Source: Thalassotalea nanhaiensis (GTDB lineage: Bacteria > Pseudomonadota > Gammaproteobacteria > Enterobacterales > Alteromonadaceae). From it: a stretch of DNA of 64,000 nt. Below the pieces are notes generated by a model, which was not told the DNA's origin, ran no database searches, and worked only from the letters and a program-made list of their open reading frames with translations. Location of the stretch: assembly GCF_031583575.1 (NCBI RefSeq), contig NZ_CP134146.1:2976001-3040000 (forward strand), written 5' to 3'. This document shows positions 1 through 64,000 of the stretch, piece after piece (position 1 is the first letter of the stretch; the number at the start of each line of letters is the position of its first letter). The position numbers and the translations under genes are program-made.

Positions 1-648
1 TAATTTACTTTGAGCAATGCTTAGCTCTTGACTAATTTCACTGTGGCTACGTTGTAATTGCACCACTAACAAGCGTCGTAGTTCTCTTGACGTACCCGCA
101 ATGGTCGCTAGTTCATCAAACTGGAACATCTCCAATTGTTTACGCATTTCAGTGAGTTGGCTTTGAGCCAGCTCATTTTCTCTAATTTTTGCATTAATCG
201 ATGCTACATAACCAAACTCGTTATGAATACGTCGCCACAAGTTTCGAACGTTTGATTTTAAGCTATCGACCAAACCATATACATGCTCGGTTAAATCTTC
301 GATATAGACTTCGGCTTCAGCATAGTTTTGATGGTGCAGCGCTTCTTTATAATGTGACGTTACAGTTTTAATTAACGCCAGCTTTGTGCCTATATTGGCA
401 TCTAACTGTCGATTGCGTTCATCCCTAAGGTTATTTTCTAACAAGCCTCTAATTGAGCTTCTTAAACGTAAATCTTCGCCGGGCTCTGGCCGCCAGAGTA
501 CACCATGCTCAGTTAACTTTTCCAATACCTTTGCATCAAAATCAAGCTCATTGACCCGGCCTGACAAATACGCCTTCATGATCACATCTGAATGCTTAGC
601 CAGGATTTTTAAAAATTTTATGCCCGCAGCTTGCAAGGGGTGACTCAC
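1..648 (-). CDS. Third gene of an SMC/Muk-like operon (partial, kleisin-position subunit)
   Basis: An open frame of 216 codons runs off the left edge. It starts at GTG (VSHPLQAAGIKF...), and GTGA overlaps the TGA stop of the preceding gene, so the two are probably translationally coupled. The visible part is mostly helical and charged, with no recognised catalytic motif. It follows an SMC-like ATPase gene and a small MukE-like gene, so by position it could be the kleisin or MukF/MksF-like subunit. That role is inferred from context only. The C-terminal part lies outside the window, and I do not recognise the family from sequence. Confidence 0.7.
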   Translation of the reverse strand, partial: MSHPLQAAGIKFLKILAKHSDVIMKAYLSGRVNELDFDAKVLEKLTEHGVLWRPEPGEDLRLRSSIRGLLENNLRDERNRQLDANIGTKLALIKTVTSHYKEALHHQNYAEAEVYIEDLTEHVYGLVDSLKSNVRNLWRRIHNEFGYVASINAKIRENELAQSQLTEMRKQLEMFQFDELATIAGTSRELRRLLVVQLQRSHSEISQELSIAQSKL

Positions 649-1280
649 AATAAGTCCCCTTGTTTAATTGCTTCTTCTGCTTGCTCGGCTAAATTAAGGT
701 TTTCACTTTCATCAATAAAGCGGATCACTTCAAACAAGTAATCGACTTTTCCGGTAGCAACAAAAATTTGATTGTCAGGGTTAGGTTTTAATAAATAGCC
801 TAACTCAAGCAAGCGCTTAAATATCAACTTTAACTGCGCATCTACAGCGGAGCTTGATGAATTAAATAAGCTATAACGTGATATTTTAGTTAGCTGTTCA
901 CTAAAAGCAGGCGTGTCTTCAATAACAGACTGTAATTCATTCAGTCGTACCACTTTGCCTTCAGACAATGGCGAGTTGTCACCCTTAGCTTCTTGCACTA
1001 GGACCAACCACTCGATTAGTGGCAATAATGACGCCGTAATTTCTCGAAATTGGCTATTTACCACTTTACGTTCATCATCACCTATACCTTGGTAGGCACA
1101 AAACAGTACTGTGCCATCATTTGCATTAGCGATGGTACGGTTCATTAAATTAAGTTGCTGTTCAACGCTGGCAAAATTTTCAGTATTTTGTAAGAAACTA
1201 AATGCAAGTTCATCGCTGGTTTTACAAATAAACCCGCCACTGAGTAATGTTTCCATTACTTGTCCTTTTAAACTGATCAT
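645..1280 (-). CDS. Small subunit of SMC-like complex, MukE/MksE-like candidate
   Basis: This 211-residue protein has an acidic C-terminus and no signal peptide or membrane segment. Its start ATG overlaps the TGA of the SMC-like gene (ATGA), and its own stop overlaps the GTG of the next gene, so the three form one transcription unit. Size and position match the winged-helix MukE/MksE/JetB subunits that bridge kleisin and ATPase in Muk-type condensins. I see no motif that proves the family, so the assignment rests on context. The order ATPase-small-third is the reverse of mukF-mukE-mukB. Confidence 0.7.
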   Translation of the reverse strand: MISLKGQVMETLLSGGFICKTSDELAFSFLQNTENFASVEQQLNLMNRTIANANDGTVLFCAYQGIGDDERKVVNSQFREITASLLPLIEWLVLVQEAKGDNSPLSEGKVVRLNELQSVIEDTPAFSEQLTKISRYSLFNSSSSAVDAQLKLIFKRLLELGYLLKPNPDNQIFVATGKVDYLFEVIRFIDESENLNLAEQAEEAIKQGDLL

Positions 1281-4200
1281 AGTGCTTCCTCCACTTGCTC
1301 AAGCTCATCCGCTTGTTGGCGCTGTTTCAAACGTTCAGTAATTGGGTTTACTTTCGGTTGCACCATTCTTAGTTTTTGCTGCGCAGCACTTTTATCAATT
1401 AAATAACGATTTTCAAAGAAGTGTAAAACATCGGATTCAGGGTTAGGAAATGCACCAAGCACAGTAATTTGATTAGCCTTACAGGCATCAAATATTTTCT
1501 TCACATTTTTGTTTGCTAACGTACCAATTTCATCGATTGGCCAATGGATAACAGCCTTTGAGTGACCTCGTAATAAACGAGTGAATGCCAATAAAAATTT
1601 ACATAAAATAAGGTAAGCCATACCATGGCTCGATGACTCATTCAGTTGTCTATCAGTGCGGATAACCAGTTCTGAATTGCCTTCTTTTAAGTGCAGTTCA
1701 ATGTCCAGTAACTGACTAATACCGCCTGTTATTGTTGCTTTGCCTAACACTTCTAATACTTCGCGGATGGTTTGCGTGTACTCTTCATCAGGTAGAGCCG
1801 ACTCTTCATCATTAAGCCAAGCCTGATGCAACTTATTAAAGCGTGCGAGTTTTGGCCAAAAATCAAACTCTGAAATTTTAGAGCGAATTTTTACTGACGA
1901 CTCAGAAACACCATCAAGGAATAACTCTTGATCAACTTCTTTTGAAATGCGACGTGATTGTGATGATATTCGCGTATCAATATCCGCTAATATATTGTAA
2001 TACTGAGTTAAATCATTACCAAAATTTAAGCCATTATTACGTACGCCTTCTAAATGTTGTGGCACTAAAACCGTTAATAACGTTTCCAGTTCATTAACCA
2101 TTTTACGAGAATCCAGTACTTGTAAACCTTGTGCATTATCAATTAAACAATCGCGACGGGCATGTTCCCAGGTTTCCGTTAAACTAATACCTGCTTTTTG
2201 GCCTATGGCATTATCGAAATAATTAACATAACTGGTTATGTCTTGAGTAGCTCGGCGTTGTTGCTCGAATAACTCTCGCCCTTCTACCAACCTGGCTGAA
2301 GGTGTCGCTTGCTCGGTAATAGGCTCAGTTGTTGGCAGTTGCAATAAAGCAAACTGTGGCTTTAAGCTATTAATGCCAGACGCTAACTCTTTTTGTTCGC
2401 TTAAGGCTTTTTCAAGCTGTTGTAATTGCTCTTGTAATTGCTGTCTTTGTTGTTGATGGGTTGAGCTTTTTTCAGTTAATAAGCGCATAGCTTGGGCGTT
2501 GCTGTTTTTCGCTGTTGACAAGCTGGCTAAATAACTGGCTTTTTGTTTAGTAAATACTAATTCATACCAACGGACGTACTCGTTAACACTATCACGGTGT
2601 TTATTGGTAATAGTGATGTCGTATTGGAGTTTAGCAATATCGTTCTTCAGGGAAGCGATTTGCTCAACATCAACTTCACGACTGGCGAGTTCATCTTTAT
2701 ACCACTTTTTACATGCTTTAAGGCCGGCCTTATGCTGCTCGTTTGCATCATCTATCTGACTTTTAATTTGACTAAGCTTTTGCTCTATATCACCAACAAG
2801 TTGCTGCCAATGCAGCTCATGTTCCATTTTTTCATCATGACACTGTTCTTTATGTTCATCATAAGCCTGTTGTTGATTAACAACGAGCTTATCTAATGAT
2901 TTTTGCAGTTGTTGTAAGCTTTTTTGCTGTTTTGTTTTACGCTCAGTTAACGCTTGTTTCTGTTCAGACTTTAATTGCGTGCGCTCATCCTGAACACGTT
3001 TACGTGCTTGTTCTTTAAACTGGCATTGTGAATGAATAGTGGTATGTTGCTGTTCTTTTTCACGTACTTGTTTATTCAAACCATCCAGTTCGACTTCGCA
3101 GTCAGTTTGTACGTTTTTAGCGGCTTTTAAATCTTGCTCTGCTACGTCAAATTGCTGTTTTAGCTCTGTTTCGGTTTGAGTTGTTTCATTATCATTTATG
3201 GCGTCTATATCAAGTAATACGCCATAGATACTAGTCAACTTATTGTCGATATCAGCAAGTGATGGAGCTAAATCAGTGCGCATTAACAGCTCTGGGTTTA
3301 TCACTTTACCAAGATCAGCTTCCCAGCCATTATGCTCTTTTCGTAAGAACTCTAATAAGGTGTTTTCGCCGGGGTAAAGTAGTACTTCGATAGCGGTTAA
3401 TCGCTTAATACAAGTAGCAACATTACTCCTGCTTTTATTGAGTTTTTCATTACTGGCAATTTGCTGGTATTTAAGCTGCTGAATATCATCTTGTAATTTA
3501 GATAAATCACCGCGTACTTGATCTTCTTCTTGTTGTGCTTGCTCAACAGACGCATCTATTATTGCCATTGCATCTTGCTCAGCAACTGTTGGCCCACTTG
3601 CCTCTATTTGCACTCTTACTGTTTGTAAATTAAGTGTGCCATCATTAATTTGTCGCTCAAAATCACCTTTAATACTGCTGAACCTTTCATCTTGGCTAGC
3701 ATGTAATAATTGTAATGCGTTTTGCTCGCTCAGTTGTTTTTCACGTAAATCATCACGTGCCAAATCTTTTTGCTCGTTTAATTGCGCTAATTCTTTTGAT
3801 TGCTTCTTTTCTATTTCTGCTAAGCGTTTGTGATATGCCGCCTCAATATCTTGATGCTCTTCGGTCAGTAGTGCATGTTGTTCAGTTTTTGACTGTAACT
3901 GCGATTGCCAAGAAGGTATTTTTTCAAGGTTACCTTGATGCGTTTCAATGCTTTTGTCTTGCCAAGCGTTAAATTCATCTTCTATTTGATCAAGGTGTTG
4001 TTCGGCGCTGTTAACTTCAGCTTTGCTAAGTGAGATATCTCTGTTTAGCTCATCTCTTTGTTGTTCAAATGCACTATTCAATTCGTTCAGTTGAGATTTA
4101 TATGCTTGATGATTATGTTCAGCTGTTACTATTGAATCACTCAATAGAGACAGATCGACAGATAATTGCTGTTTTAATTGGCTTAGTCGAGTTTCAGTTT

Positions 4201-4978
4201 GCTCTAGCTGTGCGTTCACTTTTTGCAATTTATGGTATTGCGGCATCAGTTCGTCAAATTGCTTTATTAATGAGCATTCTTTGATCCAATCGTCAACTTG
4301 CGCTTTTGAAATCTTATTACTTGGTGTCTCTACCCCATCTTCTTCTAAAATAGCAGCGATCATAGCTTTGATCGTTTCCATTTTTCCTTCTTTGGAATGC
4401 ACGGCTTTGATCAATTTTTCAATATGACGTAATCGAGCGTCGCTTTCACACAGGCTAAAAGAACGAGAAGCGGTTAATAAGTCTCGTTTGTTGCTGCTTA
4501 GCGCCATTACCGGTCTGTCGTTTTGGATGACTGCTCTAAATTCTTTGGTATTTAACGCTTTCGTGTGAATGATATTTTCACGGCGCATATTACGAATGAT
4601 TTCACTAATGGCTATAGAGCATCGACCAGCAATGTCTTCGCCAATAAAATCTTCAACGACAAATTCCTTAGCAACAAAACGATATAACACTCCGGTATTT
4701 GACGAGGTTAAAATCGCCATGCACATAGCGCCATCTAACCGCTGGTATTCATAAATAATAAAGCTTGATTCTCTGGGTAAATACCACGTTTGAAAGTTAT
4801 CGCGAGTTGCGGGCACAACTTTATTTGGCGACTCACCATAAAAAACAGGGATCAGGCGTTGCAGGGTGGTTTTACCTGATGCATTGGTTCCACAAATATT
4901 GGTGTGTCCATCTACGTTAAGTTCTACTAAACCAGGTAAATGAGTGTCGATTAAAATGATCCGTTTTAAGCCAGACAT
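1277..4978 (-). CDS. SMC/MukB-like coiled-coil ATPase
   Basis: This 1233-residue protein has split ABC-ATPase halves. Walker A GTNASGKT is at residues 30-37, followed by a YLP motif near 68. A very long Gln/Glu/Lys-rich coiled coil fills about 230-900, broken by a central hinge-like part near 480-580. A signature-like segment SSSHGMAYLI precedes Walker B HWPIDE (D1149, E1150). The architecture is that of SMC, MukB or MksB proteins, which compact DNA or, in Wadjet/Jet systems, destroy plasmids. The length and the GKT plus YLP pattern fit the DUF3584 group as I recall it, but this was not searched. No JetD/MksG nuclease gene is visible; one could lie left of the window. Confidence 0.85.
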   Translation of the reverse strand: MSGLKRIILIDTHLPGLVELNVDGHTNICGTNASGKTTLQRLIPVFYGESPNKVVPATRDNFQTWYLPRESSFIIYEYQRLDGAMCMAILTSSNTGVLYRFVAKEFVVEDFIGEDIAGRCSIAISEIIRNMRRENIIHTKALNTKEFRAVIQNDRPVMALSSNKRDLLTASRSFSLCESDARLRHIEKLIKAVHSKEGKMETIKAMIAAILEEDGVETPSNKISKAQVDDWIKECSLIKQFDELMPQYHKLQKVNAQLEQTETRLSQLKQQLSVDLSLLSDSIVTAEHNHQAYKSQLNELNSAFEQQRDELNRDISLSKAEVNSAEQHLDQIEDEFNAWQDKSIETHQGNLEKIPSWQSQLQSKTEQHALLTEEHQDIEAAYHKRLAEIEKKQSKELAQLNEQKDLARDDLREKQLSEQNALQLLHASQDERFSSIKGDFERQINDGTLNLQTVRVQIEASGPTVAEQDAMAIIDASVEQAQQEEDQVRGDLSKLQDDIQQLKYQQIASNEKLNKSRSNVATCIKRLTAIEVLLYPGENTLLEFLRKEHNGWEADLGKVINPELLMRTDLAPSLADIDNKLTSIYGVLLDIDAINDNETTQTETELKQQFDVAEQDLKAAKNVQTDCEVELDGLNKQVREKEQQHTTIHSQCQFKEQARKRVQDERTQLKSEQKQALTERKTKQQKSLQQLQKSLDKLVVNQQQAYDEHKEQCHDEKMEHELHWQQLVGDIEQKLSQIKSQIDDANEQHKAGLKACKKWYKDELASREVDVEQIASLKNDIAKLQYDITITNKHRDSVNEYVRWYELVFTKQKASYLASLSTAKNSNAQAMRLLTEKSSTHQQQRQQLQEQLQQLEKALSEQKELASGINSLKPQFALLQLPTTEPITEQATPSARLVEGRELFEQQRRATQDITSYVNYFDNAIGQKAGISLTETWEHARRDCLIDNAQGLQVLDSRKMVNELETLLTVLVPQHLEGVRNNGLNFGNDLTQYYNILADIDTRISSQSRRISKEVDQELFLDGVSESSVKIRSKISEFDFWPKLARFNKLHQAWLNDEESALPDEEYTQTIREVLEVLGKATITGGISQLLDIELHLKEGNSELVIRTDRQLNESSSHGMAYLILCKFLLAFTRLLRGHSKAVIHWPIDEIGTLANKNVKKIFDACKANQITVLGAFPNPESDVLHFFENRYLIDKSAAQQKLRMVQPKVNPITERLKQRQQADELEQVEEAL

Positions 4979-5109
4979 AGAATGTATTTGAGCCTTTATT
5001 ATTGTATTAAATCTATCTTATGACTCACACGTGACGGTGTAAATAGCAATACACTAAGAATTGTTCATTTGCCGATAAAACAACTTAAAATTGCTTATTT
5101 TTTATCTTC

Positions 5110-5226
5110 AGTTGCGTATACGTTGCTTCGCAACTCCGAATACGGCACTGAGTGCCTTCGAGTGCGCTACGCTTCGATAACCCCTTCGCAATTAGGAATG
5201 AAATGTATTCGTCATTCGTTACTGAA
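5110..5226 (-). repeat. Dispersed repeat family 1, copy A
   Basis: This degenerate copy contains GTATACGTTGCTTCGCAACTC, CGAATACGG, CTACGCTTCGATAACC and ends with AATGTATTCGTCATTCGTTAC. Its reverse complement matches the common family order GTAACGAATNACGAATACATT...GAATTACGAAG...ATCGAAGCGTAGCG...GTATTCG. It lies between the divergent SMC-like and HAD genes. Confidence 0.75.
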
Positions 5227-5371
5227 TTTACATTTGTTAACAGACCGCAAAAAAACGGTTCGTTATATTAAAGCTCACAACAAAACCTAACGGTTTACTC
5301 CCAATCTGTTGTTTAAAGCATTCGCTCACGCGAGTGCTTTTTTTTGGCCAGCTGTATCTGGCGTTTTCAAT

Positions 5372-5525
5372 CCGCTTTGCTTCGAATACGCTTTGCTTCG
5401 AATACGCTCTGCTCCGAATACGCTTTGCTCCGAATACGCTTTGCTTCGAATACGACTTCGAGATTCGAAAAGAAATGTATTCGAAGTAGCGAAGCTGCGT
5501 ATTCGAGTAGCGAAGCTGCGAACTT
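5372..5525 (-). repeat. Dispersed repeat family 1, copy B (internally tandem)
   Basis: About five consecutive 16-18 bp units of the form CGAATACGCT(T/C)TGCT(T/C) are followed by GACTTCGAGATTCGAAAAG, AATGTATTCGAAGTAGCG and AAGCTGCGTATTCG. The tandem part is an expansion of the right arm of the family. Its two ends can pair (AGCGAAGCTGCG with neighbouring units). Confidence 0.8.
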
Positions 5526-5599
5526 ACAATAGAGTGATAGACAATACCGGGCTCAATTTGCTAATTTAGCGCTTTCAAATTTACGCACAGGTTTTCAGC

Positions 5600-6247
5600 A
5601 TGAACCAATACCAACTTTACATTTTTGATTGGGATGGCACGTTAATGAATTCAATTAATAAAATTGTACATTCATTACAAGCCGCAGCCCTTGCGGCGAA
5701 TTTGCCTATACCTGATGAAAGTGCATCAAAAGGTATTATTGGTGCAAGTTTAACCGAAGCATCTAAAATTCTTTACCCTGGCATTGAACAAGTAAAAATT
5801 GATGAATTAATCAAACATTACAAACAACAATATCTTGAAATAAATGCCACACCTTCACCTTTGTACGATGAAGCAGAGCAGTTACTTTTAACGTTACATG
5901 CAAAAGAAAAGTTACTGGCTGTTGCCACCGGAAAGGGGCGACAGGGATTAGAACGAGTATTAGCGGTATCGAATACTAAACACTTATTTCATTTAACTAA
6001 AAGCTCCGATGATGCTAAGTCTAAACCGCACCCAGATATGCTTGAGCAAATTTTATTAGAGCTTGATGTTAAACCTGAACACGCCTTGATGATAGGCGAC
6101 AGTCGTTACGATTTAAAAATGGCAGAGCATGCCGGTGTTGATAGTATCGGTATCACCCATGGCGCAGGTTGCATTGACAGCTTAACTGATTGCAACCCGA
6201 AAGCCATCGTGCATTCAATAAAAGAATTGGCAGAACTGATCCTTTAA
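5600..6247 (+). CDS. HAD-IA hydrolase, phosphoglycolate phosphatase-like
   Basis: This 215-residue HAD superfamily phosphatase carries all four motifs. Motif I is FDWDGT with nucleophile D10 and acid D12, motif II ends in T110, motif III is K142-P143, and motif IV GDSRYD has D167 and D171. A helical cap after motif I marks subfamily IA, as in Gph and PGM-like enzymes. The likely reaction is hydrolysis of a small phosphomonoester in the cytosol; the substrate cannot be read from sequence. It is a single gene ending at a bidirectional terminator shared with the peptide transporter. Confidence 0.85.
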   Translation: MNQYQLYIFDWDGTLMNSINKIVHSLQAAALAANLPIPDESASKGIIGASLTEASKILYPGIEQVKIDELIKHYKQQYLEINATPSPLYDEAEQLLLTLHAKEKLLAVATGKGRQGLERVLAVSNTKHLFHLTKSSDDAKSKPHPDMLEQILLELDVKPEHALMIGDSRYDLKMAEHAGVDSIGITHGAGCIDSLTDCNPKAIVHSIKELAELIL

Positions 6248-6302
6248 TTTATGTATGTTCGATATCGATTAAGCAGGAATGACGGCTGCGGGACATATAA
6301 AA

Positions 6303-6335
6303 AGAGGCCGAAACACTGATTGCGTTTCGGCCTCT
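6303..6335. terminator. Bidirectional terminator between HAD gene and peptide transporter
   Basis: A 12-bp perfect stem (AGAGGCCGAAAC / GTTTCGGCCTCT) has a 9-nt loop. AGTTTTT follows on the + strand, and a run of T follows on the - strand. It lies between two convergent genes. Confidence 0.9.
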
Positions 6336-6364
6336 AGTTTTTAAGCTTTTAGAAATAGAGTTAA

Positions 6365-7765
6365 CTAAACAGGATCTTGATCAAGCTCACTGTGCTCAAC
6401 ATGAGCAGTGTCTTCAGCACCGTGCATCCAATCAACCAACTTATCGGCCATAAAGAACACAGCAATACCAGCAACAAAACCACTCACCGTAAGCCCCGCA
6501 AAAATACCAAAGGCATTATTTATTTGCTCTTGTCCTTCACCAATAAAGCCACCGACAACACCGGCAACTTTGTTAGCAATTGCAGAGCAGGCAAACCAAA
6601 CGCCCATCAATAATGACAAGTACTTAATTGGTGCAAGTTTTGACACAAGTGATAAGCCAATTGGTGATATACACAATTCACCAAACACCAAGAATAAGTA
6701 GGTCATAATTAGGTAAAGTACACTCACTTTAGCTTCTAAATCGCCACCTTGTTGTAATGTTGCTGCAACCATAAATAAGAAACCAACACCAACAAACAAT
6801 AAGCTGTACGCGAACTTTTTCGGTGATGGAGGCTGTTTATCACCAAGTTTGGTCCAAATACTTGCAAATATAGGAGCAAATGCAATAACGAAAAAAGCAC
6901 TTACGGCTTGTAACCATGACGCAGGCATTTCCCAACCAAAGATATTACGGTCAGTAAAGTCTTTCGCATAAATATTTAGTAAACCACCGGCTTGCTCATA
7001 ACCTACCCAAAACACAATAGAAACGATACTCATGATCACGATAACTTTAACTCGATCGCGCTCTTCTGCAGTTAATGGTTTATCTTTAGCTGCGCCCTCA
7101 CCTGTTGACGAAATACCATGAGCAGATGGTTTTAAACCAATGTCTCCAAGGTACCTTCTTGCTAACGTTAGTTGCATAGCAACACTAATTAACATCCCTA
7201 CACCGGCAAAAATAAAGCCAAGCTGCCAATCAATTTTTTCCCCTACATAACCTATCGCTAATGGTGCAATGAAAGCACCAATGTTAATGCCCATGTAGAA
7301 AATAGTAAACGCACTATCACGACGCACATCACCCTGCTCGTACAAGTCACCAACCAAGGTAGAAATGTTAGGTTTAAATAAACCGTTACCACAGCATAAT
7401 AGTACCAAACCAAGATAGAATGCGTTTTCAGCATTATCCCCAAGCATTGCTTGTGGCGTGCCTAAGGTGAAATGCCCCGCAGCCATTAACAAACCACCGA
7501 TGATAATACTCTTGCGTTGGCCTAAAACATTATCAGCAATCCAACCACCTAGAACGGGAGTCAGGTATACCGCCATTGTAAACCAGCCGTATAAGCTTAG
7601 CGCTTCTGCATTTGACCAGCCAAAGCCACCACTTTCAACAGTAGCAACAAGGTATAAAACTAGGATGGCACGCATTCCGTAGTAGCTAAATCGCTCCCAC
7701 ATTTCAGTACCAAATAACAGGAAAAGTCCCTTAGGGTGACCTAAGATTGTTGAAGATTGATTCAT
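6365..7765 (-). CDS. Proton-dependent oligopeptide transporter (POT/PTR family)
   Basis: This 466-residue inner-membrane MFS protein has about 12-14 hydrophobic segments. The first helix carries the POT signature ExxERFxYY (E21, E24, R25), which couples proton movement to uptake of di- and tripeptides. The length is slightly short for the family (about 480-500), but both ends look complete. The gene stands alone: a promoter gap of about 120 bp lies upstream and a shared terminator downstream. Paralogues DtpA to DtpD differ in substrate range and cannot be told apart here. Confidence 0.9.
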   Translation of the reverse strand: MNQSSTILGHPKGLFLLFGTEMWERFSYYGMRAILVLYLVATVESGGFGWSNAEALSLYGWFTMAVYLTPVLGGWIADNVLGQRKSIIIGGLLMAAGHFTLGTPQAMLGDNAENAFYLGLVLLCCGNGLFKPNISTLVGDLYEQGDVRRDSAFTIFYMGINIGAFIAPLAIGYVGEKIDWQLGFIFAGVGMLISVAMQLTLARRYLGDIGLKPSAHGISSTGEGAAKDKPLTAEERDRVKVIVIMSIVSIVFWVGYEQAGGLLNIYAKDFTDRNIFGWEMPASWLQAVSAFFVIAFAPIFASIWTKLGDKQPPSPKKFAYSLLFVGVGFLFMVAATLQQGGDLEAKVSVLYLIMTYLFLVFGELCISPIGLSLVSKLAPIKYLSLLMGVWFACSAIANKVAGVVGGFIGEGQEQINNAFGIFAGLTVSGFVAGIAVFFMADKLVDWMHGAEDTAHVEHSELDQDPV

Positions 7766-7888
7766 ATCACTCTCTTTTTTAAGTAATTATTTTTAGAGTT
7801 ATGCCGCAAAGGCAATCACCCATAATAGGGAAAAATTAGCGTTAAGTATAGTTAACTTATTGAGTAAGATATGAAGATTAGATGTTAA

Positions 7889-8509
7889 TTACGAAAAACT
7901 TGCGAAGAATTTATTCACATTAGCCTTTGATGTTTTTGCTAACCGTTTAATTAGGGAAAACTCAACATTATTGATTTGATAGTTATCGCGAATATCATCA
8001 AGCATGGTGAGCCACAGCTTAGCGGTCATCTCAGCATCAAATAGCGCCCTATGAAAAGTCCCGTCTTCTGCTAAATCTTTATAATTCACTAATGTACCAA
8101 GCTTATGATTTGGGGCATCTTGGTAAATACGTCTTGATGTTAATAACGTACAAGCAAACTCACCCGCATAATTATGGTTTATACGAGAAAACTCAGCGTC
8201 TAAAAACTTTTGATCAAAAGAAGCATTATGAGCTAGTAGGTTCTCATCGCCAATAAAGTCGGCAAAACGAGCCATAACTTCTTCACAAGGCGCAGCGTTT
8301 CTAAGCATCGCATTGGTGATGCCAGTATATTCTGCGATAAACGTACTCACTGGGCGTCCAGGGTTCATCAGCTCCTGGAATGAATCAACAACTACGCCAT
8401 TAGTAATTTTAACCGCACCAATTTCAATTGCTCTGTCACCCTGAAGTGGCGAAAGGCCCGTGGTTTCAAAATCGAGTACAATAATAGAGTTGGCATTAGG
8501 GCTTGGCAT
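7889..8509 (-). CDS. DEDDh 3'-5' exonuclease (DnaQ/RNase T-like)
   Basis: This 206-residue protein has all DEDDh residues: D13 and E15 in LDFETTGL, D99 in AHNASFD, H153 and D158 in HRALFD. Such proteins trim DNA or RNA 3' ends with two metal ions; they include the DnaQ proofreading subunit, ExoX and RNase T. I chose the ATG at 8509 because AGGA sits 6 bases upstream and the protein then begins MPSPNANSIIVLDFETTG. A longer frame starts at 8548 inside a dispersed repeat and is unlikely. It stands alone, not next to rnhA, so it is probably not the main dnaQ. Confidence 0.85.
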   Translation of the reverse strand: MPSPNANSIIVLDFETTGLSPLQGDRAIEIGAVKITNGVVVDSFQELMNPGRPVSTFIAEYTGITNAMLRNAAPCEEVMARFADFIGDENLLAHNASFDQKFLDAEFSRINHNYAGEFACTLLTSRRIYQDAPNHKLGTLVNYKDLAEDGTFHRALFDAEMTAKLWLTMLDDIRDNYQINNVEFSLIKRLAKTSKANVNKFFASFS

Positions 8510-8543
8510 AGGTTTCCTGAGTAGCTGAAAATCACACATCCAT

Positions 8544-8626
8544 GGCAATTCTAAGTTAATTCATCCTTGAATTAGACAGAATTTCAGCCATCCTTGGCAA
8601 TTCTAAGTTAATTCATCCTTGAATTA
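8544..8626 (-). repeat. Dispersed repeat family 2, tandem pair with CAAGGATG hairpins
   Basis: An exact 31-bp direct repeat occurs at 8544-8574 and 8596-8626, a period of 52 bp. On the - strand each copy holds a perfect hairpin, TAATTCA-AGGA-TGAATTA (8557-8574 and 8609-8626). Between them lies GCCA-AGGA-TGGC (8587-8598). The exonuclease and adk, both on the - strand, flank it, so it would lie in any readthrough transcript with AGGA in the loops. Confidence 0.85.
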
Positions 8627-8633
8627 AACAAAT

Positions 8634-8656
8634 AAGCCCAGGCAATGCCCAGGCTT
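8634..8656 (-). terminator. Probable terminator of adk
   Basis: On the - strand, AAGCCTGGGC-ATT-GCCTGGGCTT forms a 10-bp stem with two G-U pairs just after the adk stop. It is followed by ATTTGTTTAATT, a weak U tract, so termination may be partial. Confidence 0.6.
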
Positions 8657-8690
8657 ATATCTTTGTGTCGCTGTGTTTGCAGTATTTAGC

Positions 8691-9356
<666 letters not shown>

Positions 9357-9533
9357 TCAAAATACCAATGCATCATTTGCAATTGGTATCATAATAAAGT
9401 GTATGAAAACGCCATGATACTTGTTGAAAAGTTTACAAACAAGTGTTTCTCAGCAATTTCTTGTGTGAATTTTAAGATTACCTGAATTGTTGAAGATATC
9501 GACTAGACAATGGTCTAAAATGCATTGTATTTT

Positions 9534-9626
9534 TGAATACGCAGTGCTGCGAATAGCTAGCTTCGAATACGCTGCGCTTCGATAAGTACTTCGAGATTCG
9601 AAGTGCAACGTATTCGTGATTCGCTA
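9534..9626 (-). repeat. Dispersed repeat family 1, copy C
   Basis: The copy reads, on +, GAATACGCAGTGCTGCGAAT ... CGAATACGCTGCGCTTCGAT ... ACTTCGAGATTCGAAGTGCA and CGTATTCGTGATTCGCTACTT. The first bases of the element on the - strand (AAGTAGCGAATCACGAATAC) supply the htpG stop codon TAG, so the repeat abuts or overlaps the 3' end of htpG. Confidence 0.85.
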
Positions 9627-11564
9627 CTTAGTAAGACTAAGCATCAACTTGTTTAGGCGACCAACAAATGATGCTGGATCTTTTAAACTACCGCGTTCGG
9701 CTAACATAGCCTGTTCAAACAATACTTCTGCCCACTCACCAAATTTAGCTTCATCTTGCTCATTTGATACATGCTGCACTAAGTCATGCTCAGCATTGAT
9801 TTCAAAAATTGGCTTACTCTCTGGTACTTCTTGACCAACAGATTGCATAAGTTTCATCATTTGAGAACTCATATCTTGCTCATCAGTAACGATACATGCC
9901 GGAGAATCAGTTAAACGGTGAGTAATACGTACGTCTTTAACTTTATCACCTAGCGACTCTTTTAGACGACTTACTACTGAGTCGAATTCTTTCTCAATTT
10001 TTTCTTGAGCCTCTTTCGTTTCAGCATCGTCCATATCACCTAGATCTAAATCACCTCGAGTAACTGACTGTAATTGTTTTTCAGCAAAATCTGTTAAGTG
10101 ACTCATTAACCATTCATCAATGCGATCGCTCAATAGTAAAACTTCAATACTTTTTTTACGGAACACTTCTAGATGCGGGCTGTTTTTAGCCGCTTCAAAA
10201 CTGTCTGCAACTACATAATAAATTTTATCCTGGCCTTCTTTCATACGCTCAATGTAGTCGTTTAATGACACATTTTGTACCGCAGTATCGCTTTCTGTAG
10301 AGGCAAAACGTAGCAATTTAGCAATCGCTTCTTTGTTAGCCATATCTTCAGCTGGACCTTCTTTAAGCACTTGGCCAAATTCATCCCAAAATATTTGATA
10401 TTTGTCAGCGTCTTTCTTACCAAGTTTATCAAGCATAGTGATAACACGTTTAGTACAACCTTTACGCATTGCTTGTGTTACTTTGTTGTCTTGTAAAATT
10501 TCACGAGACACGTTTAGTGGTAAGTCGTTTGAATCAAGCAAGCCTTTAACAAAGCGTAAGTAGGTTGGCATGAACTGTTCGGCATCATCCATAATAAATA
10601 CACGTTGTACGTATAGCTTTAAGCCATGTTGGCGCTCACGGTTATACATATCAAACGGTGCTTTAGTTGGTATATAAAGCAAAGACGTATATTCAGTAGT
10701 ACCCTCTACTTTATTATGAGCCCATAATAAAGGGTCGCCGTAGTCATGCGATACGTGCTTATAAAACTCTTTGTATTCATCATCAGTTAGTTCAGATTTT
10801 TCACGAGTCCAAAGTGCTTCAGCTTTGTTAACGCTTTCCCACTCTGCAGGTATAGCCGGTACAGCTGGAATCTCTTCACCGTCTGGTCCTTCACTTGCAG
10901 GTACTTCTGCAACTTCCTCTGTCATCATTTCTACAGGAATAGATATGTGATCAGAGTATTTAGTCACAATCGACTTTAAACGGTAATCGTCTAAAAATTC
11001 TTTTTCTTCTTCTTTTAAGAAAAGAATAATATCAGTACCACGGGTAGATTTTTCAATGTTCTCAACCGAGAAGTCACCTTCGCCAGCAGAAGTCCATTCA
11101 ACACCATCAGCCACTTCAGTACCTGCTGCACGAGTGCGCACAACGACTTTATCGGCAACGATAAATGCTGAGTAAAAACCAACACCAAACTGACCAATTA
11201 ATTGTGAATCGGCCGCTTGATCGCCAGATAAACGAGAGAAGAAGTCAGCGGTACCTGATTTAGCAATAGTACCTAAATGCGCGATAACGTCATCGCGAGT
11301 CATACCAATACCGTTATCTGAAATGGTTATAGTGTTTGCGTCTTTGTCCGCTTTAACACGTACACGAAGGTTTGCATCACCATCGTATAAATCACCGTTT
11401 GATAACGCTTTAAAACGCAACTTGTCAGCTGCATCGGCAGAGTTAGATACTAATTCACGAAGGAAAATTTCTTTATTTGAATATAAAGAATGGATCATTA
11501 ATTGTAATAACTGCTTAACTTCAGTTTGAAAACCGTGAACTTCTTTATGGCCTGTATCAGACAT
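9624..11564 (-). CDS. htpG: Chaperone protein HtpG (bacterial Hsp90)
   Basis: This 646-residue cytosolic ATP-dependent chaperone has an N-terminal GHKL ATPase domain with the Asn/Asp motifs [17 protein letters not shown] and [11 protein letters not shown]. Middle and C-terminal dimerisation domains of normal length follow. A ten-residue insert rich in Glu and Pro (near 220-232, [17 protein letters not shown]) looks like a lineage-specific loop. A sigma-32-like promoter sits about 75-100 bp upstream, so heat induction is likely. The stop codon lies in a dispersed repeat. Confidence 0.97.
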
Positions 11565-11597
11565 AAAAATACCTCTTCTTAATAAATTTCATTCATA

Positions 11598-11620
11598 CCA
11601 ACGCAATAATAAGACGTTGG
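11598..11620 (-). other. Stem-loop in the htpG 5' leader
   Basis: On the - strand, CCAACG and CGTTGG form a perfect 6-bp stem with an 11-base loop, between the predicted start of transcription and the htpG start codon. It does not cover the ribosome binding site, so a thermometer role is not supported. Confidence 0.5.
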
Positions 11621-11638
11621 AATTTGTGTCTGAAAAAT

Positions 11639-11666
11639 ATGTGGGGGTATAAAATTTGTTTTAAAG
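11639..11666 (-). promoter_or_regulatory. Sigma-32-like promoter of htpG
   Basis: On the - strand, CTTTAA is followed after 14 bases by CCCCACAT. The heat-shock sigma factor consensus is CTTGAA, 13-15 bases, CCCCATNT. The position would give a leader of about 70 bases. Confidence 0.7.
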
Positions 11667-11765
11667 GTTAAAAGACAAGAAAATGTTAAAATTTATAAAA
11701 GAAGTTAAGATTTAATCGACTCTTGGCCAGAGCCGACTGTTACCTTATGTGTTGCGGGTATTGGT

Positions 11766-12365
11766 CTAAAAGCTTTTTCGTCCAGAAAACGCATGTGAAA
11801 GCGTATTACCATCGACAAATTCTAACTCACCACCAACAGGCACGCCATGAGCTATACGGGTACTACTGACATTGTATTTTTTCGCAATGTCGGCGATAAA
11901 ATGTGCAGTAGCTTCACCTTCAACAGTAGGGTTTGTGGCTAAGATCATTTCATCAAATTCATCGCTGGCTAATAATACAGCCAATTTATCTAGACCTAAT
12001 TCATCAGGTCCTATGCCATCAATGGGCGATAAGTGTCCCATCAATACAAAATAGCGGCCAGTGAATTCGCCAGTTTGCTCAATTGCTAAAATATCAGCAG
12101 GCGATTCGACCACACACAGCATGCGTTTTAATTGACGCTTAGGGCTTTGACAAATTTCACAATAATCAAGCTCAGTGAAAGTACGACAACCTTTACAATA
12201 ACCAACATCTTCCATAGCAGTAGCTAACGTTGTAGCAAGCTTTTGGCCGCCAATACGGTTTCGCTCTAATAAATGAAACGCCATACGCTGCGCTGACTTT
12301 GGGCCAACACCGGGCAAACATTTTAAACTATCGATAAGCTCTTGTACTAACGGGCTAAGTTTCAT
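11766..12365 (-). CDS. recR: Recombination protein RecR
   Basis: This 199-residue protein acts with RecF and RecO to load RecA at gaps. An N-terminal HhH motif ([12 protein letters not shown]) is followed by a Cys4 zinc finger (C57, C60, C69, C72) and a Toprim domain with E and DxD-type acidic residues ([12 protein letters not shown]). Length matches E. coli (201). It lies 84 bp after ybaB, the usual pairing, with a GGGGTCAG palindrome in the gap. Confidence 0.96.
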
Positions 12366-12398
12366 ATTGATTTATCTTTTTATTTATAGAATAAAAAA

Positions 12399-12438
12399 CG
12401 GGGTCAGAGCCACATAAATTAATGTAGCACTGACCCCG
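12399..12438. repeat. GGGGTCAG palindrome between ybaB and recR
   Basis: CGGGGTCAG and CTGACCCCG form a 9-bp inverted repeat around AGCCACATAAATTAATGTAG, which has an inner ACAT/ATGT stem. Palindromes of this type recur in intergenic regions of marine gammaproteobacteria. It may act as a REP-like element or a weak attenuator inside the operon. Confidence 0.6.
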
Positions 12439-12449
12439 GTTTCGTTTAA

Positions 12450-12776
12450 TTAAAACGGCATTTTCATCCCTGGAGGCATCTGCATACCGCCAGTTAACGC
12501 ACCCATTTTTTCTTTGTTGGTTTCTTCAACGCGACGAACTGCATCATTAAATGCTGCTGCAACTAAGTCTTCAATCATGTCTTTATCGTCTTCCATAAGA
12601 CTTTCGTCAATTTCAACACGACGTACATTATGATTACCAGTCATAGTTACTTTAACCATACCAGCACCGGCTTCACCAGTAACTTCCATTTTAGCGATTT
12701 CTTCTTGCGCTTTCGCCATTTTTGCTTGCATTTGTTGGGCTTGCTTCATTAAGTTGCCCATACCGCCTTTCATCAT
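12450..12776 (-). CDS. YbaB/EbfC nucleoid-associated protein
   Basis: This 108-residue small basic-acidic DNA-binding protein has a typical start ([20 protein letters not shown]) and a Met/Gly-rich C-terminus ([13 protein letters not shown]). YbaB forms tweezer-like dimers that bind DNA and is nearly always encoded between dnaX and recR, as here. I chose the ATG at 12776 because GGAG lies 7 bases upstream; a longer frame needs a TTG start. The second ATG, at 12773, is equally possible. Confidence 0.95.
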
Positions 12777-12926
12777 AATAGTCTCCAAAATTGTTTGCTT
12801 ACATCGGCAAACCTAGATAAGTGTGGATATTATACCAATAGCACCAGCTAAGGTTAAGCGTTTGCTATTGGCATTATTTAAATTAAATGTAACTGCTTAA
12901 GATATAAATGGTGCCTAAATCAGCTT

Positions 12927-15290
12927 TTACAATGCTTCAATTGAGTTTTGATCAACAAAGGCACTAAATTGTTGCTCTAACGCTTGGACAAAATCATCGG
13001 CAGCAATTACGTTTTTAGCATATTCTAAGCGTTTGTTATTGATGCAATTTTGAATATAGAACGGTGTTGCGCCAGCGTCATCTACTGCATTAATTTGTAC
13101 ACTAGTTTCTTGATTTTTTAAGGTTGAGTAGCAATCAATAATTTGATTGAGTGCCGCCTCTGAGTTTAGATGTTCAAATTTTTTGTCTAAATTAATAACC
13201 AATAAATTATTTGAACTTTCTTCTCCCATATTAGCATTTAAAGCCAATTGCCTAACTCTGCCGGTTAACCCCATTGCATCTATGGTATTTGCCCACGCAT
13301 CAATTTGATTCGCATCTCTGATAACGGCCGGATCAATCACAGACTGATCAAAAGCGCTATTGGCAATACGGCTAATGTCCGATATTGCAGGTGCAACGTC
13401 ATCAACTTGCTGGCTATTAGAAGCTAAGGGCTCTATATTTTGCTCAGCGGTTGGAATACTCTCTTCCCACGGCAAATCGATAGGCTCTACCGATTGTGGT
13501 TCAACGTTGGTCACAGCGTTTGAATCATCAGCTTGAGGTGCAACTAAATCAGGATTTTTAGGCCCAACATTGGTGCGGACCTTAAGCTTGGCTTCAGACT
13601 TTTTTGCGCCCTCGCCCTCCGCGGCTTTTTTACGGCTACGCAACATATTGCGCGTGGCCAACATTTTTTCTACATCAGTCCCTGTCTGGGTTTGCTCAAT
13701 CGTTTCAGTAGGTTCTGGAGTTTCAATTGTTTGTGTTTGAGGTTGTAAAATGTCATCAACAGAGCCTGCTATATCAACACTTTCTGCTTGCACATTTTGC
13801 GACTCAATAGGAGACGTTTGCACATCAGTTAGTTGTTGTTGTGCTAGAGCTTCAAGTTGTTGTTGCTCAGCATTTAAACTTGCAATGGATTTATCTGCAT
13901 TTCGATCAATCGTTAATGTCTCAGGTAATTCACTTTCGGCAGAAACTTGTTCTTGTGATTCACTTGACTCTTGTTGAGTCTCAACAGTTTCAGGTTGAGG
14001 TTCAACGATATTTTGCTGCTCAGTTTTAGCTGCTGTTATATTTTCTTTTACATTACTCGATTTAGCTTTGCTATCAACTTGCCCCTGGCTTGCTTCAGGT
14101 TTGTCTGAAATGGTACTTGTATTACTGCTATCGTCAGTTAAATCAACATCGTCAAAATCAGCAGTAACCGCTGAAGCGACAGGAGCGGTTTGAGTATCAG
14201 CTATAGTGGCGGGCTTAAAGGCCAGCATACGCAGCACAACCATATCAAAACCAGCTTGCTCATCACTGCTATAAGATAAGTCCTTACGACCATTTAGCAC
14301 AATTTGGTAATACAGTTGTACGTCTTCTGGCGACAGCGCTGCCGAAAACTTGGTTAACAACGTTGCCCGTTGATTATCGACATCAACTGAGTTTGGCACC
14401 AATTGCCAAAGAGCTACTTGATGTAACAATTGCAATAATTCAGCCAATAAGCGGTGATAACTTGGAGCAAAGCTGGCAATATTTTTACTCAGTTCTAATA
14501 AGGCTTTCGCGTCTTGTTTAATTAACGCGATTAATATTTTATAAATCCAATTTTGATCAACACCGCCAAGCATTTGTTGAACATTGCTTACTTCAATATG
14601 CCCCTGCCCCTGAGCAATTGCTTGATCGGTTAAACTTAAAGAGTCGCGCATACTACCGCGTGCAGCTTTAGCTAACATGCCTAAAGCACCATCTTCAAAG
14701 GTAACTTCTTCAGCAGTTAATATTTCATTTAATTTAGTTTCAATTTGTTGTGGTGTTAACGCTTTTAAATGAAACTGCAAACAGCGCGACAACACCGTAA
14801 CAGGCAACTTTTGCGGATCAGTTGTTGCAAGAATAAACTTGACGTGCGGTGGTGGCTCTTCAAGTGTTTTAAGCAAAGCATTGAAACTGTGCTTTGATAA
14901 CATGTGAACTTCATCAATAAGGTAAACTTTAAAGCGACCACGTGTTGGTGCATATTGAACGTTATCTAAAATTTCTCGGGTATCATCGACCTTAGTACGT
15001 GATGCAGCATCAATTTCTAGTAAATCAACGAAACGGCCAGCATCAACATCAACACAAACGTCACATTTACCACAAGGGTTCGCACTAATGCCTTCTTCAC
15101 AATTTAAACTTTTGGCAAAAATTCGAGCGATGGTGGTTTTACCTACACCGCGGGTGCCAGTAAATAAATAGGCATGATGCAAACGTTCTTGCATGAGTGC
15201 ATTAACCAAGACAGTAACCACGTGCTCTTGTCCCATTAACTGAGAAAAGTCTTTTGGCCGCCATTTACGAGCAAGTACTTGATAACTCAT
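12927..15290 (-). CDS. dnaX: DNA polymerase III subunits tau (and gamma)
   Basis: This 787-residue clamp-loader ATPase has Walker A GTRGVGKT at 45-52, zinc Cys C64, C73, C76, C79, Walker B LIDEVHML and an SRC motif, then a long Gln/Glu-rich linker and the tau C-terminal domain that binds polymerase alpha. It is longer than E. coli tau (643) because the linker (about 370-690) is extended. A slippery A-AAA-AAG at codons 562-564, followed by an immediate -1 stop, would give a 565-residue gamma-like form. It heads the dnaX-ybaB-recR group; apt lies 68 bp upstream. Confidence 0.96.
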   Translation of the reverse strand: MSYQVLARKWRPKDFSQLMGQEHVVTVLVNALMQERLHHAYLFTGTRGVGKTTIARIFAKSLNCEEGISANPCGKCDVCVDVDAGRFVDLLEIDAASRTKVDDTREILDNVQYAPTRGRFKVYLIDEVHMLSKHSFNALLKTLEEPPPHVKFILATTDPQKLPVTVLSRCLQFHLKALTPQQIETKLNEILTAEEVTFEDGALGMLAKAARGSMRDSLSLTDQAIAQGQGHIEVSNVQQMLGGVDQNWIYKILIALIKQDAKALLELSKNIASFAPSYHRLLAELLQLLHQVALWQLVPNSVDVDNQRATLLTKFSAALSPEDVQLYYQIVLNGRKDLSYSSDEQAGFDMVVLRMLAFKPATIADTQTAPVASAVTADFDDVDLTDDSSNTSTISDKPEASQGQVDSKAKSSNVKENITAAKTEQQNIVEPQPETVETQQESSESQEQVSAESELPETLTIDRNADKSIASLNAEQQQLEALAQQQLTDVQTSPIESQNVQAESVDIAGSVDDILQPQTQTIETPEPTETIEQTQTGTDVEKMLATRNMLRSRKKAAEGEGAKKSEAKLKVRTNVGPKNPDLVAPQADDSNAVTNVEPQSVEPIDLPWEESIPTAEQNIEPLASNSQQVDDVAPAISDISRIANSAFDQSVIDPAVIRDANQIDAWANTIDAMGLTGRVRQLALNANMGEESSNNLLVINLDKKFEHLNSEAALNQIIDCYSTLKNQETSVQINAVDDAGATPFYIQNCINNKRLEYAKNVIAADDFVQALEQQFSAFVDQNSIEAL
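13594..13620 (-). promoter_or_regulatory. Probable programmed -1 ribosomal frameshift site in dnaX
   Basis: On the - strand the message reads GCA AAA AAG TCT GAA in frame 0. A -1 slip on A-AAA-AAG gives AAA AAA GTC TGA, a stop one codon later. Upstream lies a purine-rich GGAGGGCGAGGG that could pair with 16S rRNA. This is the arrangement E. coli uses to make gamma from dnaX. A downstream 5-bp GGUCC/GGGCC stem is possible but weak. Confidence 0.7.
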
Positions 15291-15358
15291 ATTATTGTTT
15301 AATCCTGCTGCTATGTTGTTTTAATTATTATTATTAACGCGTTCAATATGGTTAAATG

Positions 15359-15907
15359 TTAATCGCCTAGGTAATCTACCATAGTGTATACATCTATACC
15401 GAGTTTTTCTAATCGCTTATCACCCTGTAAATCAGGTAAGCCAATCACAAATGCAGCCTCTTTTACAGTCGCACCTGTTGAGCGAATTAATTTTGTTGTT
15501 GCTTCAATAGTACCACCAGTAGCTAATAAGTCATCTACCATAAGCACAATATCATCATTTTGTAATGCATCTTGATGGATTTCTAGCATGTCTTGACCGT
15601 ACTCTAAATCATAACTTTGCGAGAATGTGGCTCGAGGTAACTTTTTAGGCTTTCTTACAGGCACAAAACCAACCCCTAATGCTAAGGCTAGCGGTGCAGC
15701 AAATAAGAAGCCTCTGGCTTCAGTGCCTGCTACTTTGGTAATACCGGTATTTTTATAACGTTCGGCTAAACGGTCTATACAAAGTTGGAAGGCCTGTGGT
15801 TGATCAAGAATGCCAGTGATGTCACGAAACATTATGCCTGGTATTGGATAATCAGGCACATCATAAATTACGCTTTTAAGGTATTGTTTATCTTGGTCTG
15901 TCATCAT
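15359..15907 (-). CDS. apt: Adenine phosphoribosyltransferase
   Basis: This 182-residue purine salvage enzyme converts adenine + PRPP to AMP + PPi. The PRPP loop [14 protein letters not shown] is at 121-134, and the conserved N-terminal [13 protein letters not shown] and [10 protein letters not shown] segments are present. Length equals E. coli Apt (183). Two ATG codons begin the frame (MMTD), and either could start. It sits upstream of dnaX in the same direction, as in E. coli. Confidence 0.97.
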
Positions 15908-15999
15908 ATTTCAAATTGAGAAAAGTATGATCACAGGATAATAGATTTTAGGATAATTTTATAGTCACATTTTGGACTATTCAATTAATATGTTGAGGT

Positions 16000-16383
16000 T
16001 CAGGCAACTTCGCTGCTGTACTCTATCAATTGACGAACTTCATCTAAAAATTCAGAGTTTGATATTGGTTTGCTTAATACTTTATTGGCAAGTTGAACTT
16101 CAGAAATTTGATCAACCACTTTAAGCTCTTGCGTGGTTAAAAACATAATAGTACTTGGCGCATTACCCGCCAAAGAAATTAGGTTTTTTATGAGTTGCGG
16201 GCCGTTCATTAATGGCATTAGATGATCAACAATACACAAATCAAACCGCTGTTGCTGTGCTTTGTTATAACCATCTAGGCCATTAATTGCAGTTGTTACC
16301 TGATAACCAGCCGTGGTTAGAGTTTGGTTAAGTTGCGCCAATACTAAGGCGTTGTCTTCAACCAATAAAATACTCTCAGACAT
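16000..16383 (-). CDS. Single-domain response regulator (CheY-like)
   Basis: This 127-residue protein is a lone receiver domain. It has acidic E9-D10, phospho-acceptor D53 in CIVDHLMP, T83/T84 and K105 before P106, the full REC active site. No output domain or partner kinase is encoded nearby, so it probably works in a phosphorelay or protein interaction whose kinase is elsewhere. The nearest gene upstream on the same strand encodes a tiny membrane protein. Confidence 0.9.
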   Translation of the reverse strand: MSESILLVEDNALVLAQLNQTLTTAGYQVTTAINGLDGYNKAQQQRFDLCIVDHLMPLMNGPQLIKNLISLAGNAPSTIMFLTTQELKVVDQISEVQLANKVLSKPISNSEFLDEVRQLIEYSSEVA

Positions 16384-16448
16384 TAAATATTCCTTTACTA
16401 CAAAAACGTTTAAGTTTCGATTAATTTAACTTGCTTGCGCCAGCTAAT

Positions 16449-16568
16449 TTAGCCGTAGTTATACCAACCCATTAACATAGGTAGTAATGGCATTGCTACC
16501 ATAACTGTTAGGGCTAAAAACAAGTGACGTTTAGAAGTGCTTTCTTTAAATGAATTATCTACTGACAT
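16449..16568 (-). CDS. Putative 39-residue single-span membrane protein
   Basis: A short frame begins MSVDNSFKESTSKRHLFLAL, continues with a strongly hydrophobic run of about 20 residues and ends GWYNYG. A polar, positively charged N-terminus before one helix fits a real membrane protein. The ribosome binding site is weak (GGTAG about 9 bases upstream). It lies 65 bp upstream of the response regulator on the same strand and could be co-transcribed. The family is not recognised. Confidence 0.45.
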   Translation of the reverse strand: MSVDNSFKESTSKRHLFLALTVMVAMPLLPMLMGWYNYG

Positions 16569-16841
16569 TATAATTACTACCATTGAAAAAATCAGCGCGA
16601 ATAATACACGAACAAACTATTCTTTGATATAGATCAAATTAAATAATGCACCATTTGACAAGAGATTTACAAAGAAATAACCATTTAAACAACCATCATT
16701 AACATTAACTTTACATTTGCGGTTATTTTATCTTCAAAAGATAATTTACGAGGCTTTATTTTAAGGAATAATATTTACTATTTATGGGGGATATTACACA
16801 ACAAGGACGAAATTTATTTTTATAGGCAAGGCTTACAAACA

Positions 16842-16867
16842 AAAAAGCCGGCAGTTACCGGCTTTTT
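16842..16867. terminator. Terminator after the EGKCG-repeat gene
   Basis: AAAAAGCCGG and CCGGCTTTTT form a perfect 10-bp stem with a 6-base loop and T runs on both strands. It lies 19 bp beyond the stop of the EGKCG-repeat gene and separates that gene from the small membrane protein and the response regulator. Confidence 0.9.
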
Positions 16868-16885
16868 ATTAAAAACACGTGTTAA

Positions 16886-17284
16886 CTATTCACCGCACTT
16901 GCTTTCTTTTGACTTAGCTTTGCCTTCACCACATTTGCCTTCGCCGCATTTGCCTTTGGCTTTAGCTTTGCCTTCACCACATTTACCTTCGCCGCATTTG
17001 CCTTTGGCTTTAGCTTTGCCTTCGCCACATTTGCCTTCGCCACATTTGCCTTCGCCGCATTTGCCTTTGGCTTTAGCTTTACCTTCACCACACTTGCCTT
17101 CGCCACACTTACCTTCACCGCACTTGCCTTCTTTTTTGGCTTTTTCACCATCAAAGTCAGCAGACGCGACAACATTTTGAGCTTCAAATGGATTAGCTTC
17201 GGCTTTAGCCGGCAAGCTTGCAAATACTGTCAACATCAGAGCGCTTAAGGCTGCTGTTAATAAATAGTTCTTATATAATTTCAT
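16886..17284 (-). CDS. Exported EGKCG-repeat protein, HvfA/bufferin-like candidate RiPP precursor
   Basis: This 132-residue protein has a Sec signal peptide (MKLYKN, hydrophobic core, cleavage likely after AKA at 26-28) and a short linker. Residues about 54-132 are almost only E, G, K, C, A and S, with seven EGKCG units alternating with EGKAKAKGKCG. All 11 Cys lie in KCG. EGKCG repeats after a signal peptide mark HvfA-type precursors, in which a DUF692/MNIO enzyme with a partner modifies Cys to bind copper. No DUF692 or DUF2063 gene is in the window, so modification is unproven. AGGAAG precedes the ATG. Other frames over the repeat are also open but have no export signal. Confidence 0.8.
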   Translation of the reverse strand: MKLYKNYLLTAALSALMLTVFASLPAKAEANPFEAQNVVASADFDGEKAKKEGKCGEGKCGEGKCGEGKAKAKGKCGEGKCGEGKCGEGKAKAKGKCGEGKCGEGKAKAKGKCGEGKCGEGKAKSKESKCGE

Positions 17285-17658
17285 AATATTCTTCCTAAGT
17301 TAAATTACATTCCCAATACCGTAAACACCCAGTCTAAGGTAATACCAATTCGATTAAGCTTTAATAATTCTCACTAAAATACAAAACTTAGTGGACTTGA
17401 TATCGATGATACAGACCAAGTATACAATTAAATAATTTCACTAGATCAAGAAATTAGCAAGTTTTTAACTAAAACAAAGAGTAAGAAAGTTTTTCAAATT
17501 CAACAAAACAGCCAATTATTATGGAAAACAAAACTTAAGAATGGCGAGTAAATATGAAGATAAATTCAACATTAGACAATAGTATTGTTAATGTTCAAAT
17601 CCTGTAAATTGTAACCGTGTAGTATTTCAACCAGCTGCAAGCCAACGTATTAGTTAAT

Positions 17659-17835
17659 TTAATTTCTTTTGTACAAAACAATTACTAAGAACGCACAACT
17701 AGATATTGTCATATAAAGGGTATTGAATATCGAAGGTTCAAGTATGGTTAAGTATGTACTGATTGCGACTAGCACCATAAAACAAAGTGCTAAACTAAAC
17801 TGAAGTTTTTTCAGGGTCATTGTAGATAGAAACAT
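17659..17835 (-). CDS. Putative 58-residue membrane protein
   Basis: The frame begins MFLSTMTLKKLQFSLALCFM and has two hydrophobic segments (about 14-32 and 38-54) joined by a short loop with Pro, ending LYKRN, so both ends are probably cytoplasmic. A strong Shine-Dalgarno AAGGAG lies 9 bases before the ATG, the best evidence that it is translated. It stands alone between AT-rich gaps. The family is not recognised. Confidence 0.6.
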   Translation of the reverse strand: MFLSTMTLKKLQFSLALCFMVLVAISTYLTILEPSIFNTLYMTISSCAFLVIVLYKRN

Positions 17836-18998
17836 TTTAGTTAGCTCCTTAATTTTTTACTAGTTTAAATACGTTACAACTCCAAACTGAGAGGTATAGC
17901 CTTACAGTAATGTATTGGCTGTTTTTATTCTGTAAATTCAGGTACTTTCATTTACATTACTTGAACGATAAGCAGAAATAATAGCGGCAGTGCTAGTCCA
18001 ACGTTAGTGTTCCATACCAATAAAGTCCGCATTCTAGATAAATTCCTTAGACACGTTTTATAACACTGCCAGTCATCTCATTTAGTCGGGGATTATTGAG
18101 TAAGGGAAGTCTCTTAAATTCCATTTAATTGAGATTTAGTTCATTTCAGTGAACATTAAAAGTAAAAGACACGTAGGGGATTTTGTCAAACCAGAAAACC
18201 TTAAAAAATGTATTTTTTACAGAACAAAATGACAAACTTTTGAAATAAAACAATTTTATTTTTTAAGTTTAAATTCTCTGGAAATTTAAAATTTACAGCT
18301 TTGCTCCGGCCCTATTTTCATAAAAAATATTTAGTCATTTTATTACCCGTGCGTGATAGTTCATTATGGAAAAAATGTTAATTATTTTTTCTTATATAAA
18401 ACGCTTTTTTATAACAAAATAAATTTTGCATGATGATAATTTTTGACTACGCTTTAGATATAAATTTGCAGCACAGTAGATTTATAACATCATGCAGAAA
18501 TTAAGTGTATTCAAGGGTTAAGGAAACCCAGAATTCATTACTTGAAACTAAAACTTATTGTTTTAAAAAGGTTTTTGCATGGGGGTTATTAATAACAATA
18601 CATTAGCTAAGGATAGACTCATGGAAAGTATCAGCACATTCCTATTGTTAAATGCCACAATTAACACTCAAATTTTCAAGCTCATTTCAACACAATTGAA
18701 CCTGATATCTCTAGGTTATCTACTGCCTATGAATTTGACTTACAAGCCAGTAACTTTCGTTCAACATTGTAACCTCCAGCTTTCTGGATAGATCTTAAAC
18801 TCATTAAATTGATATAAATATTTTGGAGTAAAACCATTAAAACGATGGCTCCAGATCTTTATACCGTTAACTGTTCTTAAGTTTAATTACTGCAGGTTAT
18901 TAACCCTGTAAATATAAAATTATAATCAGATAACATTCAAGGGAGTTATACGTTTACTCTAAGTACTTTTTACAATTTGAAAATATCAATTTCGTAAA
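17836..18998. other. AT-rich gene-poor stretch
   Basis: I find no convincing gene over about 1.16 kb. The base composition is poorer in GC than the flanks. One 70-codon frame at 18579 has a fair AAAAAGG seven bases before its ATG, but no recognisable protein character. One hairpin, GGGTT-AAGGA-AACCC (18515-18529), and a weak CTA-AGGA-TAG (18607-18616) resemble the AGGA hairpins clustered further right, so the transcript carrying those could begin in here. Confidence 0.5.
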
Positions 18999-19029
18999 AC
19001 AATTAGTCGTTTGTACTAGCACTAATTGT
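18999..19029. promoter_or_regulatory. Inverted repeat before the AGGA-hairpin cluster
   Basis: ACAATTAGT and ACTAATTGT form a perfect 9-bp inverted repeat with a 13-base spacer, ending 9 bases before the first AGGA hairpin. It may be an operator for a dimeric regulator or the first stem of the RNA. Confidence 0.45.
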
Positions 19030-19037
19030 CTCGAAAA

Positions 19038-19492
19038 AAGTTAAAGGATTAACTTGAGAATATGGACAATCCAAAGGAATTGGATTTTGCAGGATGCATA
19101 AGGAAGATAATGGCCAAGGAAGGCTAGAACCAATTTGATCACGTGAGCTCATTTACATGTAGAAAATGAGCAGTTATGTGACAACCTGGTATAAACAATG
19201 GAAGCGCCGAGTATTGTACTTACGGCTTTACTCGAGTAGGCCAGCATATAACGCATTAGTGTTGCTGTAGTGCCGCTCTAGTCAGGATGACGAAGTAGTT
19301 TGAGTACTTGAAAACCTTGAAGGATCAAAGTTTTCAAGGGAGATTTAAGAGGAGTATTACTCATAAACAACAGATAAATTATTTTAACAGGAGTGAAATA
19401 ATTCATAGCTTTGTTTATGAGGTGCCTCTTACCTTTCTTCCGCAGGTGAGTTTTCAGTAACAAAATTTGATTTGAACCCGCAAAGGAATTGC
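19038..19492 (+). ncRNA. Candidate Csr/Rsm-type RNA or CsrA-regulated leader (AGGA hairpin cluster)
   Basis: Eight hairpins on the + strand put AGGA in the loop: AAGTTAA-AGGA-TTAACTT (19038-19055), AATCCAA-AGGAA-TTGGATT (19068-19086), TGC-AGGAT-GCA (19088-19098), TGGCC-AAGGAA-GGCTA (19111-19126), GTC-AGGAT-GAC (19281-19291), a long two-tier hairpin (19307-19338), a 62-base two-tier hairpin (19360-19421) and GCAA-AGGAA-TTGC (19480-19492). There are about 14 GGA against 2 TCC. Such loops are the binding sites of CsrA/RsmA in CsrB-type RNAs. No clear terminator precedes the RAYT, so this may instead be its long leader; the last hairpin contains the RAYT Shine-Dalgarno. Confidence 0.55.
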
Positions 19493-19494
19493 AT

Positions 19495-20223
19495 ATGCCT
19501 AGAAAACCAAGACTTTATTTAGCAGATCAAACATTTCATATTTCTATAAGTGTTAATAATCAACAGAGATGCTTTTATTGTACTACCGATTATCAATATT
19601 ATTCACTATTACTCAGCCAAGGACTGCACAAATATAAGGTCCTATTGCACGCTTTTGTCTTAATGGAGACTCAGATTCAATTATTAATAACACCGAGTTG
19701 CGTTAAAGGTATTGCTCGACTTATTCAATATATATCAAGTAATTACGTTAGGTATATCAATAGAAAATACCACCGTAGTGGATCTGTATTTCAAGGTAGG
19801 CATAAAGCGAGTATTATCGATGCGGATAATTATTTATTAGCGTGTATGAGATTTATAGAGTCTGAGCCGCTAACCAAAGGAGTAGCTTCTCACCCTGCAC
19901 AATATCCATACTCTAGTTACAGACAAAATGCAGTATCCCAACGGATATCACCGCCTGAGGTGACAGTTAGTCCGCATAGCCAATACCTGCATTTAGGCCA
20001 TAATTTACTGAGCATAAAAAGTAACTACCGAAAACTATTTTTGCATCGCAGCCAAACATATCTCGACACATTAATCATTGAGCGACTAATACACAATTTT
20101 CCTATCGGTGATCAATTCTTTATTAAAAAGGTAGAAGCCTTGCATCAGGTAACGTTCAAAAAGATGAAACCGGGCAGACCGTCAAAGCCAGTGAAGCTGA
20201 TGCTACCCGTGATATTTTGTTAA
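19495..20223 (+). CDS. REP-associated tyrosine transposase (RAYT, Y1_Tnp) with substituted HUH motif
   Basis: This 242-residue protein has the RAYT layout: MPRKPR start, HAFVLM segment, then YISSNYVRYIN, SGSVFQGRHKASIIDADNYL, MRFIESEP, and the C-terminal GD-F and KPGRPSKP tail. The motif normally reading NHVHLL reads TQIQLL, so both metal-binding His are Gln (60 and 62). Catalysis by the usual route should be lost, yet the frame is intact, which suggests domestication or very recent decay. The ATG at 19495 is chosen because AAAGGA lies 7 bases upstream. Family 2 REP-like repeats lie 71 bp beyond the stop, as expected of a RAYT. Confidence 0.85.
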   Translation: MPRKPRLYLADQTFHISISVNNQQRCFYCTTDYQYYSLLLSQGLHKYKVLLHAFVLMETQIQLLITPSCVKGIARLIQYISSNYVRYINRKYHRSGSVFQGRHKASIIDADNYLLACMRFIESEPLTKGVASHPAQYPYSSYRQNAVSQRISPPEVTVSPHSQYLHLGHNLLSIKSNYRKLFLHRSQTYLDTLIIERLIHNFPIGDQFFIKKVEALHQVTFKKMKPGRPSKPVKLMLPVIFC

Positions 20224-20293
20224 AACCAACAGTTACTATAGCTTACAATAAATACTGAATGCGGTGAGCGCATAGATGTTAAGAAACGAGCTA

Positions 20294-20380
20294 TGGCATT
20301 TCTGCATATAGTTCATCCCTGAACAAAACAGAAATACGCCTTCCCTGGCATTTCTGCATATAGTTCATCCCTGAACAAAA
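20294..20380 (-). repeat. Dispersed repeat family 2, tandem pair with CAGGGATG hairpins
   Basis: An exact 35-bp direct repeat occurs at 20294-20328 and 20346-20380, with the same 52-bp period as the pair at 8544-8626. On the - strand each copy has GTTCA-GGGA-TGAAC, and between them lies GCC-AGGGAA-GGC (20338-20349). The pair lies between the RAYT (+) and galU (-), just past the galU terminator, and is a good candidate for the RAYT's own REP/BIME target. Confidence 0.85.
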
Positions 20381-20405
20381 AAGGATCTGTGATACAGATC
20401 CTTTT
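20379..20405. terminator. Terminator of galU
   Basis: AAAAGGATCTGT-GAT-ACAGATCCTTTT is a perfect 12-bp stem with T runs on both strands. It serves galU on the - strand and could also stop transcription from the RAYT side. Confidence 0.9.
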
Positions 20406-20456
20406 AATTATTGAGCGAATATAAAAAGTAGTTAAATACGTTTATAACCGTTAAAT

Positions 20457-21359
20457 TTATAAGCTATTTATATACGCTTTAAATTCTTCAGCTAATTCAG
20501 GGTGACGTAAACCGTACTCTACATTCGCTTTTAAATAGCCAAGTTTAGTACCACAATCGTGAGATTTACCTGTCATATGAAACGCTTCAACAGTTTCAAT
20601 ATCCATTAATTTAGCAATTGCATCGGTAAGTTGAATTTCATCCCCTGCACCTGGCATGGTTTTCTCAAGCAACGCCCAAATTTCGTTCGATAGAACATAG
20701 CGACCAACCACGGCTAAGTTCGATGGAGCTTCTTCCTGTGGTGGTTTTTCTACTATTTCGGTCATTGGACAAGACTCACCAGGTAACACTGCCTTACCGC
20801 CACAATCAACTACTCCGTAGCTGCTAACTAATTCCATAGGTACTGGTTCTACCATGATTTGACTGGCTTTAGATTCTTCATAACGAGTCAGCATAGCTGA
20901 CAGGTTTTCTGTCTGTAGATCTGATGCAGCATCATCAATTAATACATCAGGTAAGACAACAACAAATGGGTCATCACCAATTATTGGCTTTGCCTTTAAA
21001 ACCGCATGCCCCAGCCCTTTGGCCTCGCCTTGGCGTACATGCATAATAGTGACGTCACGAGGGCAAATAGCTTGTATTTCATCAAGTAACTGGCGTTTTA
21101 CTCGTTTCTCAAGAGTTGTCTCAAGCTCAAAAGATTTATCGAAATGGTTTTCGATAGCATTTTTAGACGAATGAGTAACTAAAACAATTTCTTTAATTCC
21201 CGCAGCAATACACTCATTTACTATGTATTGAATTAACGGTTTATCAACCACTGGCAGCATCTCTTTTGGGATAGCCTTTGTAGCAGGTAGCATTCTTGTA
21301 CCTAAACCAGCAACAGGAATAACAGCCTTTTTAATGGCCGAGTTTTTAGATAATGGCAA
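20457..21359 (-). CDS. galU: UTP--glucose-1-phosphate uridylyltransferase
   Basis: This 300-residue enzyme makes UDP-glucose from UTP and glucose 1-phosphate for LPS, capsule and osmoprotectant synthesis. The N-terminal nucleotidyltransferase motif [18 protein letters not shown] (18-35) is present, with the VVLPDVLID and EIVEKP segments and an intact C-terminus. Length matches the family. It is monocistronic with its own terminator. Together with the epimerase at 23525-24604 it could feed surface polysaccharide synthesis. Confidence 0.96.
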
Positions 21360-21630
21360 AACGGAGTTTCCTTGTGTTTTTTATTGCGATAAAGCTATAT
21401 CGTTTGCAAGTAAGTATATGCCAAACAAGCTAGGAATTTAAGTCTACTTAGGTATTAAAGCGTTATTTAATAGTAATCCCCTATACTTACCCATAGACAG
21501 TTGTATTTAACGTAAAGGTTTTCGTTAAAAACCACGAACTTTTATGATTCAAATCAACACTTTTACACAAATAAAGATTTAATCTTGATAAAGGTTACAG
21601 GTAAATTTACAAACGACAATGAGGCATATC

Positions 21631-22491
21631 ATGAACACCATATTAGTCATTGCAGACCCAAATTTTGAGAAGTCAGTTGCGATTAAACAGGCAGATAAAC
21701 TGAGCCAACTCTATAACGCTAAACTTCATGTCGTATATTTTTATTATGAAGATTTACGTGGCTTGGGAGATAAAGGCGACGCATTTAAAGAAAGTCTTAT
21801 TGCTCGCATGGACGATAAAGCCAACGATCAATTGGCTGAATTGTGTGAAAACAACTTAAATACCTACGAAATTGTTTGGCAAAAACACATCCATACCTGG
21901 GTGAATCACTATGCGGAAAATGAAAAGCCACTAATGGTTGTTAAAACAGGTAATCGTAGTGAAACCATGTTTTATACACCAACCGACTGGCATTTAATAA
22001 GGGAATGCCCGGCGCCAGTATTGATTGTGGCTGAAGATAAATGGAGCAGAACACCAGATATACTTGCGTCTGTAGACTTGCAAACTCAACTTCCTGACAA
22101 ACAAGCACTGAATCATAAAATACTTGAAACATCGACAAAGCTGGCAAGTAAATTGAATGTGCAGGTGCATGTTTGCTATACCCCGCTATTTTCACCGGTT
22201 CTACGCGATTTTGGCCTACAATTTAAAGATGAGGTGGAGGCGAAAGCGAAACAAGACTTAAGTGCCACCATATTGCAATTAAGTAAACAGTATCAAGTAC
22301 CCGTAGATAATTTTCATATCCATGCAGGTAAACCTGAGCTGGTCATCCCTTCTATGGCGGCAAAATATCACGCCGGTATTGTCGTTATTGGCACAGTAGG
22401 CAGAAAAGGCATCAGCCAAAAGTTATTGGGCAATACTGCCGAAAACATTCTGAGCTTTTTGAAAACCGACGTTTTAGCGTTAAAGCCGTAA
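21631..22491 (+). CDS. Universal stress protein, two-domain UspE-like (first of a pair)
   Basis: This 286-residue cytosolic protein has two USP domains, about 1-140 and 150-286. The second ends with the ATP-binding pattern GTVGRKG, nine residues, GNT, as in ATP-binding Usp proteins. I chose the ATG at 21631 because GAGG lies six bases upstream; an ATG at 21619 lacks one. It resembles E. coli UspE (316 residues) in layout. A paralogue follows after 42 bp, so the two are probably co-transcribed. Confidence 0.85.
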   Translation: MNTILVIADPNFEKSVAIKQADKLSQLYNAKLHVVYFYYEDLRGLGDKGDAFKESLIARMDDKANDQLAELCENNLNTYEIVWQKHIHTWVNHYAENEKPLMVVKTGNRSETMFYTPTDWHLIRECPAPVLIVAEDKWSRTPDILASVDLQTQLPDKQALNHKILETSTKLASKLNVQVHVCYTPLFSPVLRDFGLQFKDEVEAKAKQDLSATILQLSKQYQVPVDNFHIHAGKPELVIPSMAAKYHAGIVVIGTVGRKGISQKLLGNTAENILSFLKTDVLALKP

Positions 22492-22533
22492 AAGGCACTA
22501 CTAAGTAATAACCTTGGAAATATAACTAATACC

Positions 22534-23397
22534 ATGAAAAACAGTATGTTAGTGATCTCAGATCACGAAGAGCAAAATTACACCGCTATTTTACAAGCCG
22601 CGGAACTGGCAAAAGCCTACAACTGCAAACTGCATATTGTAAACTTCTGCTTTGAAAACTTGCGTGGTGTGACTGACATAGAAGAAGCTCAAGGTACTAT
22701 TGTTCGAAATCTGCATGAACTTAATGCTCACAAATTGGTTAATACACTACAAGGTGTCGTGGAGTATAACTTTGAAACGGTTTGGGAAAAAAACATCCAT
22801 ATTTGGGTGGACAACTATGTAAAGGAGCACAAGCCATACATGATTGTAAAAACAGGTCATCGCACTGAAGCCTTGTTTTATACACCTACCGATTGGCACA
22901 TCCTTAGAGAATGTCATGCTCCAATATTAATTGCCGCAGATAAAAAGTGGCATAAAGCTCGAAATGTATTGGCGACAGTCGATTTAGAAACAGAGTTACC
23001 ACACAAAAAGCAATTAAATGAAAAGGTGCTTAAAAACGCAAGTATTATTGCCAAGCAAATAAATGCTGAATTACACGTTTGTTATACTGTGCCATTTTCA
23101 CCGCTGTTAAGAAAACTTGGTATCATTAATAAAGACAAATTAGAGAGTGAGCATAAGGCAGAGTTACAAGAAAAATTGATTCTGTTAGCGCACAGTTATG
23201 GAATCAAGCCTGATCAAATTCACATTAAAGCCGGTCAGGTAGATAAAGTTATCACCTCAGTAGCAGCAAACTGTAAAGCCAGTATAGTAGTAGTTGGCAC
23301 CTTGGGTAGAGTGGGTTTAGAGCAAAAATTAATAGGAAATACTGCTGAAAGTATTTTAACGTTGCTTAAAACTGACGTATTAGCTATTCCAACATAG
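22534..23397 (+). CDS. Universal stress protein, two-domain UspE-like (second of a pair)
   Basis: This 287-residue paralogue of the preceding gene shares many segments: ENLRGV, MIVKTGHR, LFYTPTDWH, RECHAPILI, LHVCYT, and the C-terminal GTLGRVG...GNTAESIL. It therefore has the same two-domain fold and ATP-binding motif. The pair is clearly a tandem duplication that has diverged. No strong Shine-Dalgarno precedes the ATG, so translation may depend on the upstream gene. A family 1 repeat starts just after its stop. Confidence 0.85.
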   Translation: MKNSMLVISDHEEQNYTAILQAAELAKAYNCKLHIVNFCFENLRGVTDIEEAQGTIVRNLHELNAHKLVNTLQGVVEYNFETVWEKNIHIWVDNYVKEHKPYMIVKTGHRTEALFYTPTDWHILRECHAPILIAADKKWHKARNVLATVDLETELPHKKQLNEKVLKNASIIAKQINAELHVCYTVPFSPLLRKLGIINKDKLESEHKAELQEKLILLAHSYGIKPDQIHIKAGQVDKVITSVAANCKASIVVVGTLGRVGLEQKLIGNTAESILTLLKTDVLAIPT

Positions 23398-23402
23398 CCA
23401 AA

Positions 23403-23522
23403 GTAACGAATCACGAATACATTGTATTGATAGAGCCGAATTACGAATACGTTGCACTGCGCATACGGTACTTCGTACCTTCGAAGCGTAGCGTATCCGA
23501 AGGTGCAAAGCGCCGTATTCGT
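23403..23522 (+). repeat. Dispersed repeat family 1, copy D
   Basis: Starts GTAACGAATCACGAATACATT six bases after the UspE-like stop and ends CGTATTCGTAC at the epimerase stop. The middle, CGGTACTTCGTACCTTCGAAG, carries extra palindromes. It fills the whole gap between two convergent genes. Confidence 0.85.
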
Positions 23523-23524
23523 AC

Positions 23525-24604
23525 CTAGTTATAAAACTCTTTATACCACTTAACGAAGTTTTCTACGCCTTCAGAAACACTAACCGCAGGTTTATAATCA
23601 GTGACTTCAAACAAGTCTTCTACTTCTGCATAGGTTTGGTAAACATCACCTGGTTGCATATCCATAAAATTCTTTTCAGCTTTAATACCTAATGATGTTT
23701 CCATCGCTTCAATAAAGTCTAACAACTTGACCGGATTGCCATTGCCAATATTATAAATTGAATAAGGTGCTGAGCTATTGGCAGCTGATCCCGTTTCAAC
23801 AGTCCAATCTGCTCGAGATTTTGGCACAATATCTTGAATTCGAATGATGCCTTCAACAATGTCATCAATATAAGTAAAATCGCGGCGCATATCGCCATGG
23901 TTAAAGACATTTATGGCTTTACCTTTGGTGATAGCATCGGCAAAGAGTATTGGCGCCATATCAGGACGCCCCCAAGGACCATATACCGTAAAAAATCGCA
24001 GGCCTGTTGTCGGCAACCCATAAAGGTGTGAATAAGTGTGCGCCATTAGCTCATTAGACTTTTTAGTGGCAGCATACAATGATACAGGGTGATCGACACT
24101 GTCACTGGTTGCAAAAGGCACTTTAGAATTTAATCCATAAACAGAACTAGATGATGCGTAAACAAGATGCTGAATATTATTGTGTCTGCACCCTTCTAAT
24201 ACAGTTAGATGACCGACTAAGTTAGAATCAGCATAGGCTAGTGGATTTTCAATGGAGTAACGAACACCACCTTGGGCGCCTAAATGAATCACTCGATCAA
24301 ACTTTTCATTACAAAACAGTGCTGCTATGCCGTCCCTATCGGCTAAATCAATCTTAATAAAAGTAAAATTACCGTTAGCATTTCGACTCGCTGAACTAGT
24401 CACAATATCTGAGCCAACGGCGATGTTTAACATGCCATTGACGACAGAGTATTTTTCAAGCTTGTTCAAGCGTGCTAATTTTAAATTAACGTCATAGTAA
24501 TCATTTAGATTATCGATACCGACCACATCATGGCCCATTTCACATAAACGTTCACTGACAAAGTGGCCGATAAAACCGGCTGCGCCAGTAACTAAATATT
24601 TCAT
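23525..24604 (-). CDS. NAD-dependent epimerase, UDP-glucuronate 4-epimerase-like
   Basis: This 359-residue SDR-extended enzyme starts at MKYLVTGAAGFIG. It has the GxxGxxG nucleotide-binding motif (G7, G10, G13), catalytic S152-S154 region and YxxxK (Y177, K181). The segments GGVRYS and FFTVYGPWGRPDMA are typical of CapI/LpsL UDP-glucuronate 4-epimerases, which make UDP-galacturonate for polysaccharides. It is about 25 residues longer than most, owing to an insert at about 53-79 before the strand TFIKIDL. A longer reading from a TTG is possible. It is a lone gene. Confidence 0.85.
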   Translation of the reverse strand: MKYLVTGAAGFIGHFVSERLCEMGHDVVGIDNLNDYYDVNLKLARLNKLEKYSVVNGMLNIAVGSDIVTSSASRNANGNFTFIKIDLADRDGIAALFCNEKFDRVIHLGAQGGVRYSIENPLAYADSNLVGHLTVLEGCRHNNIQHLVYASSSSVYGLNSKVPFATSDSVDHPVSLYAATKKSNELMAHTYSHLYGLPTTGLRFFTVYGPWGRPDMAPILFADAITKGKAINVFNHGDMRRDFTYIDDIVEGIIRIQDIVPKSRADWTVETGSAANSSAPYSIYNIGNGNPVKLLDFIEAMETSLGIKAEKNFMDMQPGDVYQTYAEVEDLFEVTDYKPAVSVSEGVENFVKWYKEFYN

Positions 24605-24723
24605 TTCCTTAAACAACCTATGCTTGTGTAATCTTGATTTAATGTCTCAGGTCTTTCATAAAACCTTTATTATAAAATAAGCATAGTGGAGTTTTCGCTT
24701 TTTGTTCAATTCATAAAAAGCAA

Positions 24724-24746
24724 AAAGGCCGCAAATTGCGACCTTT
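24724..24746 (-). terminator. Terminator of the pspABC operon
   Basis: On the - strand AAAGG-T-CGCA-ATT-TGCG-G-CCTTT is a 10-bp stem with one wobble pair, followed by TTGC and Ts, 18 bp after the pspC stop. Confidence 0.75.
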
Positions 24747-24763
24747 ATAAACGAGATAAATAT

Positions 24764-25195
24764 TTATAATTTATTTATTTCTCTTGAAACGGTAAATTCT
24801 GGTGAAGTTACGTATCGTTCCATATTGCGTAGTTCATGTTCTAATGATTTAAACTTAAGGCTAATGTCTCGAACAGCTTGTTTAGGTAATTCACCAGCTT
24901 GCCAAATTTTTGCTTTAACTTTAATAGATTCGTTAAAGATTTCTTCTTCATGAATTTTTTCTTTAACATTTTTGGCAACTTGTTTTGGTGAAAGTCGACT
25001 CGGTTTTTTATCTAAAATAAACCAACCTGCTATGTACAATATAACAAACCAGCCCATACCAAGTAATACACCTGACACAACCAATATTCTTACTAGCCAT
25101 GCTTCCCAACCAAAGTACTCAGCCAACCCGGCACATACACCGGCAATTTTTCCTTTTGTGGGGTCACGAAATAATTCGCCTCTGCTTTTACTCAT
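24764..25195 (-). CDS. pspC: Phage shock protein C
   Basis: This 143-residue inner-membrane protein has a PspC domain (GKIAGVCAGLAEYFGWEAWL) followed by a long hydrophobic segment and a cytoplasmic C-terminal part with a short coiled coil. PspC senses envelope stress with PspB and recruits PspA away from PspF. Its ATG overlaps the end of pspB by 4 bp. It is slightly longer than E. coli PspC (119) because of the tail. Confidence 0.93.
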   Translation of the reverse strand: MSKSRGELFRDPTKGKIAGVCAGLAEYFGWEAWLVRILVVSGVLLGMGWFVILYIAGWFILDKKPSRLSPKQVAKNVKEKIHEEEIFNESIKVKAKIWQAGELPKQAVRDISLKFKSLEHELRNMERYVTSPEFTVSREINKL

Positions 25196-25422
25196 ACTTT
25201 CTTTCTCCAGTCTGGAGTTTCAGCATCTAAAATAGCTTCAAGAGTTTTTATTCTTTCAGCCATTTGATCTGCTGTTTCAGATAAATCTGACAATTGTCTG
25301 TATTCATCTTCACTTAAACCTTGGCTTATTTGTCGCTTTGAACGGTAATGTAAAATTAACCAAATTGGTGCAACAATAACCATAAATATAATAATTGGTG
25401 CCATTAAAAGACCTGGATCCAT
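25192..25422 (-). CDS. pspB: Phage shock protein B
   Basis: This 76-residue protein has an N-terminal transmembrane helix (about 6-26) and a cytoplasmic coiled coil (DEYRQLSDLSETADQMAERI). It matches PspB, the partner of PspC in the inner membrane. Its position between pspA and pspC is conserved. Confidence 0.93.
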   Translation of the reverse strand: MDPGLLMAPIIIFMVIVAPIWLILHYRSKRQISQGLSEDEYRQLSDLSETADQMAERIKTLEAILDAETPDWRKKV

Positions 25423-25467
25423 CGTAATTCTCCTTAACGATTGAGCTTAATATATGATAAACGTTTG

Positions 25468-26166
25468 TTATTTTTTAGCTTTGCTAGTTTTTGTAGCTGC
25501 TGCTTTTTTTGGTTTTTGCATTTTAGCCTTTAGGGCCTCAAGCTCATTATCAATACTATCATCAGTTTCTAGATCTGCAATTTCGTCTGCTAAAGATTTC
25601 TTACCCAGATCATACGAATCAACTTGTGCTTCTAAATCGTCAATTTTTCTTTCGTAGCGATCGAAGCGACTTAATGCATCCTCTACTTTGCCACTATCAA
25701 GTTTACTTTTCACCTTTAAACGAGAGCTCGCTGTTTTACCGCGCATAACGATAGCTTTTTGACGAGCTTTAGCATCTGCTAATTTTTCTTGTAGTTGTGA
25801 AATTTCATCTTGTAGTTTTGCAATGTGATCATCAAAGCTATTTAATTCATCAGCCATTGATTGCGCAGTCTCTTCACATTTATTTTTTTCTACTAATGCA
25901 GCCCTTGCTAAATCATCACGTCCTTTACTTAACGCTAATTCAGCTTTTTGCTGCCAAGTTTGAGTATCACTTTCTAAACGTGTTATTTGACGGGTTAATT
26001 CTTTTTTATCTGCTAGTGTTCGTGCTGAAGATGAACGTACTTCTACTAAAGTATCTTCCATTTCTTGAATAATTAAACGCACCATTTTTTCTGGATCTTC
26101 AGCCTTATCTAAGATGCTGTTGATGTTTGAATTGATGATATCTGTAAACCTTGAAAAAATACCCAT
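25468..26166 (-). CDS. pspA: Phage shock protein A
   Basis: This 232-residue ESCRT-III-like protein is nearly all helical. An amphipathic N-terminal helix (MGIFSRFTDIINSNINSILD) is followed by long coiled coils, and the C-terminus is Lys- and Ala-rich. PspA binds PspF and silences it; under membrane stress it forms assemblies that support the membrane. It is first in the psp operon and divergent from pspF, so the 200-bp gap should carry the operon promoter. Confidence 0.95.
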   Translation of the reverse strand: MGIFSRFTDIINSNINSILDKAEDPEKMVRLIIQEMEDTLVEVRSSSARTLADKKELTRQITRLESDTQTWQQKAELALSKGRDDLARAALVEKNKCEETAQSMADELNSFDDHIAKLQDEISQLQEKLADAKARQKAIVMRGKTASSRLKVKSKLDSGKVEDALSRFDRYERKIDDLEAQVDSYDLGKKSLADEIADLETDDSIDNELEALKAKMQKPKKAAATKTSKAKK

Positions 26167-26215
26167 AATAACTTCCTCGTATCATTAAACTTTAATAAAT
26201 TGTAATTTTATACCT

Positions 26216-26243
26216 ATGCCAATACATTCATTATTGATGCCAA
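26216..26243 (-). promoter_or_regulatory. Possible sigma-54-type elements before pspA
   Basis: On the - strand two TTGGCAT boxes occur 21 bp apart in the pspA-pspF gap. TTGGCA is the -24 element of sigma-54 promoters, which PspF activates, but neither box has a clean -12 GC at the right spacing. Confidence 0.25.
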
Positions 26244-26365
26244 GTTTTCAAATTACCATAACCCATTGTTTATAAAGAAATTAATTATAAGTAAAAAGAC
26301 TTTTCAGAACGCCGTTAATGAAATACACTATTTGTTAGTGAAAAAAACCAATAATTAGGTCACCT

Positions 26366-27460
26366 ATGGCCCGCTTTAAACAACAAGACAATTTGATTGG
26401 CCAGTCTAATAGCTTTTTAGAAGTACTGGAACATATCTCACAAGTAGCTCCTCTTGCTAAGCCAGTGTTATTAATTGGTGAGCGAGGGACTGGTAAAGAG
26501 CTTGTCGCCGCTCGCTTGCATTACCTATCTAAACGATGGGATCAGAGCTATATAAAACTTAACTGTGCAGCATTAAATGAAAACCTTTTAGACAGTGAAC
26601 TTTTCGGTCATGAAGGTGGTGCATTTACTGGCGCAAGTAAACGTCATGAAGGTCGCTTCGAACGCGCTAATGGCGGTACATTATTTCTTGATGAACTCGC
26701 AAATACTTCAGGTTTAATCCAAGAGAAGCTACTGCGTGTAGTTGAATACGGAGAATTTGAACGTGTAGGTGGTTCTCGCACAGTAAAATCGGATGTACGC
26801 TTAATCGCCGCAACCAATGAAGATTTACCAATGCTTGCCGAAAAAGGCGAATTTAGGGCCGACTTACTTGACCGTCTAGCGTTTGACGTAATCACCCTAC
26901 CGCCTCTTAGAGAGCGCGTTGAAGACATTTTAATTCTTGCAGAGCATTTTGCTATTACTATGGCAAGGGAGCTTGAGTTTGAATTGTTCAGTGGCTTCAC
27001 TGAAAAGGTTAAAAAAGCGATGCTAGCGTATCGATGGCCAGGCAATATTCGCGAGCTTAAAAATGTTGTGGAGCGCAGCGTCTATAGACATAACAATCCA
27101 CACCTGCCGGTTAATCAGTTAATAATTGATCCTTTTGAGTCACCTTTTAGACCGAACAATCGCATTAAAACTGCCGACAGACAGGCCTCAACAGAGGATG
27201 CGAGTCAAGATATCACCTCAATAGCTAACTCTGATCCTGGTATTGCTAAGGCAAGTAGTTCATTATCACCATTACAGTATCCTGTTTCCTTAAAAGACAT
27301 GTCTAATGAATACGAGATCACGTTATTAAAAGATGCATTAGCATCATGTCAATTTAACCAAAAGAAAACAGCAGAAGCGTTAAAATTAACCTACCATCAA
27401 TTAAGAGGTTACTTAAAAAAATACAATCTATTGGAAAGTAGTGAGACTGATGAAAGTTAA
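26366..27460 (+). CDS. pspF: Psp operon transcriptional activator (sigma-54 enhancer-binding protein)
   Basis: This 364-residue AAA+ activator has no regulatory N-terminal domain, as expected for PspF. Walker A GERGTGKE is at 38-45, the sigma-54 contact loop GAFTGA at 85-90, Walker B GGTLFLDE at 103-110, and a Fis-type HTH lies near the C-terminus (KKTAEALKLTYHQLRGYLKK). It is divergent from pspABC, which it should activate when PspA releases it. TAGG precedes the ATG. Its end overlaps the start region of sapA, so the sap genes may be co-transcribed with it. Confidence 0.95.
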   Translation: MARFKQQDNLIGQSNSFLEVLEHISQVAPLAKPVLLIGERGTGKELVAARLHYLSKRWDQSYIKLNCAALNENLLDSELFGHEGGAFTGASKRHEGRFERANGGTLFLDELANTSGLIQEKLLRVVEYGEFERVGGSRTVKSDVRLIAATNEDLPMLAEKGEFRADLLDRLAFDVITLPPLRERVEDILILAEHFAITMARELEFELFSGFTEKVKKAMLAYRWPGNIRELKNVVERSVYRHNNPHLPVNQLIIDPFESPFRPNNRIKTADRQASTEDASQDITSIANSDPGIAKASSSLSPLQYPVSLKDMSNEYEITLLKDALASCQFNQKKTAEALKLTYHQLRGYLKKYNLLESSETDES

Positions 27461-29093
27461 CTATTGGTTAGCAATTAAAAAAACTCCACTCGTTATTGTA
27501 GCGGCATTATTTACATTAATAGTAAGTAGTTGTGGAAAAGTCGGCAGCGACTCAATTTTGACAGAAGGTATCGTATATTGCTCTGAGGGCGCTCCAACTT
27601 CATTTAACCCGCAGTTGGTTACGACAGGCACCACTATTGATGCAACTTCAAAGCAAATTTATAATCGCTTACTAGATTTTGACCCAGGCAACTATGGTAA
27701 AGTCCCTGCATTAGCGAGATCATGGCATGTAACCAAAAACAATAAGTTGGTCACCTTTTATTTGCGTAAAGATGTGAAATTTCATCAAACGGATTATTTC
27801 ACTCCTAGTCGCAACATGAACGCAGACGACGTGATTTTCAGTTTCAATAGGATCCTCGATAAAGAACACGCTTACCATCAATCGGTCGATGGAAAATTTC
27901 CCTTTTTTCAAAGTGTAAAGTTTAGCGAGTTAGTCAAAGATGTAGAAAAAATAAACGAGCACACTATTCGATTTCGGTTAAACCATCCGCAAAGTTCTTT
28001 CCTTGCCAATATAGCGGCACCGTTTTCAGTCATTTTATCAAAAGAATATGCTGATCATTTGATCGAACAAGAAAAAGATCTCACGTTATTAGATAGCTTA
28101 CCAATAGGAACTGGTCCGTTTAAATACAAAGACTACCGAAATGGCTCGCTAATAAGGTTTGAACGCCATGACGATTACTGGCGTAGGAAAGTAGATATTG
28201 AAAAGCTGTTATTTAACATCAGCCCTGATAATACCAGCCGTTTAACGAAACTTCTCACTCATGAGTGTGATGTAATTTCTTACCCTATCGCTACGCAAGA
28301 AATAGCATCTAGGCCAGATCTAGCCTTAGAGCAAGTTACTTCTTTTAACGTTGCATTTCTTGCCTTTAATACAAAAGTGCCTCCGTTTGATAACCCTCTG
28401 GTGCGTAAGGCTGTCGCTCATGCGATTGATAAGGAGGCCATCGTTAGTGCCGTGTACTACGATCAAGCAGAGGTAGCCCAATCTCTTTTACCAAAAGCAT
28501 CCTGGGCTTATTCAGACCAAGTAGAAGAAATTGCCTATTCAAAAGATCTCGCCAAAAAGTTATTAAGCGATGCAGGTTTAGCTGATGGCTTTAGTATTGA
28601 TGTTTGGGCTGTACCGGTTCAAAGAGCATATAACCCAGATGCGAGAAAAATGGCAAAATTGATCAAATCCGATTTAGCTGATATTGGTATCGAGGTGAAT
28701 ATAATCACTTTTGAATGGGCTACTTTTTTGAAAAAACTTGCCAAAGGTGAGCATCAATCAGTGCTCATAGGCTGGGCTGCAGATCATCCTGATCCAGACA
28801 ACTTTTTTTCTCCTTTGCTTAGTTGCGCATCAGTTAATACCGGTGGTAATAGAGCAATGTGGTGTAATGAAGAATTCGATCAGCTATTGCAAAAATCATT
28901 GCTAACAAACAATACCAGCACACGAAAAAATCTATACCTTCAGGCACAACAACTACTCCAAGAGCAGTTGCCCATTTTCCCTATTGCCCATGCAAAACGT
29001 GGCCAAGCTAAAGTTAAAGAAATAGAAGGCAATATTCTCACTCCATTTGGCGGTATTAGTTTCGAAGATGTCCGTAAGAAAGGAGCTGATTAA
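27450..29093 (+). CDS. sapA: Peptide ABC transporter substrate-binding lipoprotein, SapA-like
   Basis: This 547-residue periplasmic solute-binding protein of the DppA/OppA family has a lipobox VSSC (Cys28 from the ATG at 27450). The family signature NADDVIFSFNRILD is present, and the C-terminal WAADHPDPDNFFSPL is typical. SapABCDF takes up peptides and is linked to antimicrobial-peptide tolerance and, in E. coli, putrescine export. A GTG nine bases earlier could also start. It overlaps the last codons of pspF and is followed at once by sapB. Confidence 0.9.
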   Translation: MKVNYWLAIKKTPLVIVAALFTLIVSSCGKVGSDSILTEGIVYCSEGAPTSFNPQLVTTGTTIDATSKQIYNRLLDFDPGNYGKVPALARSWHVTKNNKLVTFYLRKDVKFHQTDYFTPSRNMNADDVIFSFNRILDKEHAYHQSVDGKFPFFQSVKFSELVKDVEKINEHTIRFRLNHPQSSFLANIAAPFSVILSKEYADHLIEQEKDLTLLDSLPIGTGPFKYKDYRNGSLIRFERHDDYWRRKVDIEKLLFNISPDNTSRLTKLLTHECDVISYPIATQEIASRPDLALEQVTSFNVAFLAFNTKVPPFDNPLVRKAVAHAIDKEAIVSAVYYDQAEVAQSLLPKASWAYSDQVEEIAYSKDLAKKLLSDAGLADGFSIDVWAVPVQRAYNPDARKMAKLIKSDLADIGIEVNIITFEWATFLKKLAKGEHQSVLIGWAADHPDPDNFFSPLLSCASVNTGGNRAMWCNEEFDQLLQKSLLTNNTSTRKNLYLQAQQLLQEQLPIFPIAHAKRGQAKVKEIEGNILTPFGGISFEDVRKKGAD

Positions 29094-29095
29094 CG

Positions 29096-30124
29096 ATGCT
29101 TAACTTTACCTTACGACGCTTAAATTTACTGTTTTTCACCCTACTTATGCTTTCTATCATTTCATTTAGCTTAAGTTATTTGTTTCCGGGTAATGAATTG
29201 GTTAATTTAACCGGACAAGTAAACGCCGACGAACAACAACTTGCGCACCTTACCGAAGTTTACCAAATGGATAAAAGTATTTTCCATCAATACTTTGCTT
29301 ATGTTGGTCAAATATTTGAAGGCAATTTTGGCATATCAATGTCTAGTCAAACTCCAATAAGTGTTGAGTTAGCGACTTTTTTACCCGCAACTATTGAGCT
29401 GTGTTTAGCCGCCTTGTTCATTGCTTTATTACTTGGTGTACCATTAGGCTTTTTAGCTGCGATATTTCATAACAAGGTAGTTGATAAGGTAATTTTAACC
29501 TTTGCCATGATTGGTTATTCTATTCCAGTTTTTTGGTTGGCATTAATATTAATTCTGGTATTTTCCATTACCTTGTCGTGGTTCCCCTCTTCTGGGCAAT
29601 TAAACTTATTATTTGAAATTCCGCACGTTACTGGTTTCAAATTTATTGACATAATTTTGAGTGAAAGCCCTTACACCTGGCAAGCTTTAAAAGACGCTTT
29701 TATGCACATTATTATGCCAGCATTTGCTGTTGCCATGGCGCCAATGACTATATTCATTCGTTTAGCGCGCACTTCTATGCTCGACGTCTTAGAGTCTAAT
29801 TATATTAAAGCAGCAAAAGCAAAAGGATTATCACAAACAAGCATTATTTATCATCATGGCATTCGTAACTCCTTAGTCGGCATTGTAAGACAAATAGGGC
29901 TAAACTTTGCTAACTTGGTGACCATAGCTATGATTGCAGAAGTAATATTTGATTGGCAAGGAGCAGGCAGTTGGCTTATTCAAAGTATATTTGAACGTGA
30001 TTATACCGCAATACAAGGCGGCTTAATCGCCTTGGCAACATTTACGTTCTTTATCAATATTTTGACAGATTTTCTCTACGCTGCGCTTAACCCATTAGAG
30101 AGGCATAAAAAACATGGCTCGTGA
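29096..30124 (+). CDS. sapB: Peptide ABC transporter permease SapB
   Basis: This 342-residue inner-membrane permease of the DppB type has an N-terminal helix, a periplasmic region, and five further helices. The EAA loop near 230-260 (RLARTSMLDVLESNYIKAAKAKG) contacts the ATPase. Only two bases separate it from sapA, and it overlaps sapC by 11 bp, so the operon is tightly coupled. Confidence 0.93.
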   Translation: MLNFTLRRLNLLFFTLLMLSIISFSLSYLFPGNELVNLTGQVNADEQQLAHLTEVYQMDKSIFHQYFAYVGQIFEGNFGISMSSQTPISVELATFLPATIELCLAALFIALLLGVPLGFLAAIFHNKVVDKVILTFAMIGYSIPVFWLALILILVFSITLSWFPSSGQLNLLFEIPHVTGFKFIDIILSESPYTWQALKDAFMHIIMPAFAVAMAPMTIFIRLARTSMLDVLESNYIKAAKAKGLSQTSIIYHHGIRNSLVGIVRQIGLNFANLVTIAMIAEVIFDWQGAGSWLIQSIFERDYTAIQGGLIALATFTFFINILTDFLYAALNPLERHKKHGS

Positions 30125-31007
30125 GCATATTTATTCAGAGGAAGAATTTCCTTCACCAATTAGACAGTTGTGGTACACCTTTCGAAATACTCCTGTAGCA
30201 ATGATTGGGTTCAGTTGTTATTTATTTTTAGTATTTATAGCCGTATTTGGCAGCTTTATTACGCCTCATGATGTTCTTGAAAATAACTTAGATCAACTGT
30301 TAGTGCCGCCCGCCTGGAGTGATGAAGGTAACATTAGTTACTTATTGGGTACCGATGATTTGGGTCGTGATATGTTATCTCGCCTAATTCACGGTACTTC
30401 TTTGACCTTTGGTTTGAGTTTTGTTGTGGTTATTTTTGCGATGACTATTGGGGTTATAATTGGTTCTATATCGGCGATTACCCGCGGAGTTAAATCAAGC
30501 TTTTTAACTCACTTTCTCGATGTTATTTTGTCAACACCATCGCTTTTACTCGCCATAATCATTGTCGCAATTTTAGGGCAAGGCCTTGAAAATGTGCTCT
30601 GGGCTATTGCTTTAGTGTCTATTCCTCAGTTTATTCATGTCACTCGTAATGCGATAAAAGAAGAACAAAAAAAAGGGTATGTGTTAACGCCTATTCTAGA
30701 TGGTGCAACAGAAACAAGAGTATTAATTACCTCTATATACCCTAACATTATTGATAAAATTATTATCCAAGCTACGTTAGCGCAATCTGCTGCTATTTTA
30801 GATATTGCAGCATTAGGTTTTCTTGGTTTAGGTGCGCCTGTGCCAATGCCAGAATGGGGGTCTATGTTAAAAAATTCATTAGACTTATTTTATATTGCAC
30901 CTTGGACCTCTTATTTGCCTGGCCTAGCCATTTTATTTACAGTGGTAGTAACCAATTTAGTTGGTGAAGGGCTTCGTCATTCTTTAAAACTACAAAAAGA
31001 TAATTAA
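30114..31007 (+). CDS. sapC: Peptide ABC transporter permease SapC
   Basis: This 297-residue DppC-type permease has an N-terminal YSEEEFPSP segment like E. coli SapC, the LLGTDDLGRDMLSRL motif, six helices and an EAA-like loop (IPQFIHVTRNAIKEEQKKGYV). It pairs with SapB to form the membrane pore. It overlaps sapB, and its stop shares a base with the sapD ATG. Confidence 0.93.
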   Translation: MAREHIYSEEEFPSPIRQLWYTFRNTPVAMIGFSCYLFLVFIAVFGSFITPHDVLENNLDQLLVPPAWSDEGNISYLLGTDDLGRDMLSRLIHGTSLTFGLSFVVVIFAMTIGVIIGSISAITRGVKSSFLTHFLDVILSTPSLLLAIIIVAILGQGLENVLWAIALVSIPQFIHVTRNAIKEEQKKGYVLTPILDGATETRVLITSIYPNIIDKIIIQATLAQSAAILDIAALGFLGLGAPVPMPEWGSMLKNSLDLFYIAPWTSYLPGLAILFTVVVTNLVGEGLRHSLKLQKDN

Positions 31008-31996
31008 TGAATTTACTCGATATAAAAAATTTAAGTATTGAATTAACTAGCCACGGTGAGAATATCTTAGCCGTTGATAGAGTATCCATGGCAATTAAAG
31101 ACGGCGAGATTAGAGGCTTGGTAGGTGAGTCTGGCTCAGGCAAGTCGATCCTTGCACAAGCAATAATTGGCGTATTAGATGATAAATGGCATGTTGAGGC
31201 AGATAGGTTTCATTGGCAAGGCAAAGATTTATTACGCCTTCCATTGGAGGAGCGAAAACAAATTATCACCAAAGATGTCGCAATGATATTTCAAGAGCCA
31301 ATGAGCTGTTTAGATCCGACCAATAGTATTGGCGAACAAATAGAAGAATCATTAGATAGTAAGCAATTCTCGGGTTATTTTTGGCAAAAAGCTCAGCAGA
31401 GAAAAGCTGCGGCAGCAAAGTTATTGCATAAAGTTGGTATTAAAAATCATCAAGCTTGTGCTAAAAGTTACCCTCACCAGCTTACCAATGCGTTATGTCA
31501 ACGGGTGATGATTGCAATTGCACTAGCGAAAAGACCTAAGCTGCTTATTGCTGATGAGCCAACAGCATCGATGGAAGCGTCTAACCAAGCTCAAATATTT
31601 CGCTTATTAGCCAGCCTTAACCAACTTAAGAACATGTCCATTTTACTAATCAGTCATGAGTTAGAAAAGATCAGTCATTGGACCGACTATTTAACTGTAA
31701 TGTACTCTGGACAGTTTGTTGAAGCAGGTACAACCGAACAGATATTCAATACGCCTTTTCACCCATATACAAAAGCGCTCATTGCGAGCACGCCTAGAGC
31801 CAAAAATGACGTAGAAAAAAAATCTCGCTTACATGCAATGCCAGGTAGTATTCCTGGTTTGCAACATTTGCCAATTGGCTGTCGTTTAGGTCCACGCTGT
31901 CCAAATGCACAAAAGAAATGTGTTCGAGCTCCTCAGATTGAGTCATACCATGGTCACCAGGTTAGTTGTCATTTCTCTCATCGTGAGGATTATTGA
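31007..31996 (+). CDS. sapD: Peptide ABC transporter ATPase SapD
   Basis: This 329-residue ATPase has Walker A GESGSGKS (40-47) and Walker B LLIADEP. The ABC signature is degenerate (LTNALCQ in place of LSGGQ), as I recall also for E. coli SapD. A C-terminal oligopeptide-transporter extension holds several Cys (GCRLGPRCPNAQKKC) that may bind an Fe-S cluster, as in related DppD proteins. It partners SapF, which has a normal signature. Confidence 0.93.
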   Translation: MNLLDIKNLSIELTSHGENILAVDRVSMAIKDGEIRGLVGESGSGKSILAQAIIGVLDDKWHVEADRFHWQGKDLLRLPLEERKQIITKDVAMIFQEPMSCLDPTNSIGEQIEESLDSKQFSGYFWQKAQQRKAAAAKLLHKVGIKNHQACAKSYPHQLTNALCQRVMIAIALAKRPKLLIADEPTASMEASNQAQIFRLLASLNQLKNMSILLISHELEKISHWTDYLTVMYSGQFVEAGTTEQIFNTPFHPYTKALIASTPRAKNDVEKKSRLHAMPGSIPGLQHLPIGCRLGPRCPNAQKKCVRAPQIESYHGHQVSCHFSHREDY

Positions 31997-31998
31997 TT

Positions 31999-32778
31999 TT
32001 GACAAGTTTAATTGAAGTTAAAAATTTAAGTAAGAGCTACAAAATAAAATCAAACTGGTTTAAAAAGAAATCGGTTACAGTCTTACACCCTATTTCATTT
32101 AAATTAGAAGCAAAAGAAACCCTTGCTGTAATTGGTGAAATTGGCTCAGGAAAATCTACGCTAGCTAAATTATTAGTGGGTGCAGCAAGACCAACCACTG
32201 GCGAAATCAGCTTGAATGGCCAGCATCTGCAAACGGGTAATTTTAAACAACGTTGTCAGCACGTGAGAATGATTTTTCAAAATGCTGGCGATACCCTAAA
32301 CCCAAGTTTAACCATCAGGCAGCAACTTGAAGAACCTTTGCTGCTTAATACTCGCTTGGATGAAAACGAACGTAAAGCCGTTATAAGAGCCACATTGCAT
32401 AAAGTAGGCTTGTTGGCCGATCATATGCATTTTTACCCTCATATGTTCTCTGGGGGGCAAAAACAGCGCATTTCGCTTGCTAGAGCAATTATCTTACAAC
32501 CACAGTTGGTTATACTTGATGAAGCGCTGGCTTCGTTGGATTTATCCTTACGCGCGCAAATGATTAATTTATTGCTCGATTTACAACAACAAATGGGGCT
32601 TGCCTATATCTTGGTATCACATGATATTGACGTGGTTCAACATTTTAGTGATAAATTGATGGTGTTGCGTGAAGGTAAAGTTGTGGAATACGGAAATACA
32701 AGCGATGTACTCGCTAACCCTAAAGATAAATTTACTCGTAAGTTAATATTGTCGCAAAGAAAAACGAGAGTAAAATAA
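31999..32778 (+). CDS. sapF: Peptide ABC transporter ATPase SapF
   Basis: This 259-residue ATPase has Walker A GEIGSGKST, a canonical signature FSGGQKQR, Walker B LVILDEA and the H-loop LVSHD. No ATG starts the frame. I chose the TTG at 31999 (MTSLIEVKNLSKSYK) because AGGA lies nine bases upstream; a TTG at 31993 is too close to that site. It overlaps no gene but begins two bases after the sapD stop. A strong terminator follows. Confidence 0.92.
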   Translation: MTSLIEVKNLSKSYKIKSNWFKKKSVTVLHPISFKLEAKETLAVIGEIGSGKSTLAKLLVGAARPTTGEISLNGQHLQTGNFKQRCQHVRMIFQNAGDTLNPSLTIRQQLEEPLLLNTRLDENERKAVIRATLHKVGLLADHMHFYPHMFSGGQKQRISLARAIILQPQLVILDEALASLDLSLRAQMINLLLDLQQQMGLAYILVSHDIDVVQHFSDKLMVLREGKVVEYGNTSDVLANPKDKFTRKLILSQRKTRVK

Positions 32779-32793
32779 TACAATCAGTATAAA

Positions 32794-32817
32794 AAAAGGC
32801 CGCTAATGCGGCCTTTT
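32794..32817. terminator. Terminator of the sap operon
   Basis: AAAAGGCCGC-TAAT-GCGGCCTTTT is a perfect 10-bp stem, usable in both directions, between convergent sapF and ppiD. Confidence 0.93.
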
Positions 32818-32837
32818 GTGTTTTCAACGTTAACTAA

Positions 32838-34751
32838 TTAAAGTAACGGTGAAGAGTTTGTTGGTAAGTTACGTGTGATCTCTGCATTTGCTTTAAGGTT
32901 AGCAATATAACCTTCAAACACAGCTTGTGATACTGTCATTGCTTGTTGTTGTGCAATATTCGCATCCGCATCACCTGCAACGCCTTCAGTAACACTTACT
33001 AATTCAACAACAGCATAATCACCTGAAAGCATTAACGTGCTTGCTGCCGATACTTGACCTTCAACCGGGTGAGCTAAAGTAAACGCTTGCTTGGTAATAT
33101 TGCTGCTTACTTCTGCGCCATTACGAGTGATATTATCAGCTGCAACAAAGCTAGAACCAGTAGCTGCAAGGTCTGCAGTAACGTCTTCGCTCGCTAATAC
33201 TTTAGTTAGTATTGCTTCGCTTGCTTGTTGAGCCGCTTCGCTCGCTTTGTTGTTAACAAGTTGAACCTTGATTTGCTCAGACACTTCAGCTAACGGTTTC
33301 GTTGTTGCATCTTTATGTTCGCTAACACGAACAACCATTGCAAGCTCATCTGCTGCTACTTCAACAACATCTGAGTTCATTTGATCAAGTAGTACAACAT
33401 CTGAAAAAGCAACTTCAACGATATCACTATTATCAAATGGCGCAGCATTATTACCACGAGTTAACCAGTTACTGGTTTTAATATCAGCATTGATTACGCT
33501 TGCAGCTTCTTCAAGAGAGTCAGGAGATTCAAAAGCAACTTCAGCCATTTGAGTCTGTAAGTCGTAATAAACTTCCAACGCTTTATCCGTAGTAATTTGC
33601 GTTAAAATGTCGGCTTTAACATCAGCAAAAGCTTCTGTAGAAACCTCTTCAATGTCAGTTAATTTAATGATGTGAAAACCAAAATCAGATTTAACAACGT
33701 CACTAAGGTTATTTTCTTTCGTTAATGCAAAAACTGCTTTATCAAATTCAACATCCATAGCGCCTTGTTCGAACCAATCTAAATCACCGCCATTCTCACC
33801 AGAGAATGTATCAGCAGAAAATTCCTTGGCAAGTGCAGCAAAATTTTCACCCGCATTCACTTTAGCTAAAATGTCGCCAGCTTGTTGCTCAGCAGCTTCT
33901 TCATCGTCGCCAAATTCAATTAGAATATGTGAAGCACGACGACGCTCTGTTGTAGAGAAAGAAGAAAGGTTATCATCGTAATAAGCCTGAACTTCACTGT
34001 CTTCAACAACTACGTCCTTTTTGATATTAGCAATATCAAGACTAATGTATTCAACTTTTACTTGTTCCTGAGTAGCAAAACGAGCTTGGTTTTCTTGATA
34101 ATACTGATCAATTTCTTCATCAGTTACTTCAACAGTTGCTTTAAACTGTTCTGCAGTAATTGTTGCATAGCGAATGTTACGAGTTTGATTTGTTAATTTA
34201 ACAGTCAAATCTTGTTGGTATGGCATGCTGAACTCAGTTGCCATAATACTTTGCATTAATTGGCGACGAGCCATATCTACACGTAAGTAATCTCTAAATG
34301 CAGACGGTTGGTAAAAACCAGCTTGGTTAATTACCATCAAGTAGCGATCGTTATTAAATACACCATCAACTTGAAACTCTTGCATTGAATAGATAGCTTC
34401 TTTTATTTGCTGATCACTAATGCGAATATTTAATTCACGAGCGTTTTGATCAAGTAGTTCTTCGTTAATCAAGTTCTCTAGTACATTACTACGCATAGAT
34501 TGCATGTACATATCGTTACCAGCTAACTGTGCAAACATTTCACCGTATTGTTGTTCCATACGATTACGTTGATTTTGATAAGCTTGGTCAAATTTTTGTT
34601 GGCTTATTTTTTCACCATTTACTGTGGCTGCTGATGTATCTACAGAATTGGTATAACTACCAACACCGGCAAATACAAATGTTGCAATTACTAAACCTAA
34701 AATAACTTTGGCTGTAATTCCTGAAGAGCCTTCTCTTATTCTTTCTAACAT
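32838..34751 (-). CDS. ppiD: Periplasmic folding chaperone / peptidyl-prolyl isomerase D
   Basis: This 637-residue protein is anchored in the inner membrane by one helix (about 10-32) after MLERIREGSSG and faces the periplasm. SurA-like N-terminal helices precede a parvulin domain (RRASHILIEFGDDEE to DFGFHIIKLTDI) and a long C-terminal part. PpiD assists folding of proteins leaving SecYEG. I chose the ATG at 34751 since MLERIRE is the usual start; a longer frame exists. It follows hupB, the conserved order tig-clpP-clpX-lon-hupB-ppiD. Confidence 0.94.
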   Translation of the reverse strand: MLERIREGSSGITAKVILGLVIATFVFAGVGSYTNSVDTSAATVNGEKISQQKFDQAYQNQRNRMEQQYGEMFAQLAGNDMYMQSMRSNVLENLINEELLDQNARELNIRISDQQIKEAIYSMQEFQVDGVFNNDRYLMVINQAGFYQPSAFRDYLRVDMARRQLMQSIMATEFSMPYQQDLTVKLTNQTRNIRYATITAEQFKATVEVTDEEIDQYYQENQARFATQEQVKVEYISLDIANIKKDVVVEDSEVQAYYDDNLSSFSTTERRRASHILIEFGDDEEAAEQQAGDILAKVNAGENFAALAKEFSADTFSGENGGDLDWFEQGAMDVEFDKAVFALTKENNLSDVVKSDFGFHIIKLTDIEEVSTEAFADVKADILTQITTDKALEVYYDLQTQMAEVAFESPDSLEEAASVINADIKTSNWLTRGNNAAPFDNSDIVEVAFSDVVLLDQMNSDVVEVAADELAMVVRVSEHKDATTKPLAEVSEQIKVQLVNNKASEAAQQASEAILTKVLASEDVTADLAATGSSFVAADNITRNGAEVSSNITKQAFTLAHPVEGQVSAASTLMLSGDYAVVELVSVTEGVAGDADANIAQQQAMTVSQAVFEGYIANLKANAEITRNLPTNSSPLL

Positions 34752-34861
34752 GTGTGTCTCTTTAACATCGGGCAAAAAAATTCAATTCACGATTGTAGCA
34801 AACCCGTCAGCGAGCTTGAAGTATTAATATACAAAAAGTGGATTTATTTTTGGTATAAAAA

Positions 34862-34881
34862 AAGCCGACTCAAGTCAGCTT
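34862..34881 (-). terminator. Terminator after hupB
   Basis: On the - strand AAGCTGAC-TTGA-GTCGGCTT is an 8-bp stem with one wobble pair followed by seven T. It should end the hupB transcript before ppiD. Confidence 0.85.
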
Positions 34882-34909
34882 ATTTTGCACAAATATGTGC
34901 TTATTCTCC

Positions 34910-34930
34910 CGAGCCATGAATGGCTACGGT
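34910..34930. repeat. Short hairpin AGCCA-TGAA-TGGCT after hupB
   Basis: CCG-AGCCA-TGAA-TGGCT-A-CGG forms a compact hairpin. The same AGCCATGAATGGCT core recurs at 60211-60224, so it is a dispersed element, probably a module of repeat family 2. Confidence 0.5.
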
Positions 34931-34932
34931 AA

Positions 34933-34959
34933 GTAAACTAAAATTTAATTTTAGTTTAC
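34933..34959. other. Perfect hairpin spanning the hupB stop codon
   Basis: GTAAACTAAAAT and ATTTTAGTTTAC form a perfect 12-bp stem with a 3-base loop. The hupB stop (34951-34953) lies within the stem. It has no U tract, so it may slow 3' exonucleases or termination factors rather than end transcription. Confidence 0.7.
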
Positions 34960-35223
34960 AGCGTCTTTAAGCGCTTTACCGGCTTTAAACGCTGGAATTT
35001 TAGCTGCTGCAATTTCAATTGTAGCACCAGTTTGTGGGTTACGGCCTTGACGAGCTGCACGGTCACGAACTGAGAATGTACCAAAGCCAACTAGAGCAAC
35101 TTGCTCACCAGCTTTTAGTTCATCTGAAACGGCATCGATAAAAGAATCTAAAGCACGGCCAGCCGCAGCTTTAGAAATGTCAGCACCAGCTGCGATTTTT
35201 TCGATTAATTGAGACTTGTTCAT
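34951..35223 (-). CDS. hupB: DNA-binding protein HU, beta-type
   Basis: This 90-residue HU/IHF-family protein has the typical N-terminal helices ([20 protein letters not shown]), the GFGTF turn and the DNA-binding arm [17 protein letters not shown] bends and compacts DNA as a dimer. Its position after lon and before ppiD identifies it as the hupB-type gene. The stop codon sits in a perfect hairpin. Confidence 0.96.
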
Positions 35224-35512
35224 TTTGTCTTCCCCTTTAATTGTTATTATTTGGAACTTAAAAAATACTCGGACATTTTATATCAGGCATTTTTAGCTAC
35301 TGCAAGCTCCAGCTATTAAAAATATTGTTTATATTAAAATCAATTAATATCGGTCTGTACCTTGCTGCGACTATCCTGTAGAGCAGGCTAAACCTTAATT
35401 CGATAATCAGATTAACACAGATAAATTGTTTGAAAAGCCTTAATTTACAGTTTTACCAACTTTTCATGTAAAAACGTTCACTTTTCAAACAATATCGTAC
35501 CAGTCAGCGAAT

Positions 35513-37861
35513 TTAACTGGCAACAGACCACTTATCAGGGGACTCAGCTAAAGCAAGATCGAGTACATCATCAATCCATTTTACTGGATGTATTGCTAAA
35601 TCAGCTTTAACGTTGTCTGGGATATCTTTTAAATCACGCTCATTATCTTTTGGAATAATTACCGTTTTAATACCACCTCGATGTGCAGCTAATAGTTTCT
35701 CTTTTAAACCACCGATAGCTAAAACTTCACCACGTAAGGTAATTTCACCTGTCATAGCAACATCGGCTTTAACCGGATTACCAGTTAAGCTGGACACTAA
35801 TGCTGTACACATTCCAATACCGGCACTTGGTCCATCTTTAGGTGTTGCACCTTCAGGTACATGTACATGAATATCACGTTTTTCATTAAAGTCAGCGTTA
35901 ATTCTTAAGCCTTCAGTTCTACTTCTAACAACCGTCATGGCTGCTTGAATCGACTCCTGCATAACTTCACCAAGTGAACCGGTAAACTGTAATTTTCCTT
36001 TACCAGGAACAGACGCTGCTTCAATCGTTAATAGTTCACCGCCAACTTCAGTCCAGGCAAGACCTGTTACTTGGCCAATACGATTTTCATCTTCAGCTTT
36101 ACCGTAGTCACAACGTTGTACACCTAGGAACTCTTCGAGGTTTTCTTGATTAATTACTACTTTTTTAATGTCTTTATTAAGCAAGATTTTTTTCACTGCT
36201 TTGCGACATAACTTTGAAATTTCTCGTTCTAAACTACGTACACCGGCTTCGCGAGTGTAGTAGCGAATAATGCCAATAATGGCGCTATCTTCAATGTCGA
36301 TTTCAACATCTTTTAAACCATTGCGTTTGATCTGTTTTGTTAACAAATGATTGCGAGCAATATTAAGTTTTTCATCTTCGGTATAACCTGATAAACGAAT
36401 TACTTCCATACGATCTAATAACGGGCCAGGTATGTTCATACTATTTGATGTGGCAACAAACATAACATCAGATAAGTCATAATCAACTTCCAGGTAGTGG
36501 TCGTTGAAGTTGTTATTTTGCTCTGGATCTAAAACCTCAAGTAATGCAGATGCCGGATCACCGCGCATATCAGAGGCCATTTTATCTATTTCATCTAAAA
36601 GAAATAATGGATTTTTAACCTCAGCTTTCGCCATTTTCTGAATCAACTTACCTGGCATCGAACCAATATAAGTACGACGATGCCCGCGAATTTCAGCTTC
36701 ATCTCTTACGCCACCTAATGCCATACGTACATATTTACGGCCAGTAGATTTAGCAATTGATTGACCTAAAGACGTTTTACCAACCCCAGGAGGGCCAACA
36801 AGACATAATATAGGACCTTTAAGCTGGGTCACACGTTGTTGCACGGCTAGATATTCAAGAATACGTTCTTTTACTTCTTCTAAGCCGTAGTGATCTTTAT
36901 TTAATACATCTTCTGCCAGCTTAAGATTACGCTTTAACTTACTGCGCTTTTTCCAAGGTACAGAAATCATCCAGTCAATATAACTGCGAACTACCGTAGC
37001 TTCAGCAGACATCGGTGACATCATTTTCAGTTTTTGCAGCTCAGCCAAAGTCTTTTCTTTAGCTTCTTTAGGCATTTGTGCTTCATCGATTTTTTTCGCT
37101 AATTGCTCAGCTTCATCTGGCACATCATCCATATCGCCGAGTTCTTTTTGAATGGCTTTCATTTGCTCATTCAAGTAATACTCGCGCTGGCTTTTTTCCA
37201 TTTGTTTTTTAACGCGGCCACGTATTTTCTTTTCAACTTGTAAAAGGTCTATTTCACCTTCCATAAGTCCCATTAAATACTCTAAGCGTTCGCCAACATT
37301 AATAATTTCGAGAACGTGTTGTTTGTCTTGTAATTTAAGCGGCATATGAGCTGCCATAGTGTCAGCAAGTTGCTCTGCACTATCAATACCAGAAACAGAC
37401 GTTAACACTTCTGGAGGGATTTTTTTATTTAGTTTTACGTACCCTTCAAACTGCGAAACTGCGCTGCGCACCAATACTTCATGATTATCGATATCGCTTT
37501 GTTCAGCTTCTAAAAAGTCTACATCGGCAATGAAGTACTCTTCTGTTTCTGTGAATTCTTTAATATTGCCACGCTGCATACCTTCAACGAGTACTTTCAC
37601 CGTACCGTCAGGTAATTTAAGCATTTGTAAGATCGTGGCAACAGTACCAATTTGAAATAAATCTTCAGCTTGAGGGTCATCAACACTGGCATCTTTTTGC
37701 GCTACTAGGAAAACTCTTTTGTCATTTTCCATTGCACGGTCTAAACAACGAATTGATTTTTCACGGCCTACAAATAATGGAATAACCATTTGTGGATAGA
37801 CAACGACATCACGTAAGGCTAATACCGGGGTTTCTATTTGTCCTGAATGCTCTATAGTCAT
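35513..37861 (-). CDS. lon: ATP-dependent protease Lon
   Basis: This 782-residue protein has the Lon N-terminal substrate domain, an AAA+ module with Walker A GPPGVGKT and Walker [11 protein letters not shown], and a C-terminal Ser-Lys protease domain ([11 protein letters not shown] with the catalytic Ser; [14 protein letters not shown] with the Lys). It degrades misfolded and short-lived regulatory proteins in the cytosol. Length matches E. coli Lon (784). A very good sigma-32 promoter lies about 105-135 bp upstream, so heat induction is expected. Confidence 0.97.
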
Positions 37862-37966
37862 GGGAAATTCTCTTGGAAATGTGATGTTTTCACCTAACTT
37901 ATCTTTCTCTATTGTTTTTGTTCTAGGGATAAAATAGTAGGCAGTTTTTTAACTTTCTATTAGAGT

Positions 37967-37994
37967 ATATGGGGATAGGGTTAAAGGATTCAAT
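37967..37994 (-). promoter_or_regulatory. Sigma-32-like promoter of lon
   Basis: On the - strand ATTGAA is followed after 14 bases by CCCCATAT, one base off the heat-shock consensus CTTGAA / CCCCATNT at ideal spacing. The leader would be about 100 bases. Confidence 0.8.
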
Positions 37995-38032
37995 AACTAA
38001 AACTAAAAAATTGAAAATAGTCATTAGTTCGA

Positions 38033-38128
38033 ATACGTTTTACTTCGAATACGCTTTGCTTCGAATCCGCTGACGCTTCGATTGCTACTTCGTAATTCGG
38101 AATGAAATGTATTCGTGATTCGTTACTT
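38033..38128 (-). repeat. Dispersed repeat family 1, copy E
   Basis: A near-consensus copy. The reverse complement begins AAGTAACGAATCACGAATAC, continues ATTTCATTCCGAATTACGAA, GTAGCAATCGAAGCG and ends in two CGTATTCGAAG units. It lies between the clpX terminator and the lon promoter. Confidence 0.88.
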
Positions 38129-38136
38129 GAACATAA

Positions 38137-38164
38137 AAAAACCAGTCACTAAGGACTGGTTTTT
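38137..38164. terminator. Terminator of clpX
   Basis: AAAAACCAGTC-ACTAAG-GACTGGTTTTT is a perfect 11-bp stem with T runs on both strands, 24 bp after the clpX stop. It separates the clpP-clpX unit from lon. Confidence 0.92.
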
Positions 38165-38187
38165 ATGATAGCTAAAACTTTTATGTT

Positions 38188-39465
38188 TTACTCGTTCGCT
38201 TGTTTTTCTTCAGGCGCTTCAAACATGATGATTGGTTTTGTTTCACCTTTAATCACGGTTTCATCAACGACAACTTTACTTGCATCAACTAACGATGGTA
38301 AGTCATACATTGTATCAAGTAATACACCTTCAACGATTGAGCGAAGACCACGAGCACCGGTTTTACGAACCATTGCTTTATTAGCGATAGCTTTAAGTGC
38401 ATCTTCTCTAAACTCTAGCTCAACACCTTCCATATCAAACAATGCAGTAAATTGCTTAGTTAGGGCATTTTTAGGTTCTTGCAAGATTTGAATTAAAGCA
38501 TGTTCATCAAGTTCTGTTAATGTAGCAACAACAGGTAAACGTCCGATAAACTCAGGAATTAAACCATATTTAACTAAATCTTCAGGTTCAACGTTTTGAA
38601 AGCTTTCCGTTAATGTTTTTTTAGAATCACTGTCTTTAACTTTAGCGCCAAATCCAATGCCTGTGCCTGTGATTAAACGTTGCTCAACAACTTTATCTAA
38701 ACCGGCAAATGCACCACCACAAATAAACAAGATCTTAGAAGTATCGACTTGTAAAAACTCTTGTTGTGGATGCTTGCGACCACCTTGTGGTGGAACTGCA
38801 GCAATAGTACCTTCAACAAGTTTTAATAATGCTTGTTGAACACCTTCACCTGACACGTCGCGGGTGATTGATGGGTTATCTGACTTACGTGAAATTTTGT
38901 CGATTTCATCAATGTATACAATACCACGTTGAGCTTTCTCAACATCGTACTCACATTTTTGTAAAAGCTTTTGAATAATGTTTTCAACGTCTTCACCAAC
39001 ATAACCAGCTTCAGTTAATGTTGTTGCATCGGCCATGGTAAACGGTACATCCAGCATACGAGCTAGTGTTTCAGCAAGTAATGTTTTACCAGAACCCGTT
39101 GGACCAATTAATAAGATGTTAGACTTACCTAATTCAACACCATTATGGCTATCGCCATTTCGTAACCGCTTATAGTGATTATAAACCGCTACAGATAATA
39201 CTTTTTTAGCATGTGACTGACCAATAACATAATCATCAAGATTTGCTCTGATCTCTTGCGGAGTTGGTAATTTATCTGACTCTGTTTTAGGAGAAATATC
39301 TTTAATTTCTTCACGAATAATGTCGTTGCACAGTTCTACACATTCATCACAAACAAATACTGAAGGCCCAGCAATAAGCTTTCTTACTTCATGTTGGCTT
39401 TTGCCACAAAAAGAACAATACAATAACTTTTCGTTATCACCGCTACCTTTGATCTCGTCGGTCAT
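38188..39465 (-). CDS. clpX: ATP-dependent unfoldase ClpX
   Basis: This 425-residue AAA+ protein has an N-terminal zinc-binding domain with C17, C20, C39 and C42. Walker A GPTGSGKT, Walker [11 protein letters not shown], the pore loop GYVGEDV, the RKH loop region and the IGF loop ([10 protein letters not shown]) that docks onto ClpP all follow. It unfolds tagged proteins and feeds them to ClpP. Length matches E. coli (424). It follows clpP by about 170 bp. Confidence 0.97.
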
Positions 39466-39637
39466 ACGGTTTTCACCTCAATCTAAACATAACCTATCAA
39501 TACATTCGTTATTGATAGCGCCCTTTGCAGGGACAAAAAATTCTAGTTTCATTGTTAAGTATGTTCACAAATTACAATTTTAACAATGTGAACATATTAT
39601 AACCTCCAAATTATTGGAGTATTAATTCAATTACTGA

Positions 39638-40255
39638 CTATCTCTTAGTTAATATGGAGTCAACTAAACCATAATCAACGGCTTCTTGAGCACTTAAGAA
39701 ATTATCTCTGTCAGTATCTTTTGCTACCTTGTCATATTTTTGACCGGTATGATCTGACATTAAACGATTAAGCTTCTCTTTAATAGACAGGATCTCTTTA
39801 GCATGAATTTCAAAATCAGATGCCTGACCTTGGAAGCCACCTAAAGGCTGATGAATCATCACTCGTGCATTCGGTAAACAAAAACGCTTGCCCTTTTCAC
39901 CAGCTGTTAATAAAAATGCGCCCATACTTGCCGCTTGTCCCATACATACAGTACTAACATTTGGCTTAATGAACTGCATTGTATCATATATAGCCATACC
40001 TGCAGTTACCGAACCACCTGGCGAATTGATGTATAAGAATATATCTTTCTCAGGGCTTTCTGACTCAAGGAACAACATTTGCGCGACAATAAGGTTAGCC
40101 ATATGTTCTTCAACTTGGCCGCAAAGAAAAATAACACGTTCTTTTAATAAACGAGAATATATATCGTACGAACGTTCACCCTTAGGTGTTTGCTCAACAA
40201 CCATAGGTACTAATGCATTTTCGATTGGTGTTGAATTATTATTGGAATTAAACAA
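39638..40255 (-). CDS. clpP: ATP-dependent Clp protease proteolytic subunit
   Basis: This 205-residue serine protease has the catalytic triad S110 ([12 protein letters not shown]), H135 (MIHQPLGG) and probably D184 (DTDRDNF). It forms a 14-subunit chamber with ClpX or ClpA caps. A short N-terminal propeptide is likely, since mature ClpP usually begins near [10 protein letters not shown]. It lies between tig and clpX in the usual order. Confidence 0.97.
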
Positions 40256-40277
40256 AAAAATATCCTTAAAAAAATAA

Positions 40278-40310
40278 AAATGGCTTATATGAAATACATA
40301 TAAGCCATTT
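40278..40310. terminator. Terminator between tig and clpP
   Basis: AAATGGCTTATATG-AAATA-CATATAAGCCATTT is a perfect 14-bp stem; on the - strand it is followed by TTTATTTTTTT. It would end part of the tig transcripts before clpP. Confidence 0.9.
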
Positions 40311-40367
40311 AAGCTATTGCAAGAGACAATGTCAATGCAAAAGACAATTAAACCACGTAAATAACTA

Positions 40368-41678
40368 CTATGCGTTAGCTTGTGGGTTCATGATGTCTTT
40401 GAAAGCTGTTTTTTTATTTTTAACAGCAGCTTTTTCTAAGATCAATTCAACCGCTTGCTCTTCTAAAGCTACGTGTTGCATTTGTTGAAGAAGTTCTTGG
40501 TTGCCCATGTAGTAATCTACAACTTCTTTTGGATCTTCGTAAGCTGATGCAGCTGACTCGATTAATTCTTTAACCTTGTCATCATTAACTTTTAATTCGT
40601 TAGTTTTAATTACTTCACCTAGTAATAAACCAACTTTAACACGACGTTCAGCTTGTTCTTGGAACATTTCAGCTGGAAGTTGTGGCATGTTCTTAGGGTC
40701 CATTTGACCACCAAACTTTTGCATAGCTTGTTGACGTAACACATCAACTTCTTGAGTAACTAATGCTTTTGGCGTGTCAATTTCGTTTGCAGAAACTAAA
40801 CCTTCAAGTACTTGCTCTTTAACTTTTGCTTTTACAGCTTGCGTTAATTCACGTTCCATGTTCTTTTGAACTTCAGCGCGAAGGGCTTCAATACCACCTT
40901 CTTCTACACCGAATAATTTCGCAAACTCTTCATCAATTTTTGGAAGCACTGGGCCTTCAGTTTTGTGAATTACGATATCAAACTCAGCTTCTTTACCTTT
41001 TAGGTTTTCAGCATGGTAATCTTCTGGGAAAGTAACGTTGATTGTTTTCTCTTCGCCAACTTTCATACCAGTAATTTCTTTTTCGAAACCTGGGATCATG
41101 CGACCAGCGCCTAATTCAAGTTCGAAAGCTTCGGCTTTACCGCCTTCAAATTCTTCGCCATCAACACGACCGTTAAAATCTAAAGTAAGCTTGTCGCCCT
41201 TTTTAGTTTTACGCTTGTTTTCTTTCCAAGTTTTGTGTTGGTTTTGTAAAGTAACAAACATTTCATCAAGATCTGCTTCAGTTACTTCAACAGCAGGCTT
41301 TTCAACTTTAATTGTTTCTAAACCAGCAAGTTCTACTTCAGGGTAGATTTCAAATGTTGCATCAAACTCTAACTCTTTACCTTCTTCGTTGCTCTTAGCT
41401 ACGAATGCAGGACGACCAGCAGGGTTTAATTTTTCAGCTACGATTGCTTCTACGAAGTGACGTTGCATTAATTCACCAGCAACTTCTTGACGTACTGATT
41501 TGCCGTAACGCTTCTGGATTACAGAAGGTGGCACTTTACCAGGACGGAAACCGTTGATTTTTTGTGTTTTTGCGATTTGACGCAAACGGTTTTTTACTTC
41601 TACATCTACTGTCTCGGCAGGAACAGAAATTGATACTTTACGTTCTAAGCCTTGAGTAGTTTCAACTGAAACTTGCAT
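40368..41678 (-). CDS. tig: Trigger factor chaperone
   Basis: This 436-residue ribosome-bound chaperone has the N-terminal ribosome-binding signature [17 protein letters not shown], a middle FKBP-type isomerase domain ([24 protein letters not shown]) and a helical C-terminal substrate-binding domain. It meets nascent chains at the tunnel exit. Length matches E. coli (432). It heads the tig-clpP-clpX-lon series. Confidence 0.97.
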
Positions 41679-42280
41679 TTTTGTACCTCAAATTCTGACG
41701 TTTATAACGCCTATTAATGCATCTCTATATATTTACCAGCAAACAATGCGCTTACTGCCTGTTCATCAGCCATTCTTATAATGATTGATGAGTCGAAAGA
41801 TTAATCAATAACCTTTCGTAAAAAAGATGTTCTATCGTCTATACAACATAGACTCGATTAAAATGTGACGCGGAATTATAGCTATGCTAACCGCAGGTGT
41901 AAATAGCTGAGTTAGTAACTAATGCGCTTCAATGTAAATACAACCAAATTTTAAGCTGATTTTCAGCAAACAACGGCCTGTGAAGCACACAATTAGTGAA
42001 GTTATTGTTCTTTTTACTAACAACGACTTAGCATAGCGATACGTCACGCTAAGCGTTTATATATGGGCTTAGAATCAAAAAACAACAGTAAAAAGTAGAA
42101 AATTAAATTATTTTGTAACTGAACTGCTTTAATTTCGAATACGCTTTGCTTCGAATACGCCCTGCTTCGATTGCTGCTTCGAGATTCGAAATGAAATGTA
42201 TTCGTAATTCGATACTAAAGTTAACAGTACCCAAACGTTGCTTTTGAACTTGAATATAAAAGGAGTTTAATTACTGAAAA
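41679..42280. other. Gene-free stretch upstream of tig
   Basis: About 600 bases hold the tig promoter region (roughly 41680-41900), AT-rich sequence without a convincing frame, and family 1 repeat copy F near its right end. I saw no RNA gene or riboswitch here. Confidence 0.6.
42134..42217 (-). repeat. Dispersed repeat family 1, copy F
   Basis: A short clean copy. On + it reads TTCGAATACGCTTTGCTTCG, AATACGCCCTGCTTCGATTG, CTGCTTCGAGATTCGAAATG, AAATGTATTCGTAATTCGAT. Confidence 0.87.
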
Positions 42281-42446
42281 AGAAGTGGTCGGTGATGCAA
42301 GATGTATAAAATACGTCCTGTATTTTCCCCTTCGGGCGCACAAGTGCGTGAAATTTTGTTCCAGACAAAATTTTAAAACTTGCTTCGCAAGTTCGAATAT
42401 TTGATGTTTAGAGTATTAATACGATTTTGAGCATTGGGAGAGATAA
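42281..42446 (-). repeat. Hairpin-rich block bounded by a duplicated tRNA-Pro 3' end
   Basis: A 23-bp sequence at 42281-42303 is identical to 42447-42469, the 3' end and T arm of the adjacent tRNA-Pro plus flank. Between the copies lie three perfect hairpins: AAATTTTGT-TCCAG-ACAAAATTT, AACTTGC-TTC-GCAAGTT and CGCAC-AA-GTGCG. On the - strand this follows the tRNA and could be its processed trailer, like the tRNA-Tyr-associated repeats of E. coli. Confidence 0.65.
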
Positions 42447-42451
42447 AGAAG

Positions 42452-42528
42452 TGGTCGGTGATGCAAGATTCGAACTTGCGACCCCTTGGACCCAAACCAA
42501 GTGCGCTACCAAGCTGCGCTAATCACCG
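42452..42528 (-). tRNA. tRNA-Pro (TGG), copy 1
   Basis: A 77-base cloverleaf with encoded CCA. Acceptor CGGTGAT pairs with ATCACCG, the anticodon stem-loop CTTGG-TTTGGGT-CCAAG gives TGG, and the T arm is GCAAG-TTCGAAT-CTTGC. It is the last tRNA of the cluster. Confidence 0.96.
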
Positions 42529-42561
42529 ATATTTATACTTCATTCTTCTAGGGAGAAGAAA

Positions 42562-42638
42562 TGGGGTGGCTAATGGGATTTGAACCCACGACAACCGGAA
42601 TCACAATCCGGGGCTCTACCAACTGAGCTATAGCCACC
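42562..42638 (-). tRNA. tRNA-His (GTG)
   Basis: A 77-base cloverleaf including the extra 5' G (-1) and encoded CCA. The acceptor is GTGGCTA/TAGCCAC, and the anticodon loop TTGTGAT gives GTG. It is nearly identical to E. coli tRNA-His. Confidence 0.96.
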
Positions 42639-42664
42639 ACTGTATTACTTTTGCCATTTGGAAA

Positions 42665-42741
<77 letters not shown>

Positions 42742-42794
42742 AAAACAATCTTTACAGGGTATATTAATTTAAAACTTTTTCAAATTAATAAGTT

Positions 42795-42851
42795 AGATAA
42801 GTGGTCGTTAATGTAAAAACTCGTCAAGAATCGAACTTGCGGTTCTTGATT
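42795..42851 (-). pseudogene. Decayed 3' half of a tRNA-Pro
   Basis: AAGTGGTCGTTAATGTAAAA followed by GAATCGAACTTGCGGTTCTTG matches the 3' end and T arm of the neighbouring tRNA-Pro genes, with several changes and an insertion. It lies between tRNA-Arg and the second tRNA-Pro, so it is a remnant of repeat-mediated rearrangement. Confidence 0.5.
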
Positions 42852-42884
42852 AACTTAAAACATTTTGAAACCACCAAAGAAAAG

Positions 42885-42961
42885 TGGTCGGTGATGCAAG
42901 ATTCGAACTTGCGACCCCTTGGACCCAAACCAAGTGCGCTACCAAGCTGCGCTAATCACCG
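42885..42961 (-). tRNA. tRNA-Pro (TGG), copy 2
   Basis: A 77-base gene identical to tRNA-Pro copy 1, with encoded CCA. It is the first tRNA on the - strand of the cluster. An open frame on the + strand across it is spurious. Confidence 0.96.
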
Positions 42962-43277
42962 ATATATTTTCTTGCCAACACATCACTGCGTTAACGGATG
43001 CGCATATTACCTAGCTGACCGTATGGCGTCAAACACTTTTTATAAAAAAATGTTTGTTCGGTTGTTTTTACGCCATTTTGTGCAAAAACCGACAGATTTT
43101 AACAAAAACGCACAAAAACAAAGCTGATTTACTAGTAGAAACTAGAAAACATTCGGCCTTATATTAAGCTCAGTAAAACAATCCCCTAAAATTAGTACAT
43201 TGCTCGTCAATTTACTATCAGGATGCCTAGTTTTATGCGAAAATAGCGCCAATTTTTCACAACTACATTCAAACACA
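42962..43277. other. Divergent gap between tRNA cluster and folD
   Basis: This 316-base AT-rich stretch should hold promoters for the tRNA operon (-) and folD (+). It contains one or two TAGAAAC units (43135-43147), the same heptamer that forms the array after folD. No gene was seen; an in-frame upstream extension of folD lacks family similarity. Confidence 0.5.
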
Positions 43278-44132
43278 ATGACAGCACAGCTTATTGACGG
43301 TAAAGAAATTGCCAAACAAATTAGACTCTCGGTAAAAGAGAAAGTACAAAAACGTATATCTGAAGGAAAAAGAGCTCCAGGTTTAGCCGTTGTACTCGTT
43401 GGTAGCGATCCTGCATCAGAAGTTTATGTTGGTAGCAAGCGCCGTGCTTGTGAAGAAGTTGGTTTTATTTCGAAATCGTTCGACTTACCCGCAACAGCAA
43501 CACAAGAAGACTTATATAATTTAATTGATGAACTAAACAATGATCAAGAAATTGACGGTATTTTGGTACAGCTACCTTTACCTGAAGGACTAGATGCTAA
43601 TTTAATTATTGAACATATTCATCCAGATAAAGATGTAGATGGTTTTCACCCGGCCAATGTAGGTAAGTTATGCTTGCGTCAACCGGGCCTTCGTCCTTGT
43701 ACTCCTAAAGGTATTATGACCTTAATTGAATCAACGGGCGTTAAACCGCACGGTTTAGAAGCTGTTGTTGTTGGCGCATCAAATATTGTTGGTCGTCCAA
43801 TGACCTTAGAGTTATTACTTGCGGGTTGTACAACAACTACTACGCATAGGTTTACTAAAAACTTAGAAGCTCGTATTCGCCAAGCTGATTTAGTGGTAGT
43901 TGCAGTAGGCAAACCTGAGTTTATTCCAGGCGACTGGATAAAAGAAGGTGCAATAGTGATCGATGTTGGTATTAACCGTTTAGAATCTGGCAAGTTGGTT
44001 GGTGATGTAGAGTTTAATGTTGCTAAAGATAAAGCTGCATTTATTACCCCTGTACCAGGTGGTGTTGGCCCTATGACTGTTGCAAGCCTAATTGAGAATA
44101 CTCTTATCGCTTGCGAAGACTTCCATAGTTAG
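43278..44132 (+). CDS. folD: Methylenetetrahydrofolate dehydrogenase / cyclohydrolase
   Basis: This 284-residue bifunctional enzyme converts 5,10-methylene-THF to 10-formyl-THF. It has the catalytic [13 protein letters not shown] segment (Tyr and Lys), the QLPLPEGLD motif, PCTPKGIM, and the NADP site [10 protein letters not shown], ending [19 protein letters not shown] chose the ATG at 43278 ([16 protein letters not shown]), which gives the family length (E. coli 288). Its TAG stop is the first unit of a 22-copy heptamer array. Confidence 0.96.
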
Positions 44133-44283
44133 AAACTAGAAACTAGAAACTAGAAACTAGAAACTAGAAACTAGAAACTAGAAACTAGAAACTAGAAACT
44201 AGAAACTAGAAACTAGAAACTAGAAACTAGAAACTAGAAACTAGAAACTAGAAACTAGAAACTAGAAACTAGAAACTAGAAAC
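44130..44283 (+). repeat. Tandem array of 22 perfect TAGAAAC heptamers
   Basis: The 154 bases are exactly 22 copies of TAGAAAC with no variant. The first TAG is the folD stop codon, and the array ends just before the terminator. Single units occur on both sides of the region (43135-43147 and 45816-45822). Confidence 0.98.
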
Positions 44284-44289
44284 GATAAT

Positions 44290-44319
44290 AAAAAAGGCTT
44301 CAATATTGAAGCCTTTTTT
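44290..44319. terminator. Bidirectional terminator between folD and cysS
   Basis: AAAAAAGGCTTCAA and TTGAAGCCTTTTTT form a long perfect stem with flanking T runs on both strands, between convergent genes. Confidence 0.93.
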
Positions 44320-44363
44320 ATATTAGTTTAATGGATAATTACAACGGTTACGGAACGTTCAAA

Positions 44364-45740
44364 CTAGCCTTTACGCCAAGTAGTTTTTCCAGCGCTATCT
44401 TCTAAGATCACGTTCATCGCTTTTAACTTGTCACGAGCATCATCAGCCATTGCCCAATCTTTATTGGCGCGTGCTGTATTTCGTTGCACAATTAATTGCT
44501 CAATTAACTCGGCGTCATCGTCGCTACCCGCTTTAAAGAACTCTTCAGGCTCTGTTTGAGCGATACCGATAATTGCACCAAGTTTTATTAAAATAAATGC
44601 CAACTCCCCTGCTTTCGCTGGTTCATCAGTTTTTAAGCGGTTCACTTCTTTTGCTAACTCGAAAATAACCGGCAGTGCTTCTGGCGTATTAAAGTCATCG
44701 TTCATCGCTTTTTCAAAGCGCTCAACATACTCATTGCCAGCTAGTTCAACTTCAACCGGTGCAACACCACGTAAAGAGGTATAAATACGCTCAAGTGACG
44801 CTCGCGCTTGCGTTAGGTTTTCTTGCGAATAGTTTAACTGACTGCGATATTGGCTAGATACTAAAAAGTAACGAACCGATTCAGCATCGTAAGTCTCTAA
44901 AACACTACGCAAAGTAAAAAAGTTATTTAATGATTTAGACATTTTAACTTTATCAACTTGTACCATTCCACCATGCATCCAGTAATTTACATACGTGGTA
45001 TTTGAAGCACAACATGATTGCGCTATTTCATTTTCATGATGTGGGAATTGCAAATCACTGCCACCACCATGTATATCAAAATGATCGCCTAAATGCTTTG
45101 AGTTCATTGCTGAACACTCAATATGCCAGCCTGGTCGACCTTCTCCCCAAGGAGATTCCCAAGATGGCTCTCCTGGTTTTGCCATTTTCCATAATACAAA
45201 ATCCATTGGATTATTTTTGGCGTCATCAACATCGACTCTCGAACCAGCTTGCAGCATTTCAAGGTTTTGCATACTCAACTTGCCATAGTCTTTATAAGAC
45301 AGCACATCAAACATAACATCGCCATTCGAAGCAACGTATGCGTGCTTGTTAGCAATAATACGTTCAATCATCTCAATGATTTCAGGCATGTGTGTAGTAA
45401 CTTTTGGATCAATATCTGGGCGCGCAACATTTAATGCATCCAAATCAGCATACATGTCTGCTGTCATACGCTCAGTTAAACTTTGACAAGTTTCATTATT
45501 TTCCGCAGCTCGTTTAATGATTTTATCGTCAACGTCAGTAATATTTCTAACATGAGTTAAATCATAACCGAGATGTCGAATGTATCTGGCAATTACATCA
45601 AACGCTACGTAAGTGCGAGCATGGCCAATATGACAATGGTCATAAATAGTAATACCACAAACATACATACCCACTTTTCCAGGATTAATTGGTTTAAACT
45701 CTTCCTTTTTACGGGTTAACGTATTGTATATCTGTAACAT
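44364..45740 (-). CDS. cysS: Cysteinyl-tRNA synthetase
   Basis: This 458-residue class I synthetase charges tRNA-Cys. It has zinc ligand C28, HIGH at 37-40 ([12 protein letters not shown]), the GWHIECSAM zinc segment, the HHENEIAQ motif and KMSKS ([11 protein letters not shown]). I chose the ATG at 45740 ([15 protein letters not shown]), the usual start. It is divergent from ppiB, as in E. coli. Confidence 0.97.
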
Positions 45741-45979
45741 TGCTTCTCTCATTTATGCGCTAAAAGTTAAATCTTAATTTCGCGCAATTGTACCCGAACT
45801 AAAAACTATAAACTAGAAACTCAGCGCTAAAAGCACTGATATATTCATTTTTTATCCGATATTTCTCATTTTTAACACAAGTTTGTCGGTTCTTCATTCT
45901 TTTGGTCTTTACAGAATATCTCACTAGGTTACAATTCATCCCATAAATGCCGAATGGCAACTAACATAGGAAACAAGAG

Positions 45980-46471
45980 ATGATCACTTTTAAAACAAAT
46001 TTAGGCGATATTAAAATCGAATTAGACTTTGATAATGCACCTAAAACAGCTGCAAACTTTAAGCAATACTGTGAAGACGGTTTTTACAATGGCACTATTT
46101 TTCACCGTGTAATTAAAGGCTTTATGGCGCAAGGCGGTGGTTTTGAATCTGGCATGAGCGAAAAAACAACTCGTGGTGCTATCGATAATGAAGCAAACAA
46201 TGGCTTAAGCAACACTCGCGGCTCATTAGCTATGGCTCGTACTCAAGATCCTCATTCAGCCTCTGCACAATTTTTTATTAACTTAGTTGATAACACATTC
46301 TTAGATTTTAAAAACGAATCAGTACAAGGTTGGGGATACTGTGTATTCGCTAATGTTGTTGAAGGTATGGATGTTGTTGATAAAATGACATTAGCTGCAA
46401 CTGGTCGTAATGGTTACCACGACGATGTACCATTAGAAGACATTACAATAGAGTCTGTTGAGGTAGCATAA
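45980..46471 (+). CDS. ppiB: Peptidyl-prolyl cis-trans isomerase B (cyclophilin)
   Basis: This 163-residue cytoplasmic cyclophilin has the [13 protein letters not shown] active-site segment (Arg), [11 protein letters not shown] and the Trp-bearing [12 protein letters not shown]. No signal peptide, so it is the PpiB rather than the periplasmic PpiA type. Its stop is directly followed by the lpxH start. Confidence 0.96.
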
Positions 46472-47200
46472 TTGCTCACTTACTTTATTGCTGATTTACA
46501 TCTAACTCAGGAGCGAGAGGATATAACCGATTGCTTCCTGAGTTTTTTGCGTAATGAGGCACCAAAAGCTGAAAAGCTTTATATTCTAGGCGACTTTTTT
46601 GAGTTTTGGGTTGGCGATGATGATGACGATGAATTTGTCTTAAACATTGCTAGGCAATTAAAAACCTTAAGCGAAAAAGGCACAGAGCTGTTTTTCATTG
46701 TTGGCAATCGGGATTTCTTACTTGGTAAAAAATACGCGAATAAAGCCGGAATGACCTTATTGCCAGATATTCAAGTTATCGATTTATACGGTAAAAAAAC
46801 GGTGATTATGCATGGCGATTCGCTTTGTACTAATGATCTTGAATATATGAAGTTTAGAAAAAAATCCCGCTCTTGGTGGTGGCAAACCATAGTGCGATGT
46901 TTGCCGTTATCTACACGTAAAAAAATGGCGCGAAACTATCGAGCCAAGGTTGCACTGCGGGCAGAGAATCATAAGCCGCAAGAGATCATGGATGTTACCC
47001 CAACTGAAGTGGTTAAAACCTTGGAAGAGTTTGATTCACAATTAATGATCCACGGTCATACGCACCGTCCAAATGTACATCAACTCGATGCTAATGGTAA
47101 AGCTGCAAAGCGCATAGTATTGGGTGACTGGTACGAACAAGGCTCATACTTAAAAGTAACCGAAGATGGATTTGAGTTGTTGAACTCCTCGTTTAAATAA
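46472..47200 (+). CDS. lpxH: UDP-2,3-diacylglucosamine diphosphatase
   Basis: This 242-residue metallophosphoesterase of lipid A synthesis cleaves UDP-2,3-diacylglucosamine to lipid X and UMP. Metal ligands are visible: D8 and H10 (FIADLHL), GDFFEFW, VGNRDFL, MHGDSLC and the IHGHTHRP end. The start is a TTG directly after the ppiB stop, with GAGG upstream inside ppiB, so translation is coupled. The order cysS | ppiB-lpxH matches E. coli. Confidence 0.95.
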   Translation: MLTYFIADLHLTQEREDITDCFLSFLRNEAPKAEKLYILGDFFEFWVGDDDDDEFVLNIARQLKTLSEKGTELFFIVGNRDFLLGKKYANKAGMTLLPDIQVIDLYGKKTVIMHGDSLCTNDLEYMKFRKKSRSWWWQTIVRCLPLSTRKKMARNYRAKVALRAENHKPQEIMDVTPTEVVKTLEEFDSQLMIHGHTHRPNVHQLDANGKAAKRIVLGDWYEQGSYLKVTEDGFELLNSSFK

Positions 47201-47240
47201 CACAGAAAACTTAAACATCCCTCAATAATTGTTTCAATAA

Positions 47241-47266
47241 AAAAGAGCGGCTATTGCCGCTCTTTT
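47241..47266. terminator. Terminator after lpxH
   Basis: AAAAGAGCGGC-TATT-GCCGCTCTTTT is a perfect 11-bp stem, with T runs both ways, between convergent lpxH and the DUF885 gene. Confidence 0.92.
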
Positions 47267-47322
47267 ATTTCAACTTATTATTCAAGCTCCCGAACTAGCC
47301 GGACATGAACTGAACTGCTATA

Positions 47323-49188
47323 TCACTTTTGACTTGCTACCCAAGTGTTCACGCGACGCTCTAGTAGGTCTAGTGGCATTGCACCGCCACCTAGAATAGT
47401 GTCATGGAATCCGCGAATATCAAACTTGTCACCAAGTGCAGTCTTAGCATTTTTTCTAAGCTCTAAAATTTTCAGCATACCAATTTTATAAGCCGTAGCT
47501 TGACCAGGCCAAACAATGTAACGGCGTACTTCTGATACTACTGCTTCTTCAGGTACTGGCGTTTTAGATTTAAAATAAGCAACTGCTTCATCTTCAGTCC
47601 AACCTTTAGAGTGCAAACCTGTATCTACAACTAAACGTACTGCTCGCCATATTTCGGTAACTAAACGGCCAAAGTCCGAATAATCATCTTGATAAGCACC
47701 CATTTCTTTGGCGAGTAACTCAGAGTACAAGCCCCAACCTTCGCTGTAAGCGGTAAATCCTGCTTGAGTTCTAAATTCAGGAACAGAAGTTAACTCTTGG
47801 GCGATTGATATTTGCATATGATGGCCAGGATTACCTTCATGATAAGCAATGGCTTCCATTTCATTTTTAGGCATGGCACTCATATCTGACAAATGCGCGT
47901 AATAAACACCAGGACGAGAGCCATCTGGTGTACCAGCATTATAATGTTGCGCTGCGCCATCTTGTTCTCTAAATGCTTCTACACGTTTAACCACAAGATC
48001 GGCTTTCGGTAAGATGCCGAAATACTTAGGTAATTGCTCATTAATAAATGCCAGGTAAGTTTCGGTATCGGTAATGTAACCTTGTCTACCTTCATCGGTA
48101 TTTGGATAATAGAACTGCTCACCTTTATCTACATGTTTGAAAAACTCTTGTAAGCTGCCCTCGAAACCAACTTTGGTTTTAATTGCTTCCATTTCAGATG
48201 TTAAGCGTGCAACTTCAGATAAACCAATTTGGTGAATTTCGTCTGCGGTTAGTGAAGTAGTGGTATTGGTTTTTAAACGGAAGTTATAAAATGCTTCACC
48301 ATTTGGTTGTTTGCCAACACCTGTCGCGATTTCATCAGTATTACTGATATCTTCTTTAAACCAAGCAACTAATGCCTGGTAACTTGGCAAGAAGTTGTTC
48401 ATTAACGCTTGTTTGCTATCCGCTAATAACTTGTCAGCCGTCGCTTGCTCTATAGTTTTAGCTTCTAATAACGCATTTACTTTGCGGTTAGCATCAGCCC
48501 AAAGTGCCGAATCTTGGTTCTGTTTATCAAAAGGCGCACCGGTAATTAAATTTTGTGCTTGCTCAATAACCCCTTCGTAAGCGAATCTTGGTGGCCTAAC
48601 GCCCTTTTCCGCTCTTTTCTGTGCTCTTTCCAGTAGAGTGTTTATCGCAGTAGAAATACCGGCAATACGTTTGTTGTATGCATGCATGTCTTCTTCGGTA
48701 TCAACCTTGTGAAAGCTAATTAAAAACTGCGCAGCAAATGCTTGAATACCCTGCATCTGAGTGAACACATAACCGTTTTCTCTAAATTGCTCGCCTTCAG
48801 CGTCACGTTCATATTGATAAACCCATATGTCGTAAGAAAGCTTTGCTTCATCGGTTAGTAAATTGTAATCAAAATTCTTTTTAAGCTCTGCCACATTATC
48901 AGCTTGCCATTGCAATTGGCGCTTTTCTTCAGCTTCACTCATGTCATCAATTTGGTCATACATTTCTTTACGACCTAGAAAGGTCATCCAAATTGGACTC
49001 ATTTGTAATTGAGCTTCGTGTTTAGCTGCAAACCATTCGTTTAATCGCTCGGTTTCAGTTTGTGGACTCTGTTCTGTTTGAGCCACACTTGTTTCAGTGG
49101 TTGGCTTTTTTGCTTCAACTGAATCAGCGGCAGGTTGGCATGCACCTAATAAAACGGTGATGCCAAGTAATGGAATAATTTTTTGCAT
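47323..49188 (-). CDS. DUF885 family lipoprotein (putative metallopeptidase)
   Basis: This 621-residue protein has a lipoprotein signal peptide with lipobox LGAC (Cys17), so it is attached to a membrane facing the periplasm. The family motif HEGNPGHHMQ, resembling a metal-binding site, lies near residue 455, with a further conserved AYSEGWGLYSE after it. DUF885 proteins are thought to be peptidases, but substrate and activity are not established here. A low-complexity Thr/Gln/Glu linker follows the lipid anchor. It is a single gene. Confidence 0.88.
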   Translation of the reverse strand: MQKIIPLLGITVLLGACQPAADSVEAKKPTTETSVAQTEQSPQTETERLNEWFAAKHEAQLQMSPIWMTFLGRKEMYDQIDDMSEAEEKRQLQWQADNVAELKKNFDYNLLTDEAKLSYDIWVYQYERDAEGEQFRENGYVFTQMQGIQAFAAQFLISFHKVDTEEDMHAYNKRIAGISTAINTLLERAQKRAEKGVRPPRFAYEGVIEQAQNLITGAPFDKQNQDSALWADANRKVNALLEAKTIEQATADKLLADSKQALMNNFLPSYQALVAWFKEDISNTDEIATGVGKQPNGEAFYNFRLKTNTTTSLTADEIHQIGLSEVARLTSEMEAIKTKVGFEGSLQEFFKHVDKGEQFYYPNTDEGRQGYITDTETYLAFINEQLPKYFGILPKADLVVKRVEAFREQDGAAQHYNAGTPDGSRPGVYYAHLSDMSAMPKNEMEAIAYHEGNPGHHMQISIAQELTSVPEFRTQAGFTAYSEGWGLYSELLAKEMGAYQDDYSDFGRLVTEIWRAVRLVVDTGLHSKGWTEDEAVAYFKSKTPVPEEAVVSEVRRYIVWPGQATAYKIGMLKILELRKNAKTALGDKFDIRGFHDTILGGGAMPLDLLERRVNTWVASQK

Positions 49189-49348
49189 TGGTTAACTTCC
49201 CTACTATTTTTATTATTCTGAATGCCAAAATGGCAAAAATACCTAAAAATAATAGACAGGTTATAAGATAAAGCAACAGCTACGCTCAAATAATACGTAA
49301 CAATTTATTTACAACTTATACTTACTTGCTAGTTATAGATAAAAATAA

Positions 49349-50104
49349 TTATATCGGTAAGCCACTATGAAATTTAAAATCTTCATCTTCTGAGGCAATT
49401 AATTTAGCTTCTACTTCACCAAAAAACTTCACTCTCTCAGAGATGTCTTTTCCAGCAACTTGTTCAGCTAACGCAAGGTAATCTTGGTAGTGACGAGCTT
49501 CTGAACGAAGTAAAGACACATAAAACTTATTCAACTCATCATCTAAATGTGGTGCAAGCTTGGCAAATCGTTCACACGAACGCGCTTCAATATAGGCCCC
49601 ACAAATTAACTTATCAATTAATGTTTCTGGTTCATGGGTTTTAACATGCTTCATCATGCCTTTTGCGTAGCGCCCTGCACTAATGTTTTCATAAGGGATG
49701 TTACGATCAGTCATAATCTCAAGCACTTGATAAAAATGATGGATCTCTTCTTTGATTAACAACACCATTTTATCAATTAAATCTTGGCTGTAATTAGAGT
49801 TACTCTTAGAAACGATAGTTTTGGACAACTTATTGGCCTTAGCAAGTTCCGCTAAACTGCCAGTCTTTTTATAGATGAATTGCTCAAAAGGGGCAAGCCA
49901 AGCTAATAATGCTGCGCCGCTTTCTTGGTCGACAGCATACTTTCGTATTAACCACATAGCCGTTTGTGCGGCTTTTAATTCACAAATTAAATGGTCCGTT
50001 AATAGAAGCTGCAAATGTTCAGGCTGCTTCGCTTTTTCTATCCACGCATTAGGTGTTTCACATTGTAAAAAAGAGTGTATTGGTGCTAATAGCGTTGAGT
50101 ACAT
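49349..50104 (-). CDS. miaE: tRNA 2-methylthio-N6-isopentenyl adenosine-37 hydroxylase
   Basis: This 251-residue ferritin-like di-iron monooxygenase hydroxylates ms2i6A37 of tRNA. Iron-ligand motifs are present: the Glu in LICELKAAQTA, EEIHH and EARSCERFA, and EARHYQDY near the end. The N-terminal LLAPIHSFLQCETPNAWIE is typical. MiaE occurs in Salmonella and many marine gammaproteobacteria but not E. coli K-12. It is a lone gene divergent from a TetR regulator. Confidence 0.93.
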   Translation of the reverse strand: MYSTLLAPIHSFLQCETPNAWIEKAKQPEHLQLLLTDHLICELKAAQTAMWLIRKYAVDQESGAALLAWLAPFEQFIYKKTGSLAELAKANKLSKTIVSKSNSNYSQDLIDKMVLLIKEEIHHFYQVLEIMTDRNIPYENISAGRYAKGMMKHVKTHEPETLIDKLICGAYIEARSCERFAKLAPHLDDELNKFYVSLLRSEARHYQDYLALAEQVAGKDISERVKFFGEVEAKLIASEDEDFKFHSGLPI

Positions 50105-50287
50105 GCTAAGTCTCTATTGAGTTTTTGCGCAGTTTACCATAACGGCGTATTAGAAAAACCAGTAAAATTATTGAAATAATAATATTAACAAAAAAGTTGC
50201 TTATTTGGACTGTAGCATTTAAGTTAATGACTTAATTTTCATTGAGCTTTTTTCCCCACACAAAGCAATAACAAAAGCTAGGGTCAT

Positions 50288-50947
50288 ATGTCAACAGCAC
50301 AAGTAAATAGAAGATCTAAGGGTGAGAAAACCCGCTTAAAGATATTACACGCGGCAATTGAAATCATTGCAGAGTACGGTATTAAAGGCACAACGCATAG
50401 AGCTGTAGCCGCTAAAGCAAACACGCAACTTTCTTTGACCACTTATTATTTTAAAGACATAAAAGAACTGGTTAGAGAAGCGATAACCTTAAGTTCAGAT
50501 ATTATTCTTAACTCTACCCAAGATGAATGGCACCAAGTATTTACACTACTAAAAAGTTTTGATGCTGTTACTTTACGAAAAATTTCAGTTAAAGAGGCTA
50601 TCTGCAAAGAACTTAGCCAAATTGCCGCTGATCATATGTATCGAAATATCATTAATAACCGCACTACACTGGCCGTTGAACAAGTGTTTTTTACTGAGAT
50701 GCTTTATTCTGAAGAGTTAAAAGACCTAGCTAAAGAGCACATAAACGCCCTATTAATTCCATTTACCCGATTTGCCTCTTTTTTTAATAAAGTAGACCCT
50801 GAAATAGATGGTGAATTAATGCTAATCGCAATTACTCGGCTCCAATATAAATACTTAGGTACGCCTAAGGATGAAGTTAATTCAGAAGAGTTACATAAAC
50901 TTATAAAACGTCAAATTAGCTGGATAATGGGCTTGAAACGTCAGTAA
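50288..50947 (+). CDS. TetR-family transcriptional regulator
   Basis: This 219-residue regulator has an N-terminal TetR helix-turn-helix (KILHAAIEIIAEYGIKGTTH then AVAAKANTQLSLTTYYFKDI) and a helical ligand-binding domain of unknown specificity. The next gene, on the same strand 53 bp later, encodes an aldehyde dehydrogenase, so an aldehyde or fatty-acid-like signal is plausible but not shown. It is divergent from miaE. Confidence 0.9.
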   Translation: MSTAQVNRRSKGEKTRLKILHAAIEIIAEYGIKGTTHRAVAAKANTQLSLTTYYFKDIKELVREAITLSSDIILNSTQDEWHQVFTLLKSFDAVTLRKISVKEAICKELSQIAADHMYRNIINNRTTLAVEQVFFTEMLYSEELKDLAKEHINALLIPFTRFASFFNKVDPEIDGELMLIAITRLQYKYLGTPKDEVNSEELHKLIKRQISWIMGLKRQ

Positions 50948-51000
50948 ATAAGCACCATTAATAAATAATAACAAAGCTTTGAGAGCGTAAAGGTACCGTT

Positions 51001-52368
51001 TTGGATTTTAAAAACTTATTCGAACAACAAAAAGAATTTTTCAATAGCAATGCAACCAGAGATATTAACTGGCGAATTCAGCAGTTAAAACAAGTTAAAC
51101 AACTTGTAATTGAAAACGAAACAGCGCTGTTAGATGCGCTTAAAAGTGACCTAAATAAACCTGCTCAAGAGGCATGGATCACCGAACTATCATATATTAC
51201 AGGTGATGTAGATCATGTTATAAAGCATTTACGTAAATGGGCTAAACCTCGTAAGGTTAGAACTCCACTTGTGGTAATGCCAGGTAAGTCATTTATTCAA
51301 CCAGAGCCATTAGGTTCAGTGTTAATAATGGGCGCATGGAATTACCCGGTACAACTTGTTATGGCACCATTAGTGGCAGTAATTTCCGCAGGAAATTGTG
51401 CGGTTATTAAGCCTTCAGACTTAGCTCCTGCGGTTTCAGCTGTTCTTGCTAAATTAATACCTCAATATTTAGATAATAATGCATTCTCTGTCGTTGAAGG
51501 AGCTATTCCAGAAACTACGGCGCTATTAGAGCTCCCTTTTGATCATATTATGTATACAGGTAACGGTGCTGTTGGTCGCATTGTAATGGCAGCTGCGGCA
51601 AAACATTTGACTCCTGTAACATTAGAGCTTGGTGGAAAAAGCCCTGTTTATTTAGATAAAAGCACTGATATAAATATAGCTGCACAACGCTTAGCTTGGG
51701 GCAAATGGATGAATGCAGGACAAACTTGTATTGCGCCAGATTATGTCCTAACTACTAAAGAGATGGTTGAGCCATTAGTAAAAGCATTACAGCATCAAAT
51801 CAACGAGATGTTCTCTCAAGATCCTGCAACAAGTAACAGCTATGGACGCATTGTAAACAAGCGCCATACTGAAAGGCTTTCAACTTATCTAGATAGTGGT
51901 GAAGTAGTACAAGGCGGTAATTTTGATGCTGAACAGCAATATTTTGAACCAACAATTGTAGTTAACCCTGAATTAGACTCAAAACTAATGACGGAAGAAA
52001 TCTTTGGGCCTATATTTCCAATTATCACTGTTGATAATTATCTTTCTGCCAAGGAATTGGTGATCAAAAGAGATAAACCGTTAGCGGCTTATATTTTCAC
52101 TAAAGATAAAAACCAACAACAGGATTGGATCAACACTATTAGCGCAGGAAGTCAGTGTATTAATGACGTAATAATGTTTAATGCTGTACCTGAATTACCA
52201 TTTGGTGGTACAGGCTCTAGTGGTATGGGACGATATAGTGGCAAAAGTGGCTTTGATAACTTCAGCCATTTAAAATCAATACTGAAACGTCCATTTTTAA
52301 AAGATCTCCCGGTTCGATTCGCGCCTTACACTGATTTCAAGTTTAAATTACTGCGTAAAATTAGATGA
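51001..52368 (+). CDS. Aldehyde dehydrogenase (coniferyl/fatty aldehyde type)
   Basis: This 455-residue NAD(P)-dependent enzyme oxidises aldehydes to acids. E209 (ELGGKSP) and nucleophile C243 (NAGQTCIAPDY) form the active site. The short length, the GAWNYP segment and the C-terminal FDNFSHLKSI region fit the ALDH3-like group. The start is a TTG with AAAGG eight bases upstream; no ATG fits. It probably forms an operon with the TetR gene. A hairpin follows. Confidence 0.9.
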   Translation: MDFKNLFEQQKEFFNSNATRDINWRIQQLKQVKQLVIENETALLDALKSDLNKPAQEAWITELSYITGDVDHVIKHLRKWAKPRKVRTPLVVMPGKSFIQPEPLGSVLIMGAWNYPVQLVMAPLVAVISAGNCAVIKPSDLAPAVSAVLAKLIPQYLDNNAFSVVEGAIPETTALLELPFDHIMYTGNGAVGRIVMAAAAKHLTPVTLELGGKSPVYLDKSTDINIAAQRLAWGKWMNAGQTCIAPDYVLTTKEMVEPLVKALQHQINEMFSQDPATSNSYGRIVNKRHTERLSTYLDSGEVVQGGNFDAEQQYFEPTIVVNPELDSKLMTEEIFGPIFPIITVDNYLSAKELVIKRDKPLAAYIFTKDKNQQQDWINTISAGSQCINDVIMFNAVPELPFGGTGSSGMGRYSGKSGFDNFSHLKSILKRPFLKDLPVRFAPYTDFKFKLLRKIR

Positions 52369-52376
52369 TTTAATTG

Positions 52377-52395
52377 TCCTGAATTTATTTCAGGA
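52377..52395. repeat. TCCTGAA/TTCAGGA hairpin after the aldehyde dehydrogenase
   Basis: A perfect 7-bp stem with a 5-base loop. The same stem, with a different loop, recurs at 53029-53047, so two copies bracket the small gene between them. There is no strong U tract after it. Confidence 0.6.
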
Positions 52396-52494
52396 TCAAT
52401 TCAGTTACTATCCCCTATTAAAGGCAAGTTATCGCAACACGTTAACTTGCCTTTGCTATAATTAATTCTCCAAAGATCAGTTAGTAGAATATCA

Positions 52495-52770
52495 ATGAGC
52501 AAAGATGTAAAAAAACTATTGGCAAATCATGAAGATTTAATTCATAGCGAAGGCTTAAAAGTCCTCTCTCATGTGCAGCGAAAAGAAGATGATTGGTACA
52601 TAAACACCTTAATGCTTGAAGGCGTAGACGTGCCATTTAAATACAAACGCAAGCAGCCATATAAATCACTAAAAGGCACACAAGTAAACCTTACCTATTA
52701 CCGTGAAGTGAATATCATTGCAGGTTTAGAATTTGAAACAATGAAAGTTGTGCGATTAAAGCAAAATTAA
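52495..52770 (+). CDS. Small conserved protein of unknown function
   Basis: This 91-residue protein (MSKDVKKLLANHEDLIHSEG, then an alternating beta-like pattern such as VPFKYKRKQPYKSLKGTQVN) has no signal, helix span or known motif. It is soluble and basic. TCAGTTAG precedes the ATG. Codon use resembles its neighbours, and it appears to be a real gene. I do not recognise a function. It is flanked by hairpins and by a family 1 repeat. Confidence 0.75.
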   Translation: MSKDVKKLLANHEDLIHSEGLKVLSHVQRKEDDWYINTLMLEGVDVPFKYKRKQPYKSLKGTQVNLTYYREVNIIAGLEFETMKVVRLKQN

Positions 52771-52780
52771 CTTTACTTAA

Positions 52781-52993
52781 GGAACGAATCTCGAATACAT
52801 TCCATTCCGAATACGTTTCACTTCGAATTAAGAGGTAGCAATCGAAGCAAAGCGTATTAGAAGTAGCGCAGCTACGTATCCGGAGCAACGCATATTCGAA
52901 ACTATTTTTTTAACGAATCACGAATACATTTCATTTCGAATTACTAAGTAGATCTCGAATACATTCCATTTCGAATTACGAAGTAGTTTTTTG
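52781..52993 (+). repeat. Dispersed repeat family 1, copy G (long, compound)
   Basis: About 210 bp. It begins AACGAATCTCGAATACATTC, has AATCGAAGCAAAGCGTATTA and GAAGTAGCGCAGCTACGTAT, and then restarts the left arm twice (AACGAATCACGAATACATTT; ATCTCGAATACATTCCATTT). It seems to be two or three partial copies fused. Confidence 0.82.
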
Positions 52994-53028
52994 AAACTAC
53001 ACTACCATTGCAAAACTCACAAAAAGAT

Positions 53029-53047
53029 CCTGAAATGAATTCAGGAC
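53029..53047. repeat. Second TCCTGAA/TTCAGGA hairpin
   Basis: The same 7-bp stem as at 52377-52395 with loop ATGAA. It follows repeat G and precedes the promoter region of the Yip1 gene. Confidence 0.55.
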
Positions 53048-53258
53048 GTCTAAAACAGAGTTTTTTTCCTAAAATTGCTTTTTTTTTGGTTGTTTATCAA
53101 ACAAGTCTTGACGAATTGTTCAACATACTACATAACTTATATAAGCAGATTAAAAAAATAACAAAATAAATAAATCGCATCTGCTCAGTAGTTGTTCAAG
53201 AAATATACAAACAATTATATTTTCTTGGATATGGGGATAGTGAAAGAGGAAGTTATAA

Positions 53259-53858
53259 ATGATATTAAATCACATTTGGGGCTTATATACCCATCCAAAA
53301 GAAGAATGGAACGACATTGATACTAAGCATGAAAGTATGCTCTATGGCTTAACTCATGTTCTGCTTGTTGCATTAATTCCATCAATTTGTGGTTATTATG
53401 CCGCAGCACATATTGGTTGGAGTATTGGCGCAGGCGATCCAGTTAAAATAACCGAATCCAGTGCATTAATATTAGCTAGCGGTATGTATGCAGCTATTAT
53501 TGCAGGGGTTTTTCTTCTCGCCTATTTAATCCAATGGATGGCTCATACCTTTGATGCTACACCAAACTTTACACAATCATTAGAATTAGCTGCTTATGCC
53601 GCTACTCCGGTATTAATGGTTGGCTTAGCCGCCTTGTACCCGGTGTTATGGTTTGTGGCCCTAGCAGGTATGCTAGCAATAGCTTATTCTGTTTACCTAC
53701 TTTATTCAGGTGTGCCAATTATGATGCATATCCCTGAAGAGAAAGGTTTTATCTATGCAAGCTCGGTAGTAACGGTAGGATTAGTGCTGCTAGTGTCTAT
53801 CTTAGTCGTAACAGCAATGTTTTGGACTTTAGGTTTTGGACCAGAGTTTATGGGTTAA
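53259..53858 (+). CDS. Yip1-family membrane protein
   Basis: This 199-residue inner-membrane protein has five hydrophobic helices and the start MILNHIWGLYTHPKEEWNDI, which is typical of YIP1/DUF1282 proteins such as E. coli YohC. The function is unknown. A good GAGGAAG site precedes the ATG. It is a single gene with its own terminator. Confidence 0.85.
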   Translation: MILNHIWGLYTHPKEEWNDIDTKHESMLYGLTHVLLVALIPSICGYYAAAHIGWSIGAGDPVKITESSALILASGMYAAIIAGVFLLAYLIQWMAHTFDATPNFTQSLELAAYAATPVLMVGLAALYPVLWFVALAGMLAIAYSVYLLYSGVPIMMHIPEEKGFIYASSVVTVGLVLLVSILVVTAMFWTLGFGPEFMG

Positions 53859-53880
53859 GTTTAACTCAGAGCATTCAACA

Positions 53881-53905
53881 AAAAAGGCGCATTTTGCGCC
53901 TTTTT
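53881..53905. terminator. Terminator after the Yip1 gene
   Basis: AAAAAGGCGC-ATTTT-GCGCCTTTTT is a perfect 10-bp stem with extra T on the + strand. Confidence 0.92.
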
Positions 53906-53913
53906 TCTTTGAG

Positions 53914-54033
53914 TAACGAATACATTTCATTCCGAATACGTTGCACTTCGAATTACGAAGTAGCTATCGAAGCGCAGCGTATTCGAAGTTACGTAGTAGC
54001 GTATTCGAAGTAGCGAAGCTACGTATTAGAAAC
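53914..54033 (+). repeat. Dispersed repeat family 1, copy H
   Basis: Begins AGTAACGAATACATTTCATT, then CGAATTACGAAGTAGCTATC, GAAGCGCAGCGTATTCGAAG, and ends in AGTAGCGAAGCTACGTATTA, where GTAGC-GAA-GCTAC is a hairpin. It fills the gap between the Yip1 terminator and the purF stop. Confidence 0.87.
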
Positions 54034-55550
54034 TACTCAGCACCTTCATTATGCATATCTAAAATAGAATCAGCTTCTTTGTCTGAGCCTTCTTTATTGT
54101 CGTTATTACGCAGAGCATCAAGTTGCTCAAGGTAATCATGATCAATATCTTTAGTTATGTAATGGCCATTAAATACTGATGTTTCAAATTCTTTAATGTC
54201 TTTGTTACCTTTACCAACAGCACTGATCAAATCTTCTAAATCTTGGAAAATCAGTTTATCAGCACCAATTAACTCACAAATGTCATCATTTTCACGGCCG
54301 TGAGCAATCAACTCGTTCGCGCTTGGCATATCAATGCCATATACGTTAGGGAAACGTACTTCAGGCGCAGCAGAAGCAAAGTAAACTTTCTTTGCGCCAG
54401 CATTACGTGCCATTTCAATGATCTGCTCTGACGTGGTACCACGTACAATTGAATCATCAACCAGTAAAACGTTTTTACCTTTAAATTCCGCTGCAATAGC
54501 ATTCAATTTACGTTTAACTGATTTTTTACGCTCAGCTTGACCTGGCATGATAAACGTACGACCAACGTAACGGTTTTTTACAAAACCCTGTCGGTAAGGA
54601 ATATCTAATTCATGAGCTATTTGTAATGCAATATCACATGAGGTTTCTGGAATTGGAATAACCACATCTATTTGATCATCTTCCCATTCACGAGAAATCT
54701 TCTTACCTAATGCGGTACCCATTTCAACACGAGAGCCGTAAACAGACATTTTATCCATTGTTGAATCAGGACGTGCAAAGTATACAAATTCAAAGATACA
54801 AGGGTTGTATGCAGGGTTTTGCGCACACTGCTGGCTAAATAACTGGCCATCTTCAGTAATGAAAATAGCTTCACCAGGGGCTACATCACGAATAAACTCA
54901 AAATCACAGGCATCTAGTGCTACTGACTCTGATGCAACCATGTATTCAGTGCCCTGTTCAGTTTCACGCTTACCGAAAGCTAATGGACGGATGCCATGTG
55001 GGTCACGAAATGCTACTAAGCCATGACCAACAATTAAAGCGACCGTGGCGTATGCACCGCGAACATGGCGATGAACATTGCTTACCGCTTTAAAAATATC
55101 TTCAGGGGTCAGATCTAAGCTGTCTGATTTTTGTAATTCATGAGCAAAAACATTAAGTAAAAGCTCTGAATCAGATGTTGTATTTACATGACGACGAGCA
55201 TTATTGTATAACCAATCTGCTAATTCTTCAGCATTGGTTAAGTTACCATTATGCGCTAAAGATATGCCGTAAGGAGAGTTTGAAAAAAATGGTTGGGCTT
55301 CAGAAGAACTCGATGTTCCTGCTGTAGGGTAACGAACATGCCCTATGCCAATATCACCTTGAAGTCTAAGCATATGTCTGGTGTGAAATACATCTTTTAC
55401 CAAACCATTCGCTTTTCTTAGTCGAAACTTGTTATCACTAATTGTAACAATACCAGCGGCATCTTGGCCACGGTGTTGAATTACTGTTAAAGCATCATAT
55501 AGAGCTTGGCTTACTGGTGATGTACCTACTATGCCAACAATACCGCACAT
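54033..55550 (-). CDS. purF: Amidophosphoribosyltransferase
   Basis: This 505-residue enzyme does the first committed step of purine synthesis (PRPP + glutamine to phosphoribosylamine). The N-terminal nucleophile is Cys2 (MCGIVGIVG), and the PRPP loop [13 protein letters not shown] lies in the C-terminal domain. Length matches E. coli (505). It follows cvpA by 27 bp, as in E. coli. Confidence 0.97.
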
Positions 55551-55577
55551 GAATCTTCTCTCCGCAAGAATATTGAA

Positions 55578-56066
55578 TTAAGTTAGAAAACTTGATGTAG
55601 TTTTGATGTAATCAAAGAACCACTCAATTACTACCCTAAATTCAGGAATTAAAACTGCCTGTTGCCACCAAGTGCTCGACGGTGCTGGAGTAAACGCATC
55701 CATGAAAAAGAGTATGGCACTAACAACTAACGCCCCTCTTAATGCTCCAAACGCCAAGCCAAGAACTCGGTCTGTTCCAGACAATCCTGTTTTTGTTACT
55801 AGTTGCCCAATCAAATAATTGATCAGTGCCCCTAAAATTAAAGTCGTTACAAATAATATTGCGACAGCCGCTGCATTTCTGAACATCGGATCGTTAATAT
55901 TTGTTAAATATGCCGCCAAGTCCTGATAAAAACTACTGGCCACAAAAAAAGCAGACACCCAAACAATTAACGACACGGCTTCTTTAACAAAGCCTCTGAT
56001 TAAACTGATCAGTGTTGATATGCCTATTATTATTAGGATGGCATAGTCGATCCAAATCATATGCAA
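55578..56066 (-). CDS. cvpA: CvpA family membrane protein
   Basis: This 162-residue inner-membrane protein has four hydrophobic helices, with the typical IDYAILIIIGISTLISLIRG start and a GTDRVLGLAFGALRG loop. CvpA is needed for colicin V production and for bile or envelope tolerance in enteric bacteria; its molecular role is unclear. It lies directly before purF. Confidence 0.94.
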   Translation of the reverse strand: MHMIWIDYAILIIIGISTLISLIRGFVKEAVSLIVWVSAFFVASSFYQDLAAYLTNINDPMFRNAAAVAILFVTTLILGALINYLIGQLVTKTGLSGTDRVLGLAFGALRGALVVSAILFFMDAFTPAPSSTWWQQAVLIPEFRVVIEWFFDYIKTTSSFLT

Positions 56067-56149
56067 ATTTTCCTACTTTTGTTGCGGCGCATTCTACCAG
56101 AATCACCGCTTTAGTTACTACTGATTTATTGCTTTTCTACCAAACCAAA

Positions 56150-56806
56150 TTACTTGTCGATTGGTTGAAATACTGCAATTCGTCCCTGTACACCACTTAA
56201 CTGTTTAAGTTTCACTAACTTAGCCTGCAAGGATGCTTTATTAATTTCTGGACCAATGAAAACTTTAGTTAAATTGCCGGCAGCAGTTCTGATCGGTTTA
56301 GTAAACACCGTGTAACCGGCTGATTTTAATTTTTTAACCAATTGATCAACATTTTTCTTATGTTTAAAGCTACCGAGCTGAATTACATAAGACTGGGTCT
56401 TTTTAACGGTAGGCGGAGTCACACTGATAACCTTAGGTTTATCCGTTGTGGCTGTTGTGTTTTGTGTTTTAGGTTGTTCAGCAGGTTTGGCTGCAACTTG
56501 TGTGCTTGCTTGTTTTATTGGTGGTTTTATAGATAGTTCATCGGCTGAATGGGTTATTGCTTGCTCGTCATTATCGTCAAGAGCAACATCGTCTGCTAAA
56601 GGCTTAGCTTCGTTCAACGTGTCAAAAGATTCGTTAGGAAATGCCTTTATGTCAATTTTCTTAACAGGTTTAGCGCCTTCTGGTACAGCTTCAAACTGTG
56701 CCTGATAAGCTTCTTTTTCCCCATCAAACACATCTGGTAAAAATATAATTGCAGCGGCGGCAACAATGATAGTGCCTACAATTCGGTTTTGAAACGGCGT
56801 CGACAA
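56150..56806 (-). CDS. dedD: SPOR-domain cell-division protein DedD-like
   Basis: This 218-residue protein has a short cytoplasmic start, one membrane helix (about 9-26), a Pro/Lys/Thr-rich periplasmic linker and a C-terminal SPOR domain (YVIQLGSFKHKKNVDQLVKK). SPOR domains bind denuded septal peptidoglycan. Its place between folC and cvpA is the dedD place. Confidence 0.93.
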   Translation of the reverse strand: MSTPFQNRIVGTIIVAAAAIIFLPDVFDGEKEAYQAQFEAVPEGAKPVKKIDIKAFPNESFDTLNEAKPLADDVALDDNDEQAITHSADELSIKPPIKQASTQVAAKPAEQPKTQNTTATTDKPKVISVTPPTVKKTQSYVIQLGSFKHKKNVDQLVKKLKSAGYTVFTKPIRTAAGNLTKVFIGPEINKASLQAKLVKLKQLSGVQGRIAVFQPIDK

Positions 56807-56826
56807 AACGGCTCCTTAAATCTTAT

Positions 56827-58089
56827 TTAAAATTCTGATTTTTTAATTTTGGCTACCGTAAAAAACGAGCCAAAAATGAGAATCATGTCATTATTATTCG
56901 CATTAGCTAAAGCTATTCTATAGGCATCAACAACATTGTCAAAGCTATTACAGTCAATATTGGCATCTTTAAGGATTTGACTCAATTTTTGCTGCTTAGC
57001 ACCTCGTGGTATTGATAAACTAGACACGTACCAAAAATCGACACAATCAAACATTTCAGCCAAGGTCCCCTGAATGTCTTTATCGTCTAGCATGGCCGTA
57101 ATAGCATGCACTTTGCCATTACGGTTTGCTTTCACAAACTTATTCAAATATCGTGCTGCGTGTGGATTATGACCAACATCTAACACAACTAAAGGCTCTG
57201 ATTTTACAATTTCGGTTCTACCTTCAAGTTTTGTTTTATCAATCCAGTGAGCAACTTTTTCTTCGCTCAATGTTATACCTAATACATTCAAAACCATTAA
57301 CGCTGTTGCCACATTATCACGTGGGATAAACGGTGCGGGTAGATTTGTGAGCAGAGCATCATCCGCTTGCCAAGACCATGCACTGGCTAAACCTTTGCTG
57401 GACAGATGAAAGTCTTTATTTCGTATTTTTGTTATACAGCCTAAATCGACACTGTAATTAAGAACACTCTGAGGAATATCTAGATCGCCAATGATAAGTG
57501 GCGTGTTCGCTCTGGCAATACCGGCTTTTTCATAGCCAATAGCTTCTCGGGTGTTGCCTAAAAATGCTTGATGATCAATATCGATACTGGTAATTACAGC
57601 AACGTCGGCATCAATAATATTAGTGGCATCCAGTCGACCACCTAAACCTACTTCTAAAATTAGGTAGTCGGGCTTCACTTTCTCAGCAACTAGAAGCGCT
57701 GCTAGAGTGGTATATTCATAATAGGTTAGCGATATTTCTTGGCGCGTTTGCTCAATACGGCTGAAGGCTGCAATTAAACGCTTGTCATCAACTAATTCTT
57801 TATTAATACGTAAACGTTCATTGAATTTTTCAATATGAGGAGAGCTGTATACCGCGACACTGTGCCCTTCACTTTGCAGGGCATTTTCAATAAACGCACA
57901 AGTGGTACCTTTGCCGTTAGTACCTGCAACAGTAATAACCTTTGATGCGTTTAAAGAAATATCTAAGCGTTGAACAACTTCTCTGATACGAGTTAAGCCC
58001 ATATCAATTTCGGTTGGATGAATAGACTCTAAATAAAAAAGCCACTCATCTAGGCTGGCTAGCTTCAAGTGGCTGTTTTGTTGATTCAT
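56827..58089 (-). CDS. folC: Folylpolyglutamate synthase / dihydrofolate synthase
   Basis: This 420-residue Mur-ligase-like enzyme adds glutamate to dihydropteroate and folates. It has the ATP-binding loop VTVAGTNGKGTT, the conserved LEVGLGGRLDATN motif and VLDVGHNPHA. Length matches E. coli (422). It lies 15 bp after accD and 20 bp before dedD, so the genes are co-transcribed. Confidence 0.96.
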   Translation of the reverse strand: MNQQNSHLKLASLDEWLFYLESIHPTEIDMGLTRIREVVQRLDISLNASKVITVAGTNGKGTTCAFIENALQSEGHSVAVYSSPHIEKFNERLRINKELVDDKRLIAAFSRIEQTRQEISLTYYEYTTLAALLVAEKVKPDYLILEVGLGGRLDATNIIDADVAVITSIDIDHQAFLGNTREAIGYEKAGIARANTPLIIGDLDIPQSVLNYSVDLGCITKIRNKDFHLSSKGLASAWSWQADDALLTNLPAPFIPRDNVATALMVLNVLGITLSEEKVAHWIDKTKLEGRTEIVKSEPLVVLDVGHNPHAARYLNKFVKANRNGKVHAITAMLDDKDIQGTLAEMFDCVDFWYVSSLSIPRGAKQQKLSQILKDANIDCNSFDNVVDAYRIALANANNNDMILIFGSFFTVAKIKKSEF

Positions 58090-58104
58090 AAAAAATCTTA
58101 TAAA

Positions 58105-58968
58105 TTAAATGGTTGGTTCTGGGTGACCCATAAATTTGGCGATCATACGAGCAAGAGTTGAACGCATTTCGCGGCGGTCAACAATCATATCTATAGCACC
58201 ATGATCCAGTAAAAACTCAGAACGTTGGAAACCTTCAGGTAATTTTTCACGAACGGTTTGTTCAATAACTCGTGGTCCAGCAAAACCAATTAATGCTTTT
58301 GGCTCACCAACATTGATATCACCAAGCATTGCTAAACTGGCGGATACACCGCCCATTGTAGGGTCTGTTAATACAGAAACGAACGGTAAGCCTTTCTCAC
58401 TCATTTTCGCTAATGCTGCACTGGTTTTAGCCATTTGCATTAAAGAAATAAGCGCTTCTTGCATACGTGCACCACCACTGGCAGAAAAACATACAAGTGG
58501 TAAATCATGCTTTAAACACTCTTCTGCGGCTTTAACAAATCTAGCACCTACAACCGATGCCATTGAACCACCTAAGAAAGAAAACTCAAACGCTACAGCA
58601 ACGATTGGCATACCGGCAAGTTCACCGCGAAGTGCTACCAAAGCGTCTTTTTCACCTGTTGCTTTTTGTGCAGCAACGATACGGTCTTTATAACGTTTTG
58701 AATCTTTGAATTTAAGCTTATCTTGCGGCTCTAATTCTTTACCTAATTCAGTTTTTTCGCCCTGATCTAAAAATGACTCTAGACGCTTACGTGCAGTAAG
58801 ACGCATATGATGGTCACACTTAGGACAAACACCTAATTGGCGTTCAAGTTCAGCCGTGTATAACACAGCACCACAAGAGTTACATTTACTCCAAACACCT
58901 TCAGGAATATTACGCTTACTTGAAGACGATGTTTTCGGTTTTGGTAGAATTTTTTCAATCCAGCTCAT
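58105..58968 (-). CDS. accD: Acetyl-CoA carboxylase carboxyltransferase subunit beta
   Basis: This 287-residue subunit has an N-terminal zinc finger (C29, C32, C48, C51) and the crotonase-fold transferase domain with [10 protein letters not shown] and [15 protein letters not shown]. With AccA it moves CO2 from biotin to acetyl-CoA, the first step of fatty acid synthesis. No dedA gene lies between truA and accD, unlike E. coli. Confidence 0.97.
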
Positions 58969-59212
58969 AATTTGAGTATACCTTTGTATTGGTAATTATT
59001 TTCAGCCGCGTAAACGTAATCATTTAGCCACTGAAATATTAACTTTTTTGCTTATCAAACATGAAATTATCAGATCAATAAACTTATAAAATAAATTAGC
59101 GCCAATTTAACCATAAATCGCCTATCAATTTATAGTAAAAACTGGTCTGTTGTGTCGTATTTTACCTTAAAATCAACACTTTTGCCTACTTTTTAAGCGA
59201 TAGTCGAATAAT

Positions 59213-59992
59213 TTACAAAAATAGCGGGCCATTTTCAGTCTGTGGAATATTAAAGTGTTCCGGGTAATCAACTTCAATAAAATACAAGCCACCTGATGGT
59301 GCTGTCATTCCGGCTTTGCATCTATTTTTGTGTGCCAATACTTCATCAATCCATTGAACCGTTTCAATTTTACGGCCTACACGCATTAAACTGCCTGCAA
59401 TATTTCTGACCATGTGATGCAAAAATGCATTTGCTTTAATATCAATAACGACATATTCGCCCTGGCGAAACACATTACAATGAATAATGGTCCTTATCGG
59501 TGAATGAGATTGACAATGCACAGTACGATACGAAGTGAAGTCATGCTTGCCAACTAAGTGTTGGGCAGCTTCATGCATCAATGTAGCGTCTAAATGATCA
59601 TGGCAATGGCTCAAGCCTTTATGAAAAATAGCGGGTCGCTTTGTGCCATTATAGATTATGTACTTATACCGTCTTGCTGTAGCACTAAAACGGGCATGAA
59701 AGTCTTCAGTAACCGTCTGACTCCACTTTACCGATATATCTTTTGGTAAATTAGTATTTACCCCTAATGTCCAGGCGCGATCACCTCTATCGACAGGAGA
59801 ATCAAAATGTATCACCTGCCCTGTTCCATGTACGCCTGTATCTGTACGACCAGCACAAACGATCTCAGTTGGTTGGTTTACCACAACTGAGATTGCTTTT
59901 TCTAACTTTTCTTGAACACTCGCAACATGGCTCTGGCGCTGCCAGCCGCAATAATTACTACCATCGTATTCAATGCCTAATGCAATTCGCAT
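59213..59992 (-). CDS. truA: tRNA pseudouridine synthase A
   Basis: This 259-residue enzyme makes pseudouridine at positions 38-40 of tRNA. Catalytic D51 lies in [15 protein letters not shown], and the conserved RRYKYIIYN and [13 protein letters not shown] motifs follow. It lies 268 bp downstream of the fimV-like gene. Confidence 0.96.
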
Positions 59993-60156
59993 CTATTACT
60001 AACCTTCTAACTCAACGAAATAAGCTAACTAAAAATTTTCGCTATTATCATCTATTTTGCATGGCAATGCTAATATCTAAGAAAGAGAACTGCACTCGAT
60101 GTTTCACAACATTGCTATTCAGCTATATTGAGCATTTGATAGTCCCATAAATGAGA

Positions 60157-60176
60157 ATACCGGCAATTGCCGGTAT
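60157..60176. other. Hairpin ATACCGGC-AATT-GCCGGTAT
   Basis: A perfect 8-bp GC-rich stem in the fimV-truA gap, without a clear U tract on either strand. It may be a weak terminator or a repeat module. Confidence 0.5.
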
Positions 60177-60182
60177 GTTACA

Positions 60183-60233
60183 TCAGGGATGAGGGAATGC
60201 CGACCAGCCATGAATGGCTTTGAAGTCGGCTCA
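60183..60233 (+). repeat. Family 2-like repeat (CAGGGATG plus AGCCATGAATGGCT)
   Basis: On + this reads CATCAGGGATGAGGG, then CCGAC around AGCCATGAATGGCT closed by GTCGG, a two-tier hairpin. It shares CAGGGATG with the pair at 20294-20380 and AGCCATGAATGGCT with 34910-34930. It is a single, not tandem, copy. Confidence 0.6.
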
Positions 60234-60260
60234 CATCTGAAATGCTAGAGTGCTCGCATG

Positions 60261-62285
60261 CTATTTTATAGAATACAAAAGATCTTGTGCTTGCTGTTGC
60301 TGACCGGAGTTGCCAAGTTTCATCACACTTTTCAAAATGACGGCAGCATTATCCAAGTCTCCAATTTCTATATAAACTTGGGCTAAATCTAATTTAGCAT
60401 TAACACCATGCTTATCATCATCCACGTTTACATGACTTACCTGTGACGTGAATTCCGGAAACTCATCTAAACCTACGTCAATTTTATGTTGGTCAAAAAC
60501 ACTTTCATCTAACTCTTCTGCTAATGCCGACTCTTCAAGCAAGGTATCAACAGCAATAAAGTCTTTTTCTAGCTTTTCTTCTGTAGCAGTGTCCAGTGCC
60601 TCGGGCTCTACTCGAGCTTTTACCTCTGTGGTTCTACGTAATTGGGTAACATTGCTTGGCGGCTTTATATGCTCAGATTCAGCAGATATTTCTGCGAGTA
60701 ATTTATCGAACTCTACGTCATCAAAATCGTTAATTTCATGTACTTCAGAGCTGTTTGTTTCATGCTCTTCAGCGCTATTTATTGTTAAGCTTTCGTCATT
60801 AGATTCAACAGGAGTAACAAGCTCATCTAGCGGCGCTCTGGCTGAGCGAAGTTTTGCTGGCTTTGATTCTTCCTCAAGCATGTCGTCAATAATTTGTTCA
60901 ATATCTAAATCATCTTCGGTAGCTTGAATTTTTACATTATCTTCATTGCGATTATCTTGCACGCCACCTGGTACTAGCTTAGCGAGCAACTCTTTATCGT
61001 CCAGGATTTCAAGTTCTTGCTTTTCAGGCGTAAGATCCATTGAAGTAAAAGCAGTAACAACATGTTCATTTTCTGAAGGAGTTGGAGTACTTTCTGTAGC
61101 CGTAACTTTCTCGGTTTGCTCTATTTCAGATACTTGTTCAGACTTTTCAGCTACAACAACTGGGGCTTGGGCCTGTTCATTAATTGGCTCTTTTACACTT
61201 TCTTCAATTGAAATCGTTGGCTGTTCTTTTATTTCAACTTCATTAGTGTTTTCAGCTGTTGGGTCTACAGCAATATTACTTGTCGTCTGTTCCATCTTTT
61301 TACGACGAGACACTAACACAAACAAAATAATAACTAATATTGCTAATAAACCATTAATAGACCAATACGTCATTGGGTTATTAAAAAACCCTTGCTGCTG
61401 CTCAGTAAGTTTACGCTGCTGGGCCAATAGTTTCTGTTCACGCATTTTTGCTTCTTTAAGCAATGCATTTTGCTCGGCCAGCTTGTCATCCATTTGCGCT
61501 TGCATCTCAGTTGCTTTTGCAACCTCATATTGCAAATAGGACAGCTGGTCATCAACAGCATTCAAACTTTCTTTAAGTTCACTATTTTCTGCTTTTAGAG
61601 TGACAACAGCTTCTTCTTCAATGACTTCTACTGTTGCAGCATCAGTTTGAGTGGTTAACTCTTTAACATCGGAAGCGGCGCTTTGCTCTACAAGAGCCTC
61701 AACGACAACTGTTTCTTCGGTATCAGCAACAGCTGCAACGGTAATGTTTTCAGATGATTCAACCGCCTCTGTAGAGTCTGCGGTTGCTGTTGTTTCTAAT
61801 TCACTCTTGGCAACATCAACAGTTTCAGCTGTTTCTGCTTGTTGAGCATTACCGTATGGGTAAGGTGCAACTTGACGGATTTCTTCAAGAGTTGGAATTC
61901 GCAGAAATTGCCCTGCAACCATGGTATTAATATCGTTTCTTAAAAAGGCATTTGGGTTGGTATTAAACAATGCCATCATCACTTGATAATTCGACACGGT
62001 AGTATCTGGACGATGAGCAACTGCTATTTTCCACAAGGTATCGGTTGTTAGAATAGGTCCATATGAGGCTTTATTATCTTCATCAAAATTTTGACTTGAA
62101 GCGCTGGTATTTTCTGAATCCGTAAGCGCTGAGCTGGCAGTTGATGTGTTAACATTTTGACTTGTGTCACTCACCGGTACTAGTTCATCTTGTGCAAAAG
62201 CATGCAAAGGTGAAACTAGAATGAAAGCAGCACAAATTGATTGTGTTATCGTTTTAAATAACGACTTATTGTTATTGTCAGCCAT
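60261..62285 (-). CDS. fimV: FimV-like polar/peptidoglycan-binding membrane protein
   Basis: This 674-residue protein has a signal-like N-terminus (FAQ near 32), a LysM-like region (GPILTTDTLWKIAVAHRPDT), Ala/Glu/Val-rich and coiled-coil parts, one membrane helix (about 315-335) followed by SRRKK, a long acidic cytoplasmic part and a C-terminal FimV/TPR domain (DLAQVYIEIGDLDNAAVILK). FimV organises the cell pole for type IV pili or flagella. I chose the ATG at 62285; a longer frame needs a non-ATG start. It lies between asd and truA, as in Pseudomonas and Vibrio. Confidence 0.88.
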   Translation of the reverse strand: MADNNNKSLFKTITQSICAAFILVSPLHAFAQDELVPVSDTSQNVNTSTASSALTDSENTSASSQNFDEDNKASYGPILTTDTLWKIAVAHRPDTTVSNYQVMMALFNTNPNAFLRNDINTMVAGQFLRIPTLEEIRQVAPYPYGNAQQAETAETVDVAKSELETTATADSTEAVESSENITVAAVADTEETVVVEALVEQSAASDVKELTTQTDAATVEVIEEEAVVTLKAENSELKESLNAVDDQLSYLQYEVAKATEMQAQMDDKLAEQNALLKEAKMREQKLLAQQRKLTEQQQGFFNNPMTYWSINGLLAILVIILFVLVSRRKKMEQTTSNIAVDPTAENTNEVEIKEQPTISIEESVKEPINEQAQAPVVVAEKSEQVSEIEQTEKVTATESTPTPSENEHVVTAFTSMDLTPEKQELEILDDKELLAKLVPGGVQDNRNEDNVKIQATEDDLDIEQIIDDMLEEESKPAKLRSARAPLDELVTPVESNDESLTINSAEEHETNSSEVHEINDFDDVEFDKLLAEISAESEHIKPPSNVTQLRRTTEVKARVEPEALDTATEEKLEKDFIAVDTLLEESALAEELDESVFDQHKIDVGLDEFPEFTSQVSHVNVDDDKHGVNAKLDLAQVYIEIGDLDNAAVILKSVMKLGNSGQQQQAQDLLYSIK

Positions 62286-62473
62286 GAAAAGATCCGTCCT
62301 ATTCTGAGGCAATTTTTTTATTTATGTTAGCAAAGAGGGTCTAGAATCTCTTTTGCTTATATTTTTAGCTATTAGATACTATAAACCAGAAATAACGCGG
62401 ATCCTATTAATATTTTCCGAGCCAATTTCTGGTTTATTTGACGCTGAATTTTACGAGTAAACGTTAAGCGTGT

Positions 62474-63490
62474 TTATAAATAATCTTTAACTAACAGTTC
62501 TGCAATTTGAATACTGTTCGTTGCCGCGCCTTTACGCACGTTATCGGCAACAATCCACATGTTAATACCGTTTGGATGAGAGATATCTTCACGTACACGG
62601 CCAATAAACACATCATCTTGACCGCTGGCATCACTCACTTGAGTTGGGAAGTCTTCATCTTTAGCAGCAAGTACAACACCAGGCGCTTGAGCAAGTAACT
62701 CTTTTACTTCTTCTGCAGACGTTTGTTGTGTTGTTTCAATGTGCAAGGCTTCACCATGCCCATAAAACGATGGTACTCGAACAGCTGTAGGGTTAACCAG
62801 AATACTTTCATCGCCAAGTATTTTCTTTGTTTCCCAAACCATTTTCATTTCTTCTCGGGTGTAACCATTATCTTCAAAAGAATCAATTTGAGGAATAGAG
62901 TTAAACGCTATTTGGCGAGAGAAAGCTTCAACTTTCACTGGTTTGCCAGATAATAAATCAGCACATTGCTTTGCTAATTCTTCAATAGCTTCTTTACCTG
63001 CACCTGAAACAGATTGGTAAGTACTTACATTAATACGTTCAATACCAACTGCATCGTAAATAGGTTTAAGAGCGACCATCATTTGAATTGTTGAACAGTT
63101 CGGATTAGCAATAATATTGCGATTACGGTAATCAGCTAACGCTTGTGGATTAACTTCTGGAACCACAAGTGGAATTTCAGGGTCATAACGATATTCAGAC
63201 GTATTATCAATAACAATACAACCAGCATCGGCAGCAATAGGCGCAAATTTTGCTGACGTACTGCCACCGGCAGAGAAAAAGCCAATTTGAGCTTGGCTGA
63301 AATCAAACGTGTCGGCATCAAGAACTTCAACACTTTGGCCATTAAATTCAATAAATTCACCAGCACTACGGCTACTTGCTAATGGATAAAGGGTATTAAC
63401 CGGAAATTTTCGTTCTTCAAGAATTTCCATCATGTGCTTACCCACTAGGCCCGTTGCACCTAATACAACTACATCAAATTTTTGTGCCAT
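62474..63490 (-). CDS. asd: Aspartate-semialdehyde dehydrogenase
   Basis: This 338-residue enzyme reduces aspartyl phosphate to the semialdehyde for lysine, threonine, methionine and diaminopimelate. NADP site GATGLVG is at 11-17, and the catalytic Cys132 lies in NPNCSTIQM. The position equals that of E. coli usg, a non-catalytic paralogue, but here the nucleophile is kept, so it is probably a working Asd. Confidence 0.94.
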   Translation of the reverse strand: MAQKFDVVVLGATGLVGKHMMEILEERKFPVNTLYPLASSRSAGEFIEFNGQSVEVLDADTFDFSQAQIGFFSAGGSTSAKFAPIAADAGCIVIDNTSEYRYDPEIPLVVPEVNPQALADYRNRNIIANPNCSTIQMMVALKPIYDAVGIERINVSTYQSVSGAGKEAIEELAKQCADLLSGKPVKVEAFSRQIAFNSIPQIDSFEDNGYTREEMKMVWETKKILGDESILVNPTAVRVPSFYGHGEALHIETTQQTSAEEVKELLAQAPGVVLAAKDEDFPTQVSDASGQDDVFIGRVREDISHPNGINMWIVADNVRKGAATNSIQIAELLVKDYL

Positions 63491-63546
63491 TTTCTTTCTC
63501 TACTTAATTCACTGGATTAATTTAATTTCTGCTACTACTTAATGCT

Positions 63547-64000
63547 CTAAACTTTAACCTTAAAGCCAAGGTTTTTTAATGTCTGTGGCCAGCTGTGCTG
63601 GGCCGATAATTCTAACGCACTAAACTCTCTTCTAACAGGGTAATTTTTACGTAAATAGTCAAAAGATTTAATATTTAGCTGTTCTCGGAAGATTTTATCA
63701 TCTCGCCTTACATCATAAACATCAAAAACTCTCTGTTTTACTGTAATTAGCTCGTTATTGGGATGCTGCTTTTCATACTCAAATTCGGCTTTAGGTAAAA
63801 ACTGCTCTAACTGTTTTTCAATGGGCTTATTAGCAAGTTTAGATAATGCCTGATAAAGCATCTCGGTGCCACGAGCTTTTCCTTCTAAGCTATAACCAGC
63901 AATGTGTGCCGTGGTTAACTCACAAAAGGCGATCAACTCCGTTAGAATCTTAGGTTCATTTTCCCATACATCCAACACAAGATGTGGTCCTCGATTATTC
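63547..64000 (-). CDS. pdxB: Erythronate-4-phosphate dehydrogenase (partial, C-terminal part)
   Basis: About 150 C-terminal codons are visible; the frame stays open to the right edge, reading NNRGPHLVLDVWENEP at the border. VLDVWENEP and the following TTAHIAGYSLEGKARG (with the catalytic His) are typical of the NAD domain of PdxB, and the extra C-terminal dimerisation domain is present. It acts in pyridoxal phosphate synthesis. It sits next to asd, as in E. coli (pdxB-usg). Confidence 0.93.
   Translation of the reverse strand, partial: NNRGPHLVLDVWENEPKILTELIAFCELTTAHIAGYSLEGKARGTEMLYQALSKLANKPIEKQLEQFLPKAEFEYEKQHPNNELITVKQRVFDVYDVRRDDKIFREQLNIKSFDYLRKNYPVRREFSALELSAQHSWPQTLKNLGFKVKV

Follow-up and report, generated by a model that had tools for sequence, protein, structure and literature searches.

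The window (the whole 64,000-nt stretch of DNA that was analysed, G000:C1:2976001-3040000 of the source genome G000, Thalassotalea nanhaiensis) contains an array of hairpins with GGA in the loop, followed at once by a gene for a protein of the RAYT clade. The features of the locus are listed below, with loop letters in square brackets.

19000-19029, + strand: inverted repeat CAATTAGT..ACTAATTG immediately 5' of the array, read from the printed sequence
19035-19125, + strand: four-hairpin 5' module, matched by covariance model R1
19038-19055, + strand: hairpin H1, AAGTTAA[AGGA]TTAACTT, from the hairpin scan; covarying stem, nine aligned rows including its own
19068-19086, + strand: hairpin H2, AATCCAA[AGGAA]TTGGATT, from the hairpin scan; eight distinct rows
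19088-19098, + strand: hairpin H3, TGCA[GGA]TGCA (CAGGATG), from the hairpin scan and comparison with relatives
19111-19126, + strand: hairpin H4, TGGCC[AAGGAA]GGCTA, from the hairpin scan and comparison with relatives
19281-19291, + strand: hairpin H5, GTCA[GGA]TGAC (CAGGATG), from the hairpin scan; GTCA[AGGA]TGAC in relative G005
19307-19338, + strand: hairpin H6 with an AGGA loop, arms 19307-19320 and 19325-19338, core 19317-19328
19377-19403, + strand: hairpin H7, AATTATTTTA[ACAGGAG]TGAAATAATT, from the hairpin scan; also in relative G010
19480-19492, + strand: Shine-Dalgarno hairpin GCAA[AGGAA]TTGC, directly 5' of the ATG at 19495
19495-20223 (stop included), + strand: RAYT-clade protein of 242 aa, with Q/Q at HUH positions 60/62 and F at Tyr position 120
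19672-19680, + strand: codons 60-62 (Q-I-Q), where the alignment puts the HUH motif
19852-19854, + strand: codon 120 (F), where the profile alignment puts the catalytic Tyr (4er8 residue 115)

The hairpin array and its composition

The initial annotation had described at least eight + strand hairpins of the AGGA type and some 14 GGA against 2 TCC in 455 bases, and both descriptions hold. The + strand of 19038-19492 has exactly 14 GGA and 2 TCC in its 455 nt, and a scan for GGA-loop hairpins with stems of 4 bp or more gave nine on this strand and a single one on the - strand. The nine include two alternative folds of a single stretch, which leaves eight independent hairpins. None of 1000 dinucleotide shuffles reached nine (mean 2.24, sd 1.39, maximum 8). 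When the window was scanned on both strands with a sliding frame of 455 nt, the top counts (8) overlapped the array and the best count elsewhere was 5. The motif CAGGATG occurs twice, at 19090 and 19283, as had been noted; the SELEX consensus of CsrA is RUACARGGAUGU, and the genome encodes a CsrA of 64 aa. Perfect 7-bp stems are present too, but 'several' was a generous word for the two that we counted (19038-19055 and 19068-19086); the stem at 19377-19403 has 10 bp including one G-U.

The folding check proposed with the initial annotation gave a z-score of -4.27 for 19000-19520, but the array hairpins compete with other pairings in the full ensemble. At 37 C, six of the nine hairpins of the source genome have p > 0.5 and the Shine-Dalgarno hairpin has p = 0.04.

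We found no convincing protein gene within the array, as had been stated: the overlapping open reading frames of at least 40 aa measure 49-61 aa, and nothing supporting them as genes was seen. The same agreement extends to the terminator: a scan of 18300-20500 found no terminator-like site on the + strand, including between the array and the gene. A sigma-70 scan gave no convincing promoter (5 sites versus 9.4 in shuffles). The inverted repeat ahead of the array is a possible promoter or operator. GGA-less dyads ahead of H1 were also seen by eye in G005, G009 and G004, and the dyad loops of G009 and G004 have TTACCCCTTTTCGA in common.

Conservation of the array in the genus

Of 59 genomes searched at the protein level (E <= 1e-8), the source genome included, 24 have the gene or a related one. 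Plain nucleotide matches were strong in only two relatives, G010 and G005, so the leaders of the others had to be located by anchoring on the protein. The gene and an upstream array occur together in 11 of the 15 genus genomes (G000, G010, G005, G006, G011, G008, G009, G014, G004, G002 and G012), with a strong array in ten and a weak one in one. The leaders are 237-720 nt long; ten hold 7-10 hairpins and that of G014 holds 4. Among 300 shuffles of each leader, the observed count was reached by none in G000, G010, G006, G011, G008 and G009, by 1 in G005, 2 each in G004 and G012, 5 in G002 and 30 in G014. As a control, the 700-nt regions ahead of 133 other open reading frames (taken from the array loci and the window, with genes of the source locus counted twice) averaged 1.30 hairpins with a maximum of 5; nine of the 133 reached the four hairpins of G014.

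No RAYT match at E <= 1e-8 was found in the genus members G001, G003 (78% complete) and G013, and the sole match in G007 has an intact HUH motif. At 40 loci of other RAYTs (a set of 19, in which some matches lack a start codon at their beginning, and a set of 21, in which one locus is too short) there is no array of this kind; the smallest shuffle tail is 7/200 (L146). The sole named relatives from outside were a fragment from a Rhodocyclaceae MAG (L063) and a Nitrosomonas nitrosa gene (L062), which has three GGA hairpins upstream but none at its start.

The locus is also largely syntenic. A galU neighbor and usp-type genes (named by Pfam) each accompany the gene in 9 of 11 genomes, and genes that we take to be dnaX- and apt-like lie upstream in 7 of 11, with a different upstream gene pair in G006, G011, G009 and G004. 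A MITE-like insertion with ACCAATTTGA...TTGGTAT-type ends was seen by eye inside the leader at window positions 19129-19192; it is also present in the G010 and G006 leaders, and its state differs among relatives.

Conservation of the stems and loops in relatives had been named as the test of the initial annotation, and the four hairpins of the 5' module (H1-H4) passed it: their order and GGA loops are conserved, and the two arms of the stems change together, with compensatory changes. For example, the H1 arms read AAGTTAA/TTAACTT, CATGTTGA/TTAACATG, AAACGTTA/TAACGTTT, AAAGGCTGA/TCAGCTTTT or GTATTGTT/AACAATAC. Among the 11 genomes, H2 could be laid out for nine, H3 for eight and H4 for nine; G002 has none of H1-H4 in this form. 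In H1 (nine sequences), 84.3% of the cells pair compared with 73.7% after shuffling, and covariation is 0.350 compared with 0.161 (0 of 500 shuffles as high for either). Five H1 pairs changed on both sides (44/500 shuffles as high) and there were nine further pair types (127/500). In H2 (eight distinct rows), the values are 87.3% versus 74.2% and 0.423 versus 0.208 (1/500 for each); its two-sided changes (453/500) and pair types (358/500) do not exceed the shuffles. The aligned relatives share descent, and these H1 and H2 shuffle counts are not probabilities. Sliding the pairing partners lowered all five measures in H1 and H2 alike.

We built a covariance model (R1) from ten modules and searched 97 genomes. 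R1 matched one copy in each of ten genomes, always upstream of the catalytically dead RAYT clade described below, and these ten matches are the model's own building rows. There was no match in G002, in the genus members lacking the gene or in other genera among the 97 genomes (a search of more than 40 genomes uses stricter filters). Nor was any copy of the module found away from the gene in these genomes, with the proviso that stricter filters can lose weak matches. A second model (R2), built without G008, G012, G014 and G002, found the module at the right place in G008 (E 1.1e-6), G014 (0.0067) and G012 (0.014), missed the G002 leader and gave nothing at E <= 1 in 21 loci of other RAYTs. R2 also picked the CsrB-type RNA of the genome (E 3.3e-4), GGA-loop repeats (0.004-0.09) and a second upstream place in G008 (0.039). 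Thus, the model recognizes arrays of GGA hairpins in general and the argument rests on the linkage of module and gene, not on score alone.

The last hairpin holds the Shine-Dalgarno sequence of the downstream gene, as the initial annotation had observed. Eight of the 11 clade members have a Shine-Dalgarno hairpin of 4 bp or more; G009 and G012 lack one, and that of G014 has 3 bp. Hairpins of 4 bp or more also occur at 11 of the 21 other RAYT loci with GGA before the start (L039, L040, L041, L044, L146, L150, L151, L152, L154, L164 and L166; 11 further loci lack the GGA) and in 13 of 51 other open reading frames with GGA before the start. The predicted probability of the hairpin is 0.78-0.91 in G010, G006, G011 and G008. 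It is not the favored fold at 37 C in the source genome (0.04), G004 (0.07), G005 (0.18) or G002 (0.30).

A RAYT clade predicted to be catalytically dead

The downstream gene had been called a RAYT, and its family and fold agree with that name. The active site does not. The protein scores 23.5 bits with the Pfam Y1_Tnp model (cut-off 23), a domain found in 21 of 22 alignment members, and 43.8 bits with the NCBIfam RAYT model (cut-off 80), which an HUH-intact relative (L145, 65.7) likewise fails to reach. A direct sequence search of the PDB returned one irrelevant weak match, and a profile of the relatives reached RAYT structures. The AlphaFold model (pLDDT 87.7, pTM 0.86) has its best PDB fold match in 4er8, a RAYT bound to a REP hairpin (E 1.6e-8; TM 0.77 by target length and 0.54 by query length; rmsd 6.3).

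We aligned 42 of 52 RAYT loci; left out were L151 (early stop), L153 (contig edge) and eight whose matches lack an initial start codon. All 31 aligned RAYTs outside the clade retain both HUH histidines and the Tyr, whereas all 11 array-bearing genes have lost at least one histidine and five of them (G000, G008, G014, G002 and G012) have lost both. Six of the 11 have F or H instead of the catalytic Tyr; the Tyr column was placed by profile alignment to 4er8, with residue 115 by our own count. Y115F is named as a catalytic mutant in passages of PMC8266576. The 11 genes form one clade (99/99), within which G002 and G012 sit on long branches with unsure placement. An intact, mobile RAYT is ruled out by the broken HUH motif in the alignment and by the largely kept neighbors.

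The gene is nevertheless under purifying selection, as shown by dN/dS values of about 0.1 in close pairs (0.09 for G000-G010 and G000-G005, 0.11 for G010-G005 and 0.13 for G006-G011). The value is 0.23 for G000-G006, and the G009-G004 comparison is saturated. Residues invariant in ten proteins (G002 left out) include R3, K4, R6, R102, K104 and a K-x-GRP-x-K tail, which is absent from the last 45 residues of G002. Purifying selection, the basic N-terminal residues and the tail in 10 of 11 proteins make a non-cutting role in nucleic-acid binding the most likely one for the predicted protein. Compared with RAYT/TnpA-REP proteins (4er8; parts of PMC8266576), the protein shares the predicted fold and the conserved core. 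The clade differs from them in its broken HUH motif (11/11), the loss of the Tyr (6/11), the largely syntenic locus and the Csr-type leader. The loss of the HUH motif, low dN/dS, synteny and RAYT-like fold suggest that the leader and a dead, exapted RAYT travel together.

Csr-type control and alternative readings

The stretch 19038-19492 is probably a 5' leader of about 460 nt, counted from the first hairpin, belonging to the gene at 19495-20223 and binding CsrA at multiple sites. The initial annotation had offered an unusually long CsrA-controlled leader as one of two candidates, and the conservation, covariation and Shine-Dalgarno hairpin favor it. Array and gene would be transcribed as one mRNA. 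The 5' cluster of four GGA-loop hairpins, the unpaired GGAs and the GGA hairpins downstream could load several CsrA dimers. The last hairpin would present the Shine-Dalgarno sequence as an AGGA in its loop, where bound CsrA would keep ribosomes off and repress translation. A rise in CsrB-type RNA would then release CsrA from the leader, and titration of CsrA by the leader mRNA may add to this control in cis.

It is possible, if somewhat doubtful, that the titration is the main role and the control of the dead RAYT secondary, with the leader acting in trans as an mRNA sponge; this reading overlaps with the cis-acting leader. The 7-10 GGA hairpins in ten leaders are seemingly more than repression in cis needs, the Shine-Dalgarno hairpin is weak or absent in several leaders, and the leaders of flaA and fimAICDHF are described as titrating CsrA in parts of PMC4894983. 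On the other hand, the four genus genomes examined already have CsrB-type RNAs elsewhere, and the purifying selection in close pairs indicates that the gene does more than carry the leader.

The other candidate of the initial annotation, a Csr-sequestering RNA, fares worse as a gene type. Like CsrB and RsmZ (RF00018, RF00166), the leader is rich in GGA-loop hairpins separated by unpaired GGAs. Unlike them, it lacks a terminator by scan, scores below the Rfam cut-off, is continuous with a gene and shares its genome with a separate CsrB-type RNA. The suggested Rfam search gave no CsrB or RsmZ match over the cut-off in the window, the source genome or any of the 15 genus genomes, and we rejected the family label for the array. 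RsmZ scored 19.6 bits on the window (cut-off 44; E 0.097). Weak matches fell on the leaders of G011 (RsmZ 2.7e-4, CsrB 0.003), G006 (RsmZ 5.0e-4, CsrB 3.0e-4) and G002 (RsmZ 0.011). The cut-off is a weak test, because the CsrB-type RNAs of the genus are themselves below it or missed.

An intrinsic terminator was found in none of the 11 leaders and, by the same scan, in all four CsrB-type RNAs. The CsrB-type RNA of the source genome lies at about G000:C1:2705941-2706256 on the - strand (L141, about 1942-2257, -) and has ten GGA hairpins and a terminator. Further CsrB-type RNAs with terminators are present in G011, G014 and G006. The CsrB-type RNAs beyond L141 are at L142, L143 and L144, with Rfam CsrB scores below the cut-off or no match; L142 and L143 adjoin a gene that is presumably yihI-like. 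We also scored a UvrY/GacA box out of 12 positions. The leaders reached 7-9, the same as 220 shuffles (7-10), and a box near -185 of the CsrB-type RNAs reached 10 in the source genome and 11 in G006 (3 of 220 shuffles reach 10). The CsrB-type RNAs of G011 and G014 reached only 8. The test is weak, since the leaders score no differently from shuffles.

The array is probably not the gene of a free CsrB/RsmZ-type sRNA, and an upstream RNA of this kind with a RAYT transcribed on its own seems unlikely. The weak Rfam matches agree with it, as does the G010 leader, whose first hairpin lies some 710 nt ahead of the gene. The lack of any match over the cut-off in 15 genomes, the lack of terminators in the leaders, a module never found away from the gene in 97 genomes and the terminator-bearing CsrB-type RNAs elsewhere speak against it.

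We give similarly little weight to the possibility that the array acts as DNA, with REP-like hairpins bound by the RAYT as single strands in a REPtron relic or autoregulatory operator. RAYTs bind REP hairpins, which border RAYT genes (parts of PMC8266576), and GGA-loop repeats of the REP type do occur in the source genome. The - strand of the 96 nt that follow the gene matches 21 genomic places (L109-L129). The REP-type places in the window are 20290-20383 (-) and 8557-8627 (-), and two copies lie directly downstream of the dead RAYT gene, beyond the terminator of the convergent galU. The repeats have CA-N-GGA loops, with varying stems and a constant loop, and directly follow T tracts on the strand of the upstream gene; terminator stems ahead of them were seen by eye. 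We examined 17 of the 21 places, omitting four that overlap or are degraded. At least six T precede the first GGA hairpin within 12 nt in 13 of the 17, and the other four have five.

The loop letters separate the leaders from these repeats at -3 and -1 but not clearly at -2. We compared 43 REP hairpins, 74 hairpins of the 11 leaders and 27 hairpins of four CsrB-type RNAs. At -3, every REP has C, the leaders vary and the CsrB-type RNAs mostly have T or A. The frequency of A at -2 is 1.00, 0.70 and 0.33, respectively, and at -1 it is 0.16, 0.66 and 0.63. Leader loops thus agree with the CsrB-type RNAs of the genus and not with the REPs at -3 and -1, and are intermediate at -2, where the A-rich letter common to leaders and REPs fits the DNA reading. 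Other points against that reading are the differing stems within the leaders, the placement of nearly all GGAs on the mRNA strand (the Shine-Dalgarno sequence included) and the lack of a comparable array at the other RAYT loci.

T tracts followed by CANGGATG or CATCCNTG were counted on the reverse strand, because forward counts are inflated by overlapping T runs; the reverse counts look unaffected at the places listed. The pairs of counts (CANGGATG versus CATCCNTG) are 65 v 30 in G000, 28 v 13 in G010, 47 v 28 in G005, 35 v 26 in G006, 37 v 19 in G011, 33 v 15 in G002, 12 v 8 in G004, 16 v 14 in G012, 8 v 13 in G008, 12 v 13 in G009 and 6 v 11 in G014. Genomes without the dead RAYT gave 10 v 12 (G001), 12 v 7 (G003), 11 v 7 (G007) and 12 v 10 (G013). 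Only some genomes thus show an enrichment of GGA-loop repeats after T tracts. REP-type repeats are not expected to be mobilized by a dead RAYT, so their enzyme would be another one or extinct.

It is conceivable, at low odds, that the RAYT was exapted into the Csr circuit as a whole, with an mRNA that doubles as a sponge and a dead protein that still reads GGA-loop hairpins and so either competes with CsrA on RNA or marks the GGA hairpins directly behind intrinsic terminators; the ancestor of the protein was an enzyme that bound hairpins, and the genome's REP-type repeats have CA-N-GGA loops. Also unlikely is that intrinsic structure hides the Shine-Dalgarno sequence or slows ribosomes without CsrA, as for some transposases (control by 5' UTR structure is known, parts of PMC8450116), a reading that fits the Shine-Dalgarno hairpins at other RAYT loci but leaves unexplained why distal GGA loops are kept while stems vary.

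CsrA-controlled leaders and RAYTs (PMC8266576, PMC6006769, PMC3733652 and PMC8450116, each in part) are both well known, and a conserved Csr-type leader on a dead, selected RAYT clade is a link between them that appears to be new. As in the flaA leader of Campylobacter jejuni and the fimAICDHF leader of Salmonella (parts of PMC4894983), GGA hairpins lie here in the 5' leader of a protein gene. The flaA leader has two adjacent GGA hexaloops; here there are four to ten hairpins in 237-720 nt ahead of a transposase-derived gene. The Rsm proteins of Pseudomonas putida pull down regions adjacent to ISPpu8 (parts of PMC7937890), likewise an association of CsrA-family proteins with RNA beside a transposase and the nearest case found. 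It concerns another IS, and those parts describe no RAYT, array or conservation. Among the papers listed on RAYTs with CsrA or RsmA, on REP hairpins with CsrA and on CsrA with transposase leaders, titles and abstract openings name no Csr leader of a RAYT, and PMC9788540 does not contain RAYT as a whole word. The locus suggests that a retired mobile-element protein was reused under Csr (carbon-storage) control. Two questions can be tested on it: how a domesticated, non-cutting transposase earns its keep, and whether RAYT-borne hairpins can seed CsrA sites.

Two further observations concern the surroundings of the compared loci. Tandem intergenic arrays of GGA-loop hairpins, of GTGCAGGGATGCAC and CTGCATGGATGCAG types, occur at L095 (G012) and at L096 and L107 (G009). 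Near the locus, at window positions 16886-17284 on the - strand, lies a gene for a low-complexity protein with KGKCGEGK-type repeats, whose cluster has seven members across the compared loci.
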